Shown piece after piece: positions 1 through 64,000 of a DNA stretch of 64,000 nt. Position 1 is the first letter of the stretch. Each line of letters starts with the position of its first letter. This DNA comes from Maritimibacter sp. DP1N21-5. Lineage in GTDB: Bacteria; Pseudomonadota; Alphaproteobacteria; Rhodobacterales; Rhodobacteraceae. The notes under the pieces were generated by a model that saw only the letters and a program-made list of their open reading frames with translations, made no database searches and was not told where the DNA came from. Where the stretch lies: positions 496,001 through 560,000 of the forward strand of contig NZ_JAHUZF010000006.1 in the NCBI RefSeq assembly GCF_019218295.1, in the 5' to 3' direction. The translations under genes and the position numbers were made by a program.

Positions 1-183
1 GGTGGGGGAATGGACATGCCCGCGCCCATGCCGGGGCAGAAAGGCCATCGCGACGCCGTCGAGGGTCCCGGTCAGAATGTCGTCCGAGGGCGCGCCCCAG
101 GGCGTTTCGACGGTCTGCCACTCGGCCCCCACGAGGCCGTCGATTTCGTAAAGCCCCGATCCGCCGATCACGCCGATCATCAT
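1..183 (-). CDS. mtnP: S-methyl-5'-thioadenosine phosphorylase, N-terminal part (cut by window edge)
   Basis: The reverse strand encodes a protein beginning MMIGVIGGSGLYEIDGL that continues off the left edge; 61 codons are visible. The phosphate-binding IGGSGLY motif, the VETPWGAPSD stretch and FLPRHGRGH are characteristic of the MTA phosphorylase branch of the purine nucleoside phosphorylase family, which splits methylthioadenosine to adenine and methylthioribose-1-phosphate in methionine salvage. The start is placed at the ATG ending at 183; an in-frame ATG at 201 would add six residues, but a GGAAGGG purine run lies between the two and suits the downstream start. Family assignment is firm from the motifs; only the N-terminus can be judged. 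Confidence 0.85.
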   Translation of the reverse strand, partial: MMIGVIGGSGLYEIDGLVGAEWQTVETPWGAPSDDILTGTLDGVAMAFLPRHGRGHVHSPT

Positions 184-337
184 GTCTTGTCGCCCTTCCA
201 TCAGAATTTCGTCGGAGTGAAGCAGCGGGCGCGGGGGAAAACAAGCGATTCACCCGAGGCTGCGCTGGCCATTCCGGCCCAGCGGCGCTAACAGGGCCGA
301 AACCGAAAACGCGAACAATTCCGCCACGAGGTATCCC

Positions 338-1966
338 TTGGCCAAATCACTCCTGTCCCGTTTCGCCACCCGCGTGAAGGGCGCCGACCTGAGGCTCGCG
401 CCGACGACCGAGCTCACCCCTGCGCGGCTGCGCATCGAGGTGCTCTCGGGCCTGACCGTGGCGCTGGCGCTTGTGCCGGAAGCGGTGGCCTTTGCCTTCG
501 TGGCCGGCGTGCACCCGCTCGTCGGTCTTTACGCGGCGTTTCTCGTCGGCCTGATCACCGCGCTCATCGGCGGACGACCCGGCATGATCTCGGGCGCGAC
601 CGGGGCGCTTGCGGTTGTGATGGTGGCGCTCGTGGCGCAGCACGGGGTCGAATACCTCTTCGCGACCGTGGTCGTCATGGGGATCATCCAGGTCTTCGTG
701 GGGCTCATGCATTGGGGCAAGTTCATCCGCCTCGTGCCGCACCCCGTGATGCTGGGCTTCGTGAACGGCCTCGCCATCGTGATTTTCCTGGCGCAGCTCA
801 CCCAGTTCAAAGTGCCCGGAACCATGGAGGTCTCGGGCCACGGGACGACGGGCGGCGAGTGGCTTTCGGGCATGCAGCTTTGGACGATGCTTGGCCTCGT
901 GGCGCTGACCATGGCGGTCATCTGGGTCATGCCGCGCATCACCCGCGTGATCCCAGCGCCGCTCGCTGGCATCGGCATAGTGGCCGCGGTGGTGATCGGT
1001 TTCGGCATCGACGTGCCGCGCGTGGGCGACATGGCCGACATCAAGGGAGCCTTCCCGCCCTTCCATATTCCGGCGGTGCCCCTGACGCTCGAGACGCTTC
1101 AGATCATCCTGCCCTATGCCGTGATCCTCGCCGCGATCGGCCTGATCGAAAGCTTGCTTACGCTGAACCTCGTGGGCGAGATGACCGGGCAACGCGGTGG
1201 TGCCTCGCAGGAGTGCATCGCGCAGGGCACGGCGAATGTCGTCACCGGCTTCTTCGGCGGCATGGGCGGTTGTGCCATGATCGGGCAGTCGATGATCAAC
1301 GTGAAGTCGGGCGGGCGCACGCGGATTGCGGGCATCGTTTCGGCGCTGTTTCTGCTGTCCTTCATCCTCTTCGCCTCGCCGGCGATCGAACAAATCCCGC
1401 TGGCCGCGCTGGTGGGCGTGATGTTCATGGTCGTGATCGGCACCTTCGCCTGGAACTCGGTGCGCATCCTGACGCGCGTGCCGCGCATCGACGCCTTCGT
1501 GATCCTGCTCGTGACCGTGGTCACCGTCTGGCAGGACCTCGCCGTGGCGGTGGTCGTGGGCGTCATCGTCTCCGCGCTGGCCTATGCATGGGGCAATGCG
1601 ACGCGCATCCGGGCCTCGACCCGGACCACGCCGGAAGGGGCCAAGGTCTATGCGGTGCAGGGTCCGCTCTTCTTTGGATCGGCCGAAGGCTTTACCGAGC
1701 TCTTCGACGTGGCGGGCGATCCGCAGTCGGTGGTCGTCGATTTCGCCGACAGCCGCGTGGCCGACCAGTCCGCGCTTCAGGCGATCGAGGCGGTCGCGGC
1801 GAAATACGAGGCTGCAGGCAAGACCCTGCAACTGCGGCACCTGTCGCGCGACTGCCACCGGCTCCTGAACCGGGCCGGGCACCTCATGGTCGATAGCGAT
1901 GACGACCCGGATTACCAGATCGCCGTGGATTACTCCGTTCGCACCGGCATCCTGGGCTCGCACTAG
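338..1966 (+). CDS. SulP family inorganic anion transporter with C-terminal STAS domain
   Basis: A 542-residue integral membrane protein. About the first 420 residues are a run of hydrophobic helices typical of SulP/SLC26 transporters (LVPEAVAFAFVAGV near the N-terminus, GGMGGCAMIGQS mid-protein). The last ~110 residues form a soluble STAS domain (GPLFFGSAEGF, then DFADSRVADQSAL). Substrate is probably sulfate, bicarbonate or a related anion and cannot be settled from sequence. Translation starts at a TTG with the purine-rich ACGAGGT a few bases upstream. The 3' end overlaps the convergent DUF4260 gene by four bases through a shared CTAG, so both stop codons use the same bases. Confidence 0.88.
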   Translation: MAKSLLSRFATRVKGADLRLAPTTELTPARLRIEVLSGLTVALALVPEAVAFAFVAGVHPLVGLYAAFLVGLITALIGGRPGMISGATGALAVVMVALVAQHGVEYLFATVVVMGIIQVFVGLMHWGKFIRLVPHPVMLGFVNGLAIVIFLAQLTQFKVPGTMEVSGHGTTGGEWLSGMQLWTMLGLVALTMAVIWVMPRITRVIPAPLAGIGIVAAVVIGFGIDVPRVGDMADIKGAFPPFHIPAVPLTLETLQIILPYAVILAAIGLIESLLTLNLVGEMTGQRGGASQECIAQGTANVVTGFFGGMGGCAMIGQSMINVKSGGRTRIAGIVSALFLLSFILFASPAIEQIPLAALVGVMFMVVIGTFAWNSVRILTRVPRIDAFVILLVTVVTVWQDLAVAVVVGVIVSALAYAWGNATRIRASTRTTPEGAKVYAVQGPLFFGSAEGFTELFDVAGDPQSVVVDFADSRVADQSALQAIEAVAAKYEAAGKTLQLRHLSRDCHRLLNRAGHLMVDSDDDPDYQIAVDYSVRTGILGSH

Positions 1967-2340
1967 AACGACACATGGGTCGATCGGTGGTCGGTCTCGG
2001 ATTTGAACCCGTAGCCGACGACCCGGTCCACCCCGATGTGCACGACCCAGATCGCGGCGAGCGCGAGGGCGAGCGGGGCGGTCGTCGACCACCCTAAGAG
2101 GACGAGCGCCACGGGGCCGACGATGGAATGGGCCGCGTTATAGAGGCCGGCGCCTGCGCGCTTTCCGGCCAGATACCCCAGACCCGAGAGGTCGGGAGCG
2201 AGGATCAGCGCGGCGAAGAGCCACCAGCTTGCCTCCGTGCGGATGAAGAGCGCGAGGCCGAGGCTGAGAAGGGCAAGGCCTTCGGTCCTCAGGTGCAGGA
2301 TCTGTGGGCGGTCAAGGGGCTGTCGGGTGCCGTGGGTCAT
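1963..2340 (-). CDS. DUF4260 family small membrane protein
   Basis: A 125-residue protein with about four hydrophobic segments. It matches my recollection of the DUF4260 pattern: LRTEGLALLSLGLALF, then SWWLFAALILAPDLSGLGYLAG, a YNAAHS motif, and WVVHIGVDRVVGYGFK near the C-terminus. The molecular function of this family is unknown. It is transcribed convergently with the SulP transporter, sharing four bases at the stop codons, and lies downstream of and on the same strand as the flavin reductase gene, 90 bases away. It could be co-transcribed with that gene, but nothing in the sequence shows a functional link. Confidence 0.75.
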   Translation of the reverse strand: MTHGTRQPLDRPQILHLRTEGLALLSLGLALFIRTEASWWLFAALILAPDLSGLGYLAGKRAGAGLYNAAHSIVGPVALVLLGWSTTAPLALALAAIWVVHIGVDRVVGYGFKSETDHRSTHVSF

Positions 2341-2430
2341 GGTGGTCTCCTGGGTTGAGCCAAGAATGACCTGTCCGATGATGCATGAGAATTGCGGAAA
2401 GCCGATGCTCCGCTATTCAGAATTGAATAG

Positions 2431-3036
2431 TCAGTCGTCCGGTCGGCCGAGTTCGAAACTGTCCCGGATGATGGTGTAGTCGCGATAGCCGAGGCGCGAG
2501 ACCATGCCGAAGCGCGTGATGTCGAACTTGCCATCGACGAGGCAATCGTCGCGGATATGCACGCCGACGACGCGCCCGATGACCATGAAGTTGTTCTCGC
2601 CTTCGAGCACCACAAGCTGGCTCAACCGGCATTCGAGCGCCGCCGGGGCGAGTGCGACGCGCGAACAGGCGATTTCCGTGCAGGCTGCCTTGGTCACGCG
2701 GGCATGGGGAAACTCGTCCTCGCCCGCGGCCAGACTGGCCGAGGAGCGGTTCATTTCATGGAGCGCTTCTTCCTCGACGACATTGACGCAGAAGACGCCG
2801 GTCTGTTCGATGTTGCCCAGGCTGTCCTTGCCGCGGGCGCGGTCCGCCTTGCTGCTGGTCGAGGCGAACATGACCTGGGGCGGCGTATAGGCGACGGCGT
2901 TGAAGAAGGAATAGGGGGCGAGGTTGTCGACCGAGCGCGTGGAGCGGGTCGAGATCCAGCCGATGGGGCGGGGGGCGACGATCGCGTTGAACGGGTTGTG
3001 GGGCAGGCCGTGGCCGTCTTCCGGGCGGTAATACAT
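2431..3036 (-). CDS. Flavin reductase family protein (FMN-binding split barrel)
   Basis: A 201-residue soluble protein resembling the DIM6/NTAB flavin reductase family. The N-terminal NAIVAPRPIGWISTRS motif and the following APYSFFNAVAYTPPQVMFAS stretch are typical of the FMN-binding split-barrel fold, where they line the flavin site. Members reduce FMN or FAD with NAD(P)H, often for a partner monooxygenase, or act on their own as uncharacterised oxidoreductases. No partner oxygenase is adjacent, so the physiological role is not readable here. The start is the ATG followed by YYRPEDGHG, the usual N-terminal pattern of this subgroup. Confidence 0.82.
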   Translation of the reverse strand: MYYRPEDGHGLPHNPFNAIVAPRPIGWISTRSTRSVDNLAPYSFFNAVAYTPPQVMFASTSSKADRARGKDSLGNIEQTGVFCVNVVEEEALHEMNRSSASLAAGEDEFPHARVTKAACTEIACSRVALAPAALECRLSQLVVLEGENNFMVIGRVVGVHIRDDCLVDGKFDITRFGMVSRLGYRDYTIIRDSFELGRPDD

Positions 3037-3218
3037 CGGTCATCCTTCCTGGTTGCCTCTTGCTATCCTCTGGCGGGACGGAAGGAAACGCACGGCACTC
3101 GGAGCGGCCCCGGTTTTTGCCGGTGGCTCGGCGCAGGACCGCAGCGCCAATGGGCAACAGTGGCGCCCTGTCGGGGGTTTATCCCTCGCGCGGTTTCCAT
3201 TAGGCGAAGGGACGACGC

Positions 3219-3224
3219 AGGAGG
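3219..3224 (+). promoter_or_regulatory. Perfect Shine-Dalgarno AGGAGG that decides a CTG start
   Basis: AGGAGG is followed by seven bases and then CTG at 3232, in frame with the acetyltransferase. No ATG lies at a suitable spacing, and the protein family begins at about this residue, so the ribosome binding site argues for non-canonical initiation at CTG. Confidence 0.55.
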
Positions 3225-3231
3225 CAAGGCA

Positions 3232-3750
3232 CTGTTCAGGCTGGCAGAGGAAACCCCCGCCGACTGGTGGGAAGTGGAAGCGCTTTACGATCTGTGCTTT
3301 GCGCCGGGGCGGGAAGCGCTGTCGTCCTATCGCCTTCGCGACGGAGTCGATCCTGTCGAGGGTCTGTCCCTGACCGCCCGCGATGCCGAGGGCATCCTCG
3401 CGGCCGCGATCCGCTACTGGCCGATTCGCATCGTGCCGGAGGACGACCCCACCGGGACAGAGCACAAGGTTGCCCTCCTTCTGGGCCCCGTGGCGGTGCA
3501 CCCGACCCACCAGGGCGAAGGGCTCGGCGCTTATTTGATCCGCGAAAGCCTCATGCGGGCAGGCGCGCTGGGCTGGCCGCGGGTCATGCTTGTGGGTGAT
3601 GCCCCATATTACAGCCGGTTCGGTTTTTCCAAGCTTGTCGGCGTGGACATGCCGCCGCCGACAAACCCCGAGCGCGTGCTCGGGTATCCCCTTGTCGAAG
3701 GGGCGTGGGACGGCGTGTCGGGAAAAGTGACCCGCTGGACCGGGTCCTGA
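3232..3750 (+). CDS. GNAT family N-acetyltransferase, apparent CTG start
   Basis: About 172 residues with the GNAT core: AALLLGP-type strand (KVALLLGPVAVHPTHQ), the acetyl-CoA pyrophosphate loop HQGEGLGAYLI, then LGWPRVMLVGDAPYYSRFGF, the strand and Y-x-R-F-G-F signature. Related alphaproteobacterial proteins, as I recall them, begin close to the LFRLAEETPADWWEVEALYD segment seen here. The best start is CTG at 3232 behind a perfect AGGAGG; a GTG about 60 bases upstream in frame lacks a good binding site. The substrate is unknown. The 3' end overlaps a possible opposite-strand membrane protein gene. Confidence 0.75.
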   Translation: MFRLAEETPADWWEVEALYDLCFAPGREALSSYRLRDGVDPVEGLSLTARDAEGILAAAIRYWPIRIVPEDDPTGTEHKVALLLGPVAVHPTHQGEGLGAYLIRESLMRAGALGWPRVMLVGDAPYYSRFGFSKLVGVDMPPPTNPERVLGYPLVEGAWDGVSGKVTRWTGS

Positions 3751-3911
3751 TCGGCGGCACGCGACAGAACAAGCGTCAGCAGACCCGACACCAGCACGGC
3801 AGAGAGGGTGACCGCGACGATGGTCCCGGCGGGAAGATCCGCGCTGACAAGCAGCGCCGACCCGAGCGAAAGCGCCACCACGTAACCCACCAGACCCGCA
3901 TATGTTCGCAT
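3609..3911 (-). CDS. Possible small two-helix membrane protein
   Basis: A 100-residue reading frame starting MRTYAGLVGYVVALSLGSAL with a GGAG binding site six bases upstream. Residues ~5-23 and ~31-55 are convincing membrane helices, followed by a hydrophilic tail. The tail, about 47 codons, is antisense to the end of the acetyltransferase gene, so the C-terminal half could be read-through of a frame kept open by the opposite gene. The helical part lies in otherwise unassigned DNA, which argues for a real gene. I do not recognise a family. Confidence 0.45.
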   Translation of the reverse strand: MRTYAGLVGYVVALSLGSALLVSADLPAGTIVAVTLSAVLVSGLLTLVLSRAADQDPVQRVTFPDTPSHAPSTRGYPSTRSGFVGGGMSTPTSLEKPNRL

Positions 3912-3981
3912 TGATCGCTCCTGCCGTTGTGTCATGGGCAGGGTAGAGCGCTAGGGCTAAGATAAGGTTTACGCGGTCAGG

Positions 3982-6243
3982 TCAGGTGTCCCGGCGGAAC
4001 AGGTAATCCATCACAGGCTCGCGCACGCTTTGCAGGCCCGAGGTTCGCGCTTGATCCATGACCTCGCGCAACTCGCCCAGATCCGTCCGACGTATCAGGT
4101 GCTTGACCGGACCCACGCTGGCTGGCCGCATCGACAGCTGCCGCATGCCGAGAGCCGCGAAACAGACGGCCTCCACCGGGCGCCCGGCATCCTCGCCGCA
4201 GAAGGACAGCGGCGTTTCGGCCTCGTCGCAGCGGCGCACGATCATGTCGATCATGTTGAGAAACGAGGTATTGAGAGTGTCATAGCGCCGGCGCACCCGT
4301 TCGTTTTCGCGGTCAGCCGCGAAGAAGAACTGCTTGAGATCGTTGCCGCCGATCGAAATGAAGTCGGCCTCTTCGAAGAACTGGCGGGGCGCGAAGGCGA
4401 GAGACGGCGTCTCCAGCATCGCACCGACGGAGAACGAGCTGGGCATCTGGTGCCCCATCCGCTGTTCGCGGTCCATCTCGCGGTAGAAAAGCTCGCGGGC
4501 TTCCAGGAACTCGTCGAACTGCGCGACGAAAGGGAACATGATCGACAGGTCCCGCCCTGCGGCGGCGCGGATCATCGCCTGCAACTGCATCCGCATCACG
4601 CCGGGTTTGTCCAGACCCACGCGAATGGCCCGCCATCCCAGAGCCGGGTTCGGCTCTTCGGTCGGCTTCATGTAGGGCAGGACCTTGTCCGACCCGATGT
4701 CGAGCGTGCGGAAGATCACGCGCTTGCCGCCGGCGGCATCCAGAACGCGGGCATAGAGTGCGGCCAGTTCGCCCCGTTTGGGAACGTTCGCGCGCACGAG
4801 GAATTGCAGTTCCGTTCGGAAAAGCCCCACGCCCTCGGCACCGGAGCTTTCGAGCGAGGGAAGGTCCGCCATGAGACCCGCGTTCATATAGAGCCTGACG
4901 GTCTGGCCGTCCTCGCTCACCGCCGGTTTGTCGCGCAGATCAACATAGCGTTTCTGTTGCTCGGCCTGCATCGCCATCTTGTCGCGGAAGGCGCCCTTGA
5001 CGCTTTCTTCGGGCCGCAGGTGCACGACGCCCTGATCGCCGTCCACGATGATCGGGTCGCCGTTCAGCGCCTCGGCGGTGATCCGGCCCGCGTTGACGAC
5101 CAGCGGGATGGCCAGAGCGCGTGCGACGACGGCGGCATGGCTCGCGACCGAGCCTTCTTCCAGCACGATGCCCTTGAGGTTGCGCCCGTATTCCAGAAGC
5201 TCGGCAGGGCCGATGTTCTTGGCGATGAGGATCGGGTCTTCGGGCATCTCGGCGCCGGTTTCGCCGCCCTGACCCGTGAGGATGCGCAGAAGCCGATTCG
5301 ACAGGTCGTCGAGGTCGTGCAGACGTTCTCGCAGGTAAGCGTCTGGCACCTGTGCCATGCGCGAGCGGGCGTTCGACTGCTCCTTTTCGACCGCCGCCGC
5401 CGCCGACAGTCCGCGATAGATGTCTTCCTCCATCCGCCGCCGCCAGCCCTTGGAGTTGGCGAACATGCGATAGGCTTCGAGGACCTGCACCTGATCCTTG
5501 TCCGCGTTCACGCTTGTGGCGATCAATTCGTCGACCGAGACCCTGAGATGGTCGATGGCGGCACGAAGCTTGCGGGCTTCTTCATGGGGGTCGTCGGCGA
5601 TGGGGTTGGTGACGACCACGCGCGGCTCGTGGAGCCAGACCCGCCCTTCGGCGATGCCCTCCTGTCCCGAGCCGCCCCGGAAGAGCGCCGGACGCTGGTG
5701 CAGGGCGGCGAGGGCCGCGCCTTCACCGACAAAGGCGCCGAGTTCGGTCATCTCGGCCAGCACCATGGCCACGACTTCCATCCCGTAGACTTCGTCGTCG
5801 GAATAGGCGCGGGCGCGTTTGGATTGAACGACAAGCACGCCCAGCGTTTCGCCAAGCCGCTGGATCGGGACGCCGAGGAACGAGGAATAGACCTCTTCCC
5901 CGGTTTCCGGCATGTAGCGGAAGCCTTTCTCGGCCGGCGCATCCGGCGTGTTCACATAGCGCTTGGTGCGCGCGACCCGTCCGACGAGGCCCTCGCCGAT
6001 GCGCATTCGCGTCTGGTGCACGGATTCGGGCTTCAGGCCTTCGGTGGCGCAAAGCTCGAGCGTATCGGAATCGCGGAAGAGATAGATCGAACAGACCTCG
6101 GTCCCCATCGACGAGGCGATGATATGGGTCACGCGGTCAAGCCGTTCCTGACCCGCCGAATCCTCGGCGAGCGCGTCACGTAGCCTTCCCAAGAGCTTCC
6201 TGCTCTCCGTCGGCTCGCCTTCTGGCGACGTTTGCCTGTTCAC
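3982..6243 (-). CDS. ptsP: Phosphoenolpyruvate-protein phosphotransferase PtsP (enzyme I-Ntr) with GAF domain
   Basis: A 753-residue protein. Residues ~30-170 form a GAF sensor domain (GTEVCSIYLF, RIGEGLVGRVA). The rest is a PTS enzyme I: HPr-binding helical region, the swivelling phosphohistidine domain with GSVASHAAVVARAL (His369 is the predicted phospho-carrier), and the C-terminal PEP-binding barrel with GLFRTELQFL, ISIGGNDLKQF and the SFCGED catalytic cysteine motif. It starts the nitrogen phosphotransferase relay by taking phosphate from PEP; in alphaproteobacteria the GAF domain is known to bind glutamine and tune this activity. The usual lysC-ptsP neighbourhood is present: lysC lies just upstream on the same strand. 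Confidence 0.95.
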   Translation of the reverse strand: MNRQTSPEGEPTESRKLLGRLRDALAEDSAGQERLDRVTHIIASSMGTEVCSIYLFRDSDTLELCATEGLKPESVHQTRMRIGEGLVGRVARTKRYVNTPDAPAEKGFRYMPETGEEVYSSFLGVPIQRLGETLGVLVVQSKRARAYSDDEVYGMEVVAMVLAEMTELGAFVGEGAALAALHQRPALFRGGSGQEGIAEGRVWLHEPRVVVTNPIADDPHEEARKLRAAIDHLRVSVDELIATSVNADKDQVQVLEAYRMFANSKGWRRRMEEDIYRGLSAAAAVEKEQSNARSRMAQVPDAYLRERLHDLDDLSNRLLRILTGQGGETGAEMPEDPILIAKNIGPAELLEYGRNLKGIVLEEGSVASHAAVVARALAIPLVVNAGRITAEALNGDPIIVDGDQGVVHLRPEESVKGAFRDKMAMQAEQQKRYVDLRDKPAVSEDGQTVRLYMNAGLMADLPSLESSGAEGVGLFRTELQFLVRANVPKRGELAALYARVLDAAGGKRVIFRTLDIGSDKVLPYMKPTEEPNPALGWRAIRVGLDKPGVMRMQLQAMIRAAAGRDLSIMFPFVAQFDEFLEARELFYREMDREQRMGHQMPSSFSVGAMLETPSLAFAPRQFFEEADFISIGGNDLKQFFFAADRENERVRRRYDTLNTSFLNMIDMIVRRCDEAETPLSFCGEDAGRPVEAVCFAALGMRQLSMRPASVGPVKHLIRRTDLGELREVMDQARTSGLQSVREPVMDYLFRRDT

Positions 6244-6331
6244 ATGACCTCCCCGTCAACGAAGGTCATGATAAACCACATCGGTGCCGCCCGGCGAAAG
6301 AACTTTTCGAATGTATTTCGGACGTAAGAAG

Positions 6332-6364
6332 AAAAACGCCCGCGGCCTGTGCGGGCGCGGGCGT
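6332..6364 (-). terminator. Rho-independent terminator of lysC
   Basis: Read on the minus strand, a 9-bp stem ACGCCCGCG/CGCGGGCGT (6356-6364 with 6336-6344) with an 11-base loop is followed by TTTTCTTC. It lies about 35 bases past the lysC stop and upstream of ptsP, so ptsP likely has its own promoter in 6244-6330. Confidence 0.7.
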
Positions 6365-6398
6365 CGAACGGCGCAGGAATGGGCGGGCCGGTTTCGGC

Positions 6399-7634
6399 TC
6401 AGGCCTTGTCCAACTCGAACGCGTCGTGCAGCGACTGCACGGCAAGCTCCATGTATTTCCGGTCGATGAGCACCGAGATCTTGATCTCGGAGGTGGTGAT
6501 GACCTTGATGTTGATGCCTTCGCGCGCCATCACGCTGAACATCTTGGCGGCGATGCCGGCGTGGCTGCGCATCCCGATGCCCACGACGGAGACCTTGGCC
6601 ACATCGGTGTCCGACACGATTTCGCGGTAGTTGATCGCGCCGTTTTCCTTGGCTTTCGACAGGGCTTCCTCGGCGCGCTTCACCTGATTGGTGGGGCAGG
6701 AGAAGGTCATGTCCGTGCGGCCCTCTTCCGAGATGTTCTGCACGATCATGTCCACGTTCACGCCCGCGTCCGACAAGGGCGTGAAGATGGCAGAGGCGAT
6801 GCCGGGGCGGTCGGCCACCGAGATCAGGGTCATTTTCGCTTCATCGCGGCTGTAGGCCACGCCGGAGACGGCATTCTGTTCCACGATTTCCTCCTCGTCG
6901 CAGACCAGCGTGCCTGCATTGGGGTCATATTCCTCGAAAGACGACAGCACCCGCAGTTTCACCTTGAACCGCATGGCAAGTTCGACCGAGCGGGTCTGGA
7001 GCACTTTCGCGCCGAGCGAGGCCAGTTCGAGCATTTCCTCGAAGGCGATCCTGTCGAGCTTGCGCGCCTTGTCCTCGATCCGGGGGTCGGTGGTGTAGAC
7101 ACCATCCACATCCGTATAGATGTCGCAGCGTTCGGCACCGAAGGCGGCAGCGAAGGCGACGGCGGTGGTGTCAGACCCGCCCCGGCCGAGCGTCGTGACC
7201 CGGCCCTCGGGGCTGATGCCCTGGAAGCCCGCCACGACGGCGACCTTGAAGCCTTCCTTGAATTTCTGGTTGATCGCCTCGGTGCCGATATCCTCGATCC
7301 GGGCCGAGCTATGTGCCGAGGTGGTTTTCACTGGCACCTGCCAGCCTTGCCAGGAGCGGGCCGGGATCTCCATTTCCTGAAGCCGCAGCGCCATGAGGCC
7401 CGCAGTCACGATCTCGCCCGAGGCGACGACGGCGTCGTATTCGCGCGCGTCATAGAGCGGCGCGGTTTCCTCGACCCAGCCGACGAGCTCGTTGGTCTTG
7501 CCGGCCATTGCGCTGACCACGACGATCACGTCATAACCGTTCGCAACCTCCCGCGCGACGCGTTTGGAGGCCCGCGCGATGCGGTCCAGTGTGGCGACGG
7601 AGGTTCCGCCGAATTTCATGACCAGAAGCGGCAT
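6399..7634 (-). CDS. lysC: Aspartate kinase
   Basis: A 411-residue aspartokinase that phosphorylates L-aspartate at the head of the lysine, threonine and methionine (and diaminopimelate) pathway. The kinase domain opens with LLVMKFGGTSV and carries GRGGSDTTAVAFAAAFGAE and the YTDVDGVYTTDPR substrate loop. Two C-terminal ACT domains (VADRPGIASAIFTPLSDAGVNVDMI, then VVGIGMRSHAGIAAKMF) are the sites of feedback control by end-product amino acids. The ATG at 7634 is chosen because MPLLVMKFGGTS is the standard N-terminus; an upstream in-frame ATG adds 21 unrelated residues. The product feeds diaminopimelate to the MurE made later in the window. Confidence 0.96.
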   Translation of the reverse strand: MPLLVMKFGGTSVATLDRIARASKRVAREVANGYDVIVVVSAMAGKTNELVGWVEETAPLYDAREYDAVVASGEIVTAGLMALRLQEMEIPARSWQGWQVPVKTTSAHSSARIEDIGTEAINQKFKEGFKVAVVAGFQGISPEGRVTTLGRGGSDTTAVAFAAAFGAERCDIYTDVDGVYTTDPRIEDKARKLDRIAFEEMLELASLGAKVLQTRSVELAMRFKVKLRVLSSFEEYDPNAGTLVCDEEEIVEQNAVSGVAYSRDEAKMTLISVADRPGIASAIFTPLSDAGVNVDMIVQNISEEGRTDMTFSCPTNQVKRAEEALSKAKENGAINYREIVSDTDVAKVSVVGIGMRSHAGIAAKMFSVMAREGINIKVITTSEIKISVLIDRKYMELAVQSLHDAFELDKA

Positions 7635-7746
7635 TCGCGCCTGTCCCCGTGGTGTTTTTCGATCCCGCGCCTGATAGTGCGCGGCGCGGGAATGCACAAG
7701 GGGTTAGCGCGTGGGCCGGGCGGGGCAGATGGATGCCCGGACGCTC

Positions 7747-8571
7747 TCAGCCGGTGGCGGTTTTCTTCGCGGTGGCCACCGTCGCCGTCGCCTTGGGGAA
7801 GTGGGCCTTCAGCCAGGGGAAATAGTCGAAGGCGCCGGCGATCTGCGCGTCGTTCAGGACTTCGTCTGATTTATGTGCGCGGGAGTCGTTGTGTTCGTGA
7901 ACGGCCCTTAAGTAGAAGGGCCGGAGCGGCGTGACCATGAGCGAGGGATGCCGTTGCCCGATCTTCTTGTGGCTGGTCAGGAACGGATTGCGATGCGTGT
8001 CCGCGGGAGCCACGAGGGCGAGGCCGAGGTTCGTGTAGGGCACGAAGCGCTGTGACAACCACGAGAGCTTGCCGTCCTCGATCCCGAGCGTATAGCCGCG
8101 CGGGAATGACACGAAGGTATAGGGCTTCGGGTTGACCGGATCGTCGGTCACGAAATCGGCGTAGCGGCGCAGGGCGGCCACGAAGTCACAACTGACCGCG
8201 TCGTCATCATCGAGCACCACCTGCGCGACGCTGTGGCCCGCGAAGGTCTTGGCCACCACGTCGCGGATGATGTGCCCGGCGCTCCCCTCCGGTCGGAACA
8301 GGAGGCCGACACGCCGTTCCCCGAGCATGTCGAAACAGAGGTCCCGAAGCCGGATCTTCCACGGCTCCGGCATCAGCGTCGAGGACAGGATGAGGTGCTG
8401 GAAGTCCGGGTCCGTCTGGCTCGCGAGCGAGGTCAGCGTGATCTCTTCGAAGTAGCGAAGCCGCTTGCCCAGCCGGGTTTCGTCGAACAGAAGCCCCGGG
8501 TCCGCTGCCGCTTGGGATTTCCAACCGGACTGGCCGAAGAACGAAAAGCGGGTCTCGAAAACGATTTGCAT
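7747..8571 (-). CDS. Putative rhamnosyl transferase family protein
   Basis: A 274-residue protein starting MQIVFETRFSFFGQSGW, the usual opening of the family labelled 'putative rhamnosyl transferase'. It has the YFEEITLTSLASQTDPDF segment and an acidic QVVLDDDDAVSCDFV motif that resembles the nucleotide-sugar and metal site of a GT-A glycosyltransferase. Donor and acceptor are unknown. No polysaccharide cluster surrounds it; its neighbours are lysC downstream and DUF1178 upstream. The alanine, threonine and lysine-rich tail (ATATVATAKKTATG) looks unstructured. Confidence 0.75.
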   Translation of the reverse strand: MQIVFETRFSFFGQSGWKSQAAADPGLLFDETRLGKRLRYFEEITLTSLASQTDPDFQHLILSSTLMPEPWKIRLRDLCFDMLGERRVGLLFRPEGSAGHIIRDVVAKTFAGHSVAQVVLDDDDAVSCDFVAALRRYADFVTDDPVNPKPYTFVSFPRGYTLGIEDGKLSWLSQRFVPYTNLGLALVAPADTHRNPFLTSHKKIGQRHPSLMVTPLRPFYLRAVHEHNDSRAHKSDEVLNDAQIAGAFDYFPWLKAHFPKATATVATAKKTATG

Positions 8572-8633
8572 GGCGCGAGTCTAGCAAAGCCAGCGGCCCG
8601 CGCTACTGGCATTTGCGCCGCTTGCCGGAAAAC

Positions 8634-9038
8634 TCAGTTCGTCTTGCGCGTGGGCAGAAAGGGCAGGGGGGCGACGGGAATGCCGTCTTCCAGAAGCGCG
8701 ATGGCGTCCTTGGCCGAGGCCTCGCCATAGATCGACCGCTCCGGCGCGTCGCCTTCGTGCATCGCGCGGGCTTCCTTGGCGAAGGACAGGCCCACGTAAT
8801 CACTTTCGGCCTCGACCTTGGCACGGAGCTTCGCCAGCGCCTTTTCCTTCTCGGAAAGCTTGTCGACCGCCTCCGACGTGGTCACGCGCGGGGCCATCAG
8901 CGATTTCGTAATGGCCGTCGACCCGCAGTCAGGGCAACTGACATGACCCGAACCCACGAGACCGTCGAAAGCCGTGCCGGATTGGAACCAGCTTTCGAAG
9001 TCGTGTCCCCGGTCGCATTTGAGGCTGTAGCGGATCAT
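8634..9038 (-). CDS. DUF1178 family zinc-ribbon protein
   Basis: A 134-residue protein starting MIRYSLKCDRGHDFESWF, which is the DUF1178 signature. Cys8 with His11 and the later VSCPDCGS motif suggest a small zinc ribbon at the N-terminus. The middle (EKEKALAKLRAKVEAESDYVG) is helical and charged, and the C-terminus ends in LLEDGIPVAPLPFLPTRK, another conserved part of the family. Function is unknown. The start is fixed by the conserved N-terminus; upstream in-frame codons do not resemble the family. It follows the NUDIX gene on the same strand at 82 bases. Confidence 0.82.
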   Translation of the reverse strand: MIRYSLKCDRGHDFESWFQSGTAFDGLVGSGHVSCPDCGSTAITKSLMAPRVTTSEAVDKLSEKEKALAKLRAKVEAESDYVGLSFAKEARAMHEGDAPERSIYGEASAKDAIALLEDGIPVAPLPFLPTRKTN

Positions 9039-9120
9039 GGTTTCTGCGGTGCTCGAGCCGTTGTGTCGAAAGTCTGCAAATATGTAACGACTTCCCAAGG
9101 CTGTGCAAGATGGACTGTGA

Positions 9121-9579
9121 TCACAAACCCTCGGGCGTGAAGGCGCGCAGGATGTCCTTGAGCTCGGGTTCATCGACGAGCTTGGCGGCCTTCTTGCGAC
9201 TGACCCACTTGCGCTTTCGCTGTCCGCGTTCCGGCCAGTTCATGAGCTCGCGCTGCACGAGCAGGGGAAACACCGCGACGACGACCGGCATCCGCCGGCC
9301 CTGTTCGCGTTTGGAATAGGTGTAGAACCCGATGACCCCGTTGTGCACCCGTCCGGTGACACCCGCCTCTTCGTAGGCTTCGATGGCGGCGGCCTCGGCG
9401 GGCGTCGACTTGTTCATCGGCCAGCCCTTGGGAATGATCCAGCGCCCGGTGCCGCGCGATGAGATCAAGAGGACCTGCACCTTGCCCTCGCGGATGCGAA
9501 AGGGCAGGGCGCCGAACTGCGAGCGAACGTCGCGTTTGCCGACGTTGCGCAGTCTGAATGGTAGCTGATGTGCCGACAT
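9121..9579 (-). CDS. NUDIX hydrolase family protein with altered Nudix box
   Basis: About 152 residues in the subgroup resembling diphosphoinositol-polyphosphate phosphohydrolases (RSQFGALPFRIREGKVQVLLISSR, then IIPKGWPMNKSTPAEAAA). The Nudix box reads G-x5-S-x7-IEAYEEAGV: the two metal-binding glutamates of EExG are present, but the arginine normally starting REUxEE is isoleucine and the first glutamate is serine. Hydrolase activity is therefore plausible but not assured. The start is placed at MSAHQLPFRLRN (9579) after an AGCAGG site; an ATG 30 bases upstream lacks one. It sits between metG and the DUF1178 gene on the same strand. Confidence 0.8.
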   Translation of the reverse strand: MSAHQLPFRLRNVGKRDVRSQFGALPFRIREGKVQVLLISSRGTGRWIIPKGWPMNKSTPAEAAAIEAYEEAGVTGRVHNGVIGFYTYSKREQGRRMPVVVAVFPLLVQRELMNWPERGQRKRKWVSRKKAAKLVDEPELKDILRAFTPEGL

Positions 9580-9656
9580 GCGGGGCCTGCTCTTTCCCTC
9601 TCGCGTCATGTTAGCGCGTGGGGGACCTCAGGCAATCGAATATTCGGTCGGGATCG

Positions 9657-11375
9657 CTAAGTCCGCGCACCTGCGAATTTTTTCTGCCAGTCCTCGCGCT
9701 CTTCGTCCGAGATTTTGGCGAAGAGAACATCGGGCACGTCGAATCCGTGGCCGGGTTTCAGGACGTCGAGCGCGCCTTCCACGTCATCGGGCCAGCTGTC
9801 GTCCTCGGTTTTCAGCGCGGCGAGCATGGCGGCGGCGGCGTCGGGGATGAAGGGCGCGGAGATCACCGCATAGACGCGGATGAGGTTCAGCATCAGCCGG
9901 ATGATCGCGCCGGCCTGCACGGGATCGGTCTTGAACACCGACCAGGGCGCGGCGGCCTGAAGGTACTCGTTGCCCACGGCCCAGATCGCGCGCAATTCGG
10001 TCGCGGCCTTGCGCACCTCCATCGCGTCCATCTGCGCCTCGTAGGAGCGGATGCGCTTGGCGAGGTCCGCAATGAGCGCTTTCTCTGCGTCACCGTAGTC
10101 GCCGCCCGTCGGCACCTCCGGTCCGATCTTGGAGGCGCAGAACTTGGTCACGCGCGAGACGAAGTTGCCCAGCACGTTGGCAAGGTCGGTGTTCACGCTC
10201 GCCTGGAAGTTCTCCCAGGTGAATTCCGCGTCGGAATTCTCGGGCGCATGGGACAGAAGCCACCAGCGCCAGTAGTCGGCGGGCAGGATCGACAGCGCCT
10301 GATCCATGAACACGCCCCGGCCCTGCGAAGTCGAGAACTGGCCGCCGTCGTAATTCAGGTAGTTGAACGACTTGATATAATCGACGAGCTTCCACGGCTC
10401 GCCCGATCCCATGATCGTCGCGGGGAAACCGAGCGTGTGGAAGGGCACGTTGTCCTTGCCCATGAACTGCACGTAACGCACGTCATCGGCACCCTTGTCG
10501 GTGCGCCACCAGCGTTCCCAGTCGGAATCAGACTTTCCGTTGGCATCGGCCCATTCCGCCGTGCCTGCGATGTATTCGATGGGCGCGTCGAACCAGACGT
10601 AGAAGACCTTGCCTTCCATCCCAGGCCAGTCCTGATCGCCCTTCTTGACCGGGATGCCCCAGTCCAGATCGCGGGTGATCCCCCGGTCCTGCAGCCCGTC
10701 GCCGTCATGCAGCCATTTCTTGGCGATCGACGTGGTCAGCACCGGCCAGTCGGCCTTGGTGCCGATCCACGCGTCGAGTTGATCCTTCATCGCGGACTGC
10801 TTGAGGTAGAGGTGCTTGGTCTCGCGCACCTCTAGGTCGGTTGAGCCGGAGATGGCGGAGCGCGGGTCGATCAGGTCGGTGGGGTCGAGTTGTTTCGTGC
10901 AGTTCTCGCACTGGTCGCCACGCGCCTTGTCGTAGCCGCAGTTGGGGCACGTGCCCTCGATATAGCGGTCGGGCAGGAAGCGCCCGTCGGCATTCGAGTA
11001 GACCTGCTTTTCGCTGACCTCTTCGATGAAGCCGTTGTCAGCGAGCTTGCCCGCGAAATGCTGGGTGAGTCTGTGGTTGCGCTGGGACGAGGAGCGCCCG
11101 AAGTGATCGAAGGACAGCCGGAAGCCTTTCGCGATTTCGGCCTGAACCGCGTGCATCTCGGCACAGTATTCCGCGACCGGCTTGCCCGCCTTCTTGGCGG
11201 CGAGTTCGGCGGGCGTGCCGTGTTCGTCCGTCGCGCAGATGAACATGACCTCGTTGCCCCGTGCCCGGTTGTAACGGGCGTAAAGATCGGCGGGCAGTTG
11301 GGAGCCGACGAGGTTTCCCAGATGCTTGATGCCGTTGATGTAGGGGATCGCAGAGGTGATCAGGACGCGCGACAT
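9657..11375 (-). CDS. metG: Methionine-tRNA ligase
   Basis: A 572-residue class I aminoacyl-tRNA synthetase. The HIGH-type motif is [12 protein letters not shown] at residues 11-22. A zinc knuckle [17 protein letters not shown] follows in the connective peptide. The KMSKS loop appears as [17 protein letters not shown], a variant with no lysine in the first position and a form I believe is usual for alphaproteobacterial MetG rather than damage. The anticodon-binding helical domain occupies the C-terminal third; there is no appended tRNA-binding domain. The start at 11375 gives the standard [15 protein letters not shown] opening. Confidence 0.96.
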
Positions 11376-11432
11376 GTCTCTTCCTTGGGCCGTTTCGCGC
11401 CCCATGTATCGCAAGCGGTCCGGCTCTGCCAG

Positions 11433-12590
11433 TTACTTCAACAGCCCTGCAATCATGGCGTCCAAAGCTTCGTAGTGCTTGGGGTCGATGCACTGCTCCC
11501 ATGTGGCTGCCCATGTCCAGCCGTCCGGCAGCTTGTGCGCCATTGCCCCCACACCAAAGCGGCCATTGTCCATGCAGAGCCGGCCGTTGTGGTCGACGTC
11601 GGCATTGGCACCTTCGCCGGACAGGTAGACACCAAGCGCGTAGCTATTGGCGACATGCGGAAAGGCCGCCGGGTTCGCGACCCAAGGCCGACCCGCCGCG
11701 AACCAGTGGTCATAGAACCGGACGTAGTCGGCGGCAGAAATTTCCCACCCGGCATAGGAGGACATCGACCCGAGCCGCCCGCTGGTGCGTGCGGTCGTCA
11801 CGCCCGCCGGCACCAGCACACGCTCGCGGCAGACGTCCTCGTAAGGCCGGCCTTCCAGCCCCTCGATCACCGTGCCGAGCACGGCGAAGTTGGTGTTGGA
11901 ATAGAAGAACTCGCCCGGCATGCCGGTGATCGCCACGTCCTTGAGCGCCTTCCATGCGTATCGCCCGTGCATGCCCAGCCCGCCGTGGGTGGGTTTCGCC
12001 ATGTCGCCCTGTGTGAGGTCGGGTTTCAATCCGCCCGTATGGGTCACGATCTGGCCCAAGGTCAGCACCTGCGCCTTGGCCTGCGGCAGGATGCGCATGG
12101 CGTCGAAGGCCGGGAGGAGTTGGCCGATGGTCGTGGTCCAGCCGTATCCATGAGCGGCGAGCACCTCGTTCGTGCAGATCGCCGTGATCGCCTTGGACAG
12201 GGAGGCGACCAGCTGCGGGCTTCCTGCTGACTGGTTTCCGAGGCCCGTGTCCACCAGCAGGGTCCCGTTCTGCGCCATGGCGAAGGTGAACCCCTCGATC
12301 CCGTTGTCCCGGGTCCAGTCCGTAAGCGCGCGGGTCAGGGCGACCCGGTCCAGCTCTGCGGGAGCCTCGGGAAGGTCCGGCGCTTCTGCAGGAGAGGCGG
12401 TGGGGCCGGGCGCCGCAGATGCCGTGCCCGCAGCCGGTTCTGCTTGCTGGAAGGCTGCCTGGACCGCCTCAGGCACGGTGATGCCCTTGTCCTCCAGCGC
12501 CACCACGACCGACCGCCAGTCCATCGACGCCCCTATCGCCCCCATGAGGCCGAGGACGGTGAGCAGAAAAACCAGACGAAGAATGCGCAT
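11433..12590 (-). CDS. Secreted serine hydrolase of the beta-lactamase/class C PBP fold
   Basis: A 385-residue protein with an N-terminal signal or anchor segment (RILRLVFLLTVLGLMGAIGAS) and a low-complexity Ala/Pro/Glu linker at ~47-80. The catalytic domain carries the S-x-x-K nucleophile motif at residues 130-133 (SLSK) and the tyrosine motif YSN at 230-232, as in AmpC-like esterases and D-alanyl-D-alanine peptidases. Substrate is not readable; it may be a periplasmic esterase or peptidase rather than an antibiotic resistance enzyme. The start at 12590 is the first ATG giving a plausible signal peptide. Confidence 0.82.
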   Translation of the reverse strand: MRILRLVFLLTVLGLMGAIGASMDWRSVVVALEDKGITVPEAVQAAFQQAEPAAGTASAAPGPTASPAEAPDLPEAPAELDRVALTRALTDWTRDNGIEGFTFAMAQNGTLLVDTGLGNQSAGSPQLVASLSKAITAICTNEVLAAHGYGWTTTIGQLLPAFDAMRILPQAKAQVLTLGQIVTHTGGLKPDLTQGDMAKPTHGGLGMHGRYAWKALKDVAITGMPGEFFYSNTNFAVLGTVIEGLEGRPYEDVCRERVLVPAGVTTARTSGRLGSMSSYAGWEISAADYVRFYDHWFAAGRPWVANPAAFPHVANSYALGVYLSGEGANADVDHNGRLCMDNGRFGVGAMAHKLPDGWTWAATWEQCIDPKHYEALDAMIAGLLK

Positions 12591-12690
12591 GTGCCGTTCC
12601 CCTGTTGCGAACCACGTCACGGGCGTAGGGGCGCATCGGGGCCAGAATGGGACGGCAAAGGTTCGAAACCGGGGAAAATGTCCCGCCGGA

Positions 12691-13596
12691 TCAGACCCAG
12701 AGGACGAGCGCCAGAATGGACAGGAGCAGCAGCGCCATGCCGACGACTTCGCGCGCGTTCGAGCGGTCCTTGAAGATGAACCACGACACGAAGAGCGAGA
12801 AGACGAGTTCCGCCTGTCCGAGCGCGCGGACATAGGCGGCGTTCTGGAGCGCGAAGGCCACGAACCAGCCGAGGCTGCCAAGCATACCTGTCACGCCGAC
12901 GAGTACGGTCGTGCGCCAGCGGGAAAAGACGCGGCCGATCTCGCCCGGCTCTGCCAGCCGCAGGTAGACCGACATGGCGAGGGTCTGGAAACTCGTCACG
13001 GCGGCCAGGGTCACCGCCGCCCGCAGAAAGGCGCTGTCCGAGGCAATCTCAATCGTGGCGCCGCGATAGCTGATCGCCGCGACCGCGAAGAGCCCGCCCG
13101 CTACAAGCCCGAGCCCTGAGGCCCGGTTGAAAAGTGCGAGCCGTCCTGCGCCCGCTTTCCACGACAGAAGCACGACGCCCACAACGCCGATCAGGATCGC
13201 AATGAACCCATGGAACGAAATCCTTTCGCCCAGAAGGACCAGCGAGAAAAGCGCGACGAGGACGGTTTCGGTCTTGGTGAAGGCCACGCCGACCGCGAAA
13301 TTCCGTTCGGCAAAAAGCGACACGGTCGCCATGGTCGCCGCGATCTGCGCCAGCCCACCGGCCACCACCCAGCCCCAGAATGTCGGCGTGAAGCCGGTGA
13401 CGCCATGCCCCTCCGCGACCAGCGCCACCCCCGAGGTGACGAGCGCGAGCGGCGCTCCGAAAAGAAACCGCGAGAACGTCGCCCCGCCCGAAGACAGCCC
13501 GCTTCCGCGCAGGGATTTCTGGAGGGCGAAGCGCAGCGTCTGCACCAACGCCGCAACCAAGGCGACGGCCACCCAGGGTTCGATCAATGGCGTCAC
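12691..13596 (-). CDS. EamA/DMT family transporter
   Basis: A 301-residue protein with about ten membrane helices in two EamA repeats (first ending near GVVGVVLLSWKAG, second ending in the C-terminal LLLLSILALVLWV). Motifs such as FTKTETVLVALFSLVLLGERIS and the later LGQAELVFSLFVSWFIFKDR are typical of drug/metabolite exporters. Its start overlaps the stop of the upstream lipoprotein gene by four bases (ATGA), so the two are translationally coupled. Substrate unknown. Confidence 0.85.
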   Translation of the reverse strand: MTPLIEPWVAVALVAALVQTLRFALQKSLRGSGLSSGGATFSRFLFGAPLALVTSGVALVAEGHGVTGFTPTFWGWVVAGGLAQIAATMATVSLFAERNFAVGVAFTKTETVLVALFSLVLLGERISFHGFIAILIGVVGVVLLSWKAGAGRLALFNRASGLGLVAGGLFAVAAISYRGATIEIASDSAFLRAAVTLAAVTSFQTLAMSVYLRLAEPGEIGRVFSRWRTTVLVGVTGMLGSLGWFVAFALQNAAYVRALGQAELVFSLFVSWFIFKDRSNAREVVGMALLLLSILALVLWV

Positions 13597-14042
13597 CGAA
13601 GCTGGTTCAGGTCGAACCCGTTCCAGTCAAGGATTTCGCGCACCACCTGCGCCCGGTCGGCGGGCAGGTCGGGGCCATCGTTGAGGACCGTCGCAAAGGT
13701 CCCGTCGACGGCAGCGAGGACGAGCGTGCGATAGGCCGTGTCGACCCAGAGGACCCGGACTTCACGACCATTCAGTGACAGCCGCCCGGGCCCCATCGGC
13801 GACATCTGCCCGGTGATCCCCGGTGCGGTGACATTGAGAACCGCCCCACCCGAGAGAACCATCAGCCACTGGCCGCCCGGCTGTCGCCCGATGGCGGCGA
13901 CCTCGTCCCACAGGCGCGCGGCAAGCTCAGGCTGAAACCCGACGACCGCCTGCATGGGGACCGAGGCATCGCGATAGCCCGCAGGCTTCGACGCGCAGGA
14001 GGCGAGGACGAGCGCAAACGCCAGGATGAAAAGCCGCTTCAT
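13593..14042 (-). CDS. Lipoprotein, diverged lipocalin-like paralogue
   Basis: A 149-residue lipoprotein precursor; the lipobox LASC places the lipidated cysteine at residue 16. The mature part starts YRDASVPMQAVVGFQPELAARLWDEVAAIG, which lines up with YRDTSVPIGAVPVDLDRYLGKWHEVARYP in the next gene upstream; both continue with PG(R/K)L, a (L/Y)WVD-(T/P)-x-Y strand and a WNGFD or KNGYD end. It therefore looks like a tandem copy of the lipocalin that lost the G-x-W core tryptophan and shortened. It is coupled by an ATGA overlap to the EamA transporter downstream. Ligand binding is uncertain. Confidence 0.72.
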   Translation of the reverse strand: MKRLFILAFALVLASCASKPAGYRDASVPMQAVVGFQPELAARLWDEVAAIGRQPGGQWLMVLSGGAVLNVTAPGITGQMSPMGPGRLSLNGREVRVLWVDTAYRTLVLAAVDGTFATVLNDGPDLPADRAQVVREILDWNGFDLNQLR

Positions 14043-14090
14043 GCGATCCTTCTAGGGCCTTCGACCTGCGCCCGCCAGAGGCCTTGGTGC

Positions 14091-14606
14091 TCAGGGAACG
14101 ATGACCAGCTCCGCCGTGTCGTAACCATTCTTCTCGAGCGCGGTCGTTGCTCGGTCCAATTCGCTCTGACGGATGCCGGGCGTGCGCGACAGGATCCAGC
14201 CATAACGGCCCGAGGGCTCGCCCACGACGGCCAGCGAGTAGTCGGGATCGACATAGAGCACCCAGTATTGCCCCTTCGCGATACCGGGCAGGCCCTGGAA
14301 AAAATCGACCTCGAGCTTGCCGGGCCCGGTTGGGGTTGCCAAGGCCTCGCGGCTGCGCCCGCCGGCGCAGGCGTTGAGGACCTTCACCGTCCCGTCGTCA
14401 TTTCGGCTGTAGGTCGCGGTTGGCGAGGCGCAGTTGCGTTCAAACCAGTTCGGATAGCGGGCGACCTCGTGCCATTTGCCGAGATAACGGTCCAGATCGA
14501 CCGGGACAGCCCCGATCGGCACCGAGGTATCGCGGTAACTGTCCGCACCGGCGGGAAGGGCGAAGGAGACGGCGGCGGCGACGGCTGCGAAGAAGGGAAA
14601 GCGCAT
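14091..14606 (-). CDS. blc: Lipocalin family protein (Blc-like)
   Basis: A 171-residue exported protein: signal peptide MRFPFFAAVAAAVSFALPAGA, then the lipocalin first motif YLGKWHEVARYPNWFERNC (G-x-W), the second-motif region YWVLYVDPDYSLAVVGEPS, and a C-terminal helix. Bacterial lipocalins of this kind bind lysophospholipids or fatty acids; in E. coli the equivalent is an outer-membrane lipoprotein, whereas this one has a signal peptidase I-type leader without a clear lipobox. It lies 48 bases upstream of a diverged paralogue on the same strand, followed by an EamA transporter, suggesting a three-gene unit. Confidence 0.85.
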   Translation of the reverse strand: MRFPFFAAVAAAVSFALPAGADSYRDTSVPIGAVPVDLDRYLGKWHEVARYPNWFERNCASPTATYSRNDDGTVKVLNACAGGRSREALATPTGPGKLEVDFFQGLPGIAKGQYWVLYVDPDYSLAVVGEPSGRYGWILSRTPGIRQSELDRATTALEKNGYDTAELVIVP

Positions 14607-14716
14607 GATAATCCTCTTTGAGACGCTTCATTCGGGCGTCATACGCGCCGGACCGTGCTCTGGTTTGAAATCCCCTCGCCGCCAACGCCTGCGACCGCGA
14701 CCCGACCCTCGTGCCG

Positions 14717-15760
14717 TCAGAAGGGCATCGGATGGGCGCGATGGACGCTGTTGATCTCGGCCTGAACCTCCTCCGACAGAACCACGTCCTGTGCGGCGAG
14801 CGCCCGGTCGAGCTGGTCCATCTCGGAGGCCCCGAAGATCACCGATCCCATGAAGGGCCGCGAACTGGCGAAGGCCAGTGCGAGCACGACGGGGTCGAGG
14901 TCATGGCGCCGGGCGATGTCGAGATAGGCCTCGGTCGCCGCCCACATCCTGGGGTTCACCCGGCCCCCCATCGTTTCGTTCACCGCCATGCGGCTGTTTT
15001 CGGGGATGGTGCTGCCGCCTTCGTATTTTCCTGTCAGAAGGCCGGTCGCCAGCGGCGAATAGGCGAGGAGCTTCACGTCCTCGTTCGCGCTCAGTTCCGC
15101 GAGGTCGCCGTCAAAGCTGCGGCACAGGAGCGAGTATTCGTTCTGGATCGACACCACCTCCGGCGCGCCCATTTCGCGGGCGAGGCGCAGCCAGGTCGCG
15201 GTGCCCCAGGCGGTTTCGTTGGACAGGCCGAAGTGGCGCACCTTGCCGGCAGCCACGAGGTCCGACATCGTCTCCAGCACGTCAAGCATATGGGTTTCGG
15301 TCTTTGCTTTCGACTGGTTCGACGGGTCGTAGCCCCAGATCTGCCGGAAGTGGTAGGAGCCGCGATCCGGGAAGTGGAGCTGGTAGAGATCCACATAGTC
15401 GGTCTGGAGCCGGCGCAGGCTGTCCTCGATGGTCTGGCGGATGATCGTGCCGTCATACCCTTCGGCGCGCACGTTTCCGGATGGTCCGGTGACCTTCGTG
15501 GCCAGCACATAGTCGGCGCGCCGCGCCTTGTTGGCCGCGTTCCATGTGCCGATGATCTCTTCCGTGCGGCCGACGGTTTCGCGGGCGACGGGGTTCACGG
15601 GATACATTTCCGCTGTGTCGACGAAGGTGACGCCATGGGAGAACGCGTGGTCGATCTGGGCGTGGCCTTCGGCTTCGGTGTTGCGGCGGCCCCAGGTCAT
15701 CGATCCCAGGCAGAGTTCGCTCACGACCAGCGTGCCGCCGGCCAATTGGTTCATTTTCAT
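14717..15760 (-). CDS. Aldo/keto reductase (Tas-like)
   Basis: A 347-residue TIM-barrel oxidoreductase. It shows the NADPH-dependent aldo/keto reductase tetrad region (VDTAEMYP for Asp and Tyr, LATKV for Lys, LYQLHFPDRGSYHFRQIWGY for His) and the cofactor segment LLAYSPLATGLLTGKY. The length and RQIWGYDPSNQSKAKTETHMLDVLE insert match the E. coli Tas group. The start is the ATG at 15760; further upstream ATGs lead into a stretch that does not resemble the family and overlaps the divergent SOS promoter. Confidence 0.88.
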   Translation of the reverse strand: MKMNQLAGGTLVVSELCLGSMTWGRRNTEAEGHAQIDHAFSHGVTFVDTAEMYPVNPVARETVGRTEEIIGTWNAANKARRADYVLATKVTGPSGNVRAEGYDGTIIRQTIEDSLRRLQTDYVDLYQLHFPDRGSYHFRQIWGYDPSNQSKAKTETHMLDVLETMSDLVAAGKVRHFGLSNETAWGTATWLRLAREMGAPEVVSIQNEYSLLCRSFDGDLAELSANEDVKLLAYSPLATGLLTGKYEGGSTIPENSRMAVNETMGGRVNPRMWAATEAYLDIARRHDLDPVVLALAFASSRPFMGSVIFGASEMDQLDRALAAQDVVLSEEVQAEINSVHRAHPMPF

Positions 15761-15837
15761 GGATTTGTCCCCGGTTCCGGTCTGGGGGGGACCATCGTCG
15801 CGGACGCGAGGAAATGCAAGCGGGTCCATCTGAAACA

Positions 15838-15866
15838 TTGAGAACATAAAGGGAACATGCTAGGCC
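15838..15866 (+). promoter_or_regulatory. LexA box inside a sigma-70-like promoter for imuA
   Basis: GAAC-ATAAAGG-GAAC at 15842-15856 is a perfect GAAC-N7-GAAC element, the reverse complement of the GTTC-N7-GTTC SOS box described for Rhodobacter. It sits between a TTGAGA -35 (15838-15843) and, after a 17-base spacer, TAGGCC as -10 (15861-15866), seven bases before the imuA start codon. Repressor binding here would block the promoter directly. Confidence 0.75.
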
Positions 15867-15872
15867 CTCTCC

Positions 15873-16568
15873 ATGCATCACCACCCCGCCATCTTCATGC
15901 GCCGTCCGCATCGGCCCGATCCCGGTCAGGGGTTTCTGGGCGGGCTCGCGCTGTCGTTCGGACGGGTGCATGAACTCTGCGGGCCCGCCCGCTGGACCGC
16001 CGCGCTCATGGTGGCGCAGGCGATGACGGGCCCGATCCTCTGGGTGCGGCCGGCCTGGGATCACGGGCGGCTTCATGGGGGCGGACTGGCCCGCTTCGTG
16101 GACCCCGGCCGGCTGATCTTTGTCGATGCGCCGCGCGTGCCCGACGTGCTCTGGACCCTGGAAGAGGCGTTGCGTTCAGGCGCGGTGCCGCTTGTCGTGG
16201 GGGAGTTGCCGGGGCCGGTCGGGTTGACCCCCATGCGCCGGATGCAACTGGCCTGCGAGGCGGGCCTTCCTCCGGGAGAGGCCGAGGCCGGCGGCAGGGG
16301 GCTGGGTCTGCTGCTCACCCCCGAAGGGATCAGCCCGGGGGCAGAGAGCCGCTGGCGCATGGCCGCGGCCCACCGGGATGCAGAGGAGGCGGGGGACGCA
16401 GAGGGTCAGGCAGACGACCTGTCGCTTCTGGGCTGGACCTTGACCCGCGAGCGTGACCGCAAGCTGCCGCCGCAGAGCTGGCCGGTGGCGATGCGTGCGG
16501 AGGGGGCTGTGCTTGCGGCCTCTCCCGACCCGCAGGGGGGCGTCGCATCTGCGCCGGTCGCGTCATGA
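15873..16568 (+). CDS. imuA: ImuA family protein (SOS mutagenesis, RecA-like), without imuB/dnaE2 partners
   Basis: A 231-residue protein of the ImuA family as found in Rhodobacterales: LSFGRVHELCGPARWTAALM, GPILWVRPAW, RFVDPGRLIFVDAPRVPDVLWTLEEALRSG, and VPLVVGELPGPVGLTPMRRMQL, then LGLLLTPEG and ESRWRMAAAH. ImuA normally works with the Y-family ImuB and polymerase DnaE2 in error-prone lesion bypass and is encoded beside them. Here the next gene is an AbrB-family membrane protein, so the partners are elsewhere or absent. A LexA box overlaps its promoter. The second half is compact, ending in an Ala/Gly/Pro-rich tail. Confidence 0.75.
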   Translation: MHHHPAIFMRRPHRPDPGQGFLGGLALSFGRVHELCGPARWTAALMVAQAMTGPILWVRPAWDHGRLHGGGLARFVDPGRLIFVDAPRVPDVLWTLEEALRSGAVPLVVGELPGPVGLTPMRRMQLACEAGLPPGEAEAGGRGLGLLLTPEGISPGAESRWRMAAAHRDAEEAGDAEGQADDLSLLGWTLTRERDRKLPPQSWPVAMRAEGAVLAASPDPQGGVASAPVAS

Positions 16569-16656
16569 CGCAGGGGCCTGCGACACATACCGATTGAACG
16601 AAAAAGACCACAGGCCCCCCGCTTGCGCCCGCCATGGATCGGCCTATAGACGAGCC

Positions 16657-17724
16657 ATGGTGTTTCCCCGCCCGCTCCATATCGGCTTCTCGGCCTTGCT
16701 CCTGGCCATCGGTGCTCTTTGCGGATGGCTCCTGAGCCAGACCCCCGTGCCCTTGCCCTATATGTTGGCGAGCCTGATCGTCTCGGCGGCCCTCACCATG
16801 GCCTTTCAGCAGCATTTCCCGGCAGGTTACGCTTTTCCGATCAGGTTCCGCCAGCTTTTCGTCGGCGTCATCGGCGTGATGATCGGCGCGCAGGTGCATC
16901 CCGACGTGCTGGCCATGATCCCCTCCATGGCGGTGTCTATCCCCATGGTGCTGCTCTTCGTGGTGTTGGCCCACGGTGGAAACTACCTGATCTTCCGGCG
17001 GGGCGGCTACGACCGGCCCACGGCCTTTTACTCGGGCTCGCCCGGCGGCTTGATCGAGTCGATCACCTTCGGGGAAGAGGCCGGCGCCGATGTCAGGATC
17101 CTCACCCTCATGCAGTTCCTGCGCATCATCGTCGTGGTGTCGATCCTGCCGATCGGCATTTCGATCTACGAGGGCGCGCCTGTCGGATCGGCGGCGGGTC
17201 TGGGCGGCAACGGGGCGGTCGCGGATGTCTGGGACGTCATTCTCGCCTGTGGGCTCGCGGTGATCGGGGTCATGGTCGGCGAAGCACTACGCATCCCGGC
17301 GGGGCAGCTTGTCGGACCTCTCGCCATCGTGGGCGTGGCCAGCGGCTTCGGCTGGCTCGACCTGACGCTGCCCCCTTGGCTCATCGCCTCGGCGCAGGTG
17401 GTGCTGGGGGTCGGGCTGGGCTTGCGGTTTCGCGGCATTACCCGGCGCATGCTGCTGGCCGGCCTCGGTCTGTCCATCTCCTCGGTCTTGATGATGCTGG
17501 CGCTCGGCGTCGGCTTTGCCTGTGTCGTGCACTGGCTGACGGGTCTGTCGGTCGAGACCATGATCATCAGCTTCGCCCCCGGCGGCGTGACCGAGATGAG
17601 CCTTGTCGCCCTGTCTCTGGCCATGAGCCCCGCCTTCGTGACCATGCATCACCTGATCCGCATCATCGCGACGGTTCTGGAACTCGTGGCGGTGCGCAAG
17701 CTGGGCTGGTTGTCCGCCGACTGA
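16657..17724 (+). CDS. AbrB family (PF05145) membrane protein
   Basis: A 355-residue protein with about ten hydrophobic segments in two similar halves, each containing a PxPYMLASL- or PAGQLVGPLA-type motif and a FYSGSPGGLIESITFGEE or SFAPGGVTEMSL motif, as in the AbrB/putative ammonia monooxygenase regulator family. Despite that historical label, the topology is that of a transporter or permease. The start at 16657 places the first helix right after MVFPRPLHIG. It follows imuA by 88 bases on the same strand but has no evident functional link to it. Confidence 0.82.
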   Translation: MVFPRPLHIGFSALLLAIGALCGWLLSQTPVPLPYMLASLIVSAALTMAFQQHFPAGYAFPIRFRQLFVGVIGVMIGAQVHPDVLAMIPSMAVSIPMVLLFVVLAHGGNYLIFRRGGYDRPTAFYSGSPGGLIESITFGEEAGADVRILTLMQFLRIIVVVSILPIGISIYEGAPVGSAAGLGGNGAVADVWDVILACGLAVIGVMVGEALRIPAGQLVGPLAIVGVASGFGWLDLTLPPWLIASAQVVLGVGLGLRFRGITRRMLLAGLGLSISSVLMMLALGVGFACVVHWLTGLSVETMIISFAPGGVTEMSLVALSLAMSPAFVTMHHLIRIIATVLELVAVRKLGWLSAD

Positions 17725-17743
17725 GACGGGAGGGGGAGACCGC

Positions 17744-18031
17744 CTACTTGTTCGACTCGATCCAGCGGCTCATCATCACGGCATCACGGAAACATTCGTC
17801 GGGGATCGCGCGGCGCTTGAGGCGTGAGAGCCTCTCGGCGAAGGCTACCTGACGGGAGGTCGCCGCAGATCCGGTCACGCTGGGTCGGGTCCTGTTGCGG
17901 TCGATCCAGGACGACAGTGCCTGCCGCGTCTCGAGGCTGCCGCGCGGAATGGCGACGTCGAGTTTGCGCGCGATGGCGCGGGCATAGGTGAGTTGCTTGT
18001 CGGTCGGCAGCAAAGGGGTCGCTTCATACAT
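17744..18031 (-). CDS. Uncharacterised 95-aa protein made of two tandem 38-residue repeats, LexA-box controlled
   Basis: The protein contains two ungapped copies of one unit: residues ~9-46 (PTDKQLTYARAIARKLD...SSWIDRN) and ~57-94 (ATSRQVAFAERLSRLKR...SRWIESN). Shared positions include T, Q, A, R, the AIP core and the closing W-I-x-x-N; eleven of 38 are identical, with conservative changes elsewhere. The unit is predicted helical and basic, recalling small segments seen at the ends of some DNA topoisomerase-like proteins, which hints at DNA binding; that is inference. A perfect GTTC-N7-GTTC element lies 39-53 bases upstream of its ATG. It is convergent with the AbrB gene. Confidence 0.72.
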   Translation of the reverse strand: MYEATPLLPTDKQLTYARAIARKLDVAIPRGSLETRQALSSWIDRNRTRPSVTGSAATSRQVAFAERLSRLKRRAIPDECFRDAVMMSRWIESNK

Positions 18032-18069
18032 GTTGTGGTCTCCCGTGAGAAAACATCATGATCATGTAA

Positions 18070-18119
18070 GAACATCAATAGAACATTTGTTCCCGTGTGG
18101 CGAGAACATTTTCGTGAAC
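18070..18119 (-). promoter_or_regulatory. LexA box and cluster of GAAC/GTTC half-sites upstream of the 95-aa protein
   Basis: GAAC-ATCAATA-GAAC at 18070-18084 is a perfect 7-base-spaced SOS element (GTTC-N7-GTTC on the coding strand). The second GAAC is also part of GAAC-ATTT-GTTC (18081-18092), and two more GAAC half-sites lie at 18104 and 18116 with 8-base spacing. The promoter elements themselves could not be assigned with confidence. Confidence 0.7.
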
Positions 18120-18135
18120 CGCTTTGGGAAAAAGA

Positions 18136-18158
18136 ACAGGCGGCCATGGGCCGCCTGT
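18136..18158 (-). terminator. Rho-independent terminator of tpa
   Basis: A perfect 10-bp stem ACAGGCGGCC/GGCCGCCTGT with a 3-base loop; on the minus strand it is followed by TCTTTTTCCC. It lies about 90 bases past the tpa stop and insulates tpa from the LexA-controlled gene downstream. Confidence 0.75.
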
Positions 18159-18167
18159 GCTGAGGGA

Positions 18168-18216
18168 GCCGCGCCCCGGCTTCGCCGGGTCGCGGCGGCG
18201 GGGGGGTTCACCCCCC
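18168..18216. repeat. Two further GC hairpins in the tpa 3' region
   Basis: GCCGCGCCCCGGC / GCCGGGTCGCGGC (18168-18180 with 18184-18196, one mismatch, 3-base loop) is followed at once by GGGGGG-TTCA-CCCCCC (18201-18216) and CGGCCCCCAAAGTATTTATG. Similar G/C hairpin plus AGTATTTATG-type tails recur between genes in Rhodobacteraceae genomes in my recollection, so this may be a dispersed extragenic repeat rather than a gene-specific element. Confidence 0.5.
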
Positions 18217-18247
18217 GGCCCCCAAAGTATTTATGAAGCAGTGAAGA

Positions 18248-19633
18248 TCAGCCGAAGACCTGGGTGAGCGCGCCATCCACGGCATCGGTGATCGCGTCGA
18301 TATCGGCGGCGGTGGCGATCAGGGCGGGCGAGAAACAGAGCACGTTGTTCAGCCCCGGTACCGACCGGTTCGAGGCGCCGATGATGACGCCCCGCTCGGC
18401 GCAGCCCGCGACCACGGCGGCAATCTGGCTTTCGGCGATGGGTTCCTTGCTGTCTCGGTCGAGCACCAGTTCCAGCCCCTGGAAGAGGCCGATGCCGCGC
18501 ACGTCGCCGATGACCTTGTGGCGCTCTTCAAGTGCCTTGAGGTTCGCGGTCAGCCGCTCGCCCATTTTCGCGGCATTCTCCAAGAGGCCTTCGTCCTCGA
18601 TGATCCGCATGTTTTCAAGCGCCGCCGCCGGGCCGCCGGTGCAGCCCCCGAAGGTCGAGATGTCGCGGAAGTGGTTGAGGGGATCGGTCGCGTCGTCCTT
18701 GAACATGTCGAAGACGCGTTCGGTGGTGACGCAACAGGCGATGGCGGCGTAGCCGGAGGCCACGCCCTTGGCCATGGTCACGAAGTCCGGTTCGATACCG
18801 TAGTGCTGGTAGCCGAACCATTTGCCGGTCCGGCCCATGCCGCAGACGACCTCGTCGATGTGGAGCAGCACGTCGTATGTCCGGCAGATCTCCTGCACCC
18901 GGTCCCAGTAGCCCGGAGGAGGCGTGATCACGCCGCCGCCTGCCGTGATCGGCTCCAGGCAGAGGCCGCCCACGGTGTCAGGGCCTTCGGCGAGAATGAC
19001 CTCTTCGATGGCGTCGGCGGCGCGTCGGCCGTATTCTTCCGACGTCAGCCCCTCCCATTGCGCCCGGTATTCCATGCAATGGGGCACCCGGATGAAGTCG
19101 GGGGCGAGGGGGCCGTATTGCATCGCGCGCTCGTCCTGACCGCCCGCCGACATCGTGCCGATGGTGCCGCCGTGGTAGTCGCGGTCGCGGTAAAGGATCT
19201 TGGTCTTCTTGCCACCATAGCGCTTGTGGGCGATCTGGCGGATCATCTTGAAGGCCTTCTCGTTCGCCTCGGACCCGGAATTGCAATAGTAGACGCGGGT
19301 AAGTCCCGGCATCTTCTCGATCAGTTTCTCGGCGAAGATCGCGCCGGGCACGGTGCCCGCCGCCCCGGCGAAGTAGTTCATCTTGACCAGCTGCTCGCGC
19401 ACGGCATCCGCGATGCTCGTCCGCCCGTAGCCCACGTTCACGGTCCAGACTGCGCCTGACACCGCGTCGATGAATTCGCGGCCCTTCTGGTCCCAGACGC
19501 GGATGCCCTTACCCTCCACGATGATGCGCGGCTCGCCGGTCTCGAAGGGTTTGTGCTGCACGAGATGATGCCAGACATGGGCGCGGTCGGCCTCTACCAC
19601 ATGCGAAATATCGTTGTCCGTATAGCCGTCCAT
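18248..19633 (-). CDS. tpa: Taurine-pyruvate aminotransferase
   Basis: A 461-residue class III PLP aminotransferase. The N-terminus (HVWHHLVQHKPFE, AVSGAVWTVNVGYGR), the YYCNSGSEANEKAFKMIRQIAH cofactor region, LHIDEVVCGMGRTGKWFGYQHYGIEPD, the MAKGVASGYA motif containing the PLP lysine, and RDISTFGGCTGGPAAALEN match Tpa closely. Tpa transfers the amino group of taurine to pyruvate, giving sulfoacetaldehyde and alanine, a common route for taurine use in marine Rhodobacteraceae. No xsc, pta or taurine transporter gene lies in the window. The start at 19633 gives the usual MDGYTDNDISH opening. Other amino donors are possible. Confidence 0.85.
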   Translation of the reverse strand: MDGYTDNDISHVVEADRAHVWHHLVQHKPFETGEPRIIVEGKGIRVWDQKGREFIDAVSGAVWTVNVGYGRTSIADAVREQLVKMNYFAGAAGTVPGAIFAEKLIEKMPGLTRVYYCNSGSEANEKAFKMIRQIAHKRYGGKKTKILYRDRDYHGGTIGTMSAGGQDERAMQYGPLAPDFIRVPHCMEYRAQWEGLTSEEYGRRAADAIEEVILAEGPDTVGGLCLEPITAGGGVITPPPGYWDRVQEICRTYDVLLHIDEVVCGMGRTGKWFGYQHYGIEPDFVTMAKGVASGYAAIACCVTTERVFDMFKDDATDPLNHFRDISTFGGCTGGPAAALENMRIIEDEGLLENAAKMGERLTANLKALEERHKVIGDVRGIGLFQGLELVLDRDSKEPIAESQIAAVVAGCAERGVIIGASNRSVPGLNNVLCFSPALIATAADIDAITDAVDGALTQVFG

Positions 19634-19730
19634 CGTCGTCTCCAGAGCTTTTCTTGGGGGCGGTTTTGCCATTTGATCAAAAAACGCTAACGCGACTGAC
19701 ACGCCCTGTCCATGGGGATGCGTGTTCGCC

Positions 19731-19758
19731 TTGTCGCGGGGGGGAAACTTGCTAGGGT
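19731..19758 (+). promoter_or_regulatory. Candidate promoter of the thioesterase gene
   Basis: TTGTCG (19731-19736), a 16-base spacer and TAGGGT (19753-19758), followed 26 bases later by the start codon and preceded by no other plausible signal in the 150-base divergent gap with tpa. It resembles sigma-70 promoters of this group but is not a strong match. Confidence 0.45.
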
Positions 19759-19783
19759 CTGCGCCAATCGAAGGAGCGAGCCG

Positions 19784-20167
19784 ATGCAAGAAATACTTCC
19801 GGAAGGCCATGCGGTGCTACGCACGGTGGCCATGCCCGCCGATGTGAACGGCGCGGGCGACATCTTCGGCGGCTGGGTTCTGAGCCAGATGGACATCGCG
19901 GCGGGCATCGTCGCGGCGGAACGCGCGCAGGGCAGGGTGGCCACGATCGCGATCGAGGCGATGAAGTTCATCCGTCCTGTGAAGATCGGCGATATCCTGT
20001 GCATCTACGGCGACGTGGAGCGGGTCGGGACCACCTCGGTCGCGGTGCGCCTCGACGCCTGGGTGGTGCGCGGGTCTGCGCGGGCCACGGAAAAGGTGAC
20101 CGAGGGCGTGTTTACCTTCGTGGCGCTCGACGGGGAGGGCAAGAAGCGGCCGGTTGACCAAGGCTGA
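19784..20167 (+). CDS. Acyl-CoA thioesterase, YciA-type hotdog protein
   Basis: A 127-residue single hotdog domain with the motif PADVNGAGDIFGGWVLSQMDIAAGIVA, containing the catalytic Asp, and the strand IEAMKFIRPVKIGDILCIYGDV, both standard for YciA/acyl-CoA hydrolases. It hydrolyses acyl-CoA to free acid and CoA. The start at 19784 follows AAGGAG with seven bases between. The upstream in-frame ATG has no binding site and would add 24 residues rich in Arg and Gly. It is followed after 71 bases by uvrD, which has its own SOS element. Confidence 0.88.
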   Translation: MQEILPEGHAVLRTVAMPADVNGAGDIFGGWVLSQMDIAAGIVAAERAQGRVATIAIEAMKFIRPVKIGDILCIYGDVERVGTTSVAVRLDAWVVRGSARATEKVTEGVFTFVALDGEGKKRPVDQG

Positions 20168-20184
20168 GCCCCTCGGGCGGCCCG

Positions 20185-20199
20185 GAACATTCCCTGAAC
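20185..20199 (+). promoter_or_regulatory. LexA box upstream of uvrD
   Basis: GAAC-ATTCCCT-GAAC is a perfect GAAC-N7-GAAC element 39 bases before the uvrD ATG, in the short gap after the thioesterase gene. uvrD is a classical SOS gene in many bacteria, which supports the reading. Confidence 0.8.
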
Positions 20200-20238
20200 A
20201 CCTTTCCATCGCAGGCGGCAGGGTCTATCTTGCCCGCC

Positions 20239-22635
20239 ATGAGCAGCTTCGACGATCCCGACTCCTTCTACGCGCCCCAAGGACTGGCCGCCCGCGCCAT
20301 GGCCGGGGCGCGCGCGGCGCAGGCCACGCCCTATCTCGACGGGCTCAACTCGGCGCAGCGCGATGCGGTCGAGGCGCTGGACGGGCCGGTTCTCATGCTT
20401 GCGGGTGCGGGAACGGGGAAGACCAAGGCGCTCACCGCCCGGATCGCGCATCTCTTGACCACCGGGACCGCGCGGCCCAACGAAATTCTCGCCGTGACCT
20501 TCACCAACAAGGCCGCGCGGGAGATGAAGAACCGGGTCGGCGCTCTGCTGGGTCAGCCCGCCGAGGGGATGCCGTGGCTCGGCACCTTCCACGCGATCTG
20601 CGTGAAGCTCCTGCGCCGTCATGCCGAACTCGTCGGTCTCAAGACAAACTTCACCATCCTCGACACCGACGATCAGGTGCGGCTGATGAAGCAGCTCATT
20701 CTCGCCGAGAATATCGATGAGAAACGCTGGCCCGCCCGAATGCTTGCCGGCATCATCGACACTTGGAAGAACCGGGCCTGGACGCCCGAAAACCTGCCTG
20801 CCTCGGAAGCGAACGCCTTCAACGACCGGGGGCCTGAGCTTTATGCCGCCTATCAGGCGCGGCTGAAGACGCTCAATGCCTGCGATTTCGGTGACCTGCT
20901 CCTCCACATGGTCACGATCTTTTGCGAACACGACGACATCCTGCGACAGTATCAGACGTGGTTTCGGTTCATCCTCGTGGACGAATACCAGGACACCAAC
21001 GTCGCGCAGTATCTCTGGCTTCGGCTCCTTGCAGGCGCGCACAAGAACATCTGCGTGGTGGGCGACGACGACCAGTCGATCTATGGCTGGCGCGGCGCCG
21101 AGGTGGGCAACATCCTGCGGTTCGAGAAGGACTTTCCGGGGGCCAAGGTCGTCCGGCTCGAACAGAACTACCGCTCGACGCATCATATCCTCGAGGCCGC
21201 CAACGGCGTGATCCGGGGCAATGCCGACCGGCTGGGCAAGGAGCTGTTCACCGAAGAGGGCGACGGAGAGAAGGTCCGCCTCATCGGACACTGGGACGGC
21301 GAGGAAGAGGCCCGCTGGATCGGGGAAGAGATCGAGGCGATGCAGGTCGGCACGCGGGGAATGGAGCCGAAGTCACTCGATGACATGGCCATCCTCGTGC
21401 GCGCTTCCCACCAGATGCGCGCCTTCGAGGATCGGTTCCTGACCATCGGTCTGCCTTACCGCGTCATCGGTGGCCCGCGTTTTTACGAGCGGATGGAAAT
21501 CCGCGATGCCATGGCCTATTTCCGGCTCGCGGTGTCGCCCGACGACGATCTGGCGTTCGAGCGGATCGTGAACACGCCGCGCCGGGGCTTGGGCGACAAG
21601 GCGATCCAGACGATCCAGCGCATGGCGCGGGCGCACAACGTGCCGCTGGTGGACGGTGCCGCGAAATGCATCGAGCAGGGCGAGATCAAGGGGAAGGGGG
21701 GCAAGGGCCTGACCGACCTTGTCCAAGGTATCTACCGCTGGCACGCCCAGATCCGGGACGAGGCCGATACCCACGTCGAACTGGCCGAGATGATCCTCGA
21801 GGAATCTGGCTACAGCGAGCATTGGCAGAACGACAAAACGCCCGAGGCGCCCGGTCGGCTGGAAAACCTCAAGGAACTGGTTAAGGCGCTGGAGGAATTC
21901 GAGAACCTGCAGGGCTTTCTCGAACATGTCGCGCTTATCATGGACAACGAGAGCGGCGAGGAGGAAGAGAAGGTCACCATCATGACGCTTCACGCCGCCA
22001 AGGGCCTCGAATATCCCGTCGTGTTCCTGCCGGGGTGGGAGGACGGGCTTTTCCCCTCGCAACGCTCGATGGATGAAAGCGGGCTCAAGGGGCTCGAGGA
22101 AGAACGCCGCCTTGCCTATGTCGGCATCACGCGGGCCGAGGAGATCTGCACGATCTCTTTTGCCGCGAACCGCCGGGTCTATGGCCAGTGGCAAAGCCAG
22201 CTTCCCTCGCGGTTCATCGACGAATTGCCCGAGGCGCACGTGGACGTGCTCACGCCGCCCGGTCTTTACGGCGGTGGCTACGGGGCCGCGGGCAGCTTTG
22301 GCGGCGGGATGTCGTCGCTCGAAGAACGCGCGGCGCGGGCAGATGCCTACAATTCGCCCGGCTGGCGCAGGATGCAGAGCCGGCAGCCCGAACGCTCCAT
22401 GGCCAGCCCGAACGAGGCGCGGGGTCTGACGATCAACGCTACGGCGGTGTCGTCCTTCACGCAAGGCGACCGCATCTTTCACCAGAAGTTCGGCTATGGC
22501 TACGTGATGGGCATCGAGGGCGACAAGCTCGACATCGAGTTCGAACATGCCGGGTCGAAGAAGATCGTCGCGAAATTCGTGGTGGCCGCTGAACGCGCGG
22601 GCGGTGACGTCGCGGATGACGATGTGCCGTTCTAG
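20239..22635 (+). CDS. uvrD: ATP-dependent DNA helicase UvrD/PcrA
   Basis: A 798-residue superfamily 1A 3'-5' helicase acting in nucleotide excision and mismatch repair. Motifs in order: Q motif and LNSAQRDAVEA, Walker A LAGAGTGKTKALT, Ia TFTNKAAREMKNR, Walker B VDEYQDTNVAQY, III GDDDQSIYGWRGA, IV LEQNYRST, V VTIMTLHAAKGLEYPVVF, VI LAYVGITRAEE. The C-terminal FGYGYVMGIEGDKLDIEFE is the small RNA-polymerase-contacting domain of the PcrA/UvrD type. A Gly-rich linker (GGGYGAAGSFGGG) precedes it. The ATG at 20239 is used; a TTG nine bases upstream is possible. A LexA box lies upstream, and the gene is convergent with the CcsR array. Confidence 0.95.
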   Translation: MSSFDDPDSFYAPQGLAARAMAGARAAQATPYLDGLNSAQRDAVEALDGPVLMLAGAGTGKTKALTARIAHLLTTGTARPNEILAVTFTNKAAREMKNRVGALLGQPAEGMPWLGTFHAICVKLLRRHAELVGLKTNFTILDTDDQVRLMKQLILAENIDEKRWPARMLAGIIDTWKNRAWTPENLPASEANAFNDRGPELYAAYQARLKTLNACDFGDLLLHMVTIFCEHDDILRQYQTWFRFILVDEYQDTNVAQYLWLRLLAGAHKNICVVGDDDQSIYGWRGAEVGNILRFEKDFPGAKVVRLEQNYRSTHHILEAANGVIRGNADRLGKELFTEEGDGEKVRLIGHWDGEEEARWIGEEIEAMQVGTRGMEPKSLDDMAILVRASHQMRAFEDRFLTIGLPYRVIGGPRFYERMEIRDAMAYFRLAVSPDDDLAFERIVNTPRRGLGDKAIQTIQRMARAHNVPLVDGAAKCIEQGEIKGKGGKGLTDLVQGIYRWHAQIRDEADTHVELAEMILEESGYSEHWQNDKTPEAPGRLENLKELVKALEEFENLQGFLEHVALIMDNESGEEEEKVTIMTLHAAKGLEYPVVFLPGWEDGLFPSQRSMDESGLKGLEEERRLAYVGITRAEEICTISFAANRRVYGQWQSQLPSRFIDELPEAHVDVLTPPGLYGGGYGAAGSFGGGMSSLEERAARADAYNSPGWRRMQSRQPERSMASPNEARGLTINATAVSSFTQGDRIFHQKFGYGYVMGIEGDKLDIEFEHAGSKKIVAKFVVAAERAGGDVADDDVPF

Positions 22636-22721
22636 AACGGCACGCCAGCAAACCTTTCGAATGAACCTGATCCCGCGCCTTCGGTGCGCAGGAGGGGTAT
22701 TCGGCCGCCCTGATCCCCCGG

Positions 22722-22804
22722 AAAAACGAAAAACGGTGACGCCTGGGAGGAGGTAGGCGCCACCGTTCTTGCAAGCAATCGGTCTCAGGGAGGAGGAAGA
22801 GACC
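22722..22804 (-). ncRNA. CcsR-like sRNA, copy 7 (last), ending in the array terminator
   Basis: Two hairpins on the minus strand expose CCTCCTCCC loops. The first pairs GGTCTC with GAGACC (22781-22786, 22799-22804). The second is a long stem formed by 22732-22744 and 22755-22767 whose outer strand runs into TTTTTCGTTTTT, so this anti-Shine-Dalgarno hairpin doubles as the Rho-independent terminator of the array. Confidence 0.75.
22732..22767. terminator. Terminator of the CcsR array, also facing uvrD
   Basis: A 12-pair stem (AACGGTG and CGCCT against AGGCG and CACCGTT with one internal mismatch) around a 10-base loop containing the CCTCCTCCC complement. Reading minus, the stem is followed by TTTTTCGTTTTT. 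Reading plus, it lies about 100 bases after the uvrD stop with only CTT following, so it should work mainly on the minus strand. Confidence 0.75.
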
Positions 22805-22843
22805 TTTCGCATATGTCCGGGTTTCCCCGGTATGTTCGCCCTT

Positions 22844-22899
22844 GGCCCCAGGGAGGAGGAGGGGCTACGGGCCACGGTCGCCTCGGGAGGAGGTGAGGC
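22844..22899 (-). ncRNA. CcsR-like sRNA, copy 6 (diverged)
   Basis: Hairpins around CCTCCTCCC loops: GCCTC/GAGGC (22880-22899) and GGCCCC/GGGGCT (22844-22866, one G-U pair). The loops are 34 bases apart, shorter than in the other copies, and the linker does not keep the GATGGCCCC pattern, so this pair is less certain than copies 1-5. Confidence 0.6.
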
Positions 22900-22924
22900 T
22901 TCCGATCTCTGGCCTGAGATCGCA

Positions 22925-22991
22925 ACCCTCCAGGGAGGAGGAAGGAGGGTCGCTCTCAGGTCTCGGACGCTTCAGGGAGGAGGAAGAAGCG
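22925..22991 (-). ncRNA. CcsR-like sRNA, copy 5
   Basis: Two CCTCCTCCC-loop hairpins: CGCTTC/GAAGCG (22968-22991) and ACCCTCC/GGAGGGT (22925-22950), loops 42 bases apart. Stem sequences differ from the other copies while the pairing and the loop motif are kept. Confidence 0.7.
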
Positions 22992-23010
22992 CCCGAATTG
23001 TGGGCCCCTC

Positions 23011-23073
23011 GGCGTCAGGGAGGAGGAAGACGCCATCGGGGCCATCGAAACGTCTCAGGGAGGAGGAGAGACG
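23011..23073 (-). ncRNA. CcsR-like sRNA, copy 4
   Basis: Two CCTCCTCCC-loop hairpins: CGTCTC/GAGACG (23051-23073) and GGCGTC/GACGCC (23011-23034), loops 40 bases apart, joined by the recurring CGATGGCCCCGAT linker on the minus strand and followed by AGGGGCCCAC. Confidence 0.8.
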
Positions 23074-23096
23074 CTCCGAAATTGGGGACCCGGTGC

Positions 23097-23158
23097 GCGT
23101 CAGGGAGGAGGAGACGCTGTCCGGGTCATCGGCCCGCCTCAGGGAGGAGGAGAAGCGG
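23097..23158 (-). ncRNA. CcsR-like sRNA, copy 3
   Basis: Two CCTCCTCCC-loop hairpins: CCGCCTC/GAAGCGG with one mismatch (23134-23158) and GCGTC/GACGC (23097-23117), loops 39 bases apart, linker CGATGACCCGGAC. Confidence 0.78.
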
Positions 23159-23177
23159 ACCGAAACTGTGGGCCCCT

Positions 23178-23245
23178 GGCGTCGGGAGGAGGATGACGCC
23201 GTCGGGGCCATCGAAACGCCTCAGGGAGGAGGAAGAGGCGTTTCG
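23178..23245 (-). ncRNA. CcsR-like sRNA, copy 2
   Basis: Two CCTCCTCCC-loop hairpins: a perfect 11-bp stem CGAAACGCCTC/GAGGCGTTTCG (23212-23245) and GGCGTC/GACGCC (23178-23200), loops 40 bases apart, linker GATGGCCCCGAC. Confidence 0.8.
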
Positions 23246-23262
23246 AAATTGGGGGCCCCTAG

Positions 23263-23326
23263 GCGTCAGGGAGGAGGAGACGCTGTCAGGGCCATCGGGA
23301 AACCTCAGGGAGGAGGAGAGGTTCCC
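23263..23326 (-). ncRNA. CcsR-like sRNA, copy 1 (next to ccaF1)
   Basis: The first element after the ccaF1 stop, starting ten bases downstream: hairpin GGGAAACCTC/GAGGTTCCC with one bulge (23297-23326) and GCGTC/GACGC (23263-23283), loops 39 bases apart, linker GATGGCCCTGAC. In R. sphaeroides the CcsR RNAs are cut from the ccaF1 (RSP_6037) transcript, and the same arrangement is seen here. Confidence 0.82.
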
Positions 23327-23335
23327 CGAAAACTG

Positions 23336-23548
23336 TTATTTCCCGTAGGCCGCTTCGCGGGCGATGAACGGGATTTCGGCGCGCGAGATGCCGAGGTCGG
23401 CGAGATCGCGGTTGTCGAGGGCGCGCAGTTCAGCGACGGTGCGGTTGAAAACCTTGCGCTGTGCGCGGGCCTCGGAGATTGCCTTGAACACGGCCGACAC
23501 GCGGTCGGAGAAGGTGCCAGCGGTGCGGATATCAGTTGCGTATGCCAT
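23336..23548 (-). CDS. ccaF1: DUF1127 family small protein, CcaF1-like
   Basis: A 70-residue basic protein with the DUF1127 signature in its second half (FNRTVAELRALDNRDLADLGISRAEIP). It is followed on the same strand, after ten bases, by an array of CCUCCUCCC-loop hairpins. This matches RSP_6037/CcaF1 of R. sphaeroides, an RNA-binding DUF1127 protein co-transcribed with the CcsR sRNAs and involved in their maturation. The link of family and array is seen directly; the biochemical role is inferred by analogy. Its 5' leader holds two GC hairpins (23572-23587 and 23593-23619). DUF1127 proteins are common, so the identity rests on context. Confidence 0.82.
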   Translation of the reverse strand: MAYATDIRTAGTFSDRVSAVFKAISEARAQRKVFNRTVAELRALDNRDLADLGISRAEIPFIAREAAYGK

Positions 23549-24068
23549 GTGCTCGTCTCTTTCTTCAGCTTGGGCCCGTTCGGGCCCGGGATCGCGCCGT
23601 TCCTGGCGCTTACGGCGCGGGGTCGTTCCCCGCTTCGGTTGAGGTGAATTTGGCGGTTATGCTGCACCTGCACAATCCGACCTTTGCTCAACGCCGCCAT
23701 GCAGCAATTGCATAACGCATGCTGACCTAATTAATTGCCATTCTTTTCAGCCGGATAGTCCGTATTTCGCCCCCCGAGAGGCAGAAAATCGACCCGAAAA
23801 AGTTGACCGAAGGTAAGCGAAACCGCGTCATTTAGGTCACAGAACGGGGCGAGAACGGCCAAAATAATTCGGCGAGCGAAAAAAATAGGCCGCAGGTGTT
23901 TGGGCGATTCCGCGCGAAATGGGCAAATGCCCACCTGATGTGAGTCGCCCTGAGACGGATGCGCCAACAGGGGGCGAAACGGCACGGCGCATTGAAGCCC
24001 GGCGGGGGGCATGCCACATAGCGCCACAGGCAGAGGTGGCCTAAGCGCCCCTCATGAAGGAGGCCCCC
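23549..24068. other. Divergent intergenic region between ccaF1 and mrp
   Basis: About 520 bases with no convincing gene. Minus-strand side: two stable GC hairpins in the presumed ccaF1 leader, then an inverted repeat GTTATGC (23656-23662) / GCATAAC (23710-23716). The centre (about 23720-23890) is clearly richer in A and T than its surroundings and probably holds the divergent promoters, but no -35/-10 pair stood out on either strand. The open frames crossing it are extensions of the complement of mrp and carry no recognisable protein features. Confidence 0.5.
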
Positions 24069-25148
24069 ATGGCGATCACCCGTGACCAGATCCACTCTTC
24101 TTTGTCCAGCGTTGCGCTGCCCGACGGTGGCGACCTCGTCTCGCGCGACATGGTGCGTGCGCTGACGGTGGAGGGCGGGACGGTAAGCTTCGTGATCGAG
24201 GCGCCCTCGCCGGACGCGGCCGGCAAGATGGAGCCCCTGCGCCGCGCCGCCGAAGACGCGGTGCGCAGCCTGCCCGGTGTCGACAAGGTGACCGTCATCC
24301 TGACCGCACATGGTCCTTCGGCCAAGAAACCGGCTGGCGATGCGCCCAACCTTCGCGTCGGCGGCCATCCCAAGCCCCAGGCGGGCCCCATGGCGATCCC
24401 GGGCGTCGCGCGCGTCATCGCGGTGGCGTCGGGGAAGGGGGGTGTCGGTAAATCCACCGTGTCCTCGAACCTCGCCGTGGCGCTGGCTGCGGCCGGTCGC
24501 CGCGTCGGGCTGCTCGACGCCGACATCCTCGGCCCGTCGCAGGCGCTCATGATGGGCATCACCGAGAAGCCGACCTCCTCGGACGGCAAGAACCTCGATC
24601 CCGTTTCGGGGCATGGGGTCAAGGTGATGTCGGTCGGCATGATCGTCGATCCGGATCAGGCGGTCGTCTGGCGCGGTCCGATGCTCATGGGCACGCTTCA
24701 GCAATTCGCCTTTCAGGTAAACTGGGGCGATCTCGATGTGCTGATCGTCGATCTGCCGCCGGGCACGGGCGATGTGCAACTCACGCTTGCCCAGAAGGTC
24801 GAGATGACCGGCGCGCTGGTGGTGTCCACGCCTCAGGACGTGGCGCTGCTCGACGCGCACAAGGCCATCGACATGTTCGGCAAAGTCAATGTCCCGATCC
24901 TCGGGCTGATCGAGAACATGTCCTCTTATATATGTCCCCAATGTGGGCACGAGGCGCACCTCTTCGGGCATGGCGGCGTCGCGGAAGAAGCGCGCCGCGT
25001 CGGCGCCCCCCTTCTGGCACAGCTTCCGTTGTCGCTGGATGTGCGCCTTGCCGGTGACGCGGGCGTGCCTGTCGCCCTAACCGAAGGCGCCGTGGGGGAG
25101 GCTTATCGTGCACTCGCGACCGACCTCGTGGCGCGCGGGATCGCTTGA
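24069..25148 (+). CDS. mrp: Mrp/ApbC family P-loop ATPase, iron-sulfur cluster carrier
   Basis: A 359-residue protein. Residues ~1-75 form a DUF59-like domain (ITRDQIHSSLSSVALPDGG, then LPGVDKVTVILTAHG). The ATPase domain starts with VASGKGGVGKSTVSSNLAVALA (deviant Walker A with the signature lysine), then DADILGPSQ and LIVDLPPGTGDVQLTLAQ. ICPQCG is the conserved C-x-x-C that bridges an Fe-S cluster between subunits. Mrp/ApbC carries 4Fe-4S clusters to apoproteins. An upstream in-frame ATG at 24054 is rejected because the Shine-Dalgarno AAGGAGG (24057-24063) lies between it and the ATG at 24069. Confidence 0.93.
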   Translation: MAITRDQIHSSLSSVALPDGGDLVSRDMVRALTVEGGTVSFVIEAPSPDAAGKMEPLRRAAEDAVRSLPGVDKVTVILTAHGPSAKKPAGDAPNLRVGGHPKPQAGPMAIPGVARVIAVASGKGGVGKSTVSSNLAVALAAAGRRVGLLDADILGPSQALMMGITEKPTSSDGKNLDPVSGHGVKVMSVGMIVDPDQAVVWRGPMLMGTLQQFAFQVNWGDLDVLIVDLPPGTGDVQLTLAQKVEMTGALVVSTPQDVALLDAHKAIDMFGKVNVPILGLIENMSSYICPQCGHEAHLFGHGGVAEEARRVGAPLLAQLPLSLDVRLAGDAGVPVALTEGAVGEAYRALATDLVARGIA

Positions 25149-25193
25149 CAGACTCGGGTGCCGCGCTCCTCTCTGACGGGGGAGGGCGCGCGC

Positions 25194-25652
25194 ATGCCGA
25201 AGATCAGAACCTGCCTCTGGTATGATGGCGACGGCGAAGAGGCCGCGCATTTCTATGTCTCGCTCATCCCCGGCTCCGAGATTACGTCGGTCGTGCCGGG
25301 GCCGGGTGGCCGCGCGCTCCTGGTCGATTTCACGCTGGCGGGTGTGCCCTATCAGGCCCTGAACGGCGGCCCGATGTACAAGGCCTCGCCCGCGGCCTCG
25401 ATCGTCGTGATGACCGAGGATCAGGCCGAAACCGATCGCTTGTGGGAAGCTCTGGTCGCCAATGGCGGACAGGAAAGCCGCTGCGCCTGGTGCATCGACC
25501 GCTTCGGGGTGAGCTGGCAGGTGGTCCCGCGTGACTTGCCGCGGTATCTCGGCGGAGATGACCTGGCCGCAGCCGGGCGCGCGACGCGGGCCATGATGTC
25601 CATGTCGAAGATCGACATCGCCGCGATCAAGGCTGCCTACGAAGGTCGCTAG
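25194..25652 (+). CDS. VOC family protein (PhnB-like)
   Basis: About 152 residues with the PhnB/3-demethylubiquinone-methyltransferase-like fold of the vicinal oxygen chelate superfamily: MPKIRTCLWYDGDGEEAAHFYVSLIPGSEI, then FTLAGVPYQALNGGP and CAWCIDRFGVSWQVVPRDLPRYL. Despite the old names, members have no shown methyltransferase activity; the reaction is unknown. The start at 25194 follows GGGGGAGGG; the frame is open further upstream without a better site. It lies 45 bases after mrp and may be co-transcribed. Confidence 0.82.
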   Translation: MPKIRTCLWYDGDGEEAAHFYVSLIPGSEITSVVPGPGGRALLVDFTLAGVPYQALNGGPMYKASPAASIVVMTEDQAETDRLWEALVANGGQESRCAWCIDRFGVSWQVVPRDLPRYLGGDDLAAAGRATRAMMSMSKIDIAAIKAAYEGR

Positions 25653-25663
25653 GCGGATCGTTC

Positions 25664-25678
25664 CGGGAAACCATGGGA
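25664..25678 (+). promoter_or_regulatory. Candidate MraZ operator 1 (CGGGA/TGGGA, 10-base period)
   Basis: CGGGA at 25664 and TGGGA at 25674 repeat with a 10-base period, immediately after the VOC stop codon. The first unit has C for T, so it is the weakest of the four sites. Confidence 0.35.
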
Positions 25679-25703
25679 ACGGGCCCGCTTGTCGACCGTG
25701 CCA

Positions 25704-25718
25704 TGGGAAATCGTGGGA
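25704..25718 (+). promoter_or_regulatory. Candidate MraZ operator 2 (TGGGA-N5-TGGGA)
   Basis: TGGGA at 25704 and 25714, ten bases apart, then a GTGG at the following turn. E. coli MraZ binds TGGGN repeats with 5-base spacers upstream of its own gene; this matches that pattern. Confidence 0.5.
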
Positions 25719-25871
25719 CAAATGTGGTCCCGTCCCTGTTCACACCAGCGAGACTGCGAATCAACGGTCCGTGATTCGGCTTGAATCGGCCGGATTCGGC
25801 CCAAAATCCGGCTTCGGAGCGCAAGGCTAAGGCTCAGAAAATCGGAACTTACGCCTTCTGTTCGCGTTTTC

Positions 25872-25886
25872 TGGGAAATCGTGGGA
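25872..25886 (+). promoter_or_regulatory. Candidate MraZ operator 3 (TGGGA-N5-TGGGA)
   Basis: TGGGA at 25872 and 25882 with AATCG between them, the same ten-base word as at 25704. It precedes an A/T-rich stretch (GATATACCGTCTATATATTG) that could be a promoter. Confidence 0.5.
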
Positions 25887-25957
25887 AATTTTTCAGCCGC
25901 GATATACCGTCTATATATTGCGTTCTATGGCGTCGGTTTGCCTATCAGCGGTATTTC

Positions 25958-25972
25958 GTTCTCGTCTCGTTC
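25958..25972 (+). promoter_or_regulatory. GTTC-N7-GTTC element in the dcw leader
   Basis: GTTC-TCGTCTC-GTTC fits the Rhodobacter SOS box exactly. It lies in non-coding DNA 357 bases before mraZ. Unlike the three other boxes it is not close to a recognisable start codon, so it may be chance or may control the leader transcript. Confidence 0.4.
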
Positions 25973-26033
25973 CCACAAGATGTTGTTCTGACTGGGTGCG
26001 CCGGACAGTATCTTGGGCATTCGGGCCAACATT

Positions 26034-26058
26034 TTCCATTGCTTCCCATAAATTCCCA
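26034..26058 (-). promoter_or_regulatory. Candidate MraZ operator 4 (three tandem units, reverse orientation)
   Basis: On the minus strand TGGGA-ATTTA-TGGGA-AGCAA-TGGAA, three units at a strict 10-base period with one change in the third. Three such units are what E. coli MraZ protects. The site sits just upstream of, or over, the expected start of the UpsM-like RNA. Confidence 0.55.
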
Positions 26059-26287
26059 TGGCATCCCTGTAACCACGATGAGGACGGGACATAACGGGGC
26101 GACAAAGAACCCCAGAAACAACTCCCAAGTCAGGTTTCATACAGGCACCCCGCTTCATCAGAACAAAGAGATCCGGCGCGTTCGCGAGCAGACATCCCCC
26201 CAGGTGGCGCACGTGATCGGACGAACCCAGAGATGGGACGAGGGCGGCGGATTGAGCAGTGGCAGCAGCTCGATCCGCCGTTTCCGT
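26059..26287 (+). ncRNA. UpsM-like leader sRNA of the dcw cluster
   Basis: In R. sphaeroides the dcw cluster has a long 5' leader that yields the abundant sRNA UpsM (about 200 nt), ending at a terminator-like hairpin upstream of mraZ. Here the same layout is seen: about 220 bases of non-coding DNA ending in a strong hairpin 42-50 bases before mraZ. The 5' end is not known; 26059 is a placement by distance and by the end of the TGGGA repeats. No sequence alignment with UpsM was possible. Confidence 0.5.
26245..26287 (+). terminator. Terminator-like hairpin in the mraZ leader
   Basis: A 13-bp stem: C-GGCGGATTGAGC (26245-26257) pairs with GCTCGATCCGCC-G (26268-26280) with one G-U pair and a 10-base loop, followed by TTTCCGTT. 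The U tract is weak, which fits partial termination with read-through into mraZ. Confidence 0.6.
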
Positions 26288-26328
26288 TCCGGGCGGTAGG
26301 TGAAACGAGGGACTAAGGAGCCGCGCAA

Positions 26329-26829
26329 GTGGCCAGAGTTTTCAGAGGCGAAGGGCTCCACAAGGTGGACGCGAAGGGCAGGGTCTCGATCCCGGCCCTG
26401 TTTCGCCGTACTCTCGAAGCCGCTGACCCGGACTGGACCGAAGGTCTCAACCCCAACCTTGTGATCGTTTACGGCGATCACCGCCAGAATCACCTCGAAT
26501 GTTTCTCCATGGAGGCGATCGCCGAAGTGGACGCACGCATCAACAGGATGAAGCGCGGCTCGCGCGAGCGGCGCATGGCCGAACGTCTGATCACCGGGAA
26601 ATCACTGCCCACCTCGGTCGACGAAACCGGGCGTCTCGTGCTGCCCGCGAAGCTGCGCCAGAAGATCGGGCTTGAGGGCGACGCCTACTTCATCGCTTCG
26701 GGCGATACCTTCCAGATCTGGAACCCGGCTACATATGAAGCCGAAGAAGCCGCCGACACCGAAAGCTGGCTCGACGACCAGGACGAGGATTTCGACATCT
26801 TCTCGATCCTGCCAGAGGACGAAGCGTGA
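26329..26829 (+). CDS. mraZ: Division/cell-wall cluster transcriptional regulator MraZ
   Basis: A 166-residue protein with two MraZ/AbrB-like repeats: [21 protein letters not shown] near the N-terminus and [21 protein letters not shown] after residue ~95. An acidic tail ([17 protein letters not shown]) makes it a little longer than most. MraZ forms a ring-shaped oligomer, binds TGGGN repeats before its own gene and moderates the dcw cluster; four candidate repeat sites lie in the leader. GTG start with AAGGAG eight bases upstream. It is the first gene of the operon and overlaps rsmH. Confidence 0.95.
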
Positions 26830-27824
26830 TGATGGCCGCTGCCGCCGCCCGTTCCGACGACCCGCATATCCCCGTCCTGCTGCGCCCGCTTCTCGAGCAT
26901 GTGGCGCCGGTCGAAGGGGTGTGGATCGACGGGACCTTCGGGGCGGGGGGCTATGCGCGCGGGCTTGTGTCCGCTGGCGCGGACAAGGTCATCGGCATCG
27001 ACCGCGATCCGCTCGCCCATGAGATGGCGGCGGGGTGGCTGCGCGATTTCGCGGGGCGGATCGACCTGCGCCTCGGCACGTTCTCCGACATGGACGAAAT
27101 CGCCGGCGCACCCGTCGATGGTGTCGTGCTCGACCTTGGCGTCTCGTCGATGCAGCTCGACCTGGCCGAGCGTGGCTTCAGCTTCCAGAAGGACGGACCT
27201 CTCGACATGCGGATGAGCCAGTCCGGCCCCTCCGCCGCCGACCTCGTCAATGAGGCGAGCGAGGAGGAGCTGGCCGATATCCTCTATCACTACGGCGAGG
27301 AACGCGCCGCGCGCCGGATCGCGAAGAATATCGTGCGCACGCGGACGACCGCGCCCTATCGCACCACGCTCGAGCTTGCCGAGACCATCGCGAAATCGCT
27401 GCCCCGCCCCAAGCCGGGCCAGAGCCATCCCGCCACGCGGAGCTTTCAGGCCATCCGGATCGCGGTCAACGACGAGTTCATGCAACTGGCGCTCGGGCTC
27501 GAAGCTGCCGAACGCGCTCTGAAACCCGGCGGCAAGCTCGCGGTCGTGACCTTCCATTCGCTCGAGGACCGGGTGGTGAAGCGTTACTTGCAACTGGCGG
27601 CCTCCGAAGGGGGCGGCGGCAATCGCTACGCCCCCGAACCCGAGGCCCAGACCCCGCGCTTCGACCTGACCCCGCGCCGCGCCATCGGGCCGGATGAAGA
27701 CGAGCTGGCCACCAACCCCCGTGCCCGGTCGGCACGTCTGCGTGTCGCGACCCGCACCGCGGCCCCGGCCGAAACTGTCGACCGTTCTCAACTGGGCCTG
27801 CCTGCGCCCGTTTTTCGAGGCTGA
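26829..27824 (+). CDS. rsmH: 16S rRNA (cytosine1402-N4)-methyltransferase RsmH
   Basis: A 331-residue SAM-dependent methyltransferase (MraW). The N-terminal [13 protein letters not shown], the SAM loop [13 protein letters not shown], the IDRDP acidic loop, [12 protein letters not shown] and [16 protein letters not shown], and [12 protein letters not shown] are all family hallmarks. It methylates N4 of C1402 in the ribosomal P site. Three start codons are in frame: GTG 26826, ATG 26829, ATG 26832; ATG 26829 overlaps the mraZ stop by one base (TGATG), typical of coupling, and is used here. Confidence 0.95.
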
Positions 27825-27829
27825 TCAGA

Positions 27830-28240
27830 ATGGTGCGTTCGATCGTCTACATCTTCGCGACCCTCGCCGTGGTCGGCCTGGGGTATTGGGCCTACCACGA
27901 GAACTACAAGACCCAGGACAGCCTGAACGAGGTTGCCGCCCTCCAACGCGATATCGGCCGGATGCGCGAGGAATTGGTCGTGCTGCGCGCCGAGTGGGCC
28001 TATCTCAACCGCCCCGACCGGCTGAGCGAATTGGTCTTGATGAACTTCGACCGGCTCGGGCTTCTGCCGCTGGCCCCAGAGCAGTTCGGTCGCGTCGATC
28101 AGGTCGCCTATCCGCAGCCCGAGGCCTTGCCCTTCCTGCCTGCCGCCGACGCCATCGACGTGCAGGGCGCCATCGACATGGCACTGGAGGGACTGGACGA
28201 CATCGGCACCCAGGCGACCGAAGGGGAGAGATTTCCATGA
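27830..28240 (+). CDS. ftsL: Cell division protein FtsL
   Basis: A 136-residue bitopic protein: a short cytoplasmic start, one membrane helix (residues ~4-21, [17 protein letters not shown]), then a coiled coil ([35 protein letters not shown]) and a Pro-rich tail. FtsL pairs with FtsB and FtsQ to control FtsWI at the septum. Identification rests on topology, size and position between rsmH and ftsI, as sequence conservation is low. It begins five bases after rsmH and its stop overlaps the ftsI start (ATGA). Confidence 0.88.
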
Positions 28241-30024
28241 CCCGGGTTCCGCTGCGCCCGCTTGCCCGTATCCTCGACGCCCGTGCCAAGGGCGACGATC
28301 CCGACGCCATCGAGCGCGAGAACAAGCACCTGCGTCATGAGGAAATGCGCGACCGGGCCCGGCTTCGCGCCGAAGGGCGGCTTCTGGTGCTCGCCGCGCT
28401 CTTCTTCTGCGCCTTCATCACCGTGGGCGTCAGGATGGGGATGCTCTCGGCGACCGAACCGCAGGAGCCGCGCGCGCAGGTCGGCGGCGCCCAGATCGTC
28501 GCGACCCGGGGCGACATCATCGACCGCAACGGCAATCTTCTGGCCACGAACCTACTGACGCATGCGCTCTATGCCCAGCCGCCCCAGATGGTGGACCCGG
28601 CAAGGGCGGCGAAGGAGCTGGTCGCGATCTTCCCGGATCTGAAGGAGGAAAAGCTCCTCGCGGATTTCACGGGTAAGCGCAAGTTCCTGTGGATCAAGAA
28701 GAAAATCAGCCCGGAGCAGCTTCAGGCCGTGCATGACATCGGCGAGCCGGGGCTTCTTTTCGCGCCGCGCGAGATGCGCCTTTATCCAAATGGTGCGATT
28801 GCCTCGCATGTGCTTGGCGGCGCGCGATTCGGCAACGAAGGTGTCCACGCGGCCGAGCTCGTCGGCACGGCGGGCATCGAACGGGCGATGAACGAACGGC
28901 TGAGCGATCCCGCGCAGGCGGGTGAGCCGCTGATGCTCACCCTCGATCTCACGGTGCAGGCGGCGGTCGAGCGCGTGCTGGCCGGCGGGATGCAGATGAT
29001 GGGGGCCAAGGGTGCCGCGGCCGTGCTGATGGACGTGCACACCGGCGAGATCGTCTCCATTGCCTCGCTGCCCGACTTCGACCCCAACGACCGCCCGAAC
29101 CCGCTGACCCAAGGCCAGCCGTCCGACAGCCCGCTCTTCAACCGGGCGGTTCAAGGGGTCTATGAACTGGGGTCGACCTTCAAGATTTTCGCTTCAGCGC
29201 AGGCGCTCGAGCTTGGTCTCGTCACGCCTGATACGATGATCAACACGCGCGGCCCGCTCGTCTGGGGCAAGCACCGGATCCGCGACTTCCACGACTACGG
29301 TGCCCAGCTTTCCGTCTCCGACGTCATCGTGATGTCGTCGAACATCGGGACCGCGAACCTCGCCAAGATGATCGGCGTGTCGCGCCAGCAGCAGTTCCTC
29401 GACTCGCTCGGGTTCTTCCAACCGACGCCCGTGGAACTGGTCGAAGCGACCGGCGCGAAACCGCTCCTGCCGCCGAACTGGTCGGAGCTATCCACCATTA
29501 CCATCTCCTACGGCCACGGGCTGTCCGCCTCGCCCCTGCATCTCGCGACCGCCTATTCCTCGATCCTGAACGGCGGAACGCGCGTGACGCCAACGCTCCT
29601 TCGCGCCCAGACGCCCACGCTGGGGCCGCGCGTCGTGTCCGACCTCACCTCGGCCCAGACGCGCGAGATGTTGCGCCTTGTCGTCTCGTCGCCCGATGGC
29701 ACGGCGAGCTTCGGCGAGGTTCCCGGCTACAACGTGGGCGGCAAGACCGGGACCGCGAACAAACCGCGGCCCACGGGCGGCTATTATGACGACAAGGTGA
29801 TCGGCACCTTCGCGAGCGTCTTCCCCGCAGACGACCCGCAATACGTGCTGGTGGTCGCACTGGACGAGCCGCAAATCTTCATGGCAGGCGAGATGCGCCG
29901 CACCGCAGGCTACACGGCGGTCCCTGTCGCCGCCGAAATCATCAAGCGCGTCGCGCCGCTCCTGGGGCTCAAGCCCGAGATTGAACCCCTTGCCCCGATG
30001 GGTGTAACACTCACCTCGAACTGA
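28237..30024 (+). CDS. ftsI: Septal peptidoglycan transpeptidase FtsI (PBP3)
   Basis: A 595-residue class B penicillin-binding protein. After a ~45-residue cytoplasmic region comes one membrane helix ([20 protein letters not shown]), a pedestal domain beginning [18 protein letters not shown], and the transpeptidase domain with the active-site serine in GSTFK (around residue 313), MSSN as the S-x-N motif, and VGGKTGTAN as the K-T-G motif near residue 505. It crosslinks septal peptidoglycan in partnership with FtsW. Start is fixed by the ATGA overlap with ftsL. It also contains [21 protein letters not shown], a standard PBP strand. Confidence 0.96.
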
Positions 30025-30038
30025 TCATTGGGGGCACT

Positions 30039-31529
30039 ATGGCGGCGCGAGACAAGACTTCGACACTCTCGGCGCTCGGGCTGACGGCCCAGCACGGGCG
30101 CGACGTGGTCGTGACGGGCCTGGCCGTGGACAGCCGCGACGTGCGTGACGGGTACCTCTTTGCGGCCTTGCCCGGGGCGCGCGTGCATGGCGCGGAGTTC
30201 ATCGAATATGCCCTGCGACAGGGTGCCGGTGCCGTCCTGACCGACCGGGAGGGCGCGAAGATCGCGGCCGAGCTGCTGGAAGCCTCGGAAGCCGCGCTGG
30301 TCGTCACGCAGGATCCGCGCGCGGCGCTGTCCTTTGCCGCCGCGCTCTGGTTCGGCGCCCAGCCCGAGACCATGGTCGCCGTCACCGGGACGAACGGAAA
30401 GACCTCGGTCGCCACCTTTACGAGGCAGATCTGGTCCGAGCTTGGGCAACTGGCGGTGAACATCGGCACCACCGGCGTGGAAGGGGCCTTCTCGGCGCCG
30501 TCGCCGCACACGACGCCGGAACCCATCACGCTCCACCGTCTGCTCGCGCAGATGGCGGGCGAGGGCGTGACCCATGCCGCCATGGAGGCTTCGTCCCACG
30601 GGCTCGACCAGCGGCGGCTCGAGGGCGTCCATCTCGCGGCGGCGGGGTTCACGAACTTCACGCAGGATCACCTCGACTATCATGAGAGTTTCGAGGCCTA
30701 TTTCGCCGCCAAGGCGCGGCTTTTCACCCGCGTCCTGCCCGATGACGGCGTTGCGGTGATCAATGTCGATGACCCGCGCGGGCGCGAGCTTGAAGAAATC
30801 GCGATCGCGCGAGGGCAGGAAGTCATCTCGATCGGGCGGAGCGAAGATTGCACACTGCAACTCACCTCGCAGCGTTATTCCGCGACCGGGCAGGACATTC
30901 GGTTTCTCTACAACGGTCGCGCCCAGACCGCGCATCTGGACCTTATCGGCGGGTTTCAGGCCGAAAATGTTCTGGTCGCGGCGGGGCTTGCCATCGCGTC
31001 AGGGTCGGACCCCGACGAGGTGTTCCAGACCTTCCCCTATCTCGCCACCGTGCGGGGGCGTATGCAACTGGCCGCGCGGCGCGACACCGGCGCGAGCGTC
31101 TTCGTCGACTACGCCCACACGCCCGACGCAATCGCCACGGCGCTCGAGGCGCTGCGCCCCCATGTCATGGGCAAGATCGTCTGCGTTTTTGGTGCGGGCG
31201 GCGACCGGGACAAAACCAAGCGGCGGCTCATGGGCGAGGCAGCGCGCGACTATGCCGATGTCATCATCGTGACCGACGACAACCCGCGCACGGAAGACGC
31301 GGCCTCGATCCGGGCCATGGTGCTCGAGGGCTGTCCCGAGGCAAATGAAGTCGGCGACCGGGCCGAGGCCATTCTGCGCGGTGTGGACATGCTGGACCCC
31401 GGCGACGCGCTTCTCATCGCGGGCAAGGGGCACGAGACCGGACAGATCGTGGGCGAGGACGTGCTGCCCTTTGACGACGCCGAACAGGCGAGCGTGGCGG
31501 TTGCCGCGCTTGAGGGACGTCTCGCATGA
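30039..31529 (+). CDS. murE: UDP-MurNAc-tripeptide synthetase, meso-diaminopimelate adding (MurE)
   Basis: A 496-residue Mur ligase that adds meso-diaminopimelate to UDP-MurNAc-L-Ala-D-Glu. Domains: uridine-binding N-terminal (VDSRDVRDGYLFAALPG), ATPase with GTNGKTSVATFTRQ (about residues 116-125), and C-terminal domain. The substrate-selecting motif DDNPRTED near the C-terminus is the form specific for meso-Dap rather than lysine. MDASSHGLDQRR-type AMEASSHGL is also present. It starts 14 bases after ftsI and overlaps murF by four bases. Confidence 0.96.
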   Translation: MAARDKTSTLSALGLTAQHGRDVVVTGLAVDSRDVRDGYLFAALPGARVHGAEFIEYALRQGAGAVLTDREGAKIAAELLEASEAALVVTQDPRAALSFAAALWFGAQPETMVAVTGTNGKTSVATFTRQIWSELGQLAVNIGTTGVEGAFSAPSPHTTPEPITLHRLLAQMAGEGVTHAAMEASSHGLDQRRLEGVHLAAAGFTNFTQDHLDYHESFEAYFAAKARLFTRVLPDDGVAVINVDDPRGRELEEIAIARGQEVISIGRSEDCTLQLTSQRYSATGQDIRFLYNGRAQTAHLDLIGGFQAENVLVAAGLAIASGSDPDEVFQTFPYLATVRGRMQLAARRDTGASVFVDYAHTPDAIATALEALRPHVMGKIVCVFGAGGDRDKTKRRLMGEAARDYADVIIVTDDNPRTEDAASIRAMVLEGCPEANEVGDRAEAILRGVDMLDPGDALLIAGKGHETGQIVGEDVLPFDDAEQASVAVAALEGRLA

Positions 31530-32950
31530 GCCTCTGGACCGCGGCAGAGGCCGCACATGCCACCGGTGGACAGGCGGTCGGCAACTGGTCCGTGTCCGGC
31601 GTCTCCATCGATACGCGCACGCTTGCGGCGGGCGATCTGTTCGTCGCGCTGAAGGATGCGCGCGACGGTCATGACTTCGTGGCGCAGGCGCTGTCCAGGG
31701 GAGCAGGGGCCGCGCTCGTGTCGCGCATTCCCGAGGGCGTGAAATCCGATGCGCCGCTTCTCATTGTGGACGACGTGCTTCAGGCCCTGGAGCGGCTGGG
31801 CGCGGCCGGTCGCAAGCGCGTTCAGGGCCGCGTGGTCGCGGTCACCGGGTCGGTGGGCAAGACCTCGACCAAGGAAATGCTGCGTACGGTGCTGGGCCGG
31901 CAGGGCCGCTGCCACGCCGCCGAGGCGAGCTACAACAATCATTGGGGCGTGCCGCTGACGCTGGCCCGGATGCCGGTCGAGACCGATTTCGCCGTCATCG
32001 AGATCGGCATGAACCACCCCGGAGAGATCGCGCCGCTCGCGCGGCTGGCGCGTCCGAACGTGGCCATCGTCACCACGGTTGCCGCCGCCCATCTCGAAGC
32101 TTTCGAGAATGTCGAAGGCATCGCACGCGAAAAGGCGTCGATCTTCGACGGGCTCGAGCCCGCGGGCGTCGCCATCGTGAACGGGGATCTCGACGTGTCG
32201 CCGCTCCTCGTCGCGCGCGCCATCGAACGGGCCGGCCGGTTCGAAACCTTCGGGGAGCGGGGCGGCAACACGCTGTGCCTGACCCATGTCAACCTCACGG
32301 GCGAGGCGACCGTGCTTCAGGCCCGCATCGGCGGGATCGACCACCTCATCAGGCTGTCGACCTCTGGTCGCCACTTCGCGATGAACGCCCTTGCGGTCCT
32401 CGGCGCAGTCCGGGCGCTGGGTGGTGACGTGACGCTCGCGGCACGCGACCTCGCGCTCTGGGGGCCGCCCTCGGGTCGGGGCACGCGAGAGGAAGTCCTC
32501 CTCGATCCGGTCGAGCATTACGCGATCACCCTCATCGACGACGCTTTCAACGCCAATCCCACCTCCGTGGCGGCGGCGCTCGAGGTGCTGGCCGCGACGC
32601 CGCCCACCGACGGCATCGGCCGGGTCGCGCGGGGCCGCCGGCTTGCGATACTCGGGGACATGCTGGAACTCGGTCCGGACGAGACCGCGATGCACCGCGA
32701 CCTCGCAGATCTGAGCCATTTCGACGACATCGACGTGGTCCACTGCGTCGGCACCCGGATGCGCGCCCTGTGGGAACGGCTGCCGGCCGACCAGCAGGGC
32801 CAATGGACCGAGACGGCCGAGGCGATGGCCGCCGAGGTCCGACACCTCATCGACGCGGGCGATGTCCTGCTTATCAAGGGGTCCAAGGGCTCTTACGTGA
32901 GCCGCGTGGTTGACGCGGTGAGGAAACTGGGCCATCCGCAGGGCGTCTAG
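31526..32950 (+). CDS. murF: UDP-MurNAc-tripeptide D-alanyl-D-alanine ligase MurF
   Basis: A 474-residue Mur ligase that joins the D-Ala-D-Ala made by Ddl to the UDP-MurNAc-tripeptide. It shows the N-terminal SIDTRTLAAGDLFVALKDARDGHDFV, the ATP loop VTGSVGKTSTKEML (about residue 108), YNNHWGVPLTLARMP, EIGMNHPGEIAPL and the C-terminal LGDMLELG motif. Start is set by the ATGA overlap with murE. Its ATP loop with SVGKTS in place of TNGKT is normal for MurF. Confidence 0.96.
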   Translation: MSLWTAAEAAHATGGQAVGNWSVSGVSIDTRTLAAGDLFVALKDARDGHDFVAQALSRGAGAALVSRIPEGVKSDAPLLIVDDVLQALERLGAAGRKRVQGRVVAVTGSVGKTSTKEMLRTVLGRQGRCHAAEASYNNHWGVPLTLARMPVETDFAVIEIGMNHPGEIAPLARLARPNVAIVTTVAAAHLEAFENVEGIAREKASIFDGLEPAGVAIVNGDLDVSPLLVARAIERAGRFETFGERGGNTLCLTHVNLTGEATVLQARIGGIDHLIRLSTSGRHFAMNALAVLGAVRALGGDVTLAARDLALWGPPSGRGTREEVLLDPVEHYAITLIDDAFNANPTSVAAALEVLAATPPTDGIGRVARGRRLAILGDMLELGPDETAMHRDLADLSHFDDIDVVHCVGTRMRALWERLPADQQGQWTETAEAMAAEVRHLIDAGDVLLIKGSKGSYVSRVVDAVRKLGHPQGV

Positions 32951-32977
32951 GGACAGACAGAAGTCAGGGTAAGAAGA

Positions 32978-34066
32978 ATGCTGTATTGGTTGACCGAGCT
33001 TTCGGACGGCGGGGACCTTTTCAACCTGTTCCGCTACATCACCTTCCGGGCCGGCGCCGCGTTCTTCACCGCGCTGATCTTCGGCTTCGTCTTCGGACGG
33101 CCCCTGATCAATCTGCTCCGCTCGAAACAGAAGCATGGCCAGCCGATCCGGCTCGACGGGCCCGAAGGGCATCTGGTCACCAAGGCAGGCACGCCCACGA
33201 TGGGTGGCGCGCTGATCCTTGGTGCGATCACGGTCTCGACGCTGCTCTGGGCGCGGCTCGACAACGGGTTTGTCTGGGTGGTGCTGGGCGTCACGCTGTC
33301 TTACGGGCTCATCGGCTTCGCCGACGACTACCAGAAGATCACGAAGAACAACAATTACTCGGGCCTGTCGGGCAAGACCCGTCTCGCCCTCGAAGGGCTG
33401 ATCGCGCTCGCTGCCGCCTATGTGGTGATGACGCTCCATCCCGCCGAGCTGACCGGGCAGCTGGCCTTTCCGGTTTTCAAGAACCTGCTCCTGAACCTTG
33501 GCTGGTTCTTCCTGCCCTTCGCGATGTTCGTGATGGTCGGGGCGGCCAATGCGGTGAACCTGACCGACGGGCTTGACGGTCTCGCGATCATGCCGGTGAT
33601 CATCGCGGCGGCCACGCTGGGCGTCATCGCCTATGCCGTGGGCCGGGTCGACGTGACCGAATACCTCGAGGTGCACTATGTGCCTGGCACCGGCGAGCTT
33701 CTGATCTTTGCCGCCGCGCTCATCGGCGGAGGCCTCGGGTTTCTGTGGTATAACGCGCCGCCTGCGGCCGTCTTCATGGGCGACACCGGGTCGCTCGCCC
33801 TGGGCGGCGCGCTCGGCTCCATCGCTGTGGTCCTCAAGCACGAGATCGTGCTTGGCATCGTCGGCGGTCTCTTCGTGGTCGAGGCGCTGTCGGTCATCAT
33901 TCAGGTCGCCTATTTCAAGCGGACCGGCAAGCGCGTCTTCCTGATGGCGCCGATCCACCACCACTTCGAGAAGCGCGGCTGGGCGGAACCCCAGATCGTG
34001 ATCCGCTTCTGGATCATCTCGCTGGTGCTCGCGCTTGTCGGTCTGGCCACGCTGAAACTGCGTTGA
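32978..34066 (+). CDS. mraY: Phospho-MurNAc-pentapeptide transferase MraY
   Basis: A 362-residue membrane enzyme with about ten helices that transfers phospho-MurNAc-pentapeptide to undecaprenyl phosphate, making lipid I. Signature motifs: [29 protein letters not shown] (catalytic Asp pair), [29 protein letters not shown] and [12 protein letters not shown]. It begins 27 bases after murF and is followed by a 120-base gap before murD that contains no convincing gene. Confidence 0.97.
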
Positions 34067-34186
34067 GGGGTCTCTGACCGCGCGTGAACAGGTTGGCGGC
34101 CCTGCTGTGCAGGAGGTGTGAGGCCCGTCTCTGGCCAAGCTGCGGCGCAGGGGCTATCGGTGGGCGGTGGTTCGAAGGAGAGACGC

Positions 34187-35587
34187 ATGATCCCGGTGCG
34201 CGGATACGAGGGGCAGAGGGTCGCGGTTCTGGGGCTGGGGCGTTCTGGCCTCGCCACGGCGCGGTCGCTGGAAGCGGGCGGGGCACAGGCGCTGTGCTGG
34301 GACGACGGCGCCGATGCGCGGGCCCGGGCCGAGGAGGCGGGGCTCACGCTTCACGATCTCACCCGGCGCGAGGCTTTCGAGGGCATCGCGGCGCTCATCA
34401 CCAGCCCGGGCATCCCGCATCTCTATCCCACCACCAATCCCCATATCGCGCGGGCCTATGAAGAGGGGATCCCGGTCGACAACGACATCGGGCTCTTCTT
34501 CCGCTCGCTGGGCGGCGGGGAATGGGACGAGTTCGACCAGCCGCCGCGGGTCATCGCGGTGACGGGATCAAACGGGAAATCCACGACCTCCGCCCTGATC
34601 CATCACATCCTCACTGAAGCGGGTCGCCCGTCGCAGCTTGCCGGCAACATCGGGCGCGGGGTGCTCGACATCGACAGCCCAAGCGACGGCGAGTTGATCG
34701 TGCTGGAGCTGTCGTCCTACCAGACCGATCTTGCCCGTGCGCTGACGCCCGACGTGGCCGTGTTCACGAACCTGTCGCCCGATCACCTCGACCGCCACGG
34801 CGGCAAGGGGGGCTATTTCGCGGCCAAGCGCCGGCTCTTTGCCGAAGGCGGGCCGGACCGCGCGGTCATCGGCGTCGACGAACCAGAGGGGCTCTTCCTT
34901 GCCGGACAACTGGCCGAGGGCCCTGGCGACGAGCGGGTGCTGCGCGTCTCGGTCGATCGCAAGCTTTCGGGCGTCGGCTGGAACGTCTTCGCGCGCAAGG
35001 GTTTCCTGTCGGAGACTCGCAAGGGCAAACAGGTCGCTTCCATCGACCTGCGCGACGTGCGCGGGCTGCCGGGGGCGCACAACCATCAGAACGCCTGCTG
35101 CGCCTATGCTGCCGTGCGCACGCTCGGACTTGCCCCAAAGGTGATCGAGGAGGCTTTCCACAGCTATCCGGGCCTGCCGCATCGCTCGCAGGTCATCGGT
35201 GAGAAGGGCGGTGTCCGGTTCGTGAACGATTCCAAGGCGACCAATGTGGACTCGGCCCTCATGGCGCTGCTGGCGTTTCGCAACATCCGCTGGATCGTGG
35301 GCGGGCTTCAGAAGGAAGGCGGGCTGGCCGGTCTGGCCGAGGGGCTCGCCAACGTCCGCAAAGCCTATGTCATCGGGCGGGAGGCAGAGGCCTTTGCCCG
35401 CGATCTGGGCGTCGCCGACACCGAGGTCTGCCAGACGATGGAACGCGCCGTCGCCGCCGCCGCGCACGAAGCCGAGCCGGGCGATGTGGTCCTCCTCGCG
35501 CCGGCGGCCGCCAGTTTCGACCAATACGACAGCTTCGAGAAGCGCGGCGAGGATTTCATCGCGCGGGTGACGGCGCTCCTTGGTTGA
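34187..35587 (+). CDS. murD: UDP-MurNAc-L-alanine-D-glutamate ligase MurD
   Basis: A 466-residue Mur ligase adding D-glutamate to UDP-MurNAc-L-Ala. N-terminal [17 protein letters not shown] binds uridine; [16 protein letters not shown] [15 protein letters not shown] is the ATP loop near residue 126; [39 protein letters not shown] and [12 protein letters not shown] follow in order. The start at 34187 follows GAAGGAGA. The family N-terminus matches this start; an earlier in-frame ATG would add 23 residues in a poorly conserved gap. The stop lies inside the start of the next gene. Confidence 0.95.
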
Positions 35588-36524
35588 TCTTCCGGACACA
35601 AGGCTCGATCGCCTTGGCATCGGGATCGGGCTGAAGCTTTGCGCGGTCCTGGCTTTCGTGGTCATGGGCGGGCTCATCAAGGCGACCGGCGAGGCGGTGC
35701 CGGTTGGCGAGGTCGTGTTCTTTCGCTCGTTTTTCGCTGTGCCGATCATGATCGGCTATCTCGCCTATGTCGGCCAATTGCGTGACGGTATCCGCACCGC
35801 GCGCCCGCTCGGGCATCTCTGGCGCGGGATGATCGGCACGACCGCGATGGGGCTGATGTTCCTGTCCCTAACGCTGCTGCCACTGCCCGAGGTGACGGCG
35901 CTGCAATACGCGACGCCGATCTTCATCGTGATCCTCGCTGCCGTGATGCTGGGAGAACGCATCCGACTGTTTCGCATGACGGCGGTGACCATGGGTCTTG
36001 TCGGCGTGGTGATCGTGCTCTGGCCCCGGCTGGGTGACGTAGGCACCGGTGCGAATGGAGAGGCCCTTGGCGCGGGTCTCATGATGGGGTCCGCTCTGGC
36101 CGCCGCATTGGCGCAGGTGCAGGTGCGCAGCCTTGTCGCGACCGAACGCCCGGCCACCGTCGCGCTTTATTTCTCACTTTCCTCCACGCTCATCAGCCTC
36201 GCCACGCTGCCTTTCGGCTGGGTCTGGCCCGCGCCCTGGGTTGTGGCCCTGCTCGTCACCTGCGGTCTCATCGGCGGGGTGGGGCAACTGTGCCTTTCGG
36301 CCAGCTATCGCTTCGCCCCGGCCTCGACCATCGCGCCCTTCGACTATGCCTCGATCTTCTTTGCCACCGCCATCGGCGTGGTATTCTTCGGTGAAGTGCC
36401 GACCGCACATACCATTGTCGGCGCGGCGATCGTTATTGCGGCTGGGATCCTGATCATCTGGCGCGAGCGGCAGCTGGGCAAGGATCGCGATGCCGCGAAA
36501 CAGGCGCGCCAGCCGCCCGTCTGA
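35580..36524 (+). CDS. EamA/DMT family transporter inside the dcw cluster
   Basis: A 314-residue protein with about ten helices in two EamA repeats ([18 protein letters not shown], then [23 protein letters not shown]; second half ending in [25 protein letters not shown]). The TTG start at 35580 overlaps the murD stop by eight bases, so it is translationally coupled to murD and sits between murD and ftsW. Substrate unknown. The family includes amino-acid and nucleotide-sugar-like exporters; the location invites a cell-wall related guess, but the sequence does not prove one. Confidence 0.85.
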
Positions 36525-36649
36525 GCGGGAACTTCCCGCAATGCTGACCGGGCGACGTTGTGCTTCCCTGTCGGGGCAAATCACGTTAGTCTGTCCGCCA
36601 AGACCCGGGACAACCCGGGCATGAACGAGGCAGTATCGGCGGAACTCCC

Positions 36650-37819
36650 ATGACCGAAATGGTATATGGTGCGGTCACGCAGACGGCGAAGGACCCGATC
36701 CTTCCCCGCTGGTGGCGCACGATCGACAAGTGGTCGGTCTCCTGCATTCTTCTGTTGTTCGCGATCGGGCTCTTGCTCGGTCTCGCGGCGTCGCCGCCAT
36801 TGGCCGAACGCAACGGGCTTCCGCCCTTCTATTATGTGCAGCGCCAGCTCGCCTTCGGGATCATGGCCTTCGCGACGCTTTTCGCGATGACGCTAATGTC
36901 GCCCAAGATGGTGCGGCGACTGGGTGTCGTGGGCTTCGTGATCACCTTCGCGGCCATCGTCCTGCTGCCGATGTTCGGCACCGACTTCGGCAAGGGGGCG
37001 GTGCGCTGGTATTCGCTGGGCTTCGCATCCTTCCAGCCGTCGGAGTTTCTCAAGCCCTTCTACGTCGTGGTCGCGGCCTGGCTCATGGCGGCGAGCCAGG
37101 AAATCCAGGGCCCGCCGGGGCGTTCCATGTCGCTCGCGCTGACGCTGGTCATCGTCGGGTTCCTCGCCATGCAACCCGACTTCGGACAGTCGGCGCTGGT
37201 GCTGTTCGGCTGGGGCGTGATGTATTTTCTCGCAGGCGCCAGTTACCTTCTCATCGTGGGAGTGGTGGGTTTGGTCGTTCTGGGGGGCTTCGTCGCATAT
37301 GAGAACTCCGAACACTTCGCCCGCCGCATCGATGGCTTCCTGTCGCCCGACGTGGACCCGCGTACGCAGCTCGGTTACGCCACCAACGCGATCCAGCAGG
37401 GCGGTTTCTTCGGTGTCGGCGTGGGCGAGGGGCAGGTGAAATGGTCACTGCCCGACGCGCATACCGATTTCATCATCGCGGTCGCCGCCGAGGAATACGG
37501 ACTGCTCCTCGTGTTGCTGATCATCGTCCTCTACATGGTGATCGTCGTGCGGTCGTTCCTGCGTCTGATCAACGAGCGCGACACCTTCATCCGGCTCGCG
37601 GGCACCGGGCTCGCCGCCGTCTTCGGTGTTCAGGCTCTGATCAACATGGGGGTGGCGGTGCGGCTCTTGCCCGCGAAAGGCATGACACTTCCCTTCGTCA
37701 GTTACGGCGGTTCGTCCCTGATCGCGATGGGGATTTCGGTGGGGATGCTGATCGCCTTCACCCGGACCCGTCCGCAGGGCAAGATCGAAGACTACCTGAC
37801 GCAGCGAGGCGGCAGATGA
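36650..37819 (+). CDS. ftsW: Septal peptidoglycan glycosyltransferase FtsW
   Basis: A 389-residue SEDS membrane protein with ten helices. Key motifs: [34 protein letters not shown], the periplasmic loop around [55 protein letters not shown] cut here into its recognisable parts ([23 protein letters not shown]), and [16 protein letters not shown]. It polymerises lipid II at the septum with FtsI. The preceding 125 bases hold two small palindromes (GCGGGAACTTCCCGC and CCCGGGACAACCCGGG) and may carry an internal promoter. Its stop overlaps the murG start. Confidence 0.95.
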
Positions 37820-38922
37820 GCACCAGGGCGCCCCTGCTCGTGATCGCCGCAGGCGGAACGGGCGGGCATATGTTCCCGGCGCAGGCGCTGGCCGAAACCA
37901 TGCTGGCGCGCGGCTGGCGGGTGAAACTGTCGACCGACGCGCGGGGCGCGCGTTATGCGGGTGGATTTCCCGACCGGGTGGCGGTGGAACAGGTCTCCTC
38001 GGCCTCCTTCGCACGCGGCGGGACACTCGCGAAGCTCGCGGTGCCGTTTCGCATTCTCGGCGGCATCTTCGGCTCGATCGGACGTATGCTTACGGATCGC
38101 CCTTCAGTCGTCGTCGGATTTGGCGGGTATCCCAGCATTCCTGCCTTGTCGGCCGCGCTCGTCACCGGGCGGCCTCGCATGATCCACGAACAGAACGGGG
38201 TTCTGGGCCGCGTCAACAAGCGCTTCGCGACACGGGTGCAGGCGCTCGCCTGCGGTACGTGGCCGACGACGCCCATGCCCGAGGGGGCGCATCCCGTCCA
38301 TGTGGGCAATCCCGTGCGAAGCGCGGTGCTCGACCGGGCGGGTGCCGGCTATATCGCGCCGGGAGATTACCCGATGTCGCTGCTCGTTATCGGCGGGTCG
38401 CAGGGGGCCAAGGCGCTGTCGGATCATGTGCCCGCGGCGATCGCGGCGCTTCCCGAGCATCTGCGCTCTCATCTCTCGGTCAGCCATCAGGCCCGCGACG
38501 AGGACGCCGAGGCGGTGGCGGCCTTCTACGCCGACCACGGGATCCGGGCCGAAGTGAAACCCTTCTTCGCGGACGTGCCCCGCCGGATAGCCGAGGCTCA
38601 ACTCGTCATCAGCCGGTCGGGCGCATCGTCGGTCGCGGATATCTCGGTCATCGGCAGGCCCTCGATCCTGATCCCCTTTCCCCATGCCACCGACGACCAC
38701 CAGACAGCGAACGCGCGCGGGCTCGTGGATGCGGGCGCGGCGATCCTCATTCCGGAGAGCCGGCTTTCTCCGCAAGTCCTCGCCGAACAGATCGCCTCGG
38801 TGCTGGACAATCCCGACGGCGCGATGCAGATGGCGCGCGCTGCACTGGGCCAAGGCAAGCCCGATGCGGCAGCGACGCTCGCGGACCTGGTCGAGGACCT
38901 GGCGGCGACCAAGGCCCCCTGA
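37816..38922 (+). CDS. murG: UDP-GlcNAc:lipid I N-acetylglucosaminyltransferase MurG
   Basis: A 368-residue GT-B glycosyltransferase that converts lipid I to lipid II at the inner face of the membrane. N-terminal glycine loop [17 protein letters not shown], then [28 protein letters not shown], and the UDP-GlcNAc site [28 protein letters not shown] and [14 protein letters not shown]. Start is given by the ATGA overlap with ftsW. Confidence 0.96.
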
Positions 38923-38950
38923 GGGGCAACCAAGACAAGAGGGACCGGCG

Positions 38951-40342
38951 ATGAACGCAGCGGCAACGAAACTCCCCACGGAAATGGGCGCGGTGCATTT
39001 CGTGGGTATCGGCGGGATCGGCATGTCGGGCATCGCCGAGGTGCTCATCAACCATGGCTACCGGGTGCAGGGGTCGGACCTCAAGGCGTCACCCATCACC
39101 GAGCGCCTCGCCTCGCTGGGGGCCGAGATCTTTATCGGTCAGCGTGCCGAGAACCTCGAGAATGCCGAGGTCGTCGTGATTTCCTCGGCGATCAAGAAGG
39201 GCAACCCGGAACTCGACACCGCCCGCCTGCGCGGCCTTCCGGTCGTGCGCCGGGCCGAGATGCTGGCCGAACTCATGCGGCTCAAATCGAACATCGCGGT
39301 CGCCGGCACCCACGGCAAGACGACCACGACGACGCTCGTCGCCGAACTTCTCGTGGCAGGTGGCATCGACCCGACCGTCATCAACGGCGGCGTCATTCAT
39401 GCCTATGGCTCCAACGCGCGGATGGGGCAGGGCGAGTGGATGGTGGTCGAGGCCGACGAAAGCGACGGCACCTTCAACCGGCTGCCCGCGACCATCGCCA
39501 TCGTCACGAACATCGACCCCGAGCATATGGACCACTGGGGCACGGAAGAGGCGCTTCACAAGGGCTTCTACGACTTTGTCTCGAACATTCCCTTCTACGG
39601 TCTCGCCGTCTGCTGCACCGATGATCCCGACGTGCAATCGCTGGTGGGCAAGATCACCGACCGCCGGGTCGTGACCTTCGGTTTCAACGCCCAGGCCGAT
39701 GTGCGCGCGACGAACCTCAGCTACAAGGCGGGTGTGGCGCATTTCGACATCGTGCTGCCTGACCTCACCATCGAGGGCTGCACCCTGCCGATGCCCGGAA
39801 ACCACAACGTCTCCAATGCCCTCGGCGCCGTTGCCGTGGCGCGGCATCTGGGGATGAAGGGCGACGAGATCCGTGCTGCGCTCGCGGCCTTCGGGGGCGT
39901 CAACCGCCGCTTCACCCGGGTCGGCGACTGGAACGGTGTGCCGATCATCGACGACTACGGCCACCACCCGGTCGAGATCGCCGCCGTGCTCAAAGCCGCG
40001 CGTCAGGCGGTCGAGGGGCGGGTGATCGCCGTCCACCAGCCGCACCGCTTCTCGCGCCTGCACACGCTGTTCGAGGACTTCTGCACCTGTTTCAACGAGG
40101 CCGACGTCGTGGGCATCGCCGATGTCTATGCCGCTGGCGAAGATCCTATCCCCGGGGCGAGCCGGGACGACCTCGTGGCGGGGCTCACGGCCCATGGCCA
40201 CCGCCACGCCCACGCGATCAGCTCGGAAGAGGATCTTGCAACGTTGGTCCGGGAGAACGCGAAGCCAGGAGATATCGTCGTCTGCCTCGGCGCCGGGACC
40301 ATTTCGACCTGGGCGCGGGCGCTCGAGGCGAAGCTCGGCTAG
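38951..40342 (+). CDS. murC: UDP-MurNAc-L-alanine ligase MurC
   Basis: A 463-residue Mur ligase catalysing the first peptide addition, L-alanine to UDP-MurNAc. N-terminal [18 protein letters not shown], the ATP loop [18 protein letters not shown] near residue 119, [41 protein letters not shown] and [16 protein letters not shown] are all present. It is the last gene of the first dcw block: where DUF2484 and murB usually follow, a convergent SDR gene begins, sharing a CTAG at the stop codons. Confidence 0.96.
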
Positions 40343-41085
40343 ACGAGGCCCTTGAAGAGGCCCTGAAACCAGCCGATGGGCAGGTGCTGGCCCACGGTGA
40401 ACATCCAGGAAAACGGCCTCGGGAAACTGTGCGAGAACTTGCGCCGGTCGATGGCGTGGAGCACATGCGCGGCGGCCTCTTCCGGGGTCATGAGCTGGGG
40501 CATCTTGAAATCGTTCTTCTCGGTCAGGCGGGTGTCGATGAACCCGGGGTTCATCCGCTGCACGAGAATGTCGGTCTGCGACAGGTCGATGCGCAGGTTC
40601 TCGGCCGTGTGCATGACGGCGGCCTTCGACAGGCCATAGCCCACGGCGCCGGGCAGACCCCGAAACCCCGACAGCGACCCGATGAGCGCGATATGCCCCT
40701 TGTTCGCGGCGACGAAGCGCGGGACCACTTCGCTCAGAACGTTCACGCATCCGGTGATGTTGGTGTCGATCATGAGCCGCACCGCGTCCCCGTCCCATTG
40801 GGTGGCCTTGGTCGGCTCATAGGCCCCGACGGAATAGATCATGCCGTCGAACTGCCCGGCCCTGCGTGCGGCCTCGGCGACAGATGCCGGGTCGGTCACG
40901 TCCACAGTGACGGCGGTCGCGTCACGCAGCTCTCCTGCGAGGCTTTTCAGCTTGTCTTCGGACCGCGCCGACACGACCAGCGACGCGCCGCGTTTGTCGA
41001 GCGCATGGGCGATGGCGCGACCCAGACCTTCGGAGGCACCCACGATCCAGTATCGCGTGGCGGGGAGGGACTTGGTCGGGCTCAT
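40339..41085 (-). CDS. SDR family oxidoreductase
   Basis: A 248-residue Rossmann-fold short-chain dehydrogenase: cofactor loop [17 protein letters not shown], an NNAG-like DTNITG, catalytic Ser in [13 protein letters not shown], and YGLSKAA with the Tyr-x-x-x-Lys pair. The ATG at 41085 overlaps the stop of the DUF1365 gene by four bases, so it is the last gene of a coupled three-gene operon driven by a predicted RpoE promoter. Genes of this make-up lie in the singlet-oxygen regulon of R. sphaeroides; the substrate here is unknown but may be lipid-derived. Confidence 0.85.
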
Positions 41086-41834
41086 GTCACTTCTTCCATC
41101 GGCGGTTCCGGGCGGCGCCGGAAGCGTGCGCCCTTGAGTTTGAGTTTTGCGGCCTGCCACAGAATCAACGCCATGACCCGGAGCGCCCCCGTGGGACGGC
41201 GGAGCGCAGCTCGGGCCAGAGTGCCATGGGTCAGGGGCTCTACAGGTCCGGTCAACGTTGCGGTCACGCCCCCGGTTCCGTTCACATGGTCGATGAGAAT
41301 GGCGATCCGGTCGTCGCCGAGAGAGAACCGGAACCGATAGGTCCCCGCGACCTCCTGAAAGGGCGAGACGTGAAAGACCTTCTCCGCCTCGATCACGTCG
41401 GACGGGCGGATCGGGGCGAAACCCTCCCGCTTGCACAGATAGGAATGGCGGTCGCCCATGGTGTTGTTCACCTCGGCGATAACCGCGACCAGAGCGCTGT
41501 CCCTTTCGGCGATCCAGAAGGCGACCGGGTTGAACCAGAATCCCATGAAGCGGGGCTGGGCAAGGAGCCAGATCCGAAGTTCCGCAGGGTCAAGGCCCGC
41601 GGTGCGGAACACCTCCTCCGCCCATGTCACGCCATGCCCGGCGCCGCGTTGTCCGCCGTGATCGCGGTCGTGAAGCGCCATGATGCCGACGCGGTTGCGG
41701 GTGAACAGCGGCCAGAGGCCCCTCGTCTCGCGTGGATCGATCAGCACATAGTCCACCCCATAGGTGAAGCTGTTCTTCACCGCGCCGCGCCGGGCATGGG
41801 TCGTGGACCCCGAGAGAAGCCGCGCCCCGGTCAT
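41082..41834 (-). CDS. DUF1365 family protein
   Basis: A 250-residue protein matching DUF1365: THARRGAVKNSFTYGVDYVLID, MALHDRDHGG, LLAQPRFMGFWFNPVAFWI, VNNTMGDRHSYLC, KVFHVSPFQEVAGTYRFRF and a C-terminal GALRVMALILWQAAKLKLKGA. Members are usually encoded between an FAD-dependent amine-oxidase-like protein and a cyclopropane synthase-like methyltransferase and are thought to act in unusual fatty acid or lipid modification. Here the flanking genes are the FAD protein and an SDR, both coupled by ATGA overlaps; no methyltransferase is present. Confidence 0.85.
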   Translation of the reverse strand: MTGARLLSGSTTHARRGAVKNSFTYGVDYVLIDPRETRGLWPLFTRNRVGIMALHDRDHGGQRGAGHGVTWAEEVFRTAGLDPAELRIWLLAQPRFMGFWFNPVAFWIAERDSALVAVIAEVNNTMGDRHSYLCKREGFAPIRPSDVIEAEKVFHVSPFQEVAGTYRFRFSLGDDRIAILIDHVNGTGGVTATLTGPVEPLTHGTLARAALRRPTGALRVMALILWQAAKLKLKGARFRRRPEPPMEEVT

Positions 41835-43135
41835 TCCGCCGCGATCAGCCCCGGCGTCACCGTCCGGAGCGCCCGCATCTTCTCGGCCACGGCGACGGCC
41901 GAGGCGAAGCCGTCCTCGTGGAAGCCGTGACGCATATAGGCGCCGGCGAACCATGTGTTGCGCGTGCCATTGAGCGTGCCGAGCGTCGATTGCGCGGCCA
42001 GCGCGGCCCGGTCGAACACCGGATGATCGAAGCTCACGTCGTCATAGATCGTGTCTTCCCGGATCTCGCCCACCGGGTTCAGCGAGACGAAGAGCGGATC
42101 GGTTTCGGGAATGTTCTGAAGCCGGTTCATCCAGTAGGTGACGCCGACATGCGTGTCCGCGCCCGCGCTGTCCGCGCGGTAGGTCCAGGCTGACCAGCAC
42201 CGCCGGCGGCGCGGCATCTGGGTCCGGTCGCGGTGCAGCACGGCCCGGTTGGGCTGGTAGCGGATGGCTGAAAGCGCAGTGGTTTCTTCCTTGTCGGCAT
42301 CGGCCAGAAGGCGAAGCGCCTGATCCGAATGGCAGGCGAAGATCACCTCGTCAAAAGTTTCGGGCAACATGCCCTGCGCGGTCACGGTGGCCTGACCGGG
42401 CGAACGCGTCACGTGGGAAACCGGCGTGGCGGGGCGCAGGCGCACCCCCTTGGCCTGAATGTCCGCGCTCAATCGGCGCACGTATTCGCGCGATCCGCCG
42501 TCGATCGTGTACCACTGGTGCTGCTTCCAGCTGAGAAGTGAATGATTCTTGAAGAAGTTGACGAGCGTCTTCGCCGGGAAGGACCGCACGTCCATCGTCG
42601 GCGTGGACCAGATCGCCCCGCAGATCGGCATCAGGTAGTGTCGCTCGAACCAGTCGCCGAGCCCCATCAGGCGCACGAGATCCCCGATGGTGATGTCGTC
42701 CGACTGCGCCGCTGCCTCCGCACCTTCGTTGAACTTCAGGATGTCGCGGATCATCGACACGAAGCGGGGGTTGGCGATGTTGCGGCGTTGACCGAAGATC
42801 GTGTTGAGCGTCTGGAGCGAGTATTCCACACGGCCGCTGTCCACGCTCGCGCCGAAGCTCATGTTGCTCTTGGCGACCGGCACGTCGAGCTTGCCGAGCA
42901 TCTCGGTGAAATGCGGATAGGTTTCGTAGTTGAAGACGATGAAGCCGGTGTCGACCGGCTGATCCCCCCCGACGCCGGCCATGACCGTGCGCGCATGCCC
43001 GCCCAGCCGGCCTTCCGCCTCGTAGAGCGTGACGTCGTTTTCCGCGCCCAGCAGATAGGCGGCAGCAAGACCCGAGATACCGCCACCGATGATCGCGATT
43101 TTCCGGGGCATTGGGGGGGGAGCGTCGAACGACAT
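41831..43135 (-). CDS. FAD/NAD(P)-dependent oxidoreductase, amine-oxidase-like
   Basis: A 434-residue flavoprotein. KIAIIGGGISGLAAAYLLG is the FAD-binding dinucleotide loop, LYEAEGRLGGHARTV the second FAD motif, DTGFIVFNYETYPHF and YTIDGGSREYVRRL further family segments, and WFAGAYMRHGFHEDGFASAVAVAE the C-terminal FAD motif. It is the first gene of the FAD-DUF1365-SDR operon, which reads away from rpoE-chrR. A TGATCC-N18-TAAGCA promoter on its strand lies 24-53 bases upstream, so it is probably an RpoE target in the singlet-oxygen response. Substrate is likely an unsaturated fatty acyl lipid, by analogy only. Confidence 0.86.
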   Translation of the reverse strand: MSFDAPPPMPRKIAIIGGGISGLAAAYLLGAENDVTLYEAEGRLGGHARTVMAGVGGDQPVDTGFIVFNYETYPHFTEMLGKLDVPVAKSNMSFGASVDSGRVEYSLQTLNTIFGQRRNIANPRFVSMIRDILKFNEGAEAAAQSDDITIGDLVRLMGLGDWFERHYLMPICGAIWSTPTMDVRSFPAKTLVNFFKNHSLLSWKQHQWYTIDGGSREYVRRLSADIQAKGVRLRPATPVSHVTRSPGQATVTAQGMLPETFDEVIFACHSDQALRLLADADKEETTALSAIRYQPNRAVLHRDRTQMPRRRRCWSAWTYRADSAGADTHVGVTYWMNRLQNIPETDPLFVSLNPVGEIREDTIYDDVSFDHPVFDRAALAAQSTLGTLNGTRNTWFAGAYMRHGFHEDGFASAVAVAEKMRALRTVTPGLIAAE

Positions 43136-43158
43136 GCAAAATCCTCTTGTTGTTGTGC

Positions 43159-43188
43159 TGCTTACGCGTCGCAGAAAGATACGGATCA
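43159..43188 (-). promoter_or_regulatory. RpoE-type promoter for the FAD-DUF1365-SDR operon
   Basis: On the minus strand TGATCC (43183-43188), an 18-base spacer and TAAGCA (43159-43164), ending 24 bases before the start codon. It matches the R. sphaeroides RpoE pattern (TGATCC and TAAG) well. Confidence 0.75.
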
Positions 43189-43192
43189 AAAG

Positions 43193-43222
43193 TGATCCAA
43201 GTTTCGTCGCAGGGCGTAATGG
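43193..43222 (+). promoter_or_regulatory. RpoE-type autoregulatory promoter of rpoE-chrR
   Basis: TGATCC (43193-43198), an 18-base spacer and TAATGG (43217-43222). The two -35 hexamers of this and the divergent promoter face each other as GGATCA-AAAG-TGATCC, a near-perfect palindrome. The -10 deviates from TAAG at the last base. Confidence 0.68.
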
Positions 43223-43364
43223 GGGTATGTTGCGCGTGAACGACGATCATACGGACCTGAGTCTCACCTTCGATGAGGGGGGCGAGCTACCGCTTGCGGT
43301 GCTGACGGTGCCGCGTCCGGCGAAGGTCGAGACACCGTCACAGAAGAAGCGTGCGCGACAGGGA

Positions 43365-43952
43365 ATGAAGACACCGATGACGCAGGGGGGAAGCAACCGG
43401 CCCGACGCGCAGCTCTTTTCCGAGCAGACACGCTGGATGCTCGCGATCCGGGACCAGCGCGACAAGGTGGCTTTCGGGCTTCTGTTCGATCACTTCGCGC
43501 CGCGCCTGAAGGGCTTCGTGATCCGGGCCGGGGCGAAACCGGCACAGGCCGAGGACATCGTGCAGGACGTCATGCTCTCGGTCTGGCGCAAGGCGCATCT
43601 TTTCGATCCCGCCCGCGCGCAGGTGTCGAGCTGGATCTACCAGATCGCCCGCAACCGCAACATCGACATGGCACGGCGCAATCGCCCGCTGCCGGAAGCG
43701 CTCGTGGCCGAAGAGCCCGAGCATGAACCCGACGCCGGTCAGGTGATGGCGCTGGAACAGGAAGCGGACGTCTTGCGCGCCGCTCTTGACCGGCTCAACC
43801 CGGACCAGCGCGACATAATCGAGCGCGCCTATCTTGGCGAGCTGACACATAGCGACATAGCTGAGGCCACCGGGCTTCCGCTCGGAACGATCAAGTCCCG
43901 CATCCGGCTGGGGCTCGACCGACTCCGGCACGAACTGAAGGACTTGCGATAG
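43365..43952 (+). CDS. rpoE: RNA polymerase sigma factor RpoE (group IV, ChrR-controlled)
   Basis: About 195 residues with region 2 (FGLLFDHFAPRLKGFVIR, EDIVQDVMLSVWRKAHLFDP, SSWIYQIARNRNIDMARR) and region 4 (LDRLNPDQRDIIERAYLGELTHSDIAEATGLPLGTIKSRIRLGLDRLRHEL). Together with the chrR gene two bases downstream it identifies the singlet-oxygen-responsive ECF sigma. The start is uncertain: ATG at 43365 or 43377 gives a normal-length N-terminus and a ~135-base leader; an in-frame ATG at 43227 coincides with the predicted transcription start and would add 46 unusual residues. Confidence 0.9.
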   Translation: MKTPMTQGGSNRPDAQLFSEQTRWMLAIRDQRDKVAFGLLFDHFAPRLKGFVIRAGAKPAQAEDIVQDVMLSVWRKAHLFDPARAQVSSWIYQIARNRNIDMARRNRPLPEALVAEEPEHEPDAGQVMALEQEADVLRAALDRLNPDQRDIIERAYLGELTHSDIAEATGLPLGTIKSRIRLGLDRLRHELKDLR

Positions 43953-43959
43953 GATGACG

Positions 43960-44604
43960 ATGAACGTCACGCACCATATTTCCGACGCCGTGATGGCGGC
44001 CTATGCGACGGGTTCGCTGTCGCAAGCGTTTTCGCTTGTCGTGGCGACGCATGTGTCGATGTGCGACGACTGTCGCGCCGCGCTCGAGGCGCATGAAGCA
44101 GCGGGAGGCGTCGTGCTCGACGGGATCGGGGAGACCGCCCTGACCGGCAATCTGCGCGCCCGGGTGATGGCAGCGCTCGACGACCCGGCGGAGCGGTTCG
44201 ACATGGAAGCGCCGGCGATCGATGCCTTCGACGTCTATCCCGCCCCGGTGGCGCAGGCGCTCAGGGGGCAGGGACCCAAGTGGAAACGGCTAGGGGGTGG
44301 CGTGCGCCAATGCATCCTCTCGGCAGACAACGAAGGATCGGCGCGCCTTCTCTATATCCCCGCCGGGCGTCCGGTCCCGGAGCATACCCACGGCGGGCTG
44401 GAATTGACGCTGGTGCTTCAAGGAGGCTTCTCGGATGCAACCGGGCACTTCGGGGTCGGCGACGTCGAACAGGCGGACGGGGATCTCGAGCATATTCCGA
44501 CGGCGGATGAAGGCGTGGACTGCATCTGTCTCGCCGCCACCGACGCGCCCCTGCGGTTCCATGGGCTGGTGCCCCGGATCCTGCAGCCCTTCTTCGCGAT
44601 CTGA
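43960..44604 (+). CDS. chrR: Zinc-binding anti-sigma factor ChrR
   Basis: A 214-residue protein. The anti-sigma domain has zinc ligands His6, His31, Cys35 and Cys38 (MNVTHHIS, ATHVSMCDDC), at exactly the R. sphaeroides ChrR positions if translation starts at the ATG at 43960. The C-terminal cupin keeps His142, His144, Glu148 and His178, each offset by one from the known ligands. ChrR holds RpoE inactive until singlet oxygen or organic peroxide triggers its loss. An ATG at 43954 would add two residues; AGGA five bases before 43960 favours the second. Confidence 0.93.
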   Translation: MNVTHHISDAVMAAYATGSLSQAFSLVVATHVSMCDDCRAALEAHEAAGGVVLDGIGETALTGNLRARVMAALDDPAERFDMEAPAIDAFDVYPAPVAQALRGQGPKWKRLGGGVRQCILSADNEGSARLLYIPAGRPVPEHTHGGLELTLVLQGGFSDATGHFGVGDVEQADGDLEHIPTADEGVDCICLAATDAPLRFHGLVPRILQPFFAI

Positions 44605-44783
44605 CCGGCTGCGACATAGCCTCGCAGGGGTTTCGCGGGTTACGTAGAAACACGTAGCGCGCCCTTATTTTGCGCAGGATATCCGCGATTTAACCCTCAC
44701 TGCGGGCGTTTTTCGGTTTGAAATAGCCAGTTCAAAAGGTATGACGGACAAAGGTTGCGCGCACTGCGCGCGTTTCCGATAAA

Positions 44784-44800
44784 AATGACAAGACGTCATT
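44784..44800. promoter_or_regulatory. Perfect inverted repeat before the TRAP ribosome binding site
   Basis: AATGAC-AAGAC-GTCATT lies just upstream of the GGAGGAGG binding site (44804-44811) of dctP, within a 212-base gap that otherwise shows no clear promoter. It could be an operator for a TRAP regulator or a short leader hairpin. No regulator gene is adjacent. Confidence 0.5.
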
Positions 44801-44816
44801 CCTGGAGGAGGATTAT

Positions 44817-45902
44817 ATGGAACGTCGGAAGTTTCTGAAGGGTGCCGCAATCGGCGCCGCTGGGTCTGCGCTTGCCGCTCCGGCCATCGCTCAGGGTGCC
44901 AAGACCATGACCATCGTGTCGACCTGGCCCCGTGACATGCCGGGTCTGGGCGTCTCGGCCCAGCGTCTCGCAGCACGGATCACCGAACTGTCGGAAGGCG
45001 CCATTCAGACCGAATACTACGCCGCTGGCGAACGTGTGGGCGCGCTGGACGTGTTCGACGAAGTCGCGAACGGCAACTCGCAGGCTTACATCGGTGCCGA
45101 CTACTACTGGACCGGCAAGCACCCGGGTCTCGCCTATTTCACCGCCGTTCCCTTCGGCATGACCTTTGCCGAGATCAACGCCTGGTGCGCCTTCGGTGAA
45201 GGCCGCGCGCTGTGGGACGAGCTTCAGGACCAGTTCGGCCTCTACGGGATCCCGGCCGGCAACACCGGCACCCAGGCCGGCGGCTGGTTCAACAAGGAAA
45301 TCGAAAGCGCCGACGACCTCAAGGGTCTGAAGATGCGTATTCCGGGCCAGGGCGGTCAGGTCATGTCCAAGCTCGGCGCCTCGACCGTGTCGCTGCCGGG
45401 CGGCCAGATCTATGAAAACCTCGTCTCCGGTTCGATCGACGCGACCGAGTGGGTGGGTCCGTACAACGACTACTTCATGAAATTCTACGAAGCAGCCAAG
45501 TACTACTACACCGGCGGCATGCACGAGCCTGGCGCCCAGCTTTCGCTCACCTCGAACAAGTCGTGGTGGTCGTCGCTGACCGACACCGAGCGCGCCATCA
45601 TCTCGGCCGCCGCCGCCGAAGAGAACGCCGCTTCCTACTATGAAGCCGTCGCGCTCAACGGTGAATACCTGCAGAGACTGCAGGACGAACAAGGCGTCGA
45701 AGTCCGCTCGTTCAACGAAGACGTGTGGGACGCCATGGGCGAAGCCGCGATGGAAGTCTTCGAAGAAGCTGCCGCCTTCGACGATCTGGCCTCCCGCATC
45801 AACGACTCGATGCAAAAGGCCATGCGCCAGTATGGCCGCGGTGTCGCGCTCTTCGAAGGCCAGTTCGTCGAGAACCGCAACCGCATCTTCGACATCGGCT
45901 GA
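44817..45902 (+). CDS. TRAP transporter substrate-binding protein (DctP/TakP type)
   Basis: A 361-residue periplasmic protein with a Tat-type signal (MERRKFLKGAAIGAAG, twin Arg then AAPAIAQG cleavage). It has family segments PAGNTGTQAGGWFNKEI, LKGLKMRIPGQGGQVMSKLG and IDATEWVGPYNDYFMKFYEAAKYYY, close in pattern to the R. sphaeroides alpha-keto acid binder TakP. The substrate is probably a carboxylate, 2-oxoacid or lactate-like compound. It is first in a dctP-Q-M set and separated from dctQ by a terminator, which would give more of this subunit than of the membrane parts. Confidence 0.9.
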   Translation: MERRKFLKGAAIGAAGSALAAPAIAQGAKTMTIVSTWPRDMPGLGVSAQRLAARITELSEGAIQTEYYAAGERVGALDVFDEVANGNSQAYIGADYYWTGKHPGLAYFTAVPFGMTFAEINAWCAFGEGRALWDELQDQFGLYGIPAGNTGTQAGGWFNKEIESADDLKGLKMRIPGQGGQVMSKLGASTVSLPGGQIYENLVSGSIDATEWVGPYNDYFMKFYEAAKYYYTGGMHEPGAQLSLTSNKSWWSSLTDTERAIISAAAAEENAASYYEAVALNGEYLQRLQDEQGVEVRSFNEDVWDAMGEAAMEVFEEAAAFDDLASRINDSMQKAMRQYGRGVALFEGQFVENRNRIFDIG

Positions 45903-45951
45903 TGGTGCCGCGCAGGGTGGCCTCTCGCATGTCACCCTGCGTCCAAAATTG

Positions 45952-45979
45952 AAAAGCGGGGCTGCGGTCCCGCTTTTTT
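45952..45979 (+). terminator. Terminator/attenuator between TRAP dctP and dctQ
   Basis: AAAAGCGGG (45952-45960) pairs with CCCGCTTTT (45969-45977), loop GCTGCGGT, followed by further T. A second hairpin CGCAGGGTG/CACCCTGCG (45911-45919, 45933-45941) precedes it. Partial termination here fits the usual excess of binding protein over permease. Confidence 0.75.
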
Positions 45980-46026
45980 CTGATACATGCACACATCACG
46001 GATTCGCAGTATTCGGGGGAGGGGCC

Positions 46027-47025
46027 ATGACTGAGGTCTTCGATCACACCGAGATTCCGCTGCACGGGAAACCCGCCATTCTCCAGCGTCTTTTCGGCTG
46101 GATCATGCTGGGCGTTCTCGCGGCGTTTCTCGTCAACAATGTTCTCGTCGTCTATTTTGGCTTCCCCGGCACGGCCACCGTCACCGCCGAGGGCGGTGTT
46201 CTGGCCATGGTGCAGGCCGCACTCTACGCGGTCGGGATCGCCATCGCCGCGGTCTTTGTCCTGATAACGCAGGACCGCTCGATCCGCTGGGACGCGCATC
46301 GCATCCACATGTTCAACGTCTACCTGATCCGGGCGCTCTTCTGGTCCGTGTTCTTCGTGGGGGTCGTCGATGCCGTCATCGCCTTTGCCCGGGTCGAGGA
46401 TTTCTTCACCCCGCACTTAGGACAGGACACCGCCCGCGCGCTCGCCCGCGCCAATTGGGTCGGCCCCTATATCCACGCACCCCTCGTCGTGCTGGCCTTC
46501 ATCGTAGCGCTCTTCACGCGCACGCTGGGCTTCACTTGGCTCGCGCTCCTCATCGTCACCGCCGAGCTGCTCATCGTGGTGAGCCGATTCCTCTTCTCCT
46601 ACGAACAGGCGCTCATGGGCGACCTCGTGCGCTACTGGTATGCTGCGCTCTTCCTCTTCGCGTCGGCCTATACGCTTTTTGACGAAGGACATGTGCGGGT
46701 GGACATCCTCTATGCGGGCATGGGACGCACGCGAAAAGGGCTCTTCAACGCTTTCGGAACCATCCTGCTGGGGATGACGACGGTCTGGGTGATCCTCGCC
46801 GTCGGCTTCGGCGGCAGGCAGTCGATCATCAATGCGCCGCTCGCCAACTTCGAGGTAAGCCAGGCCGGACCTTTCGGCATGTTCGTGAAATACCAGATGG
46901 CGCTTTTCATCGGACTTTTCGGGATCACCATGCTCATCCAGTTCGTGAGCTACTTCTTCGACGCCGTCGCCGATGCGCGCGACGAACCGGGCCACCGTGA
47001 ACCGGCCCCATCCGACGCGCATTAA
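46027..47025 (+). CDS. TRAP transporter small permease (DctQ type), long form
   Basis: A 332-residue membrane protein, considerably longer than the ~160-220 residues usual for DctQ. It begins with a soluble N-terminus (MTEVFDHTEIPLHGKP) and shows about seven hydrophobic segments, including FVNNVLVVYFGF, ELLIVVSRFLFSYEQ, and FDEGHVRVDILYAGM; the last resembles the DctQ core motif for helix 3. The extra helices lie at the N-terminal side. It starts 124 bases after dctP and ends 15 bases before the large subunit. Confidence 0.82.
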   Translation: MTEVFDHTEIPLHGKPAILQRLFGWIMLGVLAAFLVNNVLVVYFGFPGTATVTAEGGVLAMVQAALYAVGIAIAAVFVLITQDRSIRWDAHRIHMFNVYLIRALFWSVFFVGVVDAVIAFARVEDFFTPHLGQDTARALARANWVGPYIHAPLVVLAFIVALFTRTLGFTWLALLIVTAELLIVVSRFLFSYEQALMGDLVRYWYAALFLFASAYTLFDEGHVRVDILYAGMGRTRKGLFNAFGTILLGMTTVWVILAVGFGGRQSIINAPLANFEVSQAGPFGMFVKYQMALFIGLFGITMLIQFVSYFFDAVADARDEPGHREPAPSDAH

Positions 47026-47040
47026 GGGGGCGCCTGACCT

Positions 47041-49698
47041 ATGGAACTGTTTTTCCTTCTGCTGCTTATCGGCATCATGGCCGCAGCGCTGGGCTCGGGC
47101 TACCCCGTCGCCTTCGCGCTGCCGGGCGCCGCGATCATCACCATCGGGCTTGCCGCGCTGGCAGGATATCTGGGCGCAGGATCTACCGACGCCTACTTCC
47201 ACTCGGGCGGACCGCAGCAATGGCTGACGGCGGGGGTGACGAACCTCCGAGGGGTCTATTGGGAGGTCGAGAGGGATACGCTCATCGCCATCCCGCTCTT
47301 CATCTTCATGGGCATCATGCTCCAGCGCTCGAAGATCGCCGAGGACCTTCTGGTCACCATGGCGCAGCTTTTCGGTCCTGTGCCCGGCGGTCTGGGCATC
47401 TCGGTCGTTTTCGTGGGTGCGCTTCTGGCCGCCACGACGGGGATCGTCGGCGCGACCGTGGTCGCGATGGGCATGATCTCTCTCCCCGCAATGCTGCGCT
47501 CGAACTACTCGACGCCGCTCGCCACCGGGACCATCGCGGCCTCGGGCACGCTGGGTCAGATCATCCCGCCCTCGATCGTGCTCATCATCCTCGCCGACCA
47601 GTTGGCCTCTGCCGCCGATCAGGCGTCGAACCTGCGCAAGTCGCTTTACACCGAGGCGACCGGCGACCTGCAGATGCCGTCGCTCTTCGACGTGTCCGGC
47701 ACCTCGGCGGGCGAGATGTTCCTGGGCGCACTGGTGCCGGGCCTGCTGCTCGTCGCGATCTACATGATCTATATCCTCGTCTTCGCGGTGATCCGGCCCA
47801 AGGCCGCGCCCGCCGTGCATGACAAGACCCAGAAATGGGACCTCGCCTTCTGGGGCAGCGTGTTCCTGTCGCTCGTGCCGCCGCTCGCGCTCATCTTCCT
47901 CGTGCTCGGTTCGATCATCGGCGGCATCGCCACCGTGAACCAGGCCGGTGCCATCGGTGCGGCCGGTGCGCTCATCATGGCGTCCTACCGCCTGCCGAAA
48001 CCGGGGACCCGGGCGCTCTTCGGTCCGGCTCTGGTCGCAATCCTCGCGCTGGTGCTCGTGGGTGTGGCCCTGTCGTTCTTCGAGATGAACGTGAAGTCCA
48101 TCGACACGCCGCAGGACATGCTCGGCATCGCCATCGGCGCTTTCGCCACCGTGCTCCTCATCATCTCTCTGGCTTGGGCCGCGCTTCGCGCGATCCGGAT
48201 CGAGGACACGCTTCAAGGCGTAATGCTGGAAACTGCGAAGACCACCTCGCTCGTCTTCATCATCCTTCTGGGCGCGGCGATGCTGACCGCCGCTTTCCGT
48301 GGCTTCGGCGGCGAAGAGTTGGTGCGCGAGTTCCTCAATGGCATGCCGGGCGGGTTCTGGACCCAGTTCTTCATCGTCATGGCGGTGATCTTCGTCCTCG
48401 GCTTCTTCCTCGACTTCATCGAGATCGCCGTTGTCGTGGTGCCGATTGTGGCGCCGATCCTTCTGTCCGACCCCGGCGCGAACGTTACCGCCGTCTGGCT
48501 TGGCGTGATGATCGGTCTCAACCTGCAAACGAGCTTCCTGACACCACCCTTCGGCTTCGCACTCTTCTACCTGAGGGGCGTGGCGCCGGCCGTGGTGCGC
48601 ACGATGCAGATCTACAAGGGCGTCGTGCCCTTCATCGGGTTGCAGCTTCTTGCGCTGGTCATCGTGGGGACCTATCCGCCCCTCGTGAACTACCTGCCGA
48701 ACCGGTCGAGCTTCCTGTCGGAAACCGCACCGCCGCCGCGTAACCCGAAACTGCAACTCTGCATCGAGGATTACGTCGGCGCCGAACTGGCCCGCGATCC
48801 CTCGACCTCGCAGGCCATCGAAGCCGCGCGTGCGCTCGATCTGTCGGTCTTGCCCGAGGATATGGCCGAGGACTTCGCCGACGGTGTGACCGCAGCGGAA
48901 GAGGCCGTCGCCGGCATGGCGGAGATCAAGGAAACCGACGACGCCGTGCTGGCGGCTGCGGTCGCCTATCGACCGGTCCAGACCCAGGTGCGGTCTCTCG
49001 AAAAGCAGATCCGCCGGATCGTCGAGGAACGTGACGTGAAAACGACGACGATCGGTCGCCTGCGCGGCGAGTCGTTCGAAGATCGCCGTGCGGAATTGCA
49101 GGCCGAGGTCGACGCGCTCGATGCCGAGATCGCTGCGCTCGAGACCCAGATTCCCGAGGACTGGGACGCGACGCACGATACCTTTGCGGAGCTGACCGCC
49201 GCCGAGGAAGACGCGCGCAATGCCTATCGCCGGTCGGCGGACGACGCCTACTCCGGTCCGGCCGAGGTTCTTGCCGTGCTGGAAGCGAGCGACGCCTTCT
49301 TTGCGCTCGAGGAACCTCTGCGCGGATTGCAAGGTCTCATGGAGAACGGGCAGGGCGAAGCCGACGCCGCAACCGTCGAGGAGGTCGAAGGCCTGATCGG
49401 TGAAGTGGAAGGCGCGGGCGATGTTCGCTCGGCGCTCGCCAAGGCCCGTCGCGAGCTTGACGAGGACGAGGTGGACCGCGAGGCCGTGATGGAAAACTAC
49501 GCCGATGCGCTCGCCGAGTATGAAGCGCAGAAAGCGTGGCGGACGGAGGCGGCCGAGGTGCTGCCCGGGGTGCGCGCCTTCGTCACCACCGTGCGCGACA
49601 CCTTCGGCATTCGCCAGCAGGACCGCTTCACCCGCGAACAGGCGCTCGCCATGGCGCGCTGCGCGGCGGAACACCGGGACGTGTCCCTCAACTTCTGA
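47041..49698 (+). CDS. TRAP transporter large permease (DctM type) with long C-terminal coiled-coil extension
   Basis: An 885-residue protein. Residues ~1-555 are the DctM membrane domain, recognised by SGYPVAFALPGAAI, LIAIPLFIFMGIMLQRSKIAEDLL, ATTGIVGATVVAMGMISLPAML, SGTLGQIIPPSIVLIILADQ, and FLDFIEIAVVVVPIVAP. A normal DctM has ~430 residues. The remaining ~330 residues are soluble and acidic, with heptad-like segments (SLEKQIRRIVEERD, LQAEVDALDAEIAALETQI, LAKARRELDEDEVDREAV) and no recognised enzyme domain. The tail could be cytoplasmic or periplasmic. Codon use does not change at the join, so it looks like a natural fusion. Confidence 0.88.
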   Translation: MELFFLLLLIGIMAAALGSGYPVAFALPGAAIITIGLAALAGYLGAGSTDAYFHSGGPQQWLTAGVTNLRGVYWEVERDTLIAIPLFIFMGIMLQRSKIAEDLLVTMAQLFGPVPGGLGISVVFVGALLAATTGIVGATVVAMGMISLPAMLRSNYSTPLATGTIAASGTLGQIIPPSIVLIILADQLASAADQASNLRKSLYTEATGDLQMPSLFDVSGTSAGEMFLGALVPGLLLVAIYMIYILVFAVIRPKAAPAVHDKTQKWDLAFWGSVFLSLVPPLALIFLVLGSIIGGIATVNQAGAIGAAGALIMASYRLPKPGTRALFGPALVAILALVLVGVALSFFEMNVKSIDTPQDMLGIAIGAFATVLLIISLAWAALRAIRIEDTLQGVMLETAKTTSLVFIILLGAAMLTAAFRGFGGEELVREFLNGMPGGFWTQFFIVMAVIFVLGFFLDFIEIAVVVVPIVAPILLSDPGANVTAVWLGVMIGLNLQTSFLTPPFGFALFYLRGVAPAVVRTMQIYKGVVPFIGLQLLALVIVGTYPPLVNYLPNRSSFLSETAPPPRNPKLQLCIEDYVGAELARDPSTSQAIEAARALDLSVLPEDMAEDFADGVTAAEEAVAGMAEIKETDDAVLAAAVAYRPVQTQVRSLEKQIRRIVEERDVKTTTIGRLRGESFEDRRAELQAEVDALDAEIAALETQIPEDWDATHDTFAELTAAEEDARNAYRRSADDAYSGPAEVLAVLEASDAFFALEEPLRGLQGLMENGQGEADAATVEEVEGLIGEVEGAGDVRSALAKARRELDEDEVDREAVMENYADALAEYEAQKAWRTEAAEVLPGVRAFVTTVRDTFGIRQQDRFTREQALAMARCAAEHRDVSLNF

Positions 49699-49718
49699 GG
49701 TGGCTTGTACCAATCAGG

Positions 49719-49750
49719 AACAGGCGCGGGACGAGATCCCGCGCCTGTTT
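49719..49750 (+). terminator. Terminator of the TRAP operon
   Basis: A perfect 13-bp stem AACAGGCGCGGGA / TCCCGCGCCTGTT with loop CGAGA, 20 bases after the large-subunit stop, followed by TGC. The U tract is short but the stem is among the strongest in the window. Confidence 0.72.
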
Positions 49751-49870
49751 GCATTCCGTGCGGCGGTGGGATTGACCACGTCCCGAAGTGAGAAAAATCC
49801 GCCGCGAAAATATGCCGACGCCACGAAAGTTCAGTTTGACGAACGCGCGGGGCTGACGCAGTCTCGCGCC

Positions 49871-50422
49871 ATGCTGATATTTCTCAATGGCTTCCCGGGA
49901 ACGGGCAAACTCACCATCGGTCAGGCGCTCATGGATCGTCTGGGCGGCAGGCTTCTCGACGTGCACACGCAGATGAACATCGCCTATGCTCTGACCGAGT
50001 TCAAATCTCCTGCCTTCTACGACACCGTGCGCGCGGTCTGGGACATTGCCGACGGGCTGATCACGTCACTGCCTGACGATACGCCGGTCATCCTGACCGA
50101 TGCTCTGCGCGAAGGGTCCGACTGGTCGGCCGAAGCCTGGGCCCGGATCGAACGGCTGGCCGAGGCCCGCGGGCCGCTCTATGTCGTGCATGTCCATTGC
50201 GACCCGGACGAGAACGTGCGCCGGATCGGCTCGGCCGGTCGCGAAGCGATGGCCAAGTCGCGCAAGCGGGCGCTCGCCCTGCAATACCACGAAGAAGGCC
50301 AACTTCTCATGGGGCGGGATGCCGACCGTGTCCTGTCGCTCGACACCACCGAGCTGACCGCCGAGGAATGCGCCGAAGCCATCGCGGACTGGATCGTGAC
50401 GAAAGGGGGACCGGCCCAATAA
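49871..50422 (+). CDS. P-loop kinase-like AAA family protein
   Basis: A 183-residue protein beginning MLIFLNGFPGTGKLTIGQAL, a Walker A loop at residues ~7-16. It continues with DVHTQMNIAYALTEFKSPAFYDTVRAVWDIAD, VILTDALREG and VVHVHCDPDENVRRIG, and a lid-like ALALQYHEEGQLL, a pattern of small nucleoside or antibiotic kinase-like proteins (zeta-toxin/chloramphenicol phosphotransferase type). The substrate is unknown. It lies between the TRAP operon terminator and a convergent DUF1036 gene, in the segment interrupting the dcw cluster. Confidence 0.72.
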   Translation: MLIFLNGFPGTGKLTIGQALMDRLGGRLLDVHTQMNIAYALTEFKSPAFYDTVRAVWDIADGLITSLPDDTPVILTDALREGSDWSAEAWARIERLAEARGPLYVVHVHCDPDENVRRIGSAGREAMAKSRKRALALQYHEEGQLLMGRDADRVLSLDTTELTAEECAEAIADWIVTKGGPAQ

Positions 50423-50441
50423 GCCCGGTTCACCCGTCCGA

Positions 50442-51548
50442 TCAATTCCTGACGAAGGCCAGGGTGTTCCCGCGCCCCGCGTAGATCAGCTCGAAGGCGT
50501 TGTCGTCCACGTAGGACACGAAGAAGCAGCGGTCGTCGAGCCCGTCTGGTGTGACCAATTGGAACGCGACGCCGTCACCGGGTGCATCCGGGCAACCTTG
50601 CATGAACTGCATCATCGCGGGCACGTCCGGGATGCCTTCGTAGACCTCCTCATAGGAGGAGCCGTGAATGACGACTTCGAACTGGCTGTCGTCCGCGGAT
50701 TTCCAGAACCCTTGGAGCGCCGCGCGCTCGCTCTCGAAGCCGTCCGACGCGGTCTCGAAATAGCTTGTCAGCACGATCTCGGCTTCCTTGCCTTCGTAGG
50801 AGGAGAGATCCCCGGTGAAGAGCATGGTCGTGTTCAACTCGCGCGTATTGAGGTCCTCGAGCAGCACGGTGGAGGTGTGGTTGTAACTGGACGCCGTATA
50901 GATCCAGCCATCATGGATGAAGTAACAATTGATCCCTGCGTCGAGCACGTCGCAGTGGCTGAAAAGCCCGGTGATGGTGAAGGGCTCGCCATAGGTGCCG
51001 CCGGGCGCGGTCTCGACTTCGGGCGAAGTGCGCAAGACGTTACGAAGCAGGGCCGCGCCGCCGGTTTCGGTCTGGGCAGACCCGGTGTCACCGCCGCTGC
51101 CGGCCGCGTTTGCCGTGCGGTCCGTGGCCGGTCCGGTGCCGACCTGGGCCGGGTCCTCGGTGGCCGAGAAGGTGACGGTGTGGTCGTCCGCCCCCTCCAT
51201 CGCGATCTCCACGAACTCCTCTCGGTCGTAGCCCCGCGCGTCGCAGTCCGTGTCCCCGACGATGGTGAACTCCTCGTCGATCGTGCAGAACATATAGGCT
51301 TCGTGCTCGAAGGTGATGCCTCGCGCTTCGACCCGGTAATAGTAGTGCGTCTTGGGACCGTCGCCCACGGTGACGCCCTTGCAGTCGCCGGGGTCCACGT
51401 TCCACCACCCCTCCGAGGTCCAGTCCTGCGCGCCCTTGTAGCCCACGGCGACCGAGACGACCTCGTCCGTGTCGTTGCAAAAGCGAAGCTCGGCCAGGGC
51501 GGCGGTCGGTGCGAGACCCAGCGCAGCCAGCAAGTAAAGCGTCTTCAT
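50442..51548 (-). CDS. Exported DUF1036 domain protein
   Basis: A 368-residue secreted protein with signal peptide MKTLYLLAALGLAPTAALA. Residues ~20-125 match DUF1036 (LRFCNDTDEVVSVAVGYKGAQDWTSEGWWNVDPGDC, THYYYRVEARGI, FCTIDEEFTIVGDTDCDARGYDREEFVEI). A low-complexity Ala/Gly/Thr linker (~140-165) leads to a second domain of ~190 residues beginning YGEPFTITGLFSHCDVLDAGINCYF, which I do not recognise. Function of DUF1036 is unknown. Confidence 0.78.
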   Translation of the reverse strand: MKTLYLLAALGLAPTAALAELRFCNDTDEVVSVAVGYKGAQDWTSEGWWNVDPGDCKGVTVGDGPKTHYYYRVEARGITFEHEAYMFCTIDEEFTIVGDTDCDARGYDREEFVEIAMEGADDHTVTFSATEDPAQVGTGPATDRTANAAGSGGDTGSAQTETGGAALLRNVLRTSPEVETAPGGTYGEPFTITGLFSHCDVLDAGINCYFIHDGWIYTASSYNHTSTVLLEDLNTRELNTTMLFTGDLSSYEGKEAEIVLTSYFETASDGFESERAALQGFWKSADDSQFEVVIHGSSYEEVYEGIPDVPAMMQFMQGCPDAPGDGVAFQLVTPDGLDDRCFFVSYVDDNAFELIYAGRGNTLAFVRN

Positions 51549-51735
51549 TCCATCCCCCAAAATTGACAATCCAATGCCTTCCATCCTGCGCCTGACACCG
51601 TTCTTGGGCAAGTCCGGCGTGCGGGACCGGCTGGACGGGGGGCAGGGGAACGCCCCCTTGACCAATTCCCGCCCGCGTCCGAGACTCGGCCACCCGGGAA
51701 AGATCGCCCCGGGGCGCGTTAGGGAGGAACTGATC

Positions 51736-52197
51736 ATGGCCGAGACACAGGTGGCCGCTACACCACGGGTGCGTGAACTGTCGCGCTACGACTTCCCGGA
51801 CCTCCACCGTCTTCTCAGCGCCCTGAGCCGCGACAACCCCGTGCCAGAGGGCCCGACGGGCGAAGCGATCCTTTACGAAATTCTCGCGATGCCCGGCACA
51901 TCGCTCTTCGGCGCGGAATGCGAAGGGCGGATCGTGGCGACCGCGATGCTGTCGATCCTGCCGAACCTTACCTATGGCGGCAGGCCATTGGCCCGGATCG
52001 AGAACGTCGTGACGCTGCCCGATTACCGGGGGCGCGGCTTTGCCTCTGCCGTCATGACCGCCGCCATCGACAAGGCGCGGGCCAAGAACTGCGCTGACAT
52101 TTCGCTGCTCTCGCCCAAGTCGTTCCATGCCGAGGGGTTCTACCGCAAGCTCGGGTTCAAGGACGATACGGTGGGGCTTCATCTTTTCATCGGCTAA
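51736..52197 (+). CDS. GNAT family N-acetyltransferase
   Basis: A 153-residue GNAT domain protein: VRELSRYDFPDLHRLLSALS, ENVVTLPDYRGRGFASAVM (acetyl-CoA pyrophosphate loop R-x-x-G-x-G/A), ISLLSPKSFHAEGFYRKLGF. Start at 51736 follows AGGGAGGAA with seven bases between. Substrate unknown. It is the last gene of the segment that interrupts the dcw cluster, 61 bases before DUF2484. Confidence 0.82.
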   Translation: MAETQVAATPRVRELSRYDFPDLHRLLSALSRDNPVPEGPTGEAILYEILAMPGTSLFGAECEGRIVATAMLSILPNLTYGGRPLARIENVVTLPDYRGRGFASAVMTAAIDKARAKNCADISLLSPKSFHAEGFYRKLGFKDDTVGLHLFIG

Positions 52198-52258
52198 ACG
52201 CCCGAATTTGGCCGCAGGTCCGGCGTAGGGCTGTCGCGACACATGGAAAGGTTGCGAC

Positions 52259-52516
52259 ATGACCCCATCACTGATTGCCGGATGCGCCTGGGTGCTGGCC
52301 GCCTGTCTCATCGCGCCTTTGCCCATTCGAAAGCAGATCCTGCCGGGAACCGTTCTGGGTCTGGGCGGGATCGCGCTCCTGTTCTGGATCGGGGCCGAGA
52401 ACGGCTGGCTCTGGACCGCCGTGGGGCTCTTTGCCTTCGGGTCGCTGTTTCGCAACGGGTTCAAGGCGATCCCGGCGCTGATGCGTGGCGAAAAGCTTGA
52501 AATTCCGGACCACTGA
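52259..52516 (+). CDS. DUF2484 family small membrane protein
   Basis: An 85-residue protein with three hydrophobic segments ([50 protein letters not shown]) and the C-terminal [22 protein letters not shown] typical of DUF2484. In Rhodobacterales this gene commonly lies between murC and murB, and here it directly precedes murB, so it marks the resumption of the dcw cluster. Its function is not known; a supporting role in cell-wall synthesis is suggested by position only. Confidence 0.82.
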
Positions 52517-52587
52517 GGCGGACGGAGAGCGGTTCGTCGCCAAACCGCACCTTGCGGGGCCTGTGTGCAGGCGTTACCCATCCCGCC

Positions 52588-53517
52588 ATGACCCAGTCTC
52601 TGCCTCAACCCCGCGGGGCGCTCACGCCCGACCGTGACCTGTCCTCGCTCACATGGATGCGCGTGGGCGGGCCTGCGGACTGGTTATTCCAACCTGCGGA
52701 CATGGACGATCTGGCGGACTTTCTTGCGGCGCTCGACCCTTCGGTGCCGGTCTTTCCCATGGGCGTTGGCTCCAACCTGATCGTGCGGGACGGCGGCATC
52801 CGGGGCGTGGTGATCCGTCTCGGGCGGGGGTTCAACGAGATCGGCGTCGCCGGGCAGATGGTGAGCGCGGGGGCCGCCGCGCTCGATGCCCATGTGGCGA
52901 AGAAGGCGGCGGCGGACGGCGTAGACCTCACCTTCCTGCGCACGATCCCCGGCTCGATCGGCGGGGCCGCGCGGATGAACGCCGGGTGCTACGGCACCTA
53001 TATGGCTGACGTCTTTCGCGAGGCAGAAGCGGTCACGCGGTCGGGCGAGCGGGTGACGCTCACGCCCGCGGACATGAAATTCGCCTACCGCCAGACGGAG
53101 CTTCCACCCGATATGATCATCACGCGGGTTACGATGGCGGGGCCGGCGGGTGATCCTGACGCGCTCGAGGCGCGGATGACCGAGCAGCTTGCGAAACGGG
53201 ATGCAAGCCAGCCGACCAAGGATCGCACGGCGGGATCGACCTTTCGCAACCCTGCGGGCTATTCCTCGACAGGGCAGGCGGACGATACCCATGAACTGAA
53301 GGCCTGGAAGGTGATCCAGGACGCCGGGATGCGCGGGGCACGGCTGGGCGGGGCCGTGATGAACGAGATGCACGCGAACTTCCTGACCAACGCCGGGGGC
53401 GCCACGGCAGCCGACCTCGAAAATCTGGGCGAAGCCGTGCGAAAAAAGGTTTACGAAACCAGTGGCCTGACCCTACAATGGGAAATCATGCGGGTCGGAG
53501 AACCCGGCAAAGAATGA
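52588..53517 (+). CDS. murB: UDP-N-acetylenolpyruvoylglucosamine reductase MurB
   Basis: A 309-residue FAD enzyme that reduces UDP-GlcNAc-enolpyruvate to UDP-MurNAc. [15 protein letters not shown] and [24 protein letters not shown] bind [20 protein letters not shown] follows; AGSTFRNP carries the catalytic serine, and [19 protein letters not shown] the C-terminal substrate site. The ATG at 52588 fits the family; an upstream in-frame ATG adds 12 residues without a binding site. Confidence 0.95.
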
Positions 53518-53535
53518 GCGCCGTGAAAACGGCGC
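53518..53535. promoter_or_regulatory. GNRA-capped hairpin between murB and ddl
   Basis: GCGCCGT-GAAA-ACGGCGC is a perfect 7-bp stem with a GAAA tetraloop, starting right at the murB stop. No T run follows on the plus strand, so it may stabilise the murB mRNA end or lie in a ddl leader rather than terminate. Confidence 0.45.
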
Positions 53536-53614
53536 CGCATAAGACAACGAACGACAATACTTTCGGATAATAAGCAGAAACGACCGAAAAATCGGTTGGC
53601 ACAAGAGGCAGACA

Positions 53615-54535
53615 GTGGGCGATGCGAGCAGGCAGGCCCTCAAAGTCGCGGTACTGAAAGGTGGACCTTCCGCAGAGCGGGAGGTGTCCTTGTCGTCTGG
53701 GCGCGAATGCGCCGCCGCGTTGAGGGGCGAAGGGTACGAGGTGGTCGAGCTTGACGCTGGCCCCGATCTCGTCACGCGTCTGTCCGAGATTTCCCCCGAT
53801 GTCGTCTTCAACGCCCTTCATGGCCGCTGGGGCGAAGATGGCTGCGTGCAGGGTATCCTCGAGTGGCTGAAGATCCCCTACACACACTCCGGCGTTCTCG
53901 CCTCGTCCATGGCGATGGACAAGGAAGTGACCAAGGTCATCCTGCGCAACGCGGGCCTGCCGCTTACCGCCTCGGTTCTGGCTCGGAAGGCCGAGATCGA
54001 GGCTGCCCATGTGATGGACCCGCCCTATGTGGTGAAGCCCTTCAACGAAGGTTCTTCCGTTGGCGTCTACATCGTGAACGAAGGCGCTAACACGCCGCCC
54101 AAGCTGTCGGACGACATGCCCGAGCGGCTGATGGTCGAGGCCTATATTCCCGGACGCGAGCTGACGACCACCGTCATGGGCGATCGTGCGCTCGGCGTGA
54201 CCGATATCATCTCGGACGGCTGGTATGACTACCATGCCAAGTATTCCGTCGGCGGATCGCGCCACGAAATCCCGGCCGACATTCCCGCCGCCATCACCGA
54301 GGCCTGCCTCGACTATGCCCTGCGCGCGCATGAGGCGCTGGGGTGCCGGGGCATTTCGCGCACCGATTTCCGCTGGGACGAGGCGATGGGACTCGACGGG
54401 CTCATCATTCTGGAGGTGAACACCCAGCCGGGGATGACGCCCACGTCGCTGGCGCCGGAACAGGCCGCCCATGCGGGACTTACCTTCGGGCAATTCTGCC
54501 GCTGGCTGGTGGAGGACGCGTCTTGCAACCGTTGA
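53615..54535 (+). CDS. ddl: D-alanine-D-alanine ligase
   Basis: A 306-residue ATP-grasp ligase making the D-Ala-D-Ala used by MurF. Motifs in order: [76 protein letters not shown], and [12 protein letters not shown] with [18 protein letters not shown] near the C-terminus. GTG start at 53615 with AGAGG nearby; 97 bases separate it from murB. Its end overlaps the ftsQ reading frame by 13 bases. Confidence 0.95.
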
Positions 54536-55521
54536 TCGCCACACGTCCCAGCCATGTCCCGCCCCGCCGCGCGCCTGAAAGCGCCGCCGCGCCACATAGC
54601 GTGGAAGCGCCTGCGCCCATGAAACCCGGCTTCCTGTCCCGCCGCCGGGCGCAGACCTCGATCCGCCGCGATCCGGCGCCCTCGCGCTGGGCCTACCGCA
54701 TCCACCGCATGTGGCTCACGCCCTTCTACCGCATCCTGCTGCGCGTGGGGCTCCCGGTGTTTCTGGTCGCTGCGGTCACCTTCGGCTACATTTCCAACCC
54801 CGCGAACCGGACGGCCATCACCGACAAGGTGGCTGACGTGCGCGAGTCTATCGAGGGCCGCCCCGAGTTCGCCGTCAAGCTCATGGCCATCGAAGGGGCC
54901 TCGCCCGTGGTGGACGGAGCGGTGCGCGACCTTCTTCCTATAGACTTTCCGGTGTCTTCTTTCGACCTCGACCTTGATGCCATGCAGGCGCGCGTCGCCT
55001 CGCTCGACGTGATCGAGCATGTCTCGCTTCGTGTCCGGCCCGGCGGGGTGCTCGAGGTCTCCGTGACCGAGCGGGAACCCGCGGTTCTTTGGCGCCGAGC
55101 GGGCGGGATCGATATGCTGGACGCGACCGGCCACCGCGTCGCCTCGGTCACCGAACGCGCGGCGCGACCGGAGCTTCCCATGATCGCGGGGCAGGGCGCC
55201 GACGAGAGGGTGCGCGAGGCGCTCGCCATACTCGATGCCGCCGGCCCCATCACCCCGCGCATCCGCGGGCTCGTCCGGATCGGAGAACGGCGCTGGGACA
55301 TCGTGCTCGACCGCGGCCAGACCATCCAGTTGCCCGAGGTCGCGCCCGTTGCCGCCCTTGAACAGGTCCTTGCCCTCGACGAGGCACAGGACCTTCTGGG
55401 CCGCGACATCACCACCGTGGACATGCGCACCCCCGCGCGGCCCACGCTCCGCATGACGGAACCCGCCGTCGCCGAACTTCGCACAATCCGCAGCCAGACC
55501 ACCGGAGCCTCCCCCCGATGA
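54523..55521 (+). CDS. ftsQ: Cell division protein FtsQ
   Basis: A 332-residue bitopic protein: a basic cytoplasmic region rich in Arg and Pro (to ~residue 65), one membrane helix ([20 protein letters not shown]), a POTRA domain ([23 protein letters not shown]) and the FtsQ beta domain ([25 protein letters not shown]). It links early and late division proteins. The TTG at 54523 is favoured: GGAGG lies seven bases upstream, inside ddl. Later GTG 54601 and ATG 54619 would shorten the cytoplasmic part. It ends in an ATGA overlap with ftsA. Confidence 0.9.
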
Positions 55522-56852
55522 CCATGCTCTACGAACAACAGCGTGCGATGCGCGCCATGCGCAAGACCGCGATGCAACGCGGCGTGATCGCGGTGCTCGA
55601 CATCGGCACGTCCAAGATCGGATGTCTGGTCCTGCGCTTCGACGGGCCCGAGAAGTCCCGGCCGAGCGACGGGGTGGGGAGCCTTGCGGGGCAGTCCGGG
55701 TTCCGCATCATCGGGGCCGCCACCACCCGGTCGCGCGGCGTGCGCTTCGGCGAGATCGACGCCATGCAGGAAACCGAGCGCGCGATCCGCACGGCGGTGC
55801 AGGCGGCGCAGAAGATGGCGAACATCCGGGTGGACCACGTGATCGCGACCTTCTCGGGGGCGAACCCGCGCAGCTACGGCGTGGCGGGCGAGGTCGAGGT
55901 CATAGGGCAGGCGGTCAGCGAAGAGGACATCGCCCGCGTGATGGCCAACTGCGACGTGCCCGATTTCGGCGAAGGGCGGGAGGTGATCCATGCCCAGCCG
56001 GTGAACTTCGCGCTCGACCATCGCTCCGGGCTTGGTGACCCGCGCGGCCAGATCGGCAAGTCGCTCGCCGTCGACATGCACCTCTTGACCGTCGATGCGG
56101 CCACGGTGCGCAATGTCTGCTACTGCATCAAGCGCTGTGACCTGGAACTCGCCGGGCTCGCCTCGTCGTCCTACACGGCGGGGATGTCGAGCCTTGTCGA
56201 GGACGAACAGGAGCTTGGCGCGGCCTGCGTCGACATGGGCGGCGGTGCGACCGGCGTGTCGATCTTCATGAAGAAACACATGATCTATGCCGATAGCGTG
56301 CGGCTCGGCGGCGATCACGTGACCTCGGACATCTCCAAGGGGCTTCAGGTGCCCATGGCCACTGCCGAGCGGATCAAGACCTTCTACGGCGGTCTCATGG
56401 CCACTGGCATGGACGACCGCGAAATGATCGAGATCGGCGGCGACACCGGGGACTGGGAACACGACCGGCGCACCGTATCGCGGTCGGAGCTCATCGGCAT
56501 CATGCGCCCCCGAGTCGAGGAGATACTCGAAGAGGTTCGCACACGACTTGATGCAGCGGGATTCGACCATCTGCCTAGCCAGCAGATCGTCCTGACGGGT
56601 GGCGCAAGCCAGATTCCGGGCCTGGATGGCCTCGCTCCCCGGATTCTCGGCAATCAAGTGCGCATCGGACGCCCCCTGCGCGTTCAGGGCTTGCCACAGG
56701 CCGCGACAGGTGCTGCATTCGCGTCGGCGGTTGGGCTTTGCCTGTTTGCCTCGAACCCTCAGGACGAATGGTGGGACTTTGATATCCCGGCCGAGTCCTA
56801 CCCGGCGAGAAGCCTGCGCTGGGCCGTCAAGTGGTTCAAGGACAACTGGTAA
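55518..56852 (+). CDS. ftsA: Cell division protein FtsA
   Basis: A 444-residue actin-like ATPase that tethers FtsZ to the membrane. VIAVLDIGTSKIGCLVLRF is the phosphate 1 loop; the 1C insertion with VDHVIATFSGANPRSYGVAGEV follows; CVDMGGGATGVSIF is phosphate 2; VLTGGASQIPGLDGLAPRIL is the adenosine motif. The C-terminal SLRWAVKWFKDNW is the amphipathic membrane-targeting helix. The start overlaps ftsQ (ATGA). Confidence 0.96.
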   Translation: MTMLYEQQRAMRAMRKTAMQRGVIAVLDIGTSKIGCLVLRFDGPEKSRPSDGVGSLAGQSGFRIIGAATTRSRGVRFGEIDAMQETERAIRTAVQAAQKMANIRVDHVIATFSGANPRSYGVAGEVEVIGQAVSEEDIARVMANCDVPDFGEGREVIHAQPVNFALDHRSGLGDPRGQIGKSLAVDMHLLTVDAATVRNVCYCIKRCDLELAGLASSSYTAGMSSLVEDEQELGAACVDMGGGATGVSIFMKKHMIYADSVRLGGDHVTSDISKGLQVPMATAERIKTFYGGLMATGMDDREMIEIGGDTGDWEHDRRTVSRSELIGIMRPRVEEILEEVRTRLDAAGFDHLPSQQIVLTGGASQIPGLDGLAPRILGNQVRIGRPLRVQGLPQAATGAAFASAVGLCLFASNPQDEWWDFDIPAESYPARSLRWAVKWFKDNW

Positions 56853-56894
56853 CCACCAGATATCGCTGGGAAGGCGAAATTTCGCGGATTCTTG

Positions 56895-56909
56895 CCGGGG
56901 AACCCCCGG
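56895..56909 (+). terminator. Possible attenuator hairpin between ftsA and ftsZ
   Basis: CCGGGG-AAC-CCCCGG, 43 bases after the ftsA stop, followed after ten bases by the T-rich CTTTTTCGTGTTTTTT. The T run is not directly adjacent, so termination would be weak. The 247-base gap suggests that ftsZ has its own promoter, which I could not locate. Confidence 0.4.
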
Positions 56910-57099
56910 ATGTTGGGACTTTTTCGTGTTTTTTGCGTGACCTAGCGGGCGAACGCCGCTAGAGTTGTGGGGAATAGGCAGACGCCGGATCATCCGGGAA
57001 CCACAACGCCGACGACAAGTCGGGCCACGGAGCGGGAAAATCCCGCGAAAGACGATAGTCACGCATGACGAAAGTCAAAGGACAGGCGGTAGAAAGATC

Positions 57100-58731
57100 A
57101 TGACATTGAACCTCACCATGCCGGGTCAGGACCAAGACCTTAAGCCCCGTATCACCGTGTTCGGCGTCGGGGGCGCTGGCGGGAATGCGGTCAACAACAT
57201 GATCGACAAGGCGCTCGAGGGCGTCGAGTTCGTCGTGGCCAACACCGACGCGCAGGCGTTGCAGCAGGCGAAAGCCCCGGCCCGCATCCAGATGGGTGTG
57301 AAAGTGACCGAAGGGCTGGGTGCCGGTGCCCGTGCCAGCGTCGGCGCCGCCGCTGCCGAAGAGTCGATCGAACAGATCGTCGATCACCTCGCTGGCGCGC
57401 ATATGTGCTTCATCACCGCCGGCATGGGCGGCGGCACCGGAACGGGCGCCGCCCCGATCATCGCGCAGGCCGCGCGTGAACTGGGCGTGCTGACCGTCGG
57501 CGTCGTGACCAAGCCCTTCCAGTTCGAAGGCGCGAAGCGTATGCGGCAGGCGGAAGAGGGCGTCGAAGCGCTCCAGAAGATGGTCGATACGCTGATCATC
57601 ATTCCGAACCAGAACCTGTTCCGTCTTGCCAACGAAAAGACCACCTTCACCGAAGCCTTCTCGATGGCCGACGACGTGCTCTATCAGGGTGTCAAGGGCG
57701 TGACCGATCTGATGGTGCGTCCGGGCCTCATCAACCTCGACTTCGCCGATGTGCGCGCGGTCATGGACGAGATGGGCAAGGCGATGATGGGAACCGGGGA
57801 AGCCTCTGGCGAAGACCGCGCCATTCAGGCTGCCGAAAAAGCCATCGCGAACCCGCTCCTTGACGAGATCTCGCTCAAGGGTGCGAAGGGCGTGCTCATC
57901 AACATCACTGGCGGCTACGACCTCACGCTCTTCGAACTCGACGAAGCGGCGAACCGCATCCGCGAAGAGGTGGATCAGGACGCCAACATCATCGTGGGCT
58001 CCACGCTCGACACCGACATGGAAGGCATGATGCGTGTCTCCGTGGTCGCCACCGGCATCGACGCCGTGGAAAGCCACGCCGACGTGCCGCTGCCGCGCCG
58101 CTCCTACTCGGAGCCGGTGGGCCGCGAAGCCCGCAGCGCTGCGGCTGCGCCCCGCGCGCAGGACCCCGAACCCGAGCCGGCCCCGGCCTACCAGCCGCAG
58201 GCCGAAGCGCAGCCCGCGCAGCACAGCTTCTTCGAGGAAGAGATCGACGCCACGGCCTATGCCGCCGAAGAGCAGGTCGAGAACATCTTCCCGGCAGAGG
58301 AAGCCGGCGACGACCAACCCGCTCCGGTGTTCCAGTCGCGTCAGGAACCGGCTTATCAGCCGGCGCCCCAGCCGCAACCGCAGCAGTATCAGCAGCCCGC
58401 GCAGCACTACCGGGAAGAGCCCGTGGCCCAGTTCGTCGCCCCCAAGGCGCCGCAACCCGGTCAGCCCTCGGCAGAAGCGCTGGCCCGTCTTGAAGCCGCC
58501 GTCAGCCGGACCCGTCCGGGTCAGGGCGGTCAGCCGGCCCCGCAGGGCGACGCCAAGCCGCGTTTCGGGATCAACTCACTCATCAACCGCATGACCGGGC
58601 AGGGCGCCGAAGCCCACGCCGAACGGCACGAGCCGCAGGCGGGCCATCAGAGCCGGCCGCAGGCCGCGCCGCATGACCCGGAACAGGAACGAGTGGAAAT
58701 CCCCGCTTTCCTGCGGCGCCAGGCGAATTGA
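57100..58731 (+). CDS. ftsZ: Cell division protein FtsZ
   Basis: A 543-residue tubulin-like GTPase that forms the Z-ring. The GTPase domain (residues ~18-335) has [25 protein letters not shown], the tubulin signature [14 protein letters not shown] and the T7 loop [14 protein letters not shown] long Pro/Gln/Ala-rich linker (~345-520) follows, as in other Rhodobacterales, then the conserved C-terminal peptide [10 protein letters not shown] that binds FtsA. Start ATG at 57100 is preceded by AGAAAGAT, a weak site. A terminator follows, so this ends the dcw cluster. Confidence 0.97.
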
Positions 58732-58760
58732 TCGCCCTCGCGACACCAGAACACCTCGTG

Positions 58761-58789
58761 AAAGGGTCGGCCTTCGGGTCGGCCTTTTT
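58761..58789 (+). terminator. Rho-independent terminator after ftsZ
   Basis: AAAGGGTCGGCC (58761-58772) pairs with GGTCGGCCTTT (58777-58787) through a TTCG loop with G-U pairs, running into TTTTT. It closes the dcw cluster. Confidence 0.8.
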
Positions 58790-58907
58790 GCTTTTGTATC
58801 CGGCACTTATGGCCCGAGGCTCATGCCCTGCGGAACGGCTCCACCATATTTTGTCGGGGGCTGATTTTCCCGCGCCACATCGGGTGTTTTTTGGGCGGCA
58901 AACCATT

Positions 58908-58934
58908 TTGCCTCGAAAATATCTGTGCTAGAAA
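58908..58934 (+). promoter_or_regulatory. Candidate promoter of bamD-recN
   Basis: TTGCCT (58908-58913) and TAGAAA (58929-58934) with a 15-base spacer (16 if TTTGCC is read as -35), in the 269-base gap after the ftsZ terminator. A leader hairpin CCACCC/GGGTGG follows before bamD. Spacing is short, so this is tentative. Confidence 0.4.
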
Positions 58935-59000
58935 ACGACGCAACACAGGCTGGGGGGAGTTAGCCACCCGGTGAATCACTTGGGTGGGTAGGCGCAAGAC

Positions 59001-59909
59001 ATGCAGGGACAAGACCGCGTGATCCGGGGATCGAAGGTCCTCAAGACCGCTGCCGTGCTGGTGCTCGCCGCCTCGCTTTCGGCCTGTTCCGGCGGCGCGT
59101 CCGGCGGAGGCGGTATCGGTGGGTTCTTCGGCGGGCTCTTTGGCGACGATCGGGAAAAGAAGCCGATCGAGGATTTCACCGCAGAACAGATCTTTGCCCG
59201 CGCCGAATACGAACTCGAGAACAAGAACTTCGAGGAAGCCGCCCGCTGGTACGGCGAAGTCGAACGTCTTTACCCCTATACCGACCTGTCCAAGCGCGCC
59301 CTGATCATGCAGGCCTATGCCCATCATCAGGACAAGGAATACGAACAGGCGCGTGCCGCCGCGCAGCGTTTCGTCGATTTCTATCCGGGCGACGAAGACG
59401 CGGGCTATGCCACCTATCTCCTCGCGCTGTCCTACTATGACCAGATCGAAGACGTCGGCCGGGATCAGGGCCTGACCTTCCAGGCGCTTCAGGCGCTGCG
59501 CGACGTGATCGAGCTTTACCCCGATACCGAATACGCGCGCTCCGCCATTCTCAAGTTCGACCTCGCCTTCGACCATCTCGCGGCGAAGGAAATGGAGATC
59601 GGGCGCTACTACCTCAAGCGCAAGCATTACGCCGCCGCCGTGGCGCGGTTCCGCGTGGTGGTCGAACAGTTCCAGACCACGACGCAGACGCCCGAAGCGC
59701 TGCACCGCCTTGTGGAAAGCTACATTTCGCTCGGCCTGACCGACGAAGCGCAGACCGCCGGCGCAATCCTTGGCTACAACTTCCAGTCGACCGAGTGGTA
59801 CAAGGACAGCTTCAATCTGCTGACCAAGAACGGGCTCAAGCCGCAGGCCTCGGGCAACAACTGGCTTGCCGCGATCTACCGTCAGATGATCAAGGGCGAG
59901 TGGCTCTAG
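59001..59909 (+). CDS. bamD: Outer membrane assembly lipoprotein BamD
   Basis: A 302-residue lipoprotein precursor: signal peptide with lipobox LSAC, cysteine 29, then a Gly-rich linker (GGASGGGGIGGFFGG). The mature domain consists of five TPR-like repeats (FARAEYELENKNFEEAARWYGEVERLYP, KRALIMQAYAHHQDKEYEQARAAAQRFVDFYPG, and others). BamD is the essential partner of BamA in inserting outer-membrane proteins. It follows ftsZ directly, with no lpxC between them, and precedes recN by nine bases. Confidence 0.94.
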   Translation: MQGQDRVIRGSKVLKTAAVLVLAASLSACSGGASGGGGIGGFFGGLFGDDREKKPIEDFTAEQIFARAEYELENKNFEEAARWYGEVERLYPYTDLSKRALIMQAYAHHQDKEYEQARAAAQRFVDFYPGDEDAGYATYLLALSYYDQIEDVGRDQGLTFQALQALRDVIELYPDTEYARSAILKFDLAFDHLAAKEMEIGRYYLKRKHYAAAVARFRVVVEQFQTTTQTPEALHRLVESYISLGLTDEAQTAGAILGYNFQSTEWYKDSFNLLTKNGLKPQASGNNWLAAIYRQMIKGEWL

Positions 59910-59918
59910 GCATTCGTC

Positions 59919-61571
59919 ATGCTTCGCAGCCTAGACATCCGGGACATGCTCATCATCGACCGGCTGGAACTGGATTTCCGGCCGGGACTTAACGTTCTCA
60001 CCGGGGAAACGGGTGCGGGCAAGTCGATCCTGCTCGATTCGCTGGGGTTCGTGCTGGGCTGGCGCGGTCGTGCGGATCTCGTCCGTCAGGGCGCGGAAGA
60101 GGGCGAGGTCGTCGCCGTCTTCGACCTGCCCACGGGCCATCCGGCGCGCGCCGTTCTGGACGAGGCCGGGCTTCCCGTGCGCGATGAACTCATCTTGCGC
60201 CGGGTGAACCGCACGGGCGGCGCGAAAAGCGCCTGGGTCAATGACCGCCGTGCGTCGGGCGACGTGCTGCGCGCGCTGTCGGAAACCCTTGTCGAATTGC
60301 ACGGCCAACAGGACGATAAGGGTCTCCTGAACCCGCGCACACACCGTTTGCTCCTTGATCAGTTCGGTGCCCTGGAACCGAAGGTCGAGTCCGTGCGCGC
60401 GGCATGGAAGGCGCTCTCCGCTGCTCGCAAGGCGCGCGAAGCGGCCGAGGCCCGCCTCGCCGCCGCCCGCGAGGAAGAGGACTTCCTGCGCCATGCCGGC
60501 GGCGAGCTTGAAAAACTGGACCCGCAGCCCGGCGAGGAGGCCGACCTTGATGCCCGCCGCCGCCTCATGCAGGCCGGGCAGCGCATCGGCGAGGACGTGG
60601 CGAAGGCCGCGCAGTCGCTCGGACCGGGTGAAGGGGCGGAAGGGCGGATGGGCGATGCCCTTCGCTGGCTCGAAGGGGTCGCCGACCGGGCGGGCGAGAC
60701 GCTCGATCCGGTGATCGAGGCCCTCAACCGCGCGCTTGTCGAACTGGGCGAGGCGATGCAGGGCGTCGAGGACGCGATGGAAACGCTCGCCTTCGACCCG
60801 ATGGAGCTTGAGCGCACCGAGGAGCGCCTGTTCGCCATCCGGGGTCTGGCACGCAAGCATGGCGTCGCGCCCGACGACCTCGCCGCCTTCGCGACCGACA
60901 TCGCCGAAAAGCTCGCCGCGCTCGACAAGGGCGAAGGCGACATTGCCGAGCTGACCAAGGCGGAAACGGCAGCACTTGCTGCCTATGACGCGGCTGCGGC
61001 GGCGCTGACCGGGGCCCGCACCGAAGCGGCCACCCGGCTCGATGCGGCGATGGGCGCCGAGCTTGCGCCGCTCAAGATGGAGCGCGCGGTCTTCACCACC
61101 GAGATCGCGGCAGGAGACGCGGGGCCCGAGGGGCGCGACGAGGTGACCTTCACCGTCGCCACCAACCCGGGCGCACCGGCGGGCGCGCTCAACCGGATCG
61201 CCTCAGGAGGTGAACTCTCGCGTTTCCTGCTGGCGCTCAAGGTCTGCCTGACACGGGATGCCGAAGGGCTGACGATGATCTTCGACGAGATCGACCGGGG
61301 CGTGGGCGGGGCCACCGCCGATGCGGTCGGGAGGCGGCTCAAGGCGCTCGCCGACGAAGGGGGGCAGGTGCTGGTCGTCACCCATTCGCCGCAGGTCGCG
61401 GCGCTTGGTGCCCATCATTGGCGGGTGGCCAAAGCGGTCGAGAACGATATGACCCTGTCGCGGGTCACGCCCTTGGGCGCGACCGAGCGCGTGGACGAGA
61501 TCGCGCGCATGATCTCCGGCGACACGATCACCGACGAGGCCCGCGCCGCGGCGGCGAGCCTTCTGGGCTAA
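59919..61571 (+). CDS. recN: DNA repair protein RecN
   Basis: A 550-residue SMC-like ATPase for double-strand break repair. MLRSLDIRDMLIIDRLELDF with Walker A GETGAGKS (residues 29-36), the RecN-specific LVELHGQQDDKGLLNPRTH, a central coiled coil (~165-390), then signature IASGGELSRFLLALKV, Walker B LTMIFDEIDRGVGG and VVTHSPQVAALG. No GAAC-N7-GAAC box was seen upstream; it is probably co-transcribed with bamD. Confidence 0.95.
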   Translation: MLRSLDIRDMLIIDRLELDFRPGLNVLTGETGAGKSILLDSLGFVLGWRGRADLVRQGAEEGEVVAVFDLPTGHPARAVLDEAGLPVRDELILRRVNRTGGAKSAWVNDRRASGDVLRALSETLVELHGQQDDKGLLNPRTHRLLLDQFGALEPKVESVRAAWKALSAARKAREAAEARLAAAREEEDFLRHAGGELEKLDPQPGEEADLDARRRLMQAGQRIGEDVAKAAQSLGPGEGAEGRMGDALRWLEGVADRAGETLDPVIEALNRALVELGEAMQGVEDAMETLAFDPMELERTEERLFAIRGLARKHGVAPDDLAAFATDIAEKLAALDKGEGDIAELTKAETAALAAYDAAAAALTGARTEAATRLDAAMGAELAPLKMERAVFTTEIAAGDAGPEGRDEVTFTVATNPGAPAGALNRIASGGELSRFLLALKVCLTRDAEGLTMIFDEIDRGVGGATADAVGRRLKALADEGGQVLVVTHSPQVAALGAHHWRVAKAVENDMTLSRVTPLGATERVDEIARMISGDTITDEARAAAASLLG

Positions 61572-61581
61572 GGAACGGCTC

Positions 61582-61896
61582 TCAGTCGCGCGGCCGATCC
61601 ACATCTTCCTCGCGCACTTCCTTGTCTGACGGGGGCACTTGAAGCGACCGGGGCGGCGGCATGTGACCGGGCCCGAAGAACTTGCGCCAGAGCGGGCGAA
61701 TGTCCATCGCGGCCACCGCGACCCCCAGGGGCAACATCCAGAAGCCGATGACCGGCAGGAAACCGAAGACACCCCCGACCATCAGAAGCAGCCCCACCAG
61801 GACCCGCGTGCCGGGGGGCAAGCGGTGCTCTGCATGGTGCAGGGTCCGGTTCCAGATGCGTCTGATTGTCTCTGCGTTGACCTTTGGTCGTTTCAC
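61582..61896 (-). CDS. Small membrane protein of unknown function
   Basis: A 104-residue protein with a basic N-terminus, two closely spaced membrane segments (RVLVGLLLMVGGVFGFLPVIGFWMLPLGVAVAAMD divided at the Pro) and a Pro-rich charged tail. Similar small proteins are common in this group and lack an assigned role. Its start overlaps the stop of the FAD oxidase gene by four bases, so it is co-translated with it. It is convergent with recN, ten bases away. Confidence 0.7.
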   Translation of the reverse strand: MKRPKVNAETIRRIWNRTLHHAEHRLPPGTRVLVGLLLMVGGVFGFLPVIGFWMLPLGVAVAAMDIRPLWRKFFGPGHMPPPRSLQVPPSDKEVREEDVDRPRD

Positions 61897-63263
61897 GTCC
61901 TGACCATTTTGCCGGGGTTCAAGATGCCCCGGGGATCGAGCGCGGCCTTGATGTCGCCCATCACGGCCCAGGCCTCGCCATGTTCGGCCTCCATATATGC
62001 AAGCTTGCCTATACCGATGCCGTGTTCCCCGGTGACAGTCCCGCCGAGCCGCAGCGCCCGTTCGCTCATTCGCGAACCCAGCTTGCGCGCCACCTCGAGC
62101 TCGGCGGGCTGTTCCGGGTCAACCAGCAAGATGGCGTGAAAGTTCCCGTCGCCCACGTGACCGAGGATCGGCCCTAGCATACCGCTTTCGGCGATATCCG
62201 CCTGCGTCTCCGTGACCGCCTCGGCGAGCCGTGAAATCGGCACGCAAACGTCGGTGACCAACGCCCGACAGCCCTTGCGCAGCCCGAGACAGGCCCAATA
62301 GGCATGGTGGCGCATGGTCCAGAGCGCTGTGCGGTCCTCGGGCCTGATCGCCACCTCTACGCCATGTGCCCCGAAGTCCGCGACGATCTCGGTAAAGCGC
62401 GCGGCGTCGTCGGCGACGCCGTTTTCCGTGCCGTGGAACTCGACGAAAAGATGCGGCGTCTCGGGCACGTCGGTGCCGGAATAGGCATTGACCGCGCGCA
62501 CTGCGTCCGGGTCGAGAAACTCGATCCGCGCCATGGGCAGGCCCATCTGGATCACCGCGACCACCGCCTCGACCGCCGCGCTCATGTCGTCGAAGGCGCA
62601 GATCCCGGCGCTGATCGCCTCGGGCTGGCCCTGAAGCCGCACGGTCATCTCGGTTATGAGGCCAAGCGTGCCTTCGGATCCGAGGAAAAGCCCCGTGAGG
62701 TCATAGCCGGCCGAGGATTTCCGCGCCCGCGTCCCGGTGCGGATGATCCGACCGTCCGCAAGCACCACTTCCAGCGCCAGCACGTTGTCGCGCATGGTCC
62801 CGTAACGCACCGTCGTCGTGCCCGAGGCCCGCGTCGCCGCCATCCCGCCGAGCGAAGCATTGGCCCCCGGATCGACGGAAAAAAACATGCCCGTCGTCCT
62901 GAGTTCGAGGTTCAGCGCCTCCCGCGTGATGCCGGGCTGGATCACCGCGTCCATGTCGCCCTGATGCACTTCGAGCACGCGGTTCATCCGACCGAAGTCC
63001 ACCGTCAGCCCGCCGCGAATGGCCGAGGTATGCCCTTCGAGCGAGGTTCCCGCGCCGTAGCCGACGATCGGAATGCCATGCCCGTGACACAGGGCCGCGA
63101 GCTTGGACACCTCCTCGGTCGTCTCGGGATAGGCGACCGCCTCCGGCGGCGCCGCAGGGAAGTAGGTCTCCGATCCGCCATGGGCGTCCAGATCGGACTT
63201 GGAGCGGGTGATCCGATCCCCTAGAACCGATTGCAACTCGGGCCAAGCGGCTTGAATGCTCAT
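61893..63263 (-). CDS. FAD-linked oxidase, GlcD/D-lactate dehydrogenase type
   Basis: A 456-residue flavoprotein. The FAD-binding domain includes PIVGYGAGTSLEGHTSAIRGGLTVDFGRMN, then PGANASLGGMAATRASGTTTVRYGTMRDNVL and LFLGSEGTLGLITE. The cap domain ends with GPILGHVGDGNFHAILLVDP and VTGEHGIGIGKLAYM, which carry the catalytic histidines. Members oxidise D-lactate, glycolate or other 2-hydroxy acids and pass electrons to cytochrome c or quinone. No glcE or glcF follows, so a D-lactate dehydrogenase (cytochrome) is more likely. The start at 63263 gives MSIQAAWPELQSVLGDR. Confidence 0.87.
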   Translation of the reverse strand: MSIQAAWPELQSVLGDRITRSKSDLDAHGGSETYFPAAPPEAVAYPETTEEVSKLAALCHGHGIPIVGYGAGTSLEGHTSAIRGGLTVDFGRMNRVLEVHQGDMDAVIQPGITREALNLELRTTGMFFSVDPGANASLGGMAATRASGTTTVRYGTMRDNVLALEVVLADGRIIRTGTRARKSSAGYDLTGLFLGSEGTLGLITEMTVRLQGQPEAISAGICAFDDMSAAVEAVVAVIQMGLPMARIEFLDPDAVRAVNAYSGTDVPETPHLFVEFHGTENGVADDAARFTEIVADFGAHGVEVAIRPEDRTALWTMRHHAYWACLGLRKGCRALVTDVCVPISRLAEAVTETQADIAESGMLGPILGHVGDGNFHAILLVDPEQPAELEVARKLGSRMSERALRLGGTVTGEHGIGIGKLAYMEAEHGEAWAVMGDIKAALDPRGILNPGKMVRT

Positions 63264-63336
63264 CAATCGTCGTCCTCGTAGTGGTCGACGCAATCTAGAC
63301 AAGCGGTGGGGCATTAAAAAGCCCCGGGGTGGGGCT

Positions 63337-64000
63337 ATGCTGAATGATGCGAAAGCGCGCGCACGCCAGGGGATCCTGGCCGCCGTCGCCTATCGCAATC
63401 GCGTGCTCCATGTGATCCGCACGCAGGGACCGGGTCAGGCGCAGTTCTGGGTCATCGCCCTGATCATCGGGATCGCCGCCGGCACCGCAGCGCTCTTCTT
63501 CCGTAAGGGGATCGAGCGCTTGCAGGCCTTTCTCTACGGCACCGACGACGTTGCGCATCTGCACAGCTTTGCCGAAACGCTGCCTTGGTTCCTGATCCTC
63601 GTCCTGCCTGCGGTGGGCGGGCTGATCGTCGGAATCGTGCTCAACTGGACCACGAACGACGGGCGGGTGCGCTCGGTGGCGGACGTGATCGAGGGCGCGG
63701 CGCTGCGTGAAGGACGGGTGGAAAAGCGCGCCGGGGTCGGCTCGGCGATCGCGAGCTTCATCACGCTCGCCACCGGCGGATCCTCGGGGCGCGAGGGTCC
63801 GGTCGTGCACATGGCAGCCGTCATGGCCACATGGGTTTCCGCCCGGATCAACGCCTCGGCGATCCATTCGCGCGACCTTCTGGGTTGTGCGGTCGCTGCC
63901 GCCGTGTCCGCGAGCTTCAATGCCCCCATTGCGGGTGCGCTCTTCGCGCTGGAGGTGGTCCTGCGTCACTTCGCCGTCCATGCCTTCGCCCCCATCGCCA
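63337..64000 (+). CDS. ClC family chloride channel/antiporter, N-terminal part (cut by window edge)
   Basis: About 221 codons of an open frame that runs off the right edge. After a ~35-residue cytoplasmic start (MLNDAKARARQGILAAVAYRNRV) come helices FWVIALIIGIAAGTAALFF and LPWFLILVLPAVGGLIVGIVL, then LATGGSSGREGPVVHMAA, the ClC selectivity motif GSSGREGP with the gating glutamate, and SFNAPIAGALFALEVVLRHFA, the second ion-path motif. The glutamate allows either channel or proton-coupled exchange. It is divergent from the FAD oxidase gene with a 73-base gap. Confidence 0.87.
   Translation, partial: MLNDAKARARQGILAAVAYRNRVLHVIRTQGPGQAQFWVIALIIGIAAGTAALFFRKGIERLQAFLYGTDDVAHLHSFAETLPWFLILVLPAVGGLIVGIVLNWTTNDGRVRSVADVIEGAALREGRVEKRAGVGSAIASFITLATGGSSGREGPVVHMAAVMATWVSARINASAIHSRDLLGCAVAAAVSASFNAPIAGALFALEVVLRHFAVHAFAPIA

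Follow-up and report, generated by a model that had tools for sequence, protein, structure and literature searches.

A CcaF1/CcsR-like 'cuckoo' locus with fourteen tagged hairpins, large for its genus, in a Maritimibacter-like genome

Introduction

The stretch of DNA considered in the current analysis (64 kb, referred to here as the window) encodes, behind a gene of the DUF1127 family, a row of hairpins that all carry the same loop. The initial annotation described this row as an expanded array of CcsR or 'cuckoo' RNAs, which raises the question of which known locus it corresponds to, whether its size is unusual, and what a larger number of hairpins would do. In Rhodobacter sphaeroides four CcsR RNAs have been described (PMC10253847), each with two stem loops (PMC3927594). 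They are reported to be co-transcribed with ccaF1, induced by oxidative stress and matured by RNase E and CcaF1 (PMC10253847, PMC8625941, PMC8307010).

The tagged hairpins and their stems

The motif CCTCCTCCC occurs exactly 14 times on the minus strand between positions 22745 and 23316, as originally noted, and is found nowhere else on either strand of the 64 kb window. In dinucleotide shuffles its mean count is 0.98 and its largest 5, and none of 100 shuffles reaches 14. When the window array was scanned for loops departing from the motif by one or two mismatches, none came up besides the exact ones. Defined by motif count and stem pairing, the array (22722..23331, minus strand) comprises 14 CCUCCUCCC loops, is read as seven two-hairpin units and has a U tract at its end. 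The loops follow each other at spacings of 39, 45, 40, 42, 39, 45, 40, 43, 42, 48, 34, 63 and 43, in agreement with the range of 34-63 first given. The alternation of short and long spacings that had been proposed holds in all but name over the first ten hairpins and is only loose afterwards.

Each of the 14 loops lies in a hairpin of its own, as had been claimed, and is closed by a stem of 5-14 contiguous pairs. The pairing summed over the hairpins' own arms is 123, against 66 +/- 7 when the 3' arms are re-dealt among the 14 hairpins, and in 20000 such permutations the observed sum is reached 0 times. The register of the stems was selected for maximal pairing, and since this permutation makes the same choice it is the fairer control. 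Standard pairs fill all 70 of the 70 cells at the five loop-proximal stem positions, and each position is represented by 2-4 pair types, whereas slid versions of the stems give only 26-41 standard cells of 67-70; the covariation within the locus noticed in the initial annotation is therefore real. Over the 74 hairpins of eight arrays (the window array and those of seven congeners) 369 of 370 loop-proximal cells are standard.

Two points were missed in the initial annotation. An extra hairpin without the CCUCCUCCC tag lies between the sixth and seventh pairs (22815..22835, minus strand), and by eye congeners have one at the equivalent place with the stem changed and still paired. Hairpin 14 has a stem of 14 pairs followed by the U tract and, resembling a terminator by eye, is probably one; a simple terminator scan, which admits loops of 3-8 only and is uninformative for loops of more than 8 bases, gave no match at the window locus.

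The DUF1127 gene and its neighbourhood

The gene ahead of the array (23336..23548, minus strand) codes for a small protein of 70 aa with a DUF1127 domain (PF06568, 43.3 bits against a cut-off of 23.3), so that the earlier assignment of this gene is borne out. Its position and length are CcaF1-like, and 22 nt separate its end from the first loop on the same strand. The genome has four PF06568 matches, and the adjacent-loop pattern (gap 20-50) together with the Rfam model ar14 place an array beside this one only. Among fetched loci with at least three loops, a DUF1127 open reading frame is located upstream in 46 of 48 distinct arrays (69 of 71 entries before removal of repeat loci), with a gap of 19-105 nt and a median of 25, the exceptions being L053 and L059. 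Four of the 46 (L023 and L025-L027) were fetched via the DUF1127 protein itself and the other loci via the loop pattern, and the independent association is therefore 42 of 44.

Beyond the DUF1127 gene an Mrp-type NTPase gene is encoded (24054-25148, plus strand), and a UvrD-type helicase gene lies on the other side of the array (20230-22635, plus strand). A neighbour of one or the other type is present in 46 of 49 array loci, and both in 24, counts that are affected by the shortness of the fetched loci, in which one neighbour is often cut off. The locus therefore looks old and syntenic.

The region upstream of the DUF1127 gene is conserved across relatives. Two boxes on the minus strand, ATTGTGCANNTGCAGCA (23660..23676) and the dyad TATGCA-N5-TGCAT (23696..23714), have been recognised by their conservation across array loci; both recur across the family, and the strict form of ATTGTGCANNTGCAGCA is found in 26 of 48 array loci. 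The two boxes could possibly serve as the operator of some regulator. Loose matches in the genome number 12 and 8, of which the surroundings were inspected at L105, L113 and L091/L122 only; apart from one site ahead of another DUF1127 gene, these were not convincing. A copy of the dyad with two mismatches (G000:C6:1445321-1445341, L091 and L122) is situated about 190 bases before a second DUF1127 domain (C6:1445527), whose gene has no array, hinting at shared control. A consensus scan upstream gave no sigma-70 promoter and is uninformative for promoters of other kinds.

Assignment to known RNA families

Three features of the cuckoo/CIN1 locus are present here, namely CCUCCUCCC in adjacent hairpin loops, variable paired stems and a short DUF1127 gene directly upstream on the same strand. 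The locus is of the CcaF1/CcsR-like 'cuckoo' type, its genome being Maritimibacter-like; in kind, the identity first proposed stands. Other traits of such loci are an RpoHI/RpoHII promoter, binding of the RNAs by Hfq and a maturation that depends on RNase E and CcaF1. The cuckoo RNA family and the CIN1 locus were reportedly described by Reinkensmeier and Giegerich in 2015.

A check by covariance model had been suggested in the initial annotation. The CcsR1 model (RF02791) gives a best score of 40.0 bits (E 2.7e-8), a sub-threshold match against the gathering score of 65.3. The ar14 model (RF02344), which has three hairpins with CCUCCUCCC loops as in the window, only borders its cut-off, with 59.1 or 58.6 bits in the window array against a gathering score of 58.8. 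A run of ar14 over the genome, in which 150 of 183 first-look candidates were scored, gave five matches, with 65.4 and 59.2 bits among the scores. These five and the 12 adjacent-loop matches all lie inside the array, and no dispersed array copies were found in the genome. Three of seven related arrays scanned reach the ar14 cut-off (L027, L061 and L063). Because CcsR1 falls below its cut-off and ar14 is borderline, the locus is termed CcaF1/CcsR-like by its features, and not a CcsR1 member by model.

The CcaF1-CcsR1-4 operon of R. sphaeroides (RSP_6037, RSs0680a-d), as described, has the same layout: a DUF1127 gene of about 70 aa, then homologous two-hairpin units with CCUCCUCCC loops, which in the window are predicted units, closed at the 3' end by a Rho-independent terminator, for which the window has a probable counterpart by eye (PMC10253847, PMC3927594). 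The window array differs in having seven pairs instead of four and in its sub-threshold CcsR1 score. The cuckoo loci described in alphaproteobacteria likewise have adjacent hairpins with variable stems, a constant CCUCCUCCC loop and short DUF1127 proteins alongside (PMC4504443, PMC10253847), but the motif is described there as 2-4 hairpins (PMC4504443), whereas 14 stand in one row here. A partial search of the literature gave no report of arrays longer than CcsR1-4, although such reports may exist.

The array as seven pairs

The 14 hairpins had been read as seven two-hairpin RNAs. On the minus strand, pair 1 (hairpins 1-2) would occupy 23253..23333 and is spanned by a sub-threshold RF02791 match of 21.9 bits. 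It is followed by three copies of the pair-1 type, pair 2 (hairpins 3-4, 23168..23247), pair 3 (hairpins 5-6, 23087..23165), both with ends set by eye, and pair 4 (hairpins 7-8, 23001..23083), the last with a sub-threshold RF02791 match of 24.3 bits. Pair 5 (hairpins 9-10, 22912..22994) and pair 6 (hairpins 11-12, 22838..22904), again with ends by eye, are the likely orthologues of pairs 2 and 3 of congeners with 8 hairpins. Pair 7 (hairpins 13-14, 22728..22814), the likely orthologue of the congeners' pair 4, carries the best RF02791 match of 40.0 bits, also sub-threshold. The CcsR1 matches align at full length to pairs 1, 4 and 7; on pairs 2, 3, 5 and 6 the model gave no match at E 0.01.

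The linkers agree with this framing. In the window array a linker between pairs has a weight of unpaired A/U of 4.6-15.8, and a linker inside a pair one of 1.2-3.3. Because the linkers between pairs are longer, the weight was also computed per nucleotide, giving 0.17-0.33 between pairs and 0.04-0.17 within. The mean A/U per nucleotide is higher between pairs in 8 of 8 arrays (the window and seven congeners), with a tie in L020 (0.14 and 0.14) when its long last linker is left out, and values of single linkers between and within pairs overlap in several congeners. The reading as seven pairs is thus supported, but not proven, by linker A/U and by the phase of the CcsR1 matches. Two hairpins are not a universal module, because other genera amplify units of three or four hairpins.

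Copy number in the genus and the family

By the DUF1127 protein, the closest named relatives are Maritimibacter species (L016-L023), at identities from 81% down to 65%. The nearest, Maritimibacter sp. REDSEA-S28_B5 (L016), is a metagenome-assembled genome, and its UvrD is 96.6% identical over 768 residues. The adjacent-loop pattern gives 12, 6, 6, 6, 10, 6, 6 and 6 matches in eight genomes of the genus. Read from the loci themselves, the hairpins number 14 in the window genome, 12 in L016 and 8 each in L017-L022, which together with L016 form the one set of seven genus relatives counted throughout. Eight hairpins in the congeners would make four RNAs of two hairpins each, the number described in R. 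sphaeroides. In L023 the perfect loops number 6; there and in L026 some hairpins were seen by eye to carry degenerate loop tags, and these are possibly decaying copies.

The family sample comprised 394 genomes, close to one for each genus; 296 of them have one or more adjacent-loop matches and 98 have none. Twelve or more matches are found in at least 10 of the 394, the window genome included, and this is a lower bound because the pattern undercounts arrays with wide linkers (L051 has 12 loops and 6 matches); stray matches also enter the counts. The matches number 25 in G180, 17 in G314, 15 each in G021 and G065, 14 in G122, 13+1 in G033, 13 each in G286, G372 and G380, and 12 in the window genome, for which loops read directly number 26, 20, 15 and 17, 16, 14, 14 each, and 14, in the same order. 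Among named species, the array of Loktanella atrilutea has 23 hairpins and that of L. salsilacus 15. The longer arrays (these two, G180, G314, G065 and G122) also consist of a DUF1127 gene followed by tandem tagged hairpins; they differ from the window array in being built from amplified units of 1-4 hairpins, the copies being nearly identical in several cases. The window array hence ranks among the higher values of a trait that varies widely, large for the genus and no record in the family. The word 'expanded' in the initial annotation is apt against the genus, where the counts are 14 here, 12 in the closest relative and 8 in the other six, and describes nothing unusual for a family in which at least ten sampled genomes reach such counts.

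Repeat units and history of the array

The amplified unit differs from genus to genus. Units of one and of three hairpins are amplified in G180 (99% and 97% match), units of two in G380 (97%), of three in G372 (98%), G286 (93%) and G065 (90%), and of four in L. atrilutea (94%). The arrays L043 (G180), L063 (G380), L068 (G372) and L027 (L. atrilutea) have 14-26 tagged hairpins, among them units of 1-4 hairpins that are almost the same (94-99% match), suggesting a recent expansion of each. In the window array Tandem Repeats Finder identifies 84-base units with two loops (79% match) and 166-base units with four (86%); the same program found no array in L016 or L028.

Within the window array, identities between pairs range from 0.58 to 0.87. 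Pairs 5, 6 and 7 correspond to L016 pairs 4, 5 and 6 at identities of 0.88, 1.00 and 0.91, and their counterparts are present in the 8-hairpin arrays. Pairs 1-4 share identities of 0.75-0.87 with each other, 0.73-0.83 with pair 1 of L018 and 0.59-0.70 with pairs 5-7. Towards the first pair of L017, L019 and L021, window pair 1 has an identity of 0.66-0.67 and window pair 3 is closer at 0.75-0.77. The simplest history is probably an amplification of the first pair, to three copies at first and to four later, and the window would then be one probable case of an array growing step by step from four to seven pairs. A tree built from 37 pairs is poorly resolved, places window pairs 1-4 in no strongly supported set and does not settle the order of duplication.

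Targets of the loops

The genome has 10 sites where the exact complement GGGAGGAGG stands 2-12 bases before an ATG, against 2 for a reversed control. Judged by length, the frames after six of these ATGs are possible real genes (402, 331, 73, 158, 501 and 362 aa), and the other four are 69, 54, 64 and 26 aa long. Judging from the letters, we take the GGGAGGAGG-ATG frames to include a thiolase, an acyl-CoA dehydrogenase, an acyl-CoA carboxylase subunit, an acetyltransferase and an ABC ATPase; the ATG of the putative acyl-CoA dehydrogenase frame may be internal. The background consisted of 41 window open reading frames of at least 150 aa, selected by length and not as annotated genes, of which 40 were scored. 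At least five contiguous complementary bases upstream were found in 5 (first ATG) or 7 (best start) of these 40, and hence the start regions that the loops fit are a minority. The claim that every loop complements a ribosome binding site was overstated, given such figures and only ten ATGs in the genome with the perfect 9-mer.

The idea that the start region of the DUF1127 gene evades its own loops was considered and rejected. Five or more contiguous bases are complementary in 3 of 49 DUF1127 starts, against the 5-7 of 40 frames above, and by Mann-Whitney tests DUF1127 starts are not lower in loop complementarity than the long window frames. The 49 starts include one organism twice (L028 and L078), several species of Maritimibacter and Loktanella and a misplaced start (L037); L032 and L053 were dropped, having no loop after the gene, and loci that were repeats had been left out beforehand.

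Proposed mode of action and alternatives

From these comparisons we infer a single transcription unit, in which the DUF1127 (CcaF1-like) gene would be followed by the 14 anti-Shine-Dalgarno hairpins and a terminator hairpin. The precursor would be cut in the A/U-rich unpaired linkers between pairs, leaving about seven two-hairpin RNAs of some 70-85 nt; RNase E is reported to cut mainly A/U-rich regions, and its part in the maturation of CcsR1-4, together with CcaF1, is reported as well (PMC8625941). The DUF1127 protein and RNase E may affect maturation here as published for CcsR1-4. The biology of DUF1127 proteins is debated, some relatives being described as acting via proteins and not RNA (PMC12501420). 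Each RNA would expose two CCUCCUCCC loops, able to pair with purine-rich GGGAGGAGG-like start regions of selected mRNAs and so to lower their translation under stress. Inside the genus, tandem duplication of the first pair would have enlarged the array from four to seven pairs, most likely with the effect that each transcript yields more copies of interchangeable RNA. A higher dose of interchangeable RNAs is favoured over new targets because the loop is constant and the stems change in pairs. Taken as a whole, this account of one unit, two-hairpin stress RNAs, growth by first-pair duplication and higher dose appears to us probable.

The strongest competing explanation regards the array as a neutral RNA minisatellite, the copy number of which drifts by unequal recombination while only some minimum number of hairpins matters. 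The wide range of copy number in the family, from genomes with no adjacent-loop match to 26 hairpins, would be expected of it, as would the degenerate loops seen by eye in L023 and L026 and repeat units that vary by genus, some of them 97-99% alike, so that turnover looks recent. It is set back by the stems, all 14 of which still pair after divergence, and by the scan of the window array, in which no loop with one or two mismatches turned up; surplus copies that drift should have left some. We consider it possible, if doubtful.

The differences in stems and linkers between pairs would also accord with sub-functionalised RNAs, in which copies with different stems hit different targets. Stem substitutions come in pairs, as expected if pairing alone is selected, while the loop is constant, and this makes such a division of targets unlikely. 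The suggestion in the initial annotation that copies differ in their targets finds no support in this pattern, which bears on targets indirectly.

Less likely again, the array could act in cis, as a structured 3' UTR by which the DUF1127 mRNA is shielded or the rate of its decay is set, and not as a source of trans-acting RNAs. Its place directly after the DUF1127 gene in nearly all distinct arrays would suit such a role; a protective hairpin needs no conserved nine-base loop, however, and the FlhR mRNA has been reported as a target of CcsR1-4 (PMC8307010). A repetitive protein encoded on the plus strand is very improbable. In its favour, an open frame of 292 aa (22769-23647) spans the array, 8 of 13 window loop spacings are divisible by three, and L017 has two antisense frames that are likewise stop-free. 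Against it, the spacings not divisible by three, 5 of 13 in the window and between 4 and 8 in each array of the seven congeners (with 8 of the 11 in L016), would let a repeated peptide drift out of frame; in the seven congeners each antisense frame contains 0-3 stops, and no frame stays open throughout.

A bolder reading can be put forward tentatively, with somewhat less confidence than an even balance would give. Cuckoo arrays of the family may be RNA-coding minisatellites in which copy number shifts fast by unequal recombination of whole hairpins. The amount of global anti-Shine-Dalgarno RNA released per stress transcript would then be an evolvable dial, with the window lineage caught in mid-growth and its stems re-diversified by paired changes.

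Significance

Long tandem arrays of one small RNA serve as natural experiments, useful in that species can be compared by repeat number. Should the dose depend on copy number, the series of 8, 12, 14, 23 and 26 hairpins would allow the needed amount of a translation-dampening RNA under stress to be probed, and such loci would also show how arrays retain function while every stem changes. The window adds to this series an enlarged version of a known stress-RNA locus in a marine bacterium, with 14 hairpins that carry the same nine-letter tag.
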